Assembly (NCBI GenBank): GCA_017407905.1
Contig: JAFQVS010000063.1
Location: 1 to 33,035 of the forward strand
Origin: Bacteroidaceae bacterium
GTDB taxonomy: Bacteria; Bacteroidota; Bacteroidia; Bacteroidales; Bacteroidaceae
Direction: 5' to 3'
DNA length: 33,035 nucleotides
Of the stretch, positions 1-33,035 are shown one piece after another; the first letter of the stretch is position 1, and the number at the start of each line of letters is the position of its first letter. Made by a program: the position numbers and the translations under genes. Below the pieces are notes generated by a model. The model was not told the DNA's origin and ran no database searches. It saw nothing but the letters and a program-made list of their open reading frames with translations.

Positions 1-226
1 TGTTTTATTATTTTTTGTAGGGCGCGTAGCGGGCTACGTAACCGAGAAAAAGAAGAAAACAGTCATTTTTGAACATAAAAAACCACGAAATAACGACTTC
101 CAATATACAAAAAAATATCTTTAGAAATTTAAACAGCTTCTAAATCGGCCTTTAGTGCCCAATAGTTTACGCGGGTCGGTTACTTTAGTGAATTTAAGAA
201 CAGTATAAACAGAATAGTGCGACAAA
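1..226. other. Intergenic region upstream of the first gene
   Basis: No gene is visible here. A small hairpin (CGTAG/CTACG) lies near position 30. A Bacteroidota-like -7 box, TATCTTTA (one mismatch to TAnnTTTG), is at 116-123, but no TTTG is seen about 20 nt upstream of it. It runs directly into the motif AGAAATTTAAACAG at 123-136, which recurs elsewhere in the window. The region probably carries the promoter and leader of the following four-gene operon. Confidence 0.4.
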
Positions 227-1357
227 ATGTCTGTAAGCATAGTAAAAGTTACAAATAAAAAGCAGTTAAAGAGATTCATTCGTTTCAACTGCGAATTGTA
301 CAAGGGTAACCCCTATTTTGTGCCCGACCTTTACGAGGATATGATTGCGACGCTCGACAAAGAGCGCAACGCTGCTTTTGAATTTTGTGATGCCGATTAT
401 TTCCTTGCCTATCGAGGCGATGAGATTGTGGGTCGTGTGGCTGCTATCATAAACAATAAGGCCAACGAAAAGTGGAACGTGAGGGCCGTGCGCTTCGGAT
501 GGCTCGATTTTATCGACGACGAAGAGGTATCAAAGGCGCTCATCGACACTGTCGAGGCGTGGGGACGCGAGAGGGGAATGTGCGAGGTTCAAGGCCCGCT
601 GGGCTTTACCGACTTTGACCCCGAGGGGCTCCTCATCGAGGGCTTCGACAGGGTGAGCACTATGGCTACAATATATAACTACCCCTATTATGCGCAGCAC
701 ATCGAGAAGCTGGGCTACGAGAAAGACGTCGATTGGGTGGAGTATCTGTTTAAAGTGCCCGAGAAGAATTGGGAAAAGACCGAGCGTCTGTCGGGGCTTA
801 TTGCCAAGCGATACAAGCTGCACGTGGTAAAGTGCGGCTCGTCGCGTGCGTTGGCCAAGAGATACGGTCGCGCGCTCTTCGAACTTGTCAACGAGGCTTA
901 CTCGCCGCTCTATGGCTTCTCGCCCCTGAGCGACGGGCAGATTAAGCAGTTTATAAACTCTTATCTGCCGCTCATCGACCTGCGCTTAATCTCGCTTGTC
1001 GCCGACGAGAATGATAATCTTGTGGGAATAGGCGTGAGCCTTGCCTCGTATGCAACGGCGCTGCAAAAATCGGGTGGAAAATTGTTCCCCTTTGGCTGGA
1101 TACATTTTTTAAAGCCCCTCTTCGCACGCAGCCCCAAAAGGCTCGACTTTTTGCTTATGGCGGTAAAGCCCGAGTATCAGAGCAAGGGCGTAAATGCGTT
1201 GATAATAAACGACCTTTTGCCGCGTTATATAGAAATGGGAGTTGTTGATATTGAGAGTAACCCCGAGCTCGAAACTAACACAAAAATTCAATCGCAGTGG
1301 GAGATGTTCGAGAAAGAACAACATAAACGCCGCAGGGCATATAAGAAAGAGTTATAA
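227..1357 (+). CDS. GNAT-like N-acetyltransferase family protein
   Basis: A 376-aa soluble protein with no signal peptide. The N-terminal part has a GNAT-like strand pair around residues 57-77 ([18 protein letters not shown]) followed by a [12 protein letters not shown] stretch near 123-134. The C-terminal third has an acetyl-CoA-loop-like segment ([17 protein letters not shown]), so the protein resembles large, possibly duplicated GNAT proteins conserved in Bacteroidales. Its substrate cannot be told from sequence. It is the first gene of the operon and its stop is 2 nt before the parE start, so the two are almost certainly co-transcribed. The ATG at 227 is the only sensible start. The fold call is fairly secure; enzymatic activity is inferred. 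Confidence 0.8.
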
Positions 1358-1359
1358 TA

Positions 1360-3309
1360 ATGGACGAGGATATACTTTTTAACGAGGGCGCACCGACACA
1401 GGAGCAGACGGCATATACCGACGATAATATTCGCCATCTGAATGATATGGAGCATATTCGTCTGCGCCCGGGTATGTACATCGGTAAGCTGGGCGACGGC
1501 TCGCAGAGCGACGATGGCGTGTATGTGCTGCTGAAAGAGGTCATCGACAACTGCATCGACGAGTTTAAGATGGGTGCCGGCCGCCGCATCGAGGTTGATA
1601 TTGTGGATAATCACTCGGTAACGGTGCGCGACTATGGCCGTGGCATTCCACAAGGTGCTATGATTGACGCCGTCAGCAAGCTGAACACCGGTGCAAAGTA
1701 CGACGATAAGGCTTTTAAAAAGTCGGTGGGACTGAACGGCGTCGGCCTAAAGGCGGTAAATGCTATGAGCGCCCGATTCGAGGTGCGCAGCCACCGCGAC
1801 GGAGTGGTGCGCAAGGCCTCCTTTGCCGAGGGCGTGCTTGTGTCGGACGTAACGGAGAACACGGGCGAAGAGAATGGTACATTCGTCTCATTCACCCCCG
1901 ATGGCAAACTATTCCGCAACTACGAGTATCGTGCCGCATTTGTCGAGACGATGCTTCGCAACTACACCTATCTGAATACGGGCCTCATAATAATGTTCAA
2001 CGGGCGACGCATATTGTCGCGCAACGGCCTCGCCGACCTTCTGACCGATAATATGACGGCCGAGAGTCTCTATCCCATAATCCACCTAAAGGGCGAGGAT
2101 ATTGAGATTGCCTTTACGCACGCCGCACAATATGGCGAGGAGTACTACTCGTTTGTGAACGGACAGCACACGTCGCAGGGCGGTACCCATCAGAGTGCGT
2201 TCAAGGAGCTTGTGGCATCTACCATACACGACTTTTTTACCGCTAAGAATTTCGAGTATAGCGACATTCGCAACGGCATTGTGGCCGCGATAGCCATAAA
2301 CATTCAGGAGCCTGTATTCGAGAGCCAGACAAAAGTGAAATTAGGCTCGCTGCGAGTGGCTCCCGACGAGAATAGCACCAGCGTGAAGAAATTCATCGGC
2401 GATTTTGTGAAAGTGGAGCTCGATAATTTCCTGCACCGTAACCCCGATATAAGCGAGGCGATGCTGGCCAAGATTACTGCATCCGAGAAGGAGCGCAAAG
2501 AGCTTGCCGGATTGACAAAGCAGGCACGCGAGAAGGCCAAAAAGGTGAATCTGCACAATCGCAAGCTGCGCGACTGCCGCATACACTACAACGACCCCAA
2601 AGGCGACCGCGTTGACGAGAGCAGTATCTTCATCACCGAGGGTGACTCGGCCAGCGGCTCAATCACCAAAAGCCGCGACGCAAACACTCAGGCAGTCTTC
2701 AGCTTGCGCGGAAAGCCTCTGAACAGCTACGGGATGAGCCGCGCCGTCGTATATAAGAACGACGAGTTTAATCTGTTGCAGGCGGCGCTGAACATAGAGG
2801 ATGGCCTCGAAGGGCTGCGCTACAATAAGGTAATTGTGGCAACCGATGCCGACGTCGATGGAATGCACATACGCCTGTTGCTCATAACATTCTTCCTGCA
2901 ATTCTTCCCCGAGCTCATAAAAAAAGGACACGTATATATCTTGCAGACACCGCTCTTCCGCGTGCGCAACAAACGAAAAAATGCACGAGGGAAAAAGGCC
3001 GCAACCGATTCAAAGGGTAAAGGCGACTTTGAGACAATATACTGTTACACCGAGGAAGAGCGCATCGCAGCCATAGAAAAACTCTCGCCCAACCCCGAGA
3101 TTACCCGATTCAAAGGTCTCGGAGAAATATCGCCCGATGAATTTCGCACATTCATCGGCCCCGATATGCGCCTCGAACGCGTTACGATGCACAAGGACGA
3201 CAAGGTAGATGACCTTCTGAGCTACTATATGGGCAAGAATACTATGGAGCGTCAGAATTTTATAATTGATAATCTTGTTGTCGAGGAGGATAAGCCCGAT
3301 GAAGAATAA
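1360..3309 (+). CDS. parE: DNA topoisomerase IV subunit B (ParE)
   Basis: The 649-aa ATPase subunit of a type IIA topoisomerase, which pairs with ParC to decatenate and relax DNA. The GHKL ATPase motifs are in order: [11 protein letters not shown] (Glu60/Asn64), DYGRGIP (91-97) and the [12 protein letters not shown] lid (from 125). The Toprim domain has EGDSASG (427-433) and the metal-binding DADVDG (496-501). EGDSASG, rather than the GyrB-type EGDSAGG, together with the short length and lack of a long C-terminal insert, favours ParE over GyrB. parC is not in the window. The gene follows the GNAT gene by 2 nt and its last 11 nt overlap coaD, suggesting translational coupling. Confidence 0.95.
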
Positions 3310-3760
3310 TCCCACGAATAGAGAGAGCACAGCGCTTTTTGCAGGCACATTCGACCCCTACACAGTGGGGCACCACCGCATTGTGCAGCGGGCTCTGCCG
3401 CTGTTCGCACGCGTAGTGGTTGCCGTGGGACGAAACGCGGGCAAGCAGTCGCTGCTGAGCGTCGAGGAGCGCGTGCAGGCAATCGGCCGCCTCTATGCAC
3501 AGGATGCGCGCGTAGAGGTGGTCGCTTACGATGGCCTCACGGTAGATTTTGCCAAAAGCATCGGAGCCGACTGTCTGCTGCGAGGCGTGCGCAGCGTAAA
3601 GGACTTTGAATATGAGCGCGAGCTTGCCGATATTAACCGACAGATAAGCGGCATCGAGACGCTGTTGCTCATCAGCGAACCGCAATACTCGGCAATAAGC
3701 AGCAGCCTTGTGCGCGAGCTTATGCACTACGGCAAAGACGTCTCGAAAATGTTGCCATAA
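3299..3760 (+). CDS. coaD: Pantetheine-phosphate adenylyltransferase (CoaD)
   Basis: Catalyses the fourth step of coenzyme A synthesis, 4'-phosphopantetheine plus ATP to dephospho-CoA. The 153-aa protein has the nucleotidyltransferase signature [11 protein letters not shown] at residues 16-26, with the T-x-G-H form of the HxGH motif at 22-25. The C-terminal [15 protein letters not shown] segment matches the family's S-S-x-x-R phosphate-binding region. An in-frame upstream start at 3266 would lie wholly inside parE; the ATG at 3299 gives the normal family N-terminus and length. It overlaps parE by 11 nt and precedes the S41 protease gene by 25 nt in the same operon. Confidence 0.95.
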
Positions 3761-3785
3761 AAACTACAACTAAAAGAAGATAATT

Positions 3786-5396
3786 ATGAGAAAGAATATT
3801 GTATTATTGTTTGCGCTGCTCGCACTGCCTTTAACAACAATCTGTGCACAGCAGCAAGGCGCCACAATCCCCGAGCATCTTGCAAAATTACTATTCAGCG
3901 AGAATATAATATCGCGATACTACGTTGACGAGGTCAACGAGGCAAAAATGGTCGAGGAGGGAATAAAGGCGATGCTAAAAGAGCTCGACCCACACTCGAC
4001 CTACTCTACCCCCGACGAGGTAAAGAGCCTCGAAGAGGCTATGCGCGGAAATTTCGAGGGCATCGGCGTGCAATTTAATATTGTCGATGATACGCTCTTT
4101 GTGATACAGACAACGCTGAACGGCCCCTCGGAGAAGGCGGGAATATTGCCCGGCGACCGCATCGTTACGGTGAACGACACTGCAATCGCAGGCGTAAAAA
4201 TGGACAGAGGCGATATTATGAAACGTCTGCGCGGCCCCAAAGGCTCGACGGTGAAGCTGAGTGTTATGCGCCGAGGCCTCGCCGAGCCTCTTATCTTTAA
4301 TTTGGTGCGCGACAAGATAAACACTTACAGCGTCGATGCAGCCTATATGGTCGATAAAAAGGTGGGCTACATACACATAAATTCCTTCGGAGCAACAACC
4401 CATCAGGAGTTTGTCTCGAAGCTCGATTCATTGAAGAAGCAGGGAATGAAGAACCTTATCCTCGACCTTCAGGGCAACGGCGGCGGCTATCTTCAGGCGG
4501 CAGTGGATATTGCCAATGAGTTTCTCGAGCGCGGACAGCTTGTCGTTTACACGCAGGGTCGTGCCTTCCCGCGTTACGACTATCTTGCCGAGGGTGGCGG
4601 ACGATTCACCAAAGGTAATGTGGCTGTGATTGTGGATGAGACATCAGCCTCGGCCTCCGAGATTCTCTCGGGCGCCATTCAAGATTGGGACCGCGGCGTT
4701 ATTGTGGGTCGTCGTTCCTTTGGAAAGGGGCTTGTGCAGCGTGCATTCAGCCTGCCCGACGGAGCAATGATACGTCTGACCGTGTCGCGCTACTACACCC
4801 CCTCGGGCCGTAATATTCAGAAACCCTACGGCGATTCCATAAGCTACGCCGGCGACCTTATGGAACGCTATAATCGCGGCGAGCTTGTGAGCGCCGACAG
4901 CATACATTTCCCCGACTCGCTTATGATGACCACAAAGCGCTTGGGACGCACCGTCTATGGCGGCGGCGGTATTATGCCCGACTATTTTGTACCGTTAGAC
5001 ACAAACAGATATACAAAATACCACCGCGAGATTGTGCGCCGCGGAACAATGCTCCAGACGACACTGCGCTATCTTGACGACAATCGCGAGAGGCTGCAAA
5101 AGGAGTATCCCACGATGCAGAAATTCCGCGACGAGTTTGTGGTCGATGAGGAGCTTCTCGGTCGCTTGCGCACAATGGCCGTCCGCGACAGCGTAAAACT
5201 CGAAGGGGGCGAGGAGGAGTATCGCCGCTCGATTCCTGCACTATCGTTGCAGTTGAAGGCCCTGCTTGCGCGCGACCTTTGGGATATGAGCGAATATATG
5301 GAGATTATAAACACACGCGACGATAATTTTGCAAAGGCCTACGAGCTTGTCCGACAGAGTAAAATGGACGCGGTGCTTATGAGACGCAAGGAATAG
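3786..5396 (+). CDS. S41 family C-terminal processing peptidase (CtpA/Prc-like)
   Basis: A 536-aa exported serine protease. An N-terminal signal peptide (residues 1 to about 21, ending TICA before QQQG) is followed by a helical region, a PDZ domain (about 90-170, with EKAGILPGDRI) and the S41 catalytic domain. Within the latter, DETSASASEILSG contains Ser289 and SFGKGLVQ contains Lys314. The 25-residue spacing matches the Ser-Lys dyad of known CtpB/Prc enzymes, so I assign these as catalytic. The protein probably acts in the periplasm on C-termini of envelope proteins; substrates are unknown. About 130 residues beyond the core are helical and charged. It is the last gene of the operon and is followed by a strong terminator. 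Confidence 0.92.
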   Translation: MRKNIVLLFALLALPLTTICAQQQGATIPEHLAKLLFSENIISRYYVDEVNEAKMVEEGIKAMLKELDPHSTYSTPDEVKSLEEAMRGNFEGIGVQFNIVDDTLFVIQTTLNGPSEKAGILPGDRIVTVNDTAIAGVKMDRGDIMKRLRGPKGSTVKLSVMRRGLAEPLIFNLVRDKINTYSVDAAYMVDKKVGYIHINSFGATTHQEFVSKLDSLKKQGMKNLILDLQGNGGGYLQAAVDIANEFLERGQLVVYTQGRAFPRYDYLAEGGGRFTKGNVAVIVDETSASASEILSGAIQDWDRGVIVGRRSFGKGLVQRAFSLPDGAMIRLTVSRYYTPSGRNIQKPYGDSISYAGDLMERYNRGELVSADSIHFPDSLMMTTKRLGRTVYGGGGIMPDYFVPLDTNRYTKYHREIVRRGTMLQTTLRYLDDNRERLQKEYPTMQKFRDEFVVDEELLGRLRTMAVRDSVKLEGGEEEYRRSIPALSLQLKALLARDLWDMSEYMEIINTRDDNFAKAYELVRQSKMDAVLMRRKE

Positions 5397-5430
5397 AGCG
5401 CCCCCGGACGGCCTCTGAAATATACCCCGC

Positions 5431-5479
5431 GAGAGGGTGTGTCAAGATTCAAAATTGGCACACCCTCTCAACTTTTTTT
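5431..5479 (+). terminator. Rho-independent terminator after the S41 protease gene
   Basis: An 11-bp perfect stem (GAGAGGGTGTG at 5431-5441 with its complement at 5459-5469) can extend by four more pairs inward, including one G-U. A run of seven T follows at 5473-5479. It closes the GNAT-parE-coaD-S41 operon. Confidence 0.85.
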
Positions 5480-5527
5480 CGCCACTGTTGTTCTATTATG
5501 GTATTATTAAACAACTAAATAGAAAAG

Positions 5528-5689
5528 ATGAGTATGAAAAAAAAGTATTATGCGCCGCACTCCCGAGTGGTCGATTGTGTGTGCGAACAGATGATAGCTG
5601 CCTCGAACGAGCAGCTGAACAACGGCGGGGTTATTCCAACCTCGACAAAAGAGCGTAAGAGTAATTGGGGTAATATCTGGAACGATTAA
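5528..5689 (+). CDS. Small 53-aa protein, Bacteroidales fimbrillin-associated type
   Basis: A short reading frame from ATG 5528 to TAA 5689. It begins MSMKKKYYAPHSRVVD, continues with EQMIAASNEQLNNGG and ends SNWGNIWND. It may start at the second Met (5534). The layout (Lys-rich start, Y-x-x-P-x-x-x-V-V, E-Q-x-x-A-x-S, a low-complexity middle and an acidic/Trp C-terminus) resembles very short proteins that I recall next to fimbrillin-like lipoprotein genes in Bacteroidales. No function can be assigned. No signal peptide is visible. It lies 35 nt upstream of the lipoprotein start and is likely co-transcribed with it. No matching promoter box was found in the short space before it. Being real is inferred from the conserved-looking layout and position. 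Confidence 0.6.
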   Translation: MSMKKKYYAPHSRVVDCVCEQMIAASNEQLNNGGVIPTSTKERKSNWGNIWND

Positions 5690-5724
5690 CCGCCCCACTG
5701 TTTTTTTTGACTAAAATATTATTT

Positions 5725-6582
5725 ATGAGTAGATTGAGCTTAATTTTATGTGCATCGCTGCTTCTTGTGGCAGCGTGCAGTAGCGACGATGAGCCGTCGC
5801 TCGGAAAGCGTCCCCGTCTGCTTGGGGCAACAATTGAGGATATTGCCGAGCCCTCGCGCACCACACTCAGCGACGATGGCGTTAGTGTCTATTGGGACGC
5901 CAACGACTCTCTGAGTGTCTTTCTGGGCGGTAATATAATGAATTGTGCCATCGTTTATGGCTTGCCCGATGGCCGTAACGCAAAATTTATGGTCGAAGGC
6001 TCTTTTATCATCGGTGGTACGGTGGATGATGAGGGTACGGAATATACTAATGTGGCCCTCTATCCTTACTACGAAGATGCTGCGCTTGTGGCGCCCGATA
6101 CGGTGGCGACGCTCTTCCCTGCGTGGCAGAAGGCGGTGCCAAACTCTATCCCCGACGGCTCGCCTATGGTGGCGGCAGTGGGCAATGTAACAACTACCTC
6201 TTTTGCGTTTAAGAATGTGTGCAGTTTTATTCGCTTTGCGCTCACTGCTCCGAGCGATACTAAAATTACGCGCATCGTGCTTAGCTCGCCCGATAAGATT
6301 GTGAGTGGGAATATGCGTATTAAGGTGGGTGCGAATATTCCTCCCGTGGTACTTATGGACGAGGCTGGCGAGCACAGCGTAACGCTCGACTGCGGCATGA
6401 CGAGCATTGGCAGCGAGCCTCTCTATCTGTTTATGGCATTGCCGCCCGTGGCTTTCGGCGAGGATGGGTGGAGTGTGCAGCTGTTCGATGATGCAGGCTC
6501 GTCAATGACGCTGACGCCGCCCGCTTTTACCTTTGAGAGGAACCATTTTTATACTATGCACGTCGATTATGTGCCCAACTGA
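5725..6582 (+). CDS. Fimbrillin-family lipoprotein
   Basis: A 285-aa lipoprotein. A hydrophobic leader ends in a lipobox (LLLVAAC, Cys18) followed by SSDDEP, the acidic +2/+3 region typical of surface-exported Bacteroidales lipoproteins. The body is beta-rich with features of Mfa/FimA-like fimbrillins: an early WDANDSLSVF segment, a TTSFAFKNVCSFIRFAL strand pair, and a C-terminal FERNHFYTMHVDY donor-strand-like end. It probably forms or caps a surface fimbria or acts as a surface adhesin, but no companion fimbrial genes are adjacent. An in-frame TTG at 5707 would add six residues; ATG 5725 gives a clean lipoprotein signal. The last 16 nt overlap the convergent methyltransferase gene. Confidence 0.78.
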   Translation: MSRLSLILCASLLLVAACSSDDEPSLGKRPRLLGATIEDIAEPSRTTLSDDGVSVYWDANDSLSVFLGGNIMNCAIVYGLPDGRNAKFMVEGSFIIGGTVDDEGTEYTNVALYPYYEDAALVAPDTVATLFPAWQKAVPNSIPDGSPMVAAVGNVTTTSFAFKNVCSFIRFALTAPSDTKITRIVLSSPDKIVSGNMRIKVGANIPPVVLMDEAGEHSVTLDCGMTSIGSEPLYLFMALPPVAFGEDGWSVQLFDDAGSSMTLTPPAFTFERNHFYTMHVDYVPN

Positions 6583-7787
6583 TGAGGCTTGCGGCATCTG
6601 ACGAGTACTTTATCGCCGTTGTTGAGGGTGGTGGCAAATATATATGTGTCGCCACCCTCGGCTATTTTCAGACGTTTGCGCAGCCCTTGCACCGTGTCGG
6701 GGAAATTGCGCACTGTGATATTGGCCTGCTTTATGCCGTCGAGCAGGCTTTTTATCTCTTTTTTCGAGAAGGGGCTCACTCGCTCGACAATAAATGTCCG
6801 TCCGGGAAAGTCGCTTAAGAGGCTCTCGGACGTGAACAGCTGGCTGTTGGGGTGCAGCTTCTCTATGCTCATCGTGTGTGCGAGGGCAGCGTTGCATCCG
6901 CCTTTTTGTATGGCTGCGTTGGGCTCGTATAGGTACTTTTTTACTCGGTCGGTGTATGCCACGGGTCTCTGTTGCGCCTCGATTGTGGTGATGAATTGCT
7001 GCTGTCCCTCCTTGAGGATATTTATGCAGTGCAGGGCTGTCGGGGTGCTCTGTGTGCCGTGCCCCAAAATGAGCAGAAGCTCTTTGCACTCGTTGTTTAC
7101 GGCTATTATATGTACCTCTTTTATGTGGCGCAGATTGCGGCAGGCTGCGGTAATGTCGAGCATCGGTGAGCATTTTATCATTGCTGCGTTGCAGCGGCTC
7201 ATTAGCCGGGCCTCTAATTGGGGGATGTCGGGCTCGCAGTCGGATAGTGCAACCACCTTTCCGCCGACATTGTCGCGGCGGGCAGGGTCGGCGTATATCC
7301 AATCGCAGTGGGGCAGTGTGTCGAGAATATCCTCGCAGACGCTGTTTTTTATCTCTATGTGCCCGATGCCAAGCAACGCAAAATTGTGTCGGGCAATGTC
7401 GCACAGGGCGCTGTTGCGTTCGATGTATATTGCTCGGCTGAAATTGCGTGCCATATAGCTGCAATCAATGCCGAAGCCACCCGTGAGGTCGGCCATCAGG
7501 GTGCCTTGTGCCAGCAGGGCTTTGTAGCGTGCCGTCGCCTCGGACGAGCATTGCTCCATTGATAGCCTGACGGGGTATATTATGCCGTCGGTGGCGGCCC
7601 ACGCAGGCAGCTTCTCTTTTGCAAGCTGCCACCCTTGAATTTGTGTAACAGCCTCGCGAATATCTACGCCGCTGTAGCGCGACGCTTGCAGGGCAAGCGT
7701 GCGAACGTCGTCGTTGCGGTGCGCGGCTATAAATTCTTTTGTCTCTTGGCCGAGCCTCGGAGCTTGTGTCGTGTGCGTTTGTTCCAT
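6567..7787 (-). CDS. PG_1098-type class I SAM-dependent methyltransferase with THUMP-like domain
   Basis: A 406-aa protein (an ATG at 7814 would add nine residues). It has an N-terminal helical region, then a Rossmann methyltransferase core with DLTGGFGID (SAM motif I, near residue 100), the acidic loop AIYIERN and a D-W-I-Y-A-D-P-A-R-R motif resembling the catalytic (N/D)PP(F/Y) position. A C-terminal THUMP-like region ends in VRCRKPHQLGT. This order matches the Bacteroidales family whose P. gingivalis member is PG_1098. An RNA base, possibly rRNA or tRNA, is the likely target, but I cannot name it. It is transcribed from its own position after the pckA terminator and runs convergently into the fimbrillin gene with a 16-bp overlap. 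Confidence 0.85.
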   Translation of the reverse strand: MEQTHTTQAPRLGQETKEFIAAHRNDDVRTLALQASRYSGVDIREAVTQIQGWQLAKEKLPAWAATDGIIYPVRLSMEQCSSEATARYKALLAQGTLMADLTGGFGIDCSYMARNFSRAIYIERNSALCDIARHNFALLGIGHIEIKNSVCEDILDTLPHCDWIYADPARRDNVGGKVVALSDCEPDIPQLEARLMSRCNAAMIKCSPMLDITAACRNLRHIKEVHIIAVNNECKELLLILGHGTQSTPTALHCINILKEGQQQFITTIEAQQRPVAYTDRVKKYLYEPNAAIQKGGCNAALAHTMSIEKLHPNSQLFTSESLLSDFPGRTFIVERVSPFSKKEIKSLLDGIKQANITVRNFPDTVQGLRKRLKIAEGGDTYIFATTLNNGDKVLVRCRKPHQLGT

Positions 7788-7862
7788 AGAACAAAGATAG
7801 TGCTTTATCTCCATAAAGCATTGTGCCGAGCCTATTTATTTTCCCGCATAATGGGGACGATG

Positions 7863-7893
7863 AAAAAAACGTCGGCCCATAAATGAGCCGACG
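7863..7893 (-). terminator. Terminator of pckA
   Basis: On the minus strand a 7-bp perfect stem (CGTCGGC/GCCGACG, 7870-7876 with 7887-7893) is followed by seven T residues (complement of 7863-7869). It sits 32 nt downstream of the pckA stop. Confidence 0.8.
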
Positions 7894-7925
7894 CCGAATT
7901 ATTTAACTTATAGCATTATGCTTGA

Positions 7926-9530
7926 TTAGAGCTGGGGACCTGCTGCTACAAGAGCCTTACCTGCCTCGTTGCCTGTATATTTAGCAAAGTTCTTGATGAA
8001 GCGGCCTGCAAGGTCTTTAGCCTTAACCTCCCACTCAGAAGCCTCGGCGTATGTGTCGCGAGGATCGAGGATGGCGGGGTCAACGCCGGGAAGCGCTGTG
8101 GGCACTACAAAGTCGAAGTAGGGGATTGTCTTTGTAGGAGCGTTGTCGATTGAGCCATCGAGGATAGCGTCGATGATACCACGTGTATCCTTGATAGAGA
8201 TACGCTTGCCTGTACCGTTCCAACCTGTGTTTACAAGGTAAGCCTTGGCGCCGTTGGCCTCCATCTTCTTAACGAGCTCCTCGCCATACTTTGTGGGGTG
8301 CAAGCTGAGGAATGCTGCGCCGAAGCAAGCCGAGAATGTGGGAGTGGGCTCTGTGATGCCGCGCTCTGTACCTGCCAACTTTGCGGTGAAGCCGCTGAGG
8401 AAGTAGTACTGTGTCTGCTCGGGCGAGAGGATAGATACGGGAGGAAGCACACCAAATGCGTCGGCCGAGAGGAAGATTACCTTCTTAGCGGCGGGAGCCT
8501 TAGAAACGGGCTTAACGATGTTGTTGATGTGGTTGATGGGGTAAGATACGCGAGTATTCTCGGTAACGCTCTTGTCTGCGAAGTTAATCTTGCCATCGGC
8601 ATCAACTGTTACGTTCTCAAGGAGTGCATCGCGACGGATAGCATTGTAAATATCGGGCTCGCTCTCTTTGTCGAGGTTGATAACCTTTGCATAGCAGCCA
8701 CCCTCGAAGTTGAATACGCAGTCGTCGTCCCAGCCGTGCTCGTCGTCGCCGATAAGCATACGCTTGGGGTCGGTCGAAAGAGTAGTCTTTCCTGTACCCG
8801 AGAGGCCGAAGAAGATAGCTGTCTCGCCCTTCTCGTTTGTGTTGGCCGAGCAGTGCATCGAAGCAATGCCCTGAAGGGGAAGGTAGTAGTTCATCATTGA
8901 GAACATACCCTTCTTCATCTCACCACCGTACCAAGTGTTCAGGATAACCTGCTCGCGTGTTGTGAGGTTGAATACAACGGCTGTCTCCGAGTTAAGGCCA
9001 AGCTCGGCATAGTTGGGAACGGTAGCCTTAGAAGCGTTGTAAACTACAAAGTCGGGCTCGCCGAATGATGCCAACTCCTCCTCTGTGGGACGGATGAACA
9101 TATTCTTAACAAAGTGAGCCTGCCAAGCAACCTCCATAATGAAACGTACTTTCAGACGTGTAGCTGCGTTAGCGCCGCAGAATGCGTCAACAACGAAAAG
9201 TCTCTTGTTCGAGAGCTCCTTTGTTGCAATATCTTTAAGAACATTCCAAGTCTCGGTTGTAACGGGCTTGTTGTCGTTCTTGTACTCCTCAGATGTCCAC
9301 CATACTGTGTTCTCAGATGTTGCATCTTTAACGATGAATTTGTCTTTGGGCGAGCGGCCGGTGTAAACACCTGTCATTACGTTAACTGCTCCGAGCTCAG
9401 TCTCCTGACCAACCTCATAACCCTCGAGACCCGGCTTTGTCTCCTCAGCAAAAAGCTGCTCGTAAGAGGGGTTGTAAACTACCTCTGTTGCGCCGGTAAT
9501 ACCATACTTGGTAAGATCTATTGTTGCCAT
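7926..9530 (-). CDS. pckA: Phosphoenolpyruvate carboxykinase (ATP)
   Basis: A 534-aa cytosolic enzyme interconverting oxaloacetate plus ATP with PEP, CO2 and ADP. In succinate-producing Bacteroidales it commonly runs in the CO2-fixing direction. Motifs in order: the [10 protein letters not shown] substrate-binding stretch (56-65), [29 protein letters not shown]-loop [13 protein letters not shown] (241-253), metal-binding GDDEHGWDD (261-269) and [10 protein letters not shown] (273-282). Length is normal for the ATP-dependent family. It is monocistronic: a good promoter lies about 100 nt upstream and a terminator follows. Codon use is strongly biased to a restricted set, as in a highly expressed gene. 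Confidence 0.97.
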
Positions 9531-9628
9531 AATTAAAAAATAAATTATTGGTTAATAAATTCTGTTTTAAGTCGCGCGGAATCTCTTACGGCACCCTTAT
9601 TTCTAAAGTTGCCGAAGTTTTCCAAGTG

Positions 9629-9660
9629 CAAAGATATATCTTTTTACTTAAACTCTCAAA
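9629..9660 (-). promoter_or_regulatory. Bacteroidota-type promoter of pckA
   Basis: On the minus strand a TTTG at 9660-9657 is separated by 20 nt from TATCTTTG at 9636-9629, an exact TAnnTTTG -7 box. Transcription would begin a few nt downstream, giving a leader of about 90 nt. Confidence 0.7.
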
Positions 9661-9838
9661 ATAATTAAAGAAATTTTTCTTTAATTAGTGTGAAAAGCAT
9701 CGGGATATTTCTCTGTTGCACTCTTTTCTTTAGGGTTAATGCTTTGTGTGTCAACTATAAAGACTTGCTTAGGGCGGACGGTGATTATTTTGTTTTTTGT
9801 TAAAAAAAGCATCGTAAAATGTGAATTTTTGTATTGTT

Positions 9839-9871
9839 TTTGTGCTTTTTTCTCGAAAATGACTATTTTTG
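9839..9871 (+). promoter_or_regulatory. Bacteroidota-type promoter of upp
   Basis: TTTG at 9839-9842, a 21-nt spacer, then TATTTTTG at 9864-9871, an exact TAnnTTTG. The implied leader before the upp ATG is about 50 nt. Confidence 0.65.
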
Positions 9872-9930
9872 TCGGTAGTAATGTGGGCTTTTAAGGCTCG
9901 CTTGTTTTTGTCGATTCCAATATATAAAAT

Positions 9931-10581
9931 ATGAAAGTAGTTGATTTGTCGAAACAGAATACTGTTCTTAATAAGTTTGTGTCCGAGCTGCGCGATGTGA
10001 ATGTGCAGGGCGATAGTATGCGTTTCCGCAGGAATGTGGAGCGTATAGGCGAGATTATGGCATACGAGATTAGTCGCGAGCTCGACTACTGCGAGACGTC
10101 GGTCGAGACGCCGTTGGGATGCTCGCGACAGAGTGTCCCCTCGGATAGTGTGGTGCTTGCCACGATTCTGCGTGCGGGCCTTCCGCTGCACACGGGCTTT
10201 CATAATATCTTCGATGAGGCCGAGAATGCTTTTGTGTCGGCTTATAGAAGATATACCGATGAGGCTCATTTTGACGTGCAGATTGAGTATCTTGCTTCGC
10301 CCCGCCTCGACGGTAAGGCTCTGATGCTTGTCGATACTATGCTGGCAACGGGCAGCAGCGCCTATCTTGGCTATCGTGCCCTGCTGACAAAGGGTGCCCC
10401 CTCGAAAGTAATCCTTGCGGCGGTTATTGCCAGCGAGTATGCCGTCGATTATGTCAGGGAGCATTTTCCCGAGGATACTATCCTCTATTGTGCTGCTGTT
10501 GACCCCTTGCTGAACGAGCATTCTTATATTGTCCCGGGGCTGGGCGATGCTGGCGACCTTTGCTTCGGCCAAAAGGAGTAA
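9931..10581 (+). CDS. upp: Uracil phosphoribosyltransferase
   Basis: Salvages uracil by converting it with PRPP to UMP. The 216-aa protein carries ATILRAGLPLHTGF (about 77-90), the type I phosphoribosyltransferase PRPP loop LVDTMLATGSS (around 132-142) and a C-terminal segment reading PGLGDAGDLCFG that matches the uracil-binding end of the family. Length is close to the usual 208-216 aa. It is monocistronic, with its own promoter and a strong shared terminator. The ATG at 9931 gives the expected N-terminus. Confidence 0.95.
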   Translation: MKVVDLSKQNTVLNKFVSELRDVNVQGDSMRFRRNVERIGEIMAYEISRELDYCETSVETPLGCSRQSVPSDSVVLATILRAGLPLHTGFHNIFDEAENAFVSAYRRYTDEAHFDVQIEYLASPRLDGKALMLVDTMLATGSSAYLGYRALLTKGAPSKVILAAVIASEYAVDYVREHFPEDTILYCAAVDPLLNEHSYIVPGLGDAGDLCFGQKE

Positions 10582-10606
10582 GCGGCTGTTTAAATTCGTG
10601 TGGATA

Positions 10607-10653
10607 AACAATCGACGAGCCTTTTCCTCTGAGGAAAGGCTCGTCGATTGTTT
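10607..10653. terminator. Bidirectional terminator between upp and the TlpA-like gene
   Basis: A long inverted repeat: the left arm 10607-10629 (AACAATCGACGAGCC...) pairs with 10631-10653 over more than 20 positions with at most an unpaired T/A. A-rich and T-rich flanks lie on both sides. It can stop upp on the plus strand and the gene ending at 10679 on the minus strand. Confidence 0.8.
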
Positions 10654-10678
10654 CTGTCTTTGGTGGTGGGAGGGGGTG

Positions 10679-11758
10679 TTATTTCTTCAGCTCCTCGGCA
10701 ACGAATTTCTTCATCGCCTCGCCACGAAGGTCGCGCTTGATGATTGTACCGTCGGGGCCGAACAGTATAATCTGGGGAATACCCTGAATGCCGTAGAGGG
10801 TGGTTGCCTCTTTGCTGTGCGATGCGTATAGCTGGGGGTAGTTGATGCCCTCACTTTCGAGTGCCTTTTTAAACTCGCCCTCTTGGTCCCATACGTTTAT
10901 GCCGAGAACGGTGAATTTCTTTCCTCCGAATTTCTTCTGAAGCTCCTTGAGGTTGGGAATTTCGCCACGGCAGGGACCGCACCAGCTTGCCCAAAAGTCG
11001 GCCAGCACATATTGTCCTTTGCCTACGTAGTCGGATAGCTTGGCGGGGGTGCCGTCGATGTTCTTACCGTCAAAGTCGGTGAACATTGCGCCCTCTTTTG
11101 TGGCCTCAAGGCTCTTGATTGTCTTGCGCTTGTTGTTGACGTCGCGGAATTTCTCGGCATATTTGATGGTGGCTGCTGCCGAGTCGAGTGCCTCGATGCT
11201 GTTGTATTTGTCTATTGTTATTGCAAATATGAAGGCTCCAAAAATGTTGTCCTTGTTCTCCTCGATGGCGGTGGAGTAGAGGCTCATTATCTCGGCGTCG
11301 ATGCTCGAGAGTGCGGTGCGGATGCTGTCCATTCCAACGCCGGCTTGTGTCAGCGCCACGTATGTCTGACGCACTTGGTCTCTCTTCTCGGTGATGCTCT
11401 TTGTAAGCGCTTCGGCTTTGTCGTTCAGACCGCCGTTGTCGATAGAGTGCTCGCCTGTGCCAATGTTTGCAACAACGCCGTTGTCAAGGAATAATACTTG
11501 GCCTCCGCGGCCCATAGTAATGCGCATTGCGCAGGGCTCGGCGAGGGGCTCTTGAGAGCTGAATGTGTATTTGTTGTTGGTAATTACTGCCGAATCGCAG
11601 GGCTGGTCGTCGTTGTTTGGGTCGATTAGGTAAATTGTCTTGCCGTTAAGGGTCGAGTCGGACACTGTTCCGTTGATTGTGTAGCCTGCGGGCGGGGGTG
11701 TTGTGCACGATGCAACTGCGAGCAGAGTGGCGGTTGCGAGTGAGAGGTTCTTTTTCAT
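10679..11758 (-). CDS. TlpA-like thioredoxin-fold lipoprotein with DUF4369-like N-terminus
   Basis: A 359-aa lipoprotein (leader with Cys18 after LLAVAS). Residues about 25-120 look like the DUF4369 beta domain (YTINGTVSDSTLNGKTIYLID). A helical linker follows, then a thioredoxin domain from about 225 with active site WCGPC (Cys260/Cys263) in ADFWASWCGPCRGEIPNL and the cis-Pro stretch IQGIPQIILF. This architecture is common in Bacteroidales as an envelope-anchored thiol-disulfide reductase. The substrate is unknown; roles in cytochrome c maturation or general envelope redox are possible. It ends at the bidirectional terminator shared with upp. No convincing promoter was found in the 101 nt upstream. 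Confidence 0.88.
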   Translation of the reverse strand: MKKNLSLATATLLAVASCTTPPPAGYTINGTVSDSTLNGKTIYLIDPNNDDQPCDSAVITNNKYTFSSQEPLAEPCAMRITMGRGGQVLFLDNGVVANIGTGEHSIDNGGLNDKAEALTKSITEKRDQVRQTYVALTQAGVGMDSIRTALSSIDAEIMSLYSTAIEENKDNIFGAFIFAITIDKYNSIEALDSAAATIKYAEKFRDVNNKRKTIKSLEATKEGAMFTDFDGKNIDGTPAKLSDYVGKGQYVLADFWASWCGPCRGEIPNLKELQKKFGGKKFTVLGINVWDQEGEFKKALESEGINYPQLYASHSKEATTLYGIQGIPQIILFGPDGTIIKRDLRGEAMKKFVAEELKK

Positions 11759-11859
11759 CTGTCTGATATATTAAGGTTAATAAATTCAAATGGGCGTGCG
11801 AATATAGGTTAAATAAACTGAATATTGACACTTTTAATGTAATTTAACGGAATGCGCTG

Positions 11860-12684
11860 CTATTTGTCTAAGCTGATGACTATTTTGCCTATATTTCGTC
11901 CATATTTTCCGGCTTGCTGCACGATGACCTCTTCCCCTGTTTTATTTGTGAGGCGTCGGGGCGTGTCGAAGAGGTCGTGCGAGTGCCCTCCGAGGATTAT
12001 GTCGATGCCGCTTGTTTCGGCGGCTAATTGTGTGTCGCTGTATGTGCCGGGAATGTCCCATCCGAGGTGAGAGAGGCAGATGATAATGTCGCATCCTTTG
12101 CGGCGCAGCTCGTCGGCGCACTCTTGGGCGGCACTGAGGGGCGGGAGGTATCGTACCCCCTCGTAATTCTCTCGCAACACAAGGCCATCGAGCTTTGGTG
12201 ATAGTCCGAAGAGGCCTATCTTTACTCCTGAGCGTTCTATTATGGTGTAGGGCTCGATGAGGCCTTTGCAGGGGGTGTCGCTAAAGTCGAGATTGGCGCA
12301 CAGGAGCGGAAATTCGGCTTTTTCGGCTAAAAGTGCAAGATTGTCGAGCCCAAAATCAAATTCGTGGTTGCCGATGGCGCTTGCATCATAGCCCAAAAGG
12401 TTCATCGCTTGAATCTCGAACATTCCTTTAAAAACATTGTAGTAAAGCGAGCCTTGCGAAAAGTCGCCGCAGTCGAGTAGCAGTGTGCTCCCGGGGGCGG
12501 CCTTTTCGCGCTCCGAGGCGATGAGTGCCGCGCGATTTTCGAGGCCTCCGCCGCCGCTCTTCTCGGGCTCAATGTGGCTGTGCGTGTCGTTTGTGTGCAG
12601 GATGGTTATTGTGTCGCCGCCGGCGCTGCAACCGTGGCACAGAATTATTGCTGCTGCGATTATTGATTGGAGTATCCTTTTCAT
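11860..12684 (-). CDS. Metallophosphatase, N-terminal half of a split 5'-nucleotidase
   Basis: A 274-aa exported protein with a hydrophobic leader and a weak lipobox (LCHGC, Cys19). The calcineurin-like phosphoesterase ligands of UshA-type nucleotidases are present in order: HTNDTHSH (about 29-36), LLDCGDFSQGS, AIGNHEFDFG and GGHSHDLF near the C-terminus. The C-terminal nucleotide-binding domain of single-chain enzymes is absent here and is encoded by the gene immediately upstream (23-nt gap). The pair probably dephosphorylates extracellular nucleotides in the periplasm. The metallophosphatase call is secure; the exact substrate is not. Confidence 0.9.
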   Translation of the reverse strand: MKRILQSIIAAAIILCHGCSAGGDTITILHTNDTHSHIEPEKSGGGGLENRAALIASEREKAAPGSTLLLDCGDFSQGSLYYNVFKGMFEIQAMNLLGYDASAIGNHEFDFGLDNLALLAEKAEFPLLCANLDFSDTPCKGLIEPYTIIERSGVKIGLFGLSPKLDGLVLRENYEGVRYLPPLSAAQECADELRRKGCDIIICLSHLGWDIPGTYSDTQLAAETSGIDIILGGHSHDLFDTPRRLTNKTGEEVIVQQAGKYGRNIGKIVISLDK

Positions 12685-12707
12685 AATTTATGGTGCGGGG
12701 AGGTTCT

Positions 12708-13514
12708 TTATTCGGCTTTTTTGTCGGTGGGTACTATTTTTATTCTATGGTCTATGGTGGCGCTTACGCTCTTACCAGACTTTTCGAGCGAGCTTATGTG
12801 GTTTATCATAAGGTCGCGCAGGGTGATTTTGTACTCTTTTCTGTTGTATCCGTCGGCCAACGTGCCGAGGCCGTCGTTGCCTTGTGCAAGATAGTCGCTG
12901 GTGGCTATGCGATACTCTCTTTTTTGTAGCTCGTCGGGGTCGGTGGGCAGAATCTCGCGGCCCACTTTTGCACTGAGGCATTTTGAGGCTGTGCCCTCGT
13001 CGGTAATCTGAATATGTGCACCGCTTATGGGTTCGCCGCCCTCGCGGGCAATCTCGCCGAATAATTCAAGGAGCTGACGGCCGTTGAGGGTGAGCGTTAC
13101 GAGGGTGTTTTCAAAGGGGAACACATTGTAAATGTCGCCAAAGGTTATTGCACCTTCGGTAATTTCGCTGCGCAGGCCGCCTTTGTTGGTTATTGCAATG
13201 TCGATTTTTTCGTTTGTGTGTCGTCGGGCCTCGGCGAGTAGGGCATCGGCAGCGAAATTCATCAGCGGGCTCTCGGGCGATTTTACCTCTAAGGTCATTG
13301 AGGCGTGTCCGATTATGGGGGCTTTTATGCTGTCAACAGCCTTGCGCCCCTCGGCTATGAGCGTGGCAATGCGGCAGTCGGTGCTTGAGCGTGGGGCTTC
13401 GGTAACGGCAATCGTGCAGCCCTCAATGGTGCTTATCTGCTGCCCTCGGCCACAGCCCGCTGTTGTCAGAATAAGGGTGGCGATGAGTGCGGTGGAGATT
13501 TTCTTCTTTTTCAT
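12708..13514 (-). CDS. 5'-nucleotidase C-terminal domain lipoprotein
   Basis: A 268-aa lipoprotein (Cys21 after LTTAG). From about residue 70 it matches the 5'-nucleotidase C-terminal domain: MNFAADALL, DIAITNKGGLRSEI with the substrate-loop GGLRS, FGDIYNVFPFENTLVTLTLNG and a late SDYLAQGNDGLG segment that corresponds to the nucleotide-stacking region of UshA. It lacks the metal-binding phosphoesterase domain, which is the next gene on this strand. Being first in the pair, it lies under a TAAATTTG -7 box at 13544-13537. Both genes appear as separate lipoproteins rather than one polypeptide. Confidence 0.88.
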   Translation of the reverse strand: MKKKKISTALIATLILTTAGCGRGQQISTIEGCTIAVTEAPRSSTDCRIATLIAEGRKAVDSIKAPIIGHASMTLEVKSPESPLMNFAADALLAEARRHTNEKIDIAITNKGGLRSEITEGAITFGDIYNVFPFENTLVTLTLNGRQLLELFGEIAREGGEPISGAHIQITDEGTASKCLSAKVGREILPTDPDELQKREYRIATSDYLAQGNDGLGTLADGYNRKEYKITLRDLMINHISSLEKSGKSVSATIDHRIKIVPTDKKAE

Positions 13515-13536
13515 ACGGCGGGGAATATTTCGGCCT

Positions 13537-13544
13537 CAAATTTA
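13537..13544 (-). promoter_or_regulatory. -7 box of the split 5'-nucleotidase operon
   Basis: On the minus strand TAAATTTG matches TAnnTTTG exactly, 23 nt upstream of the start codon at 13514. No TTTG was found at the -33 position, so the assignment is tentative. Confidence 0.4.
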
Positions 13545-13635
13545 CATTTTTATTATATAATATTGTGTGTCTCAGTCTCGCAATTTTTGTTTTTTATCGT
13601 AAAAATGGGCGTATTCCCAAAAATATTCCTCTCTT

Positions 13636-13669
13636 TTTGAGCCCGTTAAGAAAAAAATATTTATCTTTG
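13636..13669 (+). promoter_or_regulatory. Bacteroidota-type promoter of rplS
   Basis: TTTG at 13636-13639, a 22-nt spacer and TATCTTTG at 13662-13669. The -7 box is exact and the spacer is slightly long. It implies a leader of about 80 nt before rplS. Confidence 0.6.
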
Positions 13670-13676
13670 CAGCCGC

Positions 13677-13754
13677 TTCCGGCGTAATCGCTGTCAAGGA
13701 AGAGTAACTTGATATGTTGCGTAGGAGAAACAACAATTAAAAAAAATCAAAAAA
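13677..13754 (+). promoter_or_regulatory. rplS 5' leader with possible hairpins
   Basis: The transcript leader can form TTCC (13677-13680) with GGAA (13698-13701), or alternatively CAAG (13695-13698) with CTTG (13708-13711), plus a GTTG/CAAC hairpin ending near 13734. Mutually exclusive pairings suit an autoregulatory ribosomal-protein leader. L19 leaders are known in some other bacterial groups, but I cannot confirm membership. Confidence 0.25.
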
Positions 13755-14105
13755 ATGGATTTAATTAAAGTTGCTAAAGAAGCATTTGCTACTGACGTTA
13801 AGCGCGAGATGGAGTTTCACCCCGGTGATACAGTAACAGTAGCTTACAAAATTATTGAGGGTACTAAGGAGCGTATCCAGATGTATCGCGGTGTTGTTAT
13901 CAAGATTGCCGGCCACGGTAACGAGAAGCGTTTCACCGTTCGTAAAATGTCGGGTACAGTAGGTGTTGAGCGTATCTTCCCCTTGAACTCGCCCTCTATC
14001 GACAGCATCACCGTTAACAAACGCGGTCGTGTACGTCGTGCTAAGCTCTATTATCTTCGTGCCCTCACAGGTAAGAAGGCTCGTATCAAAGAGATTAAGG
14101 GCTAA
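13755..14105 (+). CDS. rplS: 50S ribosomal protein L19
   Basis: A 116-aa ribosomal protein of the large subunit, located near the 30S-50S interface. Recognisable family blocks are [13 protein letters not shown], a [13 protein letters not shown] stretch, [21 protein letters not shown] and [20 protein letters not shown]. Length is normal. It is monocistronic here, not next to trmD or rimM, with its own promoter and a strong terminator directly after it. Codon use is typical of a highly expressed gene. Confidence 0.97.
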
Positions 14106-14126
14106 GCCATCTTGTAAAAAGAGAAA

Positions 14127-14170
14127 TAAAAATGGCACTTTCTGCAAGGAAAGTGCCATTTTTATTTTTG
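14127..14170 (+). terminator. Terminator of rplS
   Basis: A near-perfect 16-bp inverted repeat (TAAAAATGGCACTTTC at 14127-14142 with its complement at 14149-14164) encloses a 6-nt loop. The right arm ends in T-rich sequence. It begins 21 nt after the rplS stop. Confidence 0.9.
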
Positions 14171-14183
14171 CTGCTCGGCGGCA

Positions 14184-14201
14184 CATAATTAGCTGCTCAG
14201 T
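14184..14201 (+). repeat. 18-nt direct repeat, left copy
   Basis: CATAATTAGCTGCTCAGT. It matches 17 of 18 positions with CATAATTAGCAGCTCAGT at 14652-14669. The pair brackets the 450-bp hairpin-rich non-coding segment and could be an insertion footprint. Confidence 0.6.
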
Positions 14202-14651
14202 AACAAAAAAAGTGTGGCTGAAATAATTCTATTTATCACCCTCTCGGAATGCTCGTGCGGCTATTCTCTCTTTCACTTTATACTTTAGGACTTACTTTTT
14301 TTCTGAAAAAAAGTAAGCAAAAAAAACTGCACCTAAAGAAATTGTCGCTGGGCCTCCTTTGCTCGTGAGGCAACGATGCGCTCACTCGGTCGGAGGCCCA
14401 GCTTGTCATTTCGGTTTACGATTGTTTTAAGGGTGCTGCGGACCGCCCTCACTTAGTCGCTTGCAAACAAGCGTCTAAGTAGCGGTTAAACATACCTCGC
14501 ACTTTTTCCTTAAAACAATCGAACCTACATTGAATTTCTTTTTTATGGTGCAATAAATTAAAAGTTACCTTTTGTGCGTATTATATGCAGCTGCTCTTGA
14601 AAGCGAGAAAATCGCTTATTGATTCCTCTCTACAATAAATTTCTATTGAGC
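14202..14651. other. Hairpin-rich non-coding segment containing repeat copy A
   Basis: This is the bulk of the 559-bp gene-free gap between rplS and the DUF2007 gene. No credible reading frame is seen. It holds a 12-bp stem with a 3-nt loop (14291-14317), an 11-bp stem GCTGGGCCTCC (14347-14357 with 14392-14402) containing an inner GTGAG/CTCAC pair, and a 14-bp stem CGATTGTTTTAAGG (14419-14432 with 14508-14521). The last encloses a CTTAG-T-CGCTTG hairpin (14452-14479). A small AAGCGA/TCGCTT hairpin lies at 14601-14617. The sequence from 14453 to 14600 recurs inverted at the window's end. Confidence 0.7.
14453..14600 (-). repeat. 148-bp interspersed repeat, copy A
   Basis: This sequence, read on the minus strand, aligns without gaps to 32888-33035 on the plus strand with 6 mismatches in 148 positions. 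Identity fades just beyond 14600. On the other side it may continue past 14453, because the window cuts copy B there. It is non-coding in both places. Confidence 0.85.
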
Positions 14652-14669
14652 CATAATTAGCAGCTCAGT
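14652..14669 (+). repeat. 18-nt direct repeat, right copy
   Basis: CATAATTAGCAGCTCAGT, the partner of 14184-14201. It overlaps the last codons and TGA stop of the DUF2007 gene. Confidence 0.6.
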
Positions 14670-14916
14670 TGAATGGGTTGCACTCCAGACGGCTATCTTT
14701 TATGAGCAATGCGGCCGCCTCTTCGTCGCAGGCGTTGACAAGCACCCACACCTCGCCGCCCAATGTGGCGTAGGGCGACGTTACGGCCGAGAGGGTGTCG
14801 TTTTCTATCATACAATTTATGTGGTTCGACTGTAAAAGCCCTTGAACAATCTGCGCCTCCCACAGATTGCCGTTAAACACTCGTACCAGATGATTCTGCG
14901 GAATATTACCTTTCAT
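14665..14916 (-). CDS. DUF2007-like small protein (putative signal-transducing protein family)
   Basis: An 83-aa soluble protein with no signal peptide. The pattern LVRVFNGNLWEAQIVQGLLQSNHINCMIEND followed by GEVWVLVNACDEEAAALLI matches the DUF2007 fold, a small ferredoxin-like domain related to PII-type proteins. Its function is unknown. It stands alone, downstream of the divergent frr region. Unusually for this phylum, the start codon is preceded by an AGGAGG sequence at 14927-14922, five nt before the ATG. Its stop codon lies inside the 18-nt direct repeat that borders the non-coding element. Confidence 0.82.
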   Translation of the reverse strand: MKGNIPQNHLVRVFNGNLWEAQIVQGLLQSNHINCMIENDTLSAVTSPYATLGGEVWVLVNACDEEAAALLIKDSRLECNPFN

Positions 14917-14920
14917 ATAT

Positions 14921-14930
14921 ACCTCCTTTT
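14921..14930 (-). promoter_or_regulatory. Consensus Shine-Dalgarno sequence before the DUF2007 gene
   Basis: On the minus strand the sequence AAAAGGAGGT is followed by ATAT and then ATG at 14916. GGAGG sits at the ideal distance. Other genes in this window show no comparable site, as expected where the anti-Shine-Dalgarno is sequestered in Bacteroidota ribosomes. Confidence 0.6.
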
Positions 14931-15069
14931 TGGTGATTAAACAATTTGTGAGGGTGGTTAGTTGTCTATGCTGTTGCGAATGTAAGCATTATTGCAGGAA
15001 TTGGTGAGCCCGCTGAAATATTCTATTGTTAAATAAAGTTAAAATAGAGCGTGCTTCGCGCATTATCTA

Positions 15070-15077
15070 TATTTTTG
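15070..15077 (+). promoter_or_regulatory. -7 box upstream of frr
   Basis: TATTTTTG matches TAnnTTTG exactly, about 105 nt upstream of frr. No clear TTTG was found 19-22 nt further upstream, so this is a probable but incomplete promoter for the frr-rsgA pair. Confidence 0.4.
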
Positions 15078-15183
15078 CGATAGTATGCAATTTGTGTCGC
15101 ATATTAGCGAGATAAGGTCGGTGCCGCGCCTCGCAGTGCGTCGATTGCTGTGTAAAAGTATTAAACTAAAATATTGAAATATT

Positions 15184-15744
15184 ATGTTAGACGTTAAAGT
15201 TTGTCTCGGCGAGGCCGAAGAGATGATGGAGCTTGCAATTTTGCACCTCGAAGAGGAGTATTCACATATTCGCGCGGGAAAGGCTAACCCTCACCTGCTC
15301 GACTGTGTACGTGTAAACTCGTACGGTTCCGAGGTTCCCATCAACAATGTGGCCACAATCACGACTCCCGACCTTAGGACTATTTCAATTAAGCCGTGGG
15401 ACAAGAGTATGTTCAGCGCCATTGAGAAGGCTATCATCGACTCGCCCGTGGGCATTATGCCTGCAAACAACGGCGAGGTGATAATCGTGGCTATTCCCCC
15501 GCTCACCGGCGAGCGTCGTCAGCAGCTTGTGAAGCAGTGCGCGCGCGAGCTCGAAACGGCAAAGATAAGCATCCGCAATGCTCGTCGCGACTCAATCGAC
15601 ATTCTCAAAAAGTCGGTTAAGGACGGCACGCCCGAGGACGTGGCAAAGGATGGCGAGGAGAAATTGCAGAAGGTTCACGATAAGTATATCAAAAAGGCCG
15701 AAGAGCTCTTTGCCGACAAGGAAAAAGAGATTATGACCGTATAA
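15184..15744 (+). CDS. frr: Ribosome recycling factor
   Basis: With EF-G it splits post-termination ribosomes. The 186-aa protein has the family's hallmark HIRAGKANPHLLD (near 35-47), VPINNVATITTPDLRTISIKPWD (domain II and hinge) and the long C-terminal helix with ERRQQLVKQCARELETAKISIRNARRDSIDILKK. Length is normal. It precedes rsgA by 14 nt, so two ribosome-related genes are likely co-transcribed. The ATG at 15184 gives the usual N-terminus. Confidence 0.97.
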   Translation: MLDVKVCLGEAEEMMELAILHLEEEYSHIRAGKANPHLLDCVRVNSYGSEVPINNVATITTPDLRTISIKPWDKSMFSAIEKAIIDSPVGIMPANNGEVIIVAIPPLTGERRQQLVKQCARELETAKISIRNARRDSIDILKKSVKDGTPEDVAKDGEEKLQKVHDKYIKKAEELFADKEKEIMTV

Positions 15745-15758
15745 AAGTCGGGGGCATC

Positions 15759-16691
15759 GTGCAAGGAACCGTAATAAAGAGCGCGGGCAGTGTCTATGAG
15801 GTGCGCTGCCCGGACGGCGCTGTCGTAGAGTGCAGGGTAAAGGGCAATTTCCGACTAAAGGGGATAAAGAGTACTAACCCAGTGGCCGTGGGCGACTATG
15901 TGAAAGTGAGCCTGCGCGAGGATGGTACGGCCTACATTGTCGATATTATGCCGCGCAAGAATTATATTGTGCGCAAGGCCTCGAACCTCTCGAAGCAGTC
16001 GCACATTCTGGCGGCCAACCTCGACCTGTGCTTTCTTGTGGTAACGATAAGCCATCCGGCAACATCTACCACATTCATCGACCGCTTCCTTGCCTCGGCC
16101 GAGGCCTATCGTGTGCCTGTTGTGCTGATTTTTAATAAGATAGACCTTTACACCGACGAAGAGCGTGCCGAGCTCGACTATCTTGTGGCGCTGTACGAGA
16201 GTATAGGATACAGCTGTCTGAGGGTGTCGGCGGTGGATGGCACGGGCGTTGACGAATTGCGCTCGATGATGCACGGAAAAGTGTCGCTTCTTGCAGGAAA
16301 CTCGGGCGTTGGAAAATCGAGCATCGTTAATGCAATATCGCCCTCTGTGGCGGCAAAAGTGGGCGAAATTTCGCGCATACACGACACGGGTATGCACACG
16401 ACAACATACACCGAGATGTTCGAGCTTATGCCCGGGAGCTATCTTGTGGATACTCCGGGAGTTAAGGGTTTCGGCTCTTATAATATGGAGGTCGAGGAGA
16501 TTGCTCACTATTTTGTGGAGTTTTTCGAGCTATCTAAGAATTGTAAATATGGCAATTGCACTCACACGCACGAGCCGGGATGCGCTGTGCTCGCGGCGTT
16601 GGAAGAGGGGCGGTTGGCGCCGTCGCGTTATCAGTCGTACCTCAGTATGCTTGAGGATAAGGACGAGGGAAAGTATCGTGCGGCCGAGTAG
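15759..16691 (+). CDS. rsgA: Ribosome small subunit biogenesis GTPase RsgA
   Basis: A circularly permuted GTPase that checks late 30S assembly. The 310-aa protein begins with a GTG codon at 15759, giving MQGTVIKSAGSVYEVR, the start of the OB-fold domain (1 to about 70). The GTPase motifs occur in permuted order: G4 NKID (126-129), G1 GNSGVGKSS (180-188) and G3 DTPG (231-234). A C-terminal zinc motif follows with Cys262, Cys267, His269/271 and Cys275. It lies 14 nt after frr and is followed by a strong terminator. No nearer ATG gives an intact OB fold. Confidence 0.95.
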   Translation: MQGTVIKSAGSVYEVRCPDGAVVECRVKGNFRLKGIKSTNPVAVGDYVKVSLREDGTAYIVDIMPRKNYIVRKASNLSKQSHILAANLDLCFLVVTISHPATSTTFIDRFLASAEAYRVPVVLIFNKIDLYTDEERAELDYLVALYESIGYSCLRVSAVDGTGVDELRSMMHGKVSLLAGNSGVGKSSIVNAISPSVAAKVGEISRIHDTGMHTTTYTEMFELMPGSYLVDTPGVKGFGSYNMEVEEIAHYFVEFFELSKNCKYGNCTHTHEPGCAVLAALEEGRLAPSRYQSYLSMLEDKDEGKYRAAE

Positions 16692-16754
16692 GGTTTTTAC
16701 CCTGTCTCTGAGTGGCTTTTGCTGCTCTGTTGTACGGGGCTCGTTTGCGAGTAT

Positions 16755-16790
16755 AAAAAAGCTCAGCACCCTCTGGGTGCTGAGCTTTTT
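16755..16790. terminator. Bidirectional terminator between rsgA and asd
   Basis: A 16-bp perfect stem (AAAAAGCTCAGCACCC, 16756-16771, with 16775-16790) encloses a 3-nt loop. The T run on the plus strand and the A run at 16755-16760 (T on the minus strand) allow it to serve both convergent genes. Confidence 0.9.
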
Positions 16791-16815
16791 GTTGATTGTT
16801 ATCTGTTGAGCGCTT

Positions 16816-17823
16816 TTATTTCTTGGGGTTGTTGATAAGAAACTCGGCAATCTGTACGGCATTCAGTGCAGCGCCCTTCTTAATTTGGTCGCCCACAATC
16901 CACATACTTATTCCGTTGGGGTTTGTGAGGTCTTTGCGGATGCGGCCGGCATATACGGGGTCTTTGCCCGAGAGGAAGAGGGGCATAGGATACTCCTTCT
17001 TTTCGGGGTTGTCCATAAGTACGAGGCCCTCGCCCGAGGCAACAGCCTCGCGCACCTGCTCGACACTCAGGGGCTCCTCGGTCTCTATCCACAGGGCCTG
17101 CGAGTGTGAGCGCAGGGCGGGGACACGCACGCAGGTGGCACTCACGGCAATGTCGCTGTGCATAATCTTGCGTGTCTCGTTGAACATCTTCATCTCCTCT
17201 TTTGTGTAGCCGTTGTCGGTAAATACGTCTATCTGAGGAATTACGTTAAAGGCCAATTGATAGGCGAATTTCTCTACTGTGGGCTCCTCGCCTGCAAGCA
17301 CCTGACGATACTGCTCGAAGAGCTCGGCCATTGCCGATGCTCCGGCGCCGCTGGCCGCCTGATAGGTGGATGAGTGCACGCGCTTGATGTGCGAGAGGCG
17401 CTCGATGGCCTTCAGCGCAACTACCATCTGTATTGTGGTGCAGTTGGGGTTGGCGATAATGTTGCGGGGGGTGTCGTAGGCGTCGGTGGGGTTGACCTCG
17501 GGCACTACGAGGGGGACGTCGCTGTCCATACGGAAGGCACTCGAATTGTCTATCATTATTGTACCGTGCTTGGTGATTGTCGGTGCAAACTCTTTCGAGA
17601 CACCGCCACCGGCCGATACAAAGGCATAATCGACGCCCTTAAAATCGTCGTTGTGTTTAAGCTCCTTTACGGTATATTCCACTCCGCGGAAATTGTAAAC
17701 CTGTCCTGCACTGCGTGCCGAACCAAAAAGCAGAAGCTCGTCGAAGGGAAAATTTCTCTCGTCGAGCACGCGCAGAAACTCTTGTCCCACTGCGCCGCTT
17801 ACGCCAACAATAGCTATTCTCAT
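16816..17823 (-). CDS. asd: Aspartate-semialdehyde dehydrogenase
   Basis: Reduces aspartyl phosphate to aspartate semialdehyde with NADPH, the branch point to lysine/diaminopimelate, threonine and methionine. The 335-aa protein opens with the nucleotide-binding [15 protein letters not shown] (7-20) and has [19 protein letters not shown] (91-100) and NPNCTT with the catalytic Cys128. [24 protein letters not shown] and the late [23 protein letters not shown] follow. Length is normal. It is monocistronic, with a TACTTTTG -7 box about 50 nt upstream and a shared terminator downstream. Confidence 0.96.
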
Positions 17824-17870
17824 TTTTTTGTGATATTTGTGTTCTTTTTTATTGTTTCGGAAAAGTTGTG

Positions 17871-17878
17871 CAAAAGTA
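17871..17878 (-). promoter_or_regulatory. -7 box of asd
   Basis: On the minus strand TACTTTTG fits TAnnTTTG, about 48 nt before the asd start. The -33 position has only TTCG (17905-17902, 23-nt spacer). Confidence 0.4.
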
Positions 17879-17950
17879 CAAGAAAAAATGTATAAATACT
17901 GCGAATTAGTCGATTTTTTTGTAAATTCGCCGATAAATTGACAGTTTTTT

Positions 17951-18658
17951 ATGGATAATCATTGGTTGCAGCGTGGAGAATTGCTTTTGGGGCAGGAGAA
18001 GAGTGCGCGTCTGGCCTCGGCTCATATTCTTATCGTGGGCTTGGGCGGAGTGGGTTCTTGGGCCGCCGAAATGTTGTGTCGTGCAGGGGTGGGACGCTTT
18101 ACTCTTGTCGATTCCGATTGCGTGGATGTTACCAATATTAACCGTCAGATGCCGGCTCTTGCACAGACGGTGGGACGGCTGAAATGTGATATTGTCGCCG
18201 AAAGGCTCAGGGCCATAAATCCCGAGGTAGTGCTTTCTGTGCGCCCCGAGTTTATCGAGCGCGATAATGTGGATGCGCTGCTCGATTGCGCTGCGTACGA
18301 CTTTGTGGTGGATGCAATTGACACGCTCGATGCAAAAGCGGCGCTTATATGCGGCTGCTGGGGACGCGGGCTGAAGATTGTATCGAGTATGGGGGCGGGT
18401 GCAAAATGCGACCTTTCGTCCATACGCATTGGCACTCTGTGGAAGAGCGAGCAGTGTACGCTGGCCAAGAATCTGAGGCGTCATCTGCGTCAGTGGCGCG
18501 GGCAATACACTCTGCCTGTGGTCTTTAGCGTCGAGCCACCCATAAAAGAGGCCATACGCCCCAACCCTCGGGGCGGAAAGCCTATAATAGGCTCGCTGGG
18601 ATATTTTACGGCAACATTTGGTTGCTATCTTACTGAATATGTAATACGCAATATATGA
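17951..18658 (+). CDS. tcdA: tRNA threonylcarbamoyladenosine dehydratase (TcdA/CsdL)
   Basis: An E1-like ATP-dependent enzyme that cyclises t6A37 of ANN-decoding tRNAs to ct6A. The 235-aa protein has the ThiF/E1 adenylate fold: [21 protein letters not shown] (27-47), [15 protein letters not shown] (about 52-66) and [15 protein letters not shown]. TcdA-specific blocks are [11 protein letters not shown] and a C-terminal PVVFSVEPP, with [14 protein letters not shown]. It lacks the UBA or rhodanese extension seen in some ThiF/MoeB proteins, supporting TcdA. Its stop overlaps the start of the next gene by 4 nt (ATGA). Confidence 0.93.
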
Positions 18659-19308
18659 TAGAGGTTCGTAATTTGACAAAAAGTTTCGGCTCGTTGCAGG
18701 TGCTGCGAGGCGTTAATCTGAGCGTCGAGCGGGGCGAGGTGATAAGCATCGTCGGGCCCAGCGGTGCTGGAAAGACTACGCTGCTGCAACTGATTGGAGC
18801 GCTGGATACTCCCGATGGCGGCTCGATTATGTTCGACGGGAGGGCCCTGGGTGCAATGAACGGTGCGCAGCTTGCAAAATTTCGCAATGCACACATTGGC
18901 TTTGTCTTTCAGTTTCATCAGCTGCTGCCCGAGTTTACGGCCATTGAAAATGTGGCTATCCCGGCGCTTATCGCGGGACGCTCACTCGCCGAGGCCAATA
19001 AAGAGGCAATGGAGCTTCTTGCGCTTATGGGACTTGCCGACCGCGCTCATCACAAGCCCTCGCAACTGTCGGGCGGCGAGAATCAGCGTGTGGCGGTGGC
19101 TCGTGCGCTTGTGAATCGTCCCGACGTTATTTTGGCCGATGAACCGTCGGGCAGCCTCGATAGTCGCAATAAGGAGGAATTGCACCGTCTTTTCTTCGAC
19201 CTCAGAGACAAATTCGGACAAACTTTTATCATCGTTACGCACGACGAGGGGCTGGCCGCTGTTACCGACCGCACTATCCGTATGGTAGATGGAGTGGTTA
19301 GTATGTGA
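18655..19308 (+). CDS. lolD: ABC transporter ATP-binding protein, LolD type
   Basis: A 217-aa single ABC ATPase. Walker A is GPSGAGKTT (34-42), the signature [15 protein letters not shown] starts at 138, Walker B is VILADEP (158-164), and the H-loop is in IVTHDEG. The Q-loop region [21 protein letters not shown] is characteristic of LolD, which powers release of lipoproteins from the inner membrane with LolC/E permeases. No permease gene is adjacent, so its partner must lie elsewhere; MacB/FtsE-type relatives are the alternative. It overlaps tcdA by 4 nt and is probably translationally coupled to it. Confidence 0.85.
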
Positions 19309-19415
19309 AAAAATGTTAAATACAGTGTAGTCGATTTTACTTTTTATGTAAAATGCAGTCATATAATTGAGACGTTTATAATTGTCTTACTTGTTATTTT
19401 TCCAATGTTTGGTGT

Positions 19416-19451
19416 CTATGGTTCTTGCTTCTCTTTTAGCGGGAACCATAG
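19416..19451 (+). other. Hairpin between lolD and the DUF4890-like gene
   Basis: A 9-bp perfect stem CTATGGTTC (19416-19424) pairs with GAACCATAG (19443-19451) around an 18-nt loop. There is no T run after it on the plus strand, so it is not a classical terminator. It lies 44 nt before the next start codon and may be a leader structure. Confidence 0.4.
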
Positions 19452-19494
19452 TTTGCAAGAAAAAAGTGTTTAACTAACCGAAAAACAGACGTTT

Positions 19495-19968
19495 ATGAGA
19501 AAGTTTCTGTTGTTTTTAGCCGCGATGATGACTGTTACTTTATCGGCTCAGGAGGGCAGAGTGCGTGCACAGCGTGATTTCGACCCCGAGATGGTTGCCA
19601 CTATGCAGACACAGCAGCTGGCCGAGGCCGTGGGGCTCGACAGCTTGCAGTTTCAGCTGGTGTATATTATGAACTACTCCGATGCTGTGGCTATGCAGGA
19701 TAGTATAAAGGCGCGTCGTGCGCGTGCCGAGGAGGCCCGCAAGAGTGGGCAGAGGGTAGAGCGTCAGCGTCCCACCGAGGAGCAGATGAAGGCTCGTCGC
19801 GAGATTATGGAGCAGCGTAAGGCAGTGCGTAATGCTCAGATGAAGGAGATTCTCAGTGCCGAGCAGTATGAAAAGTACCTTAAATATGCTGCCGAGCAAG
19901 AGAAAAAAGGCCGACAAAGATGGCAGGGACGCGGCGGCCGAGGTGGTCGCGGCGGGGAGCGTCGGTAA
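19495..19968 (+). CDS. DUF4890-like small periplasmic protein
   Basis: A 157-aa protein with a Sec signal peptide (about residues 1-18, ending TLSA before QEG). The mature part is highly charged and helical (Q/R/E/K-rich, DSIKARRARAEEARK and EEQMKARREIMEQRKAV), followed by an ILSAEQYEKYLKY segment and a Gly/Arg-rich tail (GRGGRGGRGG). This fits the Bacteroidota DUF4890 group, which resembles Spy/CpxP-type periplasmic helical chaperones. That functional parallel is an inference. It stands alone with a terminator 65 nt downstream. Confidence 0.75.
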   Translation: MRKFLLFLAAMMTVTLSAQEGRVRAQRDFDPEMVATMQTQQLAEAVGLDSLQFQLVYIMNYSDAVAMQDSIKARRARAEEARKSGQRVERQRPTEEQMKARREIMEQRKAVRNAQMKEILSAEQYEKYLKYAAEQEKKGRQRWQGRGGRGGRGGERR

Positions 19969-20032
19969 TGCCGTCGGCCTCGGCGTTGCAGCTGTTTTTA
20001 GGCCTCGGCGTCGCTCGGGGCTCTAAGGTATT

Positions 20033-20071
20033 AAAAAAAATCGGCAGAGGCCTACCCTCTGTCGATTTTTT
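20033..20071 (+). terminator. Terminator of the DUF4890-like gene
   Basis: The stem pairs AAAATCGGCAGAGG with CCTCTGTCGATTTT, with a G/T mismatch in the middle, around a 5-nt loop. It ends in seven T residues by 20071. It lies 65 nt after the stop. Confidence 0.8.
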
Positions 20072-20124
20072 GATTATATGGTCTATCTTCGGCGCGCTTA
20101 GTGCAAGAATGATTAAATTTTCAT

Positions 20125-20132
20125 TATCTTCG
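20125..20132 (+). promoter_or_regulatory. Possible -7 box of the ABC-F gene
   Basis: TATCTTCG differs by one base from TAnnTTTG and is followed by the common GCA context. No matching -33 box was found. About 35 nt downstream begins the perfect palindrome CTGTTTAAATTTAAACAG. Confidence 0.3.
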
Positions 20133-20166
20133 CAGTCGGAAAAAAGTAGTTGCGCAAACCTGTAAT

Positions 20167-20184
20167 CTGTTTAAATTTAAACAG
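20167..20184. repeat. 18-bp perfect palindrome with the TTTAAACAG motif
   Basis: CTGTTTAAATTTAAACAG is its own reverse complement. It contains the motif TTTAAACAG in both orientations and lies in the presumed leader of the ABC-F gene. A degenerate copy (AGAAATATAAACAG) follows at 20237-20250, directly before the gene. Confidence 0.6.
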
Positions 20185-20267
20185 CCCCCCAAAAAAAATA
20201 TCGCAGGCAAAAAATGCAACTACTATAAGATTTTTTAGAAATATAAACAGCTACCGAACAATAAAGA

Positions 20268-22139
20268 ATGATAGATTTACAGATAGAGGCACTGAGCAAG
20301 AGCTTCGGCGACTTAGTGCTTTTCAGCGATATTTCTTTTACAATCGAGGAGCGTCAGCGCATAGGACTTATTGCGCGCAACGGCCGAGGAAAAAGTACTC
20401 TGTTGAAGATTATAGCAGGCGAGGAGCCCGCCGACGAGGGTAAAATAACGCTGCGCAGCGGGGTGAGCGTGGGCTATCTTGAGCAGGAACCCGATTTTGA
20501 GCCGCAACTGACGGTGCTTGAGGCCTGCTTGGGACGCAGCAGCGAAAAAACTACATTGATAGCCCGCTACGAGAAGGCCCTCGCCGAGGGCGACGAGAAA
20601 CAGTTGCATCATCTTATGGAAGAGATGGACAGGCTCGAAGCGTGGGACTACGAGACGCGCGCCAAGCAGGTACTTCAGATGCTGAAGATTACAAACTTTG
20701 CACAGCCCGTGGGGCAACTATCGGGCGGGCAGAAGAAGCGCGTGGCGCTTGCATCGGTGCTCATCGAGCAGCCCGATATTATGATTCTCGACGAGCCCAC
20801 CAACCATCTTGACACAGAAATGGTCGAGTGGCTCGAAGATTTTCTCTCGCGCTTCACGGGCAGCCTGCTTATGGTTACGCACGACCGCTATTTCCTCGAC
20901 CGCGTGTGCAACGAGATTATCGAGATTGACGACCGTCGCATCTATCGCTACAAAGGTAATTACAGCTATTTTCTGCAACGGCGCGACGAACGCCTTCAGA
21001 CGCAGGCGGCCGAGACGGCTCGTGCACGCAATCTCTTGCGCACCGAGCTCGATTGGATGCGTCGTCAGCCTCAGGCGCGTGCACACAAGGCAAAATACCG
21101 CATCGACGCCTTCTACAAGCTAAAGGAAAAGGCCGCCGCAATGCGCGACGACCCCAACGTATCGCTCGAAATAAAGTCGCAATACATCGGCAGTAAGATT
21201 TTTGTGATGAAGGCACTCGAAAAGGCCTTCGACGATAAGATTATCACCCGCGACTTTTACTACACATTCGCCCGCTACGAGAAATTAGGCATTGTGGGCA
21301 ACAACGGAACGGGAAAATCGACCTTTATAAAAATGCTCCTCGGACGCGTGGCACCCGACAGCGGCACAATCGAGGTTGGCGAGACGGTAAAATGGGGTTA
21401 TTACAGTCAGGAAGGCCTTCAATTTAACGAGCAGATGAAGGTTATTGACGTCGTAAAGGCCATTGCCGAGGTTATCCCCGTGGGCAATAAGATGCTGACA
21501 GCCTCGCAGTTTCTGCAACATTTTCTATTCTCGCCCGAGAAGCAGTATAGTTACGTCTATAAACTGAGCGGCGGCGAGAAACGCCGTCTCTATCTGTGTA
21601 CCGTGCTAATCTCGAACCCTAATTTTCTTGTGCTCGACGAGCCCACCAACGACCTCGACATTGACACGTTGCAGATTCTCGAGGAGTATCTGCGCGAGTT
21701 TAAGGGGTGTGTGATTGTGGTGAGCCACGACCGATACTTTATGGATCGCGTGGTCGATCATATTTTTGTCTTTAACGGCGGTGGCGATATTAAGGATTTT
21801 CCGGGAAACTACACCGATTATCGCGATTGGCGCGATGAGGAACGTGCAGCTGCCGCAAAGGCCGAGGCCGAGAGGGCTGCAAAGAGTGCCGCGCCCAAAG
21901 TCTCGCGCCGCGATGATGCGGGCAAGCGCAAGCTCACATTCAAAGAGCAACGCGAATATGAGGCGCTTGAGGGCGAGATTGCGGCCCTCGAAGAGGAAAA
22001 GTCGCAGATTGAGCAGGATATGTGCAGCGGCACGCTCGACAGTGCCACGCTGCTGAAAAAGTCGCAACGCATAGCTTCTCTGTTGGAGATTATCGACGAA
22101 AAGACTATGCGCTGGCTGGAGCTGAGCGAGTTTGTTTAA
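20268..22139 (+). CDS. ABC-F family ATPase, Uup-like
   Basis: A 623-aa cytosolic protein with two ABC domains and no membrane segment, as in ribosome-associated ABC-F translation factors. Domain 1 has Walker A ARNGRGKST (36-44, Ala in place of the first Gly) and LSGGQKKRVALASVL with a DEPTNHLD Walker B. A linker rich in Arg/Lys with TELDWMRRQPQARAHKAKYR follows. Domain 2 has GNNGTGKST, LSGGEKRRLYL and DEPTNDLD. The last 80 residues form an acidic/basic coiled coil (from about 540), typical of Uup-type members. It could assist stalled or structured ribosome complexes; antibiotic protection is possible but not indicated. A terminator follows. Confidence 0.9.
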   Translation: MIDLQIEALSKSFGDLVLFSDISFTIEERQRIGLIARNGRGKSTLLKIIAGEEPADEGKITLRSGVSVGYLEQEPDFEPQLTVLEACLGRSSEKTTLIARYEKALAEGDEKQLHHLMEEMDRLEAWDYETRAKQVLQMLKITNFAQPVGQLSGGQKKRVALASVLIEQPDIMILDEPTNHLDTEMVEWLEDFLSRFTGSLLMVTHDRYFLDRVCNEIIEIDDRRIYRYKGNYSYFLQRRDERLQTQAAETARARNLLRTELDWMRRQPQARAHKAKYRIDAFYKLKEKAAAMRDDPNVSLEIKSQYIGSKIFVMKALEKAFDDKIITRDFYYTFARYEKLGIVGNNGTGKSTFIKMLLGRVAPDSGTIEVGETVKWGYYSQEGLQFNEQMKVIDVVKAIAEVIPVGNKMLTASQFLQHFLFSPEKQYSYVYKLSGGEKRRLYLCTVLISNPNFLVLDEPTNDLDIDTLQILEEYLREFKGCVIVVSHDRYFMDRVVDHIFVFNGGGDIKDFPGNYTDYRDWRDEERAAAAKAEAERAAKSAAPKVSRRDDAGKRKLTFKEQREYEALEGEIAALEEEKSQIEQDMCSGTLDSATLLKKSQRIASLLEIIDEKTMRWLELSEFV

Positions 22140-22238
22140 GCCCCTCTCGCCGAAAAATGTTCTTTTTAAGCGCGAGCGCTCTTTGTTGTGCTTACGCGTG
22201 AAAAAAAGGGGGACGCTGTAATCCTCGGGAGTGGTACA

Positions 22239-22274
22239 ATAAAATGGGAGCACAAAAATGTGCTCCCATTTTAT
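22239..22274. terminator. Bidirectional terminator between the ABC-F gene and the MG2-Sel1 gene
   Basis: A 15-bp perfect stem ATAAAATGGGAGCAC (22239-22253) pairs with GTGCTCCCATTTTAT (22260-22274) around a 6-nt loop, with T-rich arms in both directions. It lies 99 nt after the ABC-F stop and 6 nt from the end of the convergent gene. Confidence 0.8.
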
Positions 22275-22280
22275 GGATTG

Positions 22281-25200
22281 TTATTGTGCCTCGCGGCGTA
22301 AGTCCTCGGCCAGACGTTTGTCGCGCTTGACGCCTTGTCCCTTCTCGTAACAGTCGGCCATATATAATGTTCCCTCCTTGACGCCTTTTTGGTGCAGCTC
22401 TCTTGCCCACGTGTAGGCCTCTTTGTATTGCTGTGTATTGTGGTGGTGATTCATCATATAGAGCATTGCTTCGGTGTGCGACTGCTTGGCGGCTCTCTCG
22501 ATGCAACTGATTGGGCTGCCCAATTGTTGGTCGCTCTCGATATTCTGTCGCAGCATATATTTTGCGTACATATAAAGCGCTTCGGCGTTGCCGGTGGTGG
22601 CTGCTGTGCGGTACAGAGTGTATGCTTTTGTAGTGTCTCTCTCGACTATTGTGCCGTCGTAGTAGTGTCGTGCCAGATTGGCTGTTATCTCTTTTGCTTT
22701 GCTCTTTTCGGCACGCTTGAACCACTCTAAGGCTTTTGCGTCGTCTTTTCTCTGCTTGTCGCTGTGGAGTATTTGGGCGAGGGTGTACATTGCTATTCCG
22801 TCGCCATACTCGGCTGCGAGGGTGAGAAATTCTATTGCCTTGTCTGTGTTCTTTGCTACTCCGTGTCCGTGTATATGGCACAGGCCTACCTTGCGTATGG
22901 CCGGGGGGTAGTTGTATTCGAGGAGCTCGGCGTATCGTCTTACTGCTATATGGTATTTTTTCTGGTTATAATAAATATCGCCATCTTCGCACATACGTTC
23001 GAGTGTTCTTCTGTCCTCGTCGCTGTAGCTGATTCTCTGTTGGCTCTCTTCGTCGCTTGTCGATGAGGGTTGTTGCTGCTCTTGGCTCTCTTTTTGCTTG
23101 CCTATGCGGGTGAGGGTGTTGCTATCGTTGCTGTAGAATGTATTGCCATCGACGCCGTTGATGCTTACCTCTATTGCGTCGCACAGGCTGCTGTTGTATA
23201 GCTCGATTCTCATCTTGCCATCGTGTGCCTCTATTGTGGGTATCCACAGGAGCGTGCGACGGTGGTCGTTGGGCGCGGTGGGGCGCATCGTGCCGTAGTC
23301 GGGCGAGTAGAATTGTTTGCTCTCGCTGTAGCCCTGAATGGATGTGTAGCGCGAGGCGCTCATATTGGAAAAGTCGGGGACTATGGGGCCGCTTGTGCTC
23401 TGGGTCTGTGGGATGAGGCAGGCGACGTAATTGGGGTTAAAGGGGCTTGAACTGCCCGAATTGTGGCTTATCTGGCCTGCTTTCAGCTGTTCGAGGAATA
23501 CCTCGGGCATTGGGGCGTTATCTACTCCCTCGCGTGCTATAAGGTAGCTCTGCGAGAGGAAGCCTAAATAGAATTTTGTGTATGGCTCTTTGCTGTTGAG
23601 GGTGGCGGCTTTGCGACCCCAACTGATGCTTGTGTTCTCGAATTGCTTTCTTGTGCCCTCGTCGCTGCGTATTATTATCTCTTTGAAATTGACCATCTTC
23701 TCGGGCTCTTTGCCTTTGTAGTAGTCGTAGTCGGGGTGGGGTATTTTGTATGGGTCGTATGCGCCTGTTACTACCATTAGTTGCACCCAATAGGCCCAAT
23801 TGTAGTTGTGGCGGTACATTGCGCTGCGTACAACGTCGTCGGCGGTGAGGGTGCGGGCGTAGCCGGGGGCTACCGTGCCCATAAAGTGGTCGGCGGTTTT
23901 TGTGCCTATGTAGTGGATGCGCCCGAGGTATTTGCTGTGGTCGGACTTACTCTCTATTTTGTATATGCCCGAGGGGCTGAGGTTGGCGTATATGTCAACC
24001 TCTTTGCTTTCGAGGTGCTCGATGGGGTCGAGGCCTAAGGCTGCTGCCTCTTGCTGCTCTTCGCTCGCTTCGGGGTTGGATTGGGATGTTTCAAGGTCGG
24101 TGATATTGGTTAGAAAGTCGTCGTATATGGCAAGGTCGGTGAGGGCGTCGTTGCTTGCGGCTTCTTTCAGGAAGGTTACATCTTGGGCATATTCCCACTC
24201 GTCGAGGTAGTCGAAGCGCATCTCGCTGTGCGGCGGACGACTATAACGCTCGTTGCTCTTGGAGGCGGTAATTTCGAGCGGGCCCAACATATATTCAAAG
24301 GGGTTCAGCTTTATCAGGCTGTCCGAGGCGGGGCTTGCGACTGATGCACCTAAATTGCGCTCCCAATAGTCGTACAGACGGAATTTGGGCGAGTAGTAGC
24401 GGTCGAGCGAGAAGCTGTACCATACATTGTCGGTGAATCGGTAGTTGTCGGTGGGGATGAGCTTGCCCACTTTCTTGCCGTAGAAGTTGTCGAGCTCTAT
24501 TACAAAGTTTCCTAATGTGTCGGTGCGGAATGTTCGCTCCTCGACGGTTTTATCGTCGTATGAGAATTGAAGGCTTGTAAGATTGTCCTTTTCGGGGGTG
24601 ATTATGGTCTTTTCGGGGCGGCCTAATTTTCTCTCTTGTTTGCTGTTTTTGTAGAGGGTACCTTTGAGGGTTATTCCGCGCTCGACGGGTTGTAGGTCGC
24701 TCATCCTTGCTTCGATTAGTTTGCTCCAATCGTATGAGGTCCAGCCGTGGGTGAGCATTATAAGGTCGAGCTGTGCGTGGCGCTGCTCATTCTCGGGCGA
24801 GAAATATTGCGAGGCGTTGGGTATATAGCCTTTCAGCTCGGAGCCTAAGAGAAGGTAGGTGTACATATTGTAGTCCCAAGAGGTCGATTGCTTGCCCGAG
24901 GCGTCGGTAACGGCCACCGAGAATTGTGCGCTGCTCTCTATGGGGCTTCCATCCTCGCGCTCGATGTCGATGGTTATCTTTTCGTGTGCCTGCGGCTTTA
25001 GATTGTGTATGTCGTAGTTGTTGCCTTTTACGTTGAGCTTTACGGTCTGTCGGTCGCTATTTTGCAATTGGTCGTGAATGACAAAGAATTGACGTTCGGC
25101 AAGGGGCAGCGCCTCGTCGAAGATGACGGCGCGTGTAACGCCCTCAAAGAGTGTGCTTTTGGCAAGGGTGAATGTGTGCTTGTTCTGTTCGGCGGGTAGT

Positions 25201-26135
25201 TTTTTGTAGAATCCCATTACTCCGCGATGCAGCAGCGCGAGGGCAAGCTCGCGGCTCTTTTTGTGGTTGTGTGTTATCTCTATTCTGACGTTTGCGCTAT
25301 CTTGCATTATGCTTATCGCGACGCCCTCGGGCTGTGTCTCGGGAAGGTCGAATTTGTAACTTTTTCGCTTACCTTTTTTATCGGTCGATTTTACCTGTGC
25401 CGTGTATTTGCTTTTATCTTTTGGGGTCAGATTGAAACTGCCTTTTCCGTTGTGCTCGGGGATTGTCGCCAGCACTCTCTCGCCATCTTCGAGTATCACT
25501 ATCGTGTCGCTGCCGAATGTGCCGTCGTGCCCGCGAAGCTCGTAGGCCACGCGCGTGGGGAGGCCGGCTACAAGATGGCCGCCCTCGGGGTAGAATGTGA
25601 GCGAGCAGTCGGGCAGGGTGGCGCTTATCCACTCGCCCCGATACATAAAGCCGCGCTTGCGGTCGAGCATATTCTTAAAGTCCCAATTGTTGGCATTTAC
25701 TTTGTCGAAAATGGGAAAGACGCGGCTGAAGGGTGCTTCGTTGCTTCGGTTAAGCATATAGCGGGTGTAGGCGCGCACCTCGTAGTAGCCCGAGAGCAAC
25801 AGGGGGTTGAGCTCAAATTCTCCGTGGCAACTGCCGCTGTCGTCGAGTTTGTATTTTTTTGTCTCGACTACGTAACCCTCGGGGGCGACAAGCTCGACGT
25901 ACAGCACTTTACTCATTGTGCTTGCCTTGTCGCTGTTGCCGCTTGTTACGTGGGCTTTGAACCACATTGTCTCGCCCAAATAATAGGCGCTGTTGTCAAA
26001 GTGTAGATATACGTATTCGGGGACAAGGGTGCGACCCATCACAAGGGCTTTTCTTGCGGTATTGTCGATGCCTGTCTGTGCTGTTGCCGATAGGGTGCAT
26101 AGTATAAAACTGTATAAAAGCAGTCGGATTTTCAT
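22281..26135 (-). CDS. Secreted MG2-like large protein fused to Sel1-like repeats
   Basis: A 1284-aa exported protein. The ATG at 26135 gives a clean signal peptide (LLLYSFILCTLSATA before QTG); the longer in-frame start at 26201 is rejected. Residues about 35-1000 resemble Bacteroidales proteins with macroglobulin-like (MG2) domains: VYLHFDNSAYYLGETMWFKAHV, SGYYEVRAYTRYMLN, LTFYPEGGHLVAG, then a TonB-plug-like LGPLEITAS and a terminal LLWIPTIEAHDGKMRIELYNS strand block. A Q/S/E-rich linker (about 1000-1035) leads to Sel1/TPR-like repeats (about 1040-1284), e.g. AIRKVGLCHIHGHGVAKNTDKAIEF. The N-terminal family often acts in the outer membrane or periplasm, but a role is unknown. The Sel1 extension is unusual. 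Confidence 0.75.
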   Translation of the reverse strand: MKIRLLLYSFILCTLSATAQTGIDNTARKALVMGRTLVPEYVYLHFDNSAYYLGETMWFKAHVTSGNSDKASTMSKVLYVELVAPEGYVVETKKYKLDDSGSCHGEFELNPLLLSGYYEVRAYTRYMLNRSNEAPFSRVFPIFDKVNANNWDFKNMLDRKRGFMYRGEWISATLPDCSLTFYPEGGHLVAGLPTRVAYELRGHDGTFGSDTIVILEDGERVLATIPEHNGKGSFNLTPKDKSKYTAQVKSTDKKGKRKSYKFDLPETQPEGVAISIMQDSANVRIEITHNHKKSRELALALLHRGVMGFYKKLPAEQNKHTFTLAKSTLFEGVTRAVIFDEALPLAERQFFVIHDQLQNSDRQTVKLNVKGNNYDIHNLKPQAHEKITIDIEREDGSPIESSAQFSVAVTDASGKQSTSWDYNMYTYLLLGSELKGYIPNASQYFSPENEQRHAQLDLIMLTHGWTSYDWSKLIEARMSDLQPVERGITLKGTLYKNSKQERKLGRPEKTIITPEKDNLTSLQFSYDDKTVEERTFRTDTLGNFVIELDNFYGKKVGKLIPTDNYRFTDNVWYSFSLDRYYSPKFRLYDYWERNLGASVASPASDSLIKLNPFEYMLGPLEITASKSNERYSRPPHSEMRFDYLDEWEYAQDVTFLKEAASNDALTDLAIYDDFLTNITDLETSQSNPEASEEQQEAAALGLDPIEHLESKEVDIYANLSPSGIYKIESKSDHSKYLGRIHYIGTKTADHFMGTVAPGYARTLTADDVVRSAMYRHNYNWAYWVQLMVVTGAYDPYKIPHPDYDYYKGKEPEKMVNFKEIIIRSDEGTRKQFENTSISWGRKAATLNSKEPYTKFYLGFLSQSYLIAREGVDNAPMPEVFLEQLKAGQISHNSGSSSPFNPNYVACLIPQTQSTSGPIVPDFSNMSASRYTSIQGYSESKQFYSPDYGTMRPTAPNDHRRTLLWIPTIEAHDGKMRIELYNSSLCDAIEVSINGVDGNTFYSNDSNTLTRIGKQKESQEQQQPSSTSDEESQQRISYSDEDRRTLERMCEDGDIYYNQKKYHIAVRRYAELLEYNYPPAIRKVGLCHIHGHGVAKNTDKAIEFLTLAAEYGDGIAMYTLAQILHSDKQRKDDAKALEWFKRAEKSKAKEITANLARHYYDGTIVERDTTKAYTLYRTAATTGNAEALYMYAKYMLRQNIESDQQLGSPISCIERAAKQSHTEAMLYMMNHHHNTQQYKEAYTWARELHQKGVKEGTLYMADCYEKGQGVKRDKRLAEDLRREAQ

Positions 26136-26291
26136 ATTGTTGTCTGTTGTTTGCGAAATTTGTGTTATAAAATGGTACAAACGAGTTTGTTGCGGGTGCA
26201 ATTTGCACTCGTTTGTTATAATTTACAAAATTAGTGAATTGACTTTAGAAACTGTTTAAATTTCTGAAAAAAAAGTTTTATATAAAAGCTG

Positions 26292-26324
26292 CAAAAGTTT
26301 GTTTCGCCGTTTTTTATACTCAAA
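26292..26324 (-). promoter_or_regulatory. Promoter of the MG2-Sel1 gene
   Basis: On the minus strand TTTG at 26324-26321, a 21-nt spacer and AACTTTTG at 26299-26292 (one mismatch to TAnnTTTG). The implied leader is about 150 nt and contains the TTTAAACAG motif about 30 nt after the -7 box. Confidence 0.5.
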
Positions 26325-26458
26325 AATCTCTGTTTCTCTCTTTTTTGTGGTTGTATGGTCTGCTATATGCTCTTTAAAAAAACAACTTCTTATAATAAAC
26401 AATAGTTTGTCTGTTTTTTGTGTAGTTTCCGGGCATAAAAAAAACGTACAAAATGCAC

Positions 26459-26486
26459 CGAGCCTGTTAAAAAAGAAACAGGCCCG
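26459..26486 (-). terminator. Possible terminator of the RND efflux operon
   Basis: On the minus strand GCCTGTT pairs with AACAGGC (7 bp), extended by CCG/CGG across one mismatch. It starts 24 nt after the pump's stop codon. The T tract only comes about 13 nt later (eight T), so termination may be weak. Confidence 0.5.
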
Positions 26487-26509
26487 GACGTAGAAAAAGC
26501 TAATGGGAA

Positions 26510-29500
26510 CTATTGTTTTTTGGCAGGCGAGAGGCGCTCTTGCAATGTCTGCATCCACTCGTACCAATTGGGGATATAAAGTGTGGCAATAACGGTGTTG
26601 ACCAACATTCCGAATACTACCGCTGCACCCAGAGACAGTCGCGCCGAGGCGCCAGCACCGCTTGCAAAGAGCAGCGGCATTACTCCCAGCACAAAGGCAA
26701 AAGAGGTCATAAGTATGGGGCGCAGACGTACGTGTCCCGCCTCGGCGGCGCTGTGGCGTATGTCGTTGCCTGCTGCTCGAAAATCGCGTGCAAACTCCAC
26801 AATCAATATTCCGTTTTTTGCGCTCAGGGCGATGAGCAGAATTATTCCAATCTGCGTGTATATGCTCACGGGAATATCCATTATGGCGCATCCCACGATT
26901 GCTCCCAGAAGGGCTATCGGAACGCCTGTAACGGCGGCAACGGGGCTTGTCCAGCTCTCGTATTGCGCGGCAAGCACTAAATAGGCTACCAGCAGGGCCA
27001 GCGCAAGGATGATGCTTGTCGTCGAGCTTGCGCTCTGCTCTTGATAGGCTACTCCCGTCCACTCGTACCCAAACTCCGTACCGAGGCTTTTGTCGAAGGC
27101 CTCGGCGATGCTCTGCATAAGCTCGCTTGTGCTGTATCCCGGGGCGGTGTTACAGGTAATGGCGGCGCTGTTATACATATTGTATCGTCCCTGTTGGTCG
27201 GTGCCTAAAATCTCTTCGACCTTGATGAAACTGCTGAAGGGTACCATCTGTCCGCTGCTGTTTTTTAGGCTCAAGGCAAGTACATCCTCAATCACTTTCT
27301 GATTGCGCTCTGCGGCCGACATTTTCACCTGCCATATACGTCCCAGCATTGTAAAATCATTTACATATACCGAGCCCATATAGTAGCTCAGGGTCGATAG
27401 TACCGCTCCAATGTCGAGCCCCATACTGATGGCCTTGTCGCGGTTGATGTTTAGTCGGTACTGTGGTACGTTGGCCTCGTACGAACTTGTCATTGAGGCT
27501 ATTGCGGGGTAGGCGCGGCTCTCCTCGATGATGGCCTCTATGGCTTTCTGAAGCTCGGTTGTTCCCAGCGCCTTTTGGTCTTCAATCTGCATCTGGAGGC
27601 CGCCTACGTTGCCTATTCCCGGGATTGCGGGCGGGACGATGGCAAAGCACTGCGCCTCTTGAATCTCGACGTATGCCTGACGGTTGAAGCGCCGGACAAT
27701 GTCGGCGGCTTTTTGTCCCTTGCCCTTGCGCTCGCTCCAGTCGCGCAGCACCACGAAAATGGCCGCGGCGTTGCTCTGCTCGCCGTTGTTTAGTATGCTG
27801 AATCCGCTGATGGCAATATTGGTCTTAACCTCGGGGTAGCTGTCAAGGATTTTCTCTATTTTCGCGGCCACAGCCTCGGTGCGGCTCAGCGAGGCGGCGG
27901 GCGGCAGCTGTGCGGCTATTATTATGTAACCGTCGTCCTCGTCGGGGATAAAGGTCGAGGGCCATTTTATGAACATCAGCAGGGCGACGACGGCCATAAT
28001 GGAAAAACTCACCGCGGCAACGACGGGACGGCGCAGCAGCCACCCGACGCTCTTGTCGTAGATGCTCTGTATGGCATTGTAGAATGTGTCGAATGCTCGC
28101 AGGATAATGCCTCCGCTCTTATGGGTGCTTGTGGGGCGCAGCAGGATGGCGCACAGTGCAGGGGTGAGTGTCAATGAATTAAAGCCGCTCAGAAGCGTCG
28201 AGGCGGCAATTGTCAGGGCAAACTGTTTATATAGCTGTCCCGATATTCCGCCTATCATAGTGGTGGGCAGAAAGACGGCCATCATCACAAGCACAACGCC
28301 GATGATGGGACCCGATATTTCGCTCATAGCCTTGTCGGTGGCCTCGCGCGGAGCGAGCCCCTCGGTGTCTATTATTCGCGTAACATTCTCGACCACAATA
28401 ATTGCATCGTCCACCACAATGGCAACGGCAAGAATAAGTCCGAAGAGTGTGAGGGTGTTTATCGAGAATCCCAAAAGCTCCATCACTGCCAATGTACCTA
28501 TGAGCGACACGGGGATTGTGAGGCAGGGGATGAGCGTGGCACGCCAATTTTGCAGAAACAGAAATATCACCAATATCACAAGCACGGTTGTTTCGAGGAG
28601 GGTAAAGAGTACCTCCTCGATGGAGCTGCGCACAACGTCTGTGGTGTCGAGGGCTATCTGATAGTGTACGTCGGGCGGGAAATTCTTGCTTAGTTCCTCC
28701 ATACGTTCGCGCACGGCTTTCGAGACGGCAAGCGAGCTGCTTCCGGGCAGCTGATAGACGGCAAGGGCGGCGGTAGGCTTTCCCTTGAGGCGCGACGAGG
28801 AATTATACGTCTCGCTGCCAATCTCGATGCGGGCAACGTCGCCCAGACGCAGCATCTCGACGCCGTTGTTGCGTATTACAATATTGGCAAACTCCTCGGC
28901 ACTGCGCAGTCGGCCCTGTACGTTCAGCGTATATTGAAAGGCGTTGTCGGCGTCGGCGCCCAGCGTCTGTCCCACGTATCCTGCCGAGACGGCGATATTC
29001 TGTCGGCTGATGGCCTGAAAAACCTCGGAGGGCGCGACGCTGCGTATGCGCATTGCCTCGGGGTCGAGCCACACGCGCATCGAGTATTTTCCGGCTCCCA
29101 TAATGTTCACCGCGCCTACGCCGGGGGTGCGCGTGAGCCTATCGACAAGCTGCAATTGCGCATAGTTCGACAGATAAAGCTGATTGTAGAGCGAGTCGCC
29201 CGTGAGGGTGATGAACAGTACAATGTTCGATGATTGTTTCTGCACCGTAACGCCCTGCTGCGTTACCTCGCTCGGCAGGGAGTTGAGCGCAATGTTCACA
29301 CGGTTCTGTACAAGCACGGTGGCCATATCAATATCGGTGCCCACCTCGAAAGTAACAGTCAGATTATATGTTCCGGCCGAGGATGAGGTGGAGCTCATAT
29401 ATATCATATTATCCACTCCGTTAATCTGCTGCTCGATGGGAATACCCACTGTCTGGGCTATCGTCTCGGCATTGGCACCGGGATAGACGGCGCTCACCTG

Positions 29501-29635
29501 CACGGTGGGAGGGGTTATCGAGGGGTATTGGTCTATGGGTAGCACAAAGAGGGCCACTGCTCCGCCTACGAGCAACAGCAGCGAGAGCACTGTTGCGAAT
29601 ATCGGGCGGTAGATGAAGAATTTTGAAAAGTCCAT
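26510..29635 (-). CDS. RND-type multidrug efflux pump, inner-membrane subunit (AcrB/MexB-like)
   Basis: A 1041-aa proton-driven transporter of the hydrophobe/amphiphile efflux family. TM1 is near residues 10-32, followed by the first periplasmic porter loop with [20 protein letters not shown] second membrane block contains [16 protein letters not shown], in which Asp409/Asp410 are the proton-relay pair. The second large porter loop follows and then the C-terminal TM bundle with [15 protein letters not shown], which carries the relay Lys. Length and duplicated architecture are complete. It is the last gene of the operon, 18 nt after the adaptor. Substrates cannot be read from sequence. Confidence 0.95.
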
Positions 29636-29653
29636 AATGGGGTGGGTCGATGG

Positions 29654-30763
29654 TTATTTATCGGGTTTTTCGGTTACGGGGGTTATTCTCTGCCCGCCTC
29701 GCACTTTCATAAGTGCCTTGCTCACGTACCGCTCGTTGGGGCTGAGGCCGCTGCGTACCAAGCGCATAGTGTCATCTACGATGTTGCCTGTCTCGATGTG
29801 TCGATATTCGACAATGTTCGAGTCGTTGACGACGTATAGGTAATTTCCCAATTGGTCGGTGCCTATGGAGGCGTCGCGCACGAGTATGGCGTTTGTGGCT
29901 TTCTCATAGGGGAGTATCACGCTTATGTAGCTGCCGGGCTTTAGAAAATGGTCGCTGTTGGGAAGCTCGGCGCGCACGCGCAGTGTTCCGGTCGATAGGT
30001 CAACATTGGGCGAGAGGTAGTCCATACGAGCCTCGCGTGTGAAATATTTATCTTCGCCCAGCGAGAAGGTGATTGTCTCCTCCTTGCCCACTGCGTCTAT
30101 TCTTTGCTGTTGACGCAGCCATTGATTGTCGGTTACGTCGAAATAGGCGTACATTGTGTCGTCTTTGTAGAGTGTGCCCAATTGCACGGGCGAGGCGGCG
30201 CCTGCAATGTAGCTGCCCACGGAGTAGTCGGCGAGGGTCATTAGGCCGTCGTGGGGCGCGCGTATGCGGCAGTAGTCGAGGTTGGTGGCTGCGGTCGAGA
30301 GGGCGGCGCGGGCTGTGCTCACGGCTGCTCGGCCGGTGGCTACGTTTGTTTGTGCCTGTATGACCTCGATGCGGCTCACTGCGTTGCTCTTTTCGGCCTT
30401 CAGCATACGCTCGTAGTTGCTGATGGCGTAGTCGAGGCTCGCTTCGGCCTTGCTTAGGGCGGCCTCGGCCTGTGTAACCTCATTTTGGTAGGTTGTCGGC
30501 TCAATCTCGAAGAGTATGTCGCCGCGCTTTACTCGCCTGCCCGGGGTGTAGTTCTTTTTTATGAGTGTGCCGTTGACGCGGGCTACTATGGCGACGGTGG
30601 CCTCGGCCGAGAGGTAGCCGGGGTATTCGCGGGTGAGGGTAACGTCGCTTGTTCGGGCAGTTTCTACGGCCACGGGTAGCGGTGGGGTGCTGTTGCTCTC
30701 TTGCTTGTGGCTACAGGCTGCGAGTAGTGTGCCTGCCATTGCCGTAAGAAATATTCGGTTCAT
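29654..30763 (-). CDS. RND efflux periplasmic adaptor (membrane fusion protein) lipoprotein
   Basis: A 369-aa lipoprotein (TLLAAC, Cys17, then SHKQES). It has the standard adaptor order: a beta-barrel start (PLPVAVETARTSDVTLTREYPGYL), a lipoyl half-motif (AEATVAIVARVNGTLIKKNYTPGRRVKRGD), a helical hairpin (about 95-160, Ala/Glu-rich with SRIEVIQAQTN), the second lipoyl half (YCRIRAPHDGLMTLADYSVGSYI) and C-terminal barrel and membrane-proximal domains. It links the pump to the outer-membrane channel. It lies 27 nt after the channel gene and 18 nt before the pump. Confidence 0.94.
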   Translation of the reverse strand: MNRIFLTAMAGTLLAACSHKQESNSTPPLPVAVETARTSDVTLTREYPGYLSAEATVAIVARVNGTLIKKNYTPGRRVKRGDILFEIEPTTYQNEVTQAEAALSKAEASLDYAISNYERMLKAEKSNAVSRIEVIQAQTNVATGRAAVSTARAALSTAATNLDYCRIRAPHDGLMTLADYSVGSYIAGAASPVQLGTLYKDDTMYAYFDVTDNQWLRQQQRIDAVGKEETITFSLGEDKYFTREARMDYLSPNVDLSTGTLRVRAELPNSDHFLKPGSYISVILPYEKATNAILVRDASIGTDQLGNYLYVVNDSNIVEYRHIETGNIVDDTMRLVRSGLSPNERYVSKALMKVRGGQRITPVTEKPDK

Positions 30764-30790
30764 ATTGCTCTGTTTTTATGGGTTGTTGCT

Positions 30791-32182
30791 TTATTGCCAT
30801 CCGCCGCCAAGCGCCTCGTATAGCCCGATGAGGGATTTTAGGGAGCTTGCGCGGGCCTGTACAAGGTAGTTGCGATAGTTGAGGAGGGTGCGCTGTGCAT
30901 CGAGCACATTTTGGAATTGTGTGAGCCCTTGTTTGTAAAGTTCGAGCGAGAGGGTGAGCGTCTCTTGGCATTGGTTGACTGTCTCGCGCAGGGCTACTAT
31001 CTGTTTTATGCTACTGCGGTAGAGCGAGAGGGCATTCTCGACCTCTTGCAGGGCTGTCAGCAGGGTGCTGTTGAATTGTGTGATGCTTTGGTCGAGGCGG
31101 GCTTGTGCCTCGCGCGTGGCATTAAGTTCTTTGCCTCCGTCGAATATGCTCCACGACATTGCGGGGGCTATCTGCCACGTCATACTGCGCTCGCGCGGAA
31201 GCTCTTTTAAACTGCTTGACGAGAATCCTATGGAGCCGTTGAGGTAGAAGGTGGGCAGCCAATCGCGCTTCGAGGCTCCCAAGAGTTGCGCGTAGGCCTC
31301 GGTGCGACGCTCGGCTGCGCGTACGTCGGGGCGGCGGCGCAGAAGCGCAGCAGGTACTCCCACGGCTACGGGGTCTATCACGTGGGGCAGTGGCGCGGCA
31401 TTGTGCGGCCAATGGGCAAACTCCTGCGGGAAGCGCCCCAAGAGCACGGCGAGTGAGTGGCGATACTGCTGCACGGCTCCCTCGGTCGAAGGGATTGAGG
31501 CGAGCGTGCTATAATAGACCGAGCGTGCCTGCGCAAGGTCGAGCTTCGAGGCAAGGCCGCTGTTGTAGCGCACCTCGACAAGGTTCATAATCTCGCGCTG
31601 CGAGGCGGCGCTCTCGTTGAGTACCTCAAGCTGCTCGATGCTTTGCAGAAGCGAGAAATAACCCGTGGCCACATTGGCATAGAGGGTTATGAGCACCGAG
31701 CGGTACTCCTCGCGGCTTGCTCCGTAGAGCTCTTTTTGCGCACGCGAACGCTTATAGAGCGTGCCGAATACATCAACCTGCCAGCTGACGTTGGCCGCCG
31801 CGTCGAAATAACCATCATAGACCGAGGCATCGCCCGTGGCCTTTATATTGCCGCTTGTGCGGCTGCGCTGCCACCCCGCGTCGAGGCTGATAGAGGGTAG
31901 CATAAGCGCTTGTGCCTGACGCCATTGTGCCTTTGCGATGCGGATGTTATCTATTGCTTCGACGATGGAAAAATTGTAGCGCGAGGCTTCGGCAATGAGT
32001 GAGTCGAGCCGTGCGTCGCCGAAAATGTGCCACCAAGCATCGTCGGGTGGGGCCATAGAGGCAAAATTATCCTCGATGGCCCAGCTATCGGGCACTGTCT
32101 CAATAAAATCTCTTTGCTGTGCGCTTGCCGTGGTAAGGGCAAGCAGTGTGGCGGATAGTAGTGTGAGGGCTCTTTTTTCCAT
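30791..32182 (-). CDS. Outer-membrane efflux channel, TolC/OprM (NodT) family
   Basis: A 463-aa protein starting at ATG 32182, with a Sec signal peptide (ALTTASA before QQRDF). A longer in-frame start 168 codons upstream would cross the divergent gene and has no family features. The two repeated TolC halves are visible: DDAWWHIFGDARLDSLIAEA, RIAKAQWRQAQALMLPSISLDAGW, VDVFGTLYKRSRAQKELYG and RRPDVRAAERRTEAYAQLLGASKRDWLPTF. It forms the trimeric exit duct. Many relatives are lipoproteins; here no lipobox Cys is seen. It is the first gene of the channel-adaptor-pump operon, divergent from a 125-aa gene 141 nt away. Confidence 0.93.
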   Translation of the reverse strand: MEKRALTLLSATLLALTTASAQQRDFIETVPDSWAIEDNFASMAPPDDAWWHIFGDARLDSLIAEASRYNFSIVEAIDNIRIAKAQWRQAQALMLPSISLDAGWQRSRTSGNIKATGDASVYDGYFDAAANVSWQVDVFGTLYKRSRAQKELYGASREEYRSVLITLYANVATGYFSLLQSIEQLEVLNESAASQREIMNLVEVRYNSGLASKLDLAQARSVYYSTLASIPSTEGAVQQYRHSLAVLLGRFPQEFAHWPHNAAPLPHVIDPVAVGVPAALLRRRPDVRAAERRTEAYAQLLGASKRDWLPTFYLNGSIGFSSSSLKELPRERSMTWQIAPAMSWSIFDGGKELNATREAQARLDQSITQFNSTLLTALQEVENALSLYRSSIKQIVALRETVNQCQETLTLSLELYKQGLTQFQNVLDAQRTLLNYRNYLVQARASSLKSLIGLYEALGGGWQ

Positions 32183-32294
32183 ATATTGTAGAATATAATG
32201 GAATATTAACAGCCGAGCCCGTGAATATGTTCTTTTATTTTCTTTCAGTGAGAATATTTGTTCGTCCGAGTGGCTCTGTAAACGAGATTTTTTG

Positions 32295-32302
32295 TAAGTT
32301 TG
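32295..32302 (+). promoter_or_regulatory. -7 box of the 125-aa gene
   Basis: TAAGTTTG matches TAnnTTTG and is followed by the usual CAG context. The start codon is 22 nt downstream, giving a very short leader. No TTTG lies at the normal -33 distance. Confidence 0.45.
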
Positions 32303-32323
32303 CAGACAAAGAGAAAATGTTTT

Positions 32324-32701
32324 ATGGGACGTAAGAAATTCTCGCAGCGCGAGGTTGATATAATACGCAAGCTGCTGCGCAGCAAAATAAGCGGTAACCG
32401 CGGACAGCAGAAGATGGTGCGACACACGCTGCGCACTGTGTTCGAGTTTAATATATCCGATTTTAATGTTCCCGGAAAGGCTTTCTCGCCTGCCGACCTC
32501 GACGAGTGTGTACGCCGCGGCCGCATTCAAATTCTTGATGAGCAGACTATTGAGACAATGAAACTGCGCCACGCTGAGAAAAAGCAGCACGACGAGGCGC
32601 TGCGGCAGGCCGAGGCTGTTGCCAACGGCGAGGCGCTCGATTGGGAGCAGGTGCTTAAAGAGTGGAACGAGTATTATAACGAGCATCCCGAGGAGAGGTA
32701 A
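32324..32701 (+). CDS. Conserved-looking 125-aa protein of unknown function
   Basis: I do not recognise this protein. It starts at ATG 32324 (MGRKKFSQREVDIIRKLL); an in-frame TTG at 32300 overlaps the -7 box and is rejected. It has no signal peptide or membrane segment. The first 45 residues are basic with a helix rich in Arg/Lys (REVDIIRKLLRSKISGNRGQQKMVRHTLR), which could bind nucleic acid. Residues 45-75 are more neutral (NISDFNVPGKAFSPADLDE) and the C-terminal half is acidic and helical, ending LDWEQVLKEWNEYYNEHPEER. Being divergent from the RND operon it might be a regulator, but there is no recognisable HTH family. A terminator follows. Confidence 0.65.
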   Translation: MGRKKFSQREVDIIRKLLRSKISGNRGQQKMVRHTLRTVFEFNISDFNVPGKAFSPADLDECVRRGRIQILDEQTIETMKLRHAEKKQHDEALRQAEAVANGEALDWEQVLKEWNEYYNEHPEER

Positions 32702-32734
32702 GGGATTTTTCTCTCTCCTTTTCTTTTTTCCGTG

Positions 32735-32790
32735 CTAACAAATTAAACACCCAAAAAAGCGGAGCGTTTTTTGGGTGTTTAATTTGTTAG
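32735..32790 (+). terminator. Very long perfect hairpin terminator after the 125-aa gene
   Basis: A 24-bp perfect inverted repeat (32735-32758 with 32767-32790) encloses the 8-nt loop GCGGAGCG. The stem centre is AAAAAA/TTTTTT and the inner part CACCC/GGGTG. It lies 33 nt after the stop and may act on both strands. Confidence 0.75.
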
Positions 32791-32801
32791 GAGTGTTATT
32801 G

Positions 32802-32829
32802 CCGCTCCTCTTTCGACAAAGAGGAGCGG
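32802..32829. terminator. Second hairpin next to the terminator
   Basis: A 12-bp perfect stem, CCGCTCCTCTTT (32802-32813) with its complement at 32818-32829, around the 4-nt loop CGAC. It is followed by only a short T-rich stretch, so it may be a back-up terminator or the end of a transcript arriving from the right. Confidence 0.6.
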
Positions 32830-32887
32830 TGTTTTCGGCTCAGTATAAATTTACTGTGGGTAAGAATCAATAATATATTTTTCACCA

Positions 32888-33035
32888 TCAAGAACAGCAG
32901 CATATAATACGTACATAAGGTAACTTTTAATTTATTGCACCATAAAAAAGAAATTCAATGTAGGTACGATTGTTTTAAGGAAAAAGTGCGAGGTATGTTT
33001 AACCGCTACTTAGACGCTTGTTTACAAGCGACTAA
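32888..33035 (+). repeat. 148-bp interspersed repeat, copy B (truncated by window)
   Basis: Aligns gaplessly to the reverse complement of 14453-14600 with 6 mismatches. It begins near TCAAGAACAGC and runs to the last base of the window, stopping inside the CTTAG-A-CGCTTG hairpin; the next base should be G if the match continues. Most mismatches are within the outer 35 bp, so the core is more conserved than the edge. Confidence 0.85.

Follow-up and report, generated by a model that had tools for sequence, protein, structure and literature searches.

The window analysed here is a complete contig of 33,035 bp (C25; JAFQVS010000063.1) from the draft genome of a Bacteroidaceae bacterium (GCA_017407905.1). 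It carries two inverted copies of a repeat, both outside genes as a sequence-only reading of the window had stated: copy A lies between rplS (13755-14105, plus strand) and a small convergent frame (14665-14916, minus strand), and copy B lies beyond the frame at 32300-32701. Recomputation of the alignment between 14453-14600 and the reverse complement of 32888-33035 reproduced the 142 of 148 identities given there, without gaps, and the claimed distribution of the mismatches, with two in the core and four near the outer edge (14464, 14522, 14572, 14576, 14589 and 14594). A chance match is excluded, because the same sequence recurs at dozens of further places in the genome. The 148-bp match is thus as stated, but as a unit it is too short, and both copies extend to the boundaries given in Table 1. 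Copy B had been described as incomplete; since the window is the whole contig, it is an assembly break that cuts this copy. The open reading frame list contains no frame of at least 80 aa inside the 459-bp element.

Table 1. Coordinates of the element copies in the window and of the parts of copy A
Feature	Positions	Strand	Basis
Complete element, copy A, 459 bp	14194..14652	+	boundaries common to other copies; 459-bp end pair; 13 of 15 relatives lack it at the orthologous gap
Left target duplication, ATAATTAGC	14185..14193		identical to 14653-14661
Right target duplication, ATAATTAGC	14653..14661		identical to 14185-14193
5' terminal inverted repeat, drifted form of GGCTCAGTAGCAAAAAGGTGTGG	14194..14217	+	family end pattern
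3' terminal inverted repeat, drifted form of CAGTAAATTTCTACTGAGCC	14633..14652	+	3' ends of other copies
Hairpin A, CTTACTTTTTTTC..GAAAAAAAGTAAG	14291..14317	+	paired in minimum-energy fold; other phyla have comparable hairpins upstream of the apex
Outer stem P0, 5' strand	14328..14343	+	pairs with 14533-14552 in fold; co-changed in sister species (read by eye)
Hairpin B	14347..14402	+	perfect 11-bp arms; paired in fold
Core: stem P1, P1b and inner hairpin	14419..14521	+	model R1 match; compensatory changes
Outer stem P0, 3' strand	14533..14552	+	paired with 5' strand in fold
Second copy (B), final 199 bp, truncated by contig end	32837..33035	-	alignment with other copies

The gap downstream of rplS measures 563 bp in this genome, compared to 65-101 bp in 13 of 15 same-genus relatives, which have the same convergent gene and neither end nor core sequence in the gap. 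In one of the two others (G011), the second gene downstream of rplS was not found; the last (G004) has an end-like sequence 107 bp after rplS and its contig ends 248 bp after that gene, so that it may also carry an insertion there.

Copy number and placement in the draft genome

The draft genome (102 contigs, 2.30 Mb, 84% complete) holds at least 91 distinct element sites on 70 contigs, found by sequence and end-pattern searches with half-copies counted apart. The copy searches used a 450-bp and a 199-bp stretch, for which 40 of 124 and 40 of 98 candidates were scored, and the site counts are therefore lower bounds. Most sites (79 of 91) lie close to where a contig begins (400 bp at most) or ends (320 bp at most); the other 12 are internal to contigs, several of them truncated. 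Since one copy broken by the assembly can be counted as two halves, the sites represent at least about 51 physical copies (the 12 internal ones and half of the 79). In practical terms, 79 of the 204 contig ends of the draft are in or near an element. These counts, together with terminal inverted repeats, target duplications and the 13 relatives that lack the element, bear out the family of dispersed elements that the sequence-only reading had suspected, whereas the true ends, the link to ISL3 and the conserved folded interior had escaped it.

Of 84 flanking sides, 65 have a gene whose 3' end points towards the element (p 5e-7). Comparable placement biases are reported for repeats of P. fluorescens (PMC2718517) and for REPs (PMC3733652). 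This bias is compatible with insertion that avoids promoters or with selection against other sites. Another short repeat, AGAAGCTGTTTAAATTT, recurs in direct and inverted form near element copies in the same genome (about 200-400 bp after position 1035 in L120; also in L026, L047, L092, L099 and L111) and could mark the end of a further MITE family. The upstream part of L092, near one element copy, contains what we take to be a cobalamin-riboswitch-like sequence before a receptor-like gene.

Element ends and ISL3-family relatives

The family ends read GGCTCAGTAGCAAAAAGGTGTGG at the 5' side and, read inwards from the other side, GGCTCAGTAGAAATTTACTGTGG at the 3' side; both ends of the window copy have drifted from this form. 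The pattern GGYTCAGTAGMAAWWNNNTGTGG has 45 matches in the genome and none for the reversed control, and it was found in 12 of 41 genomes, all of the same genus. Exact 8-bp target duplications flank 6 of 61 listed pairs of end-like sequences, compared to 2 of 3660 mismatched pairs; in many of the 61, one partner is false and lies within the element, ~175 bp away from the true end. Sixteen of the 61 were judged by eye to be true end pairs. Among these, six have exact duplications (C78 of this genome, L071, L078, L142, L176 and L196, with eight A's in L078), the C20 copy of this genome matches at 7 of 8 positions, and about seven have no duplication. The duplications of the window copy (9 bp, ATAATTAGC) and of L134 fit once one end is moved by a single base.

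ISL3-family insertion sequences of sister species have the same two ends as the element family, over 23 bp. In G014 (L132), a 330-aa frame matching DDE_Tnp_ISL3 (PF01610; E 1.3e-51) runs straight into the same right end, and in G001 the same right end (L125 and L126) and left end (L127, followed by METKMLEQLAQLVLPKEILERFLIVKIET) lie on separate contigs; no contig was seen to hold a complete ISL3 element with both of its ends. Because both family ends equal ISL3 ends in sister species, the element is classified as an ISL3-type MITE, which differs from the ISL3 elements themselves in having no transposase gene. ISL3 transposase matches occur in 14 of 41 genomes, 12 of them above the curated cut-off. 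The draft genome itself (84% complete) has no PF01610 match, and thus no autonomous partner was found there. G014 also has a sibling ISL3 element (L159) that ends in GGCTCACCTGCAAAAGTTGGGGG, and elements with this type of end (L066 and L083) also contain the folded module described below, so that the same module lies behind two kinds of ISL3 ends within the genus. The ISL3 transposase frame is broken at the same place, CTTTTTTAA(AA), in several elements (about 135-165 in L132; also L146 and L159), which suggests two frames joined by programmed frameshifting.

Among described systems, the ISL3 transposon Tn7546 likewise makes 8-bp target duplications but has a different end sequence, GGGTCTTCGGA, as given in its description (PMC9782665). 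The P. gingivalis MITEs BrickBuilt, MITE293 and MITE700 are similarly non-coding and intergenic with IS-like end repeats, but their ends differ from those of the present family (e.g. CCGAAAGGTCTC); BrickBuilt has a 23-nt tandem repeat inside, and the passages of PMC4596501 that describe these MITEs make no mention of a conserved folded interior. Our search of one open-access literature library found no description of the MITE family, the consensus sequences of the P. fluorescens repeats lying outside this comparison.

The folded interior and its apex

The whole element forms one nested fold that comprises hairpin A, outer stem P0, hairpin B and the core, at -147.2 kcal/mol (z -10.4) for the plus strand and -150 (z -7.7) for the minus strand. 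Covariation analysis of 15 core sequences from 9 genomes (alignment A3) revealed standard pairs in 86.2% of cells, compared to 71.8% in shuffles, and 18 of 34 pairs changed on both sides, a number reached by none of 500 shuffles. Structures slid along the alignment gave at most 47.9% standard pairing, a comparison that favours the unslid version, which was drawn from the window sequence. Helix 1 has 9 of 14 pairs changed on both sides and a single one-sided cell, whereas pairing is less regular in the two inner helices (70% and 76%). The tip is variable: in the present genome a short inner part of 40 nt and a long one of about 95 nt are both widespread (long at L025, L030, L085 and L104), and at L065, L137 and L140 there is a triloop only. 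Model R1 has matches in 40 of the 44 genus genomes and in 3 of 198 from a sample of the order, this genome included in both; it has no match in G001, G009, G015 and G018, G001 nevertheless having the ISL3 ends.

An apex pattern composed from the triloop forms, CTGCGGAACTCGCTNCGCTCAAACAGNCCTCGC, has exact matches at 84 sites, spread over 78 stretches of public genomes, where far less than one match in 257 billion bases is estimated by chance. By record names, these stretches span seven phyla (Bacteroidota, beta-/gammaproteobacteria, Nitrospirales, Nitrospinota, Sulfurimonas, Patescibacteria and Lachnospiraceae), two of which rest on a single metagenome-bin stretch each. Isolates carrying the apex include Barnesiella An22, Iodobacter, Spongiibacter marinus and Neomelitea salexigens, and one stretch (F22) is a complete genome. 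The distribution is patchy: with up to two mismatches, the apex is found in 2 of 395 genomes of the Bacteroidaceae bacterium's own phylum, the present genome not being one of them because its tips carry the longer inner hairpin. No frame of at least 150 aa crosses the first apex site in 72 of the 78 stretches.

The apex was held constant by the search pattern, and the stems around it were unconstrained. Of 81 sites with both flanks, 42 were left after near-identical flanks were dropped; the stem beside the apex has a mean score of 11.26 at these sites, compared to 4.06 (sd 0.20, 200 permutations) with swapped partners, and scores at least 8 at 28 of them. The outer stem, in the 40 of 75 sites left by the same filter, scores 10.3 against 7.46 (sd 0.20), with 20 of 40 at 9 or more. 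The stem under the apex therefore varies by lineage yet remains paired. A perfect upstream hairpin of at least 8 bp is present in 25 of 40 sites, with a mean of 8.2 compared to 4.8 after letter shuffling.

Within 500 bp of the 84 sites there is no pair of ISL3-type ends, with six loose single matches (1-2 substitutions), and the module elsewhere thus appears bare. Nor was a common neighbour gene found: 83 of the 122 flanking frames were scanned and gave 161 Pfam families, none in more than two members. Inverted apex pairs 0.5-1.9 kb apart occur in four stretches (L283, L287, L294 and L301), and eight frames scanned between or beside such pairs include no transposase, matching DUF6119, a phosphoribosyltransferase or no Pfam family. 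In Nitrospira-type genomes (L241, L245, L246, L250 and L254), small GC-rich palindromes that end in GACG and resemble CGTC-tagged REPs precede the module. Searches of other sequence sets gave no apex match in E. coli genomes, no exact match in viral contigs, nothing convincing in phages (partial matches, one of 33 nt at 82%) and, in plasmids, no match for one query and partial matches of 18-28 nt only for another. The text of the motif, searched in one open-access library, returned a single unrelated paper.

Nature and proposed spread of the module

Taken as a whole, the repeat is best explained as the 3' part of a 459-bp non-autonomous ISL3-type MITE that carries a module of nested hairpins, an explanation that we hold with good confidence. 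An old local duplication of two sites would account for two inverted copies on one contig, and the sequence-only reading had named it as the outcome should there be only two copies, shared by relatives at the same loci. At least 91 sites exist and the orthologous gap is element-free in 13 of 15 relatives, which rules out local duplication alone and leaves it with practically no probability. The module could also be a REP-like palindrome moved by a Y1 transposase (RAYT or TIRYT), and like REPs and TIRtrons (GTAG, CGTC) it is short, palindromic, intergenic, dispersed in many copies and several phyla, and mostly downstream of genes; TIR families are reported around Y1 genes as well (PMC3733652). 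REPs, at 20-40 bp, are of a different size. Moreover, the genome has no Y1_Tnp match, and none of 26 loci around Y1 genes, from 12 of the 19 module-bearing genomes, holds the motif with up to five substitutions; on these two grounds, the REP/RAYT or TIRtron identity was rejected, and movement by such an enzyme is very improbable. It is improbable, too, that mutation by itself, through template-switch correction of palindromes, keeps the stems of a functionless module complementary. Such correction would suit stems whose letters are free and nearly perfectly paired, but it leaves unexplained both the letter-for-letter apex in seven phyla and the upstream hairpins in 25 of 40 divergent sites. 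The P. fluorescens repeats R26 (352 bp), R178 (101 bp) and R200 (320 bp) are non-coding, of similar size and biased to tail-to-tail gene pairs (PMC2718517); they were compared by description, and one of them could be an earlier sighting of the module.

The more serious alternative concerns DNA or RNA. Each copy may give rise to a structured non-coding RNA with a role in termination, processing or regulation, in which case selection would keep the fold and the MITE would spread the RNA. The compensatory changes in the genus alignment and the cross-phylum stems would agree with this, and read-through transcription is likely, as neighbouring genes end towards the element on 65 of 84 sides. Against it, the two strands fold to a similar degree, a single one-sided cell is seen in helix 1 of the genus alignment, and the P1 pairs across phyla comprise 587 Watson-Crick and only 11 G-T pairs (598 in total). 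A known structured RNA family was rejected for lack of an Rfam 15 match at the module, where the search at gathering score gave none and an E-value search gave only rows below the family cut-offs. The outer stems, however, contain 466 Watson-Crick and 32 G-T pairs (498), a G-T share close to that of the seven tRNAs that served as baseline (78 and 5 of 83), so that the argument for DNA only is weak; the stem scoring gave G-T pairs no credit. A further clue comes from the two free positions of the apex pattern, one of which is T at 84 of 84 sites and the other T at 42, A at 24, G at 15 and C at 3. The latter base corresponds, on the opposite strand, to the N of GCGNAGC, the GNA mini-hairpin, which is described as needing its two G-C pairs and accepting any N (PMC4686876). 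The genus triloop forms have three different N, and the window copy is without the mini-hairpin; a per-position table of the apex is uninformative, because the loci were fetched by exact motif. The position of the free base is support for folded DNA, not proof of it, and overall we regard an RNA function as rather unlikely.

For the MITE itself, we propose that an ISL3-type transposase acting in trans would recognise both ends, move the element and duplicate 8-9 bp of the target. As no such enzyme was found in the draft genome, we infer, rather than observe, that it moved the copies there. For the module, our proposal is more tentative: it may act as folded DNA, the palindrome being extruded or folding when single-stranded, for instance on the lagging strand; a protein might read its apex, and the module might spread by that route and have been captured between ISL3 ends in the genus. 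We know of no enzyme that reads the module. Exact matches establish the spread of the apex across phyla. Equally tentatively, the apex and its variable palindrome may constitute a class of mobile folded-DNA element that spans phyla and is so far undescribed. It would be read as a hairpin, cruciform or single-stranded, tipped by a GNA mini-hairpin, with no coding capacity or fixed neighbour gene, and in this genus would have been captured behind at least two kinds of ISL3 ends, by which it was amplified to dozens of copies per genome.

What was unexpected in this ISL3-ended MITE is the folded module inside it, conserved between phyla. The interior of a MITE is usually expendable, yet in this family it is what has been conserved. 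If the module can move by itself, folded-DNA repeats of one unnamed class are shared among bacteria, and their reader could then be sought with a defined 31-base bait.
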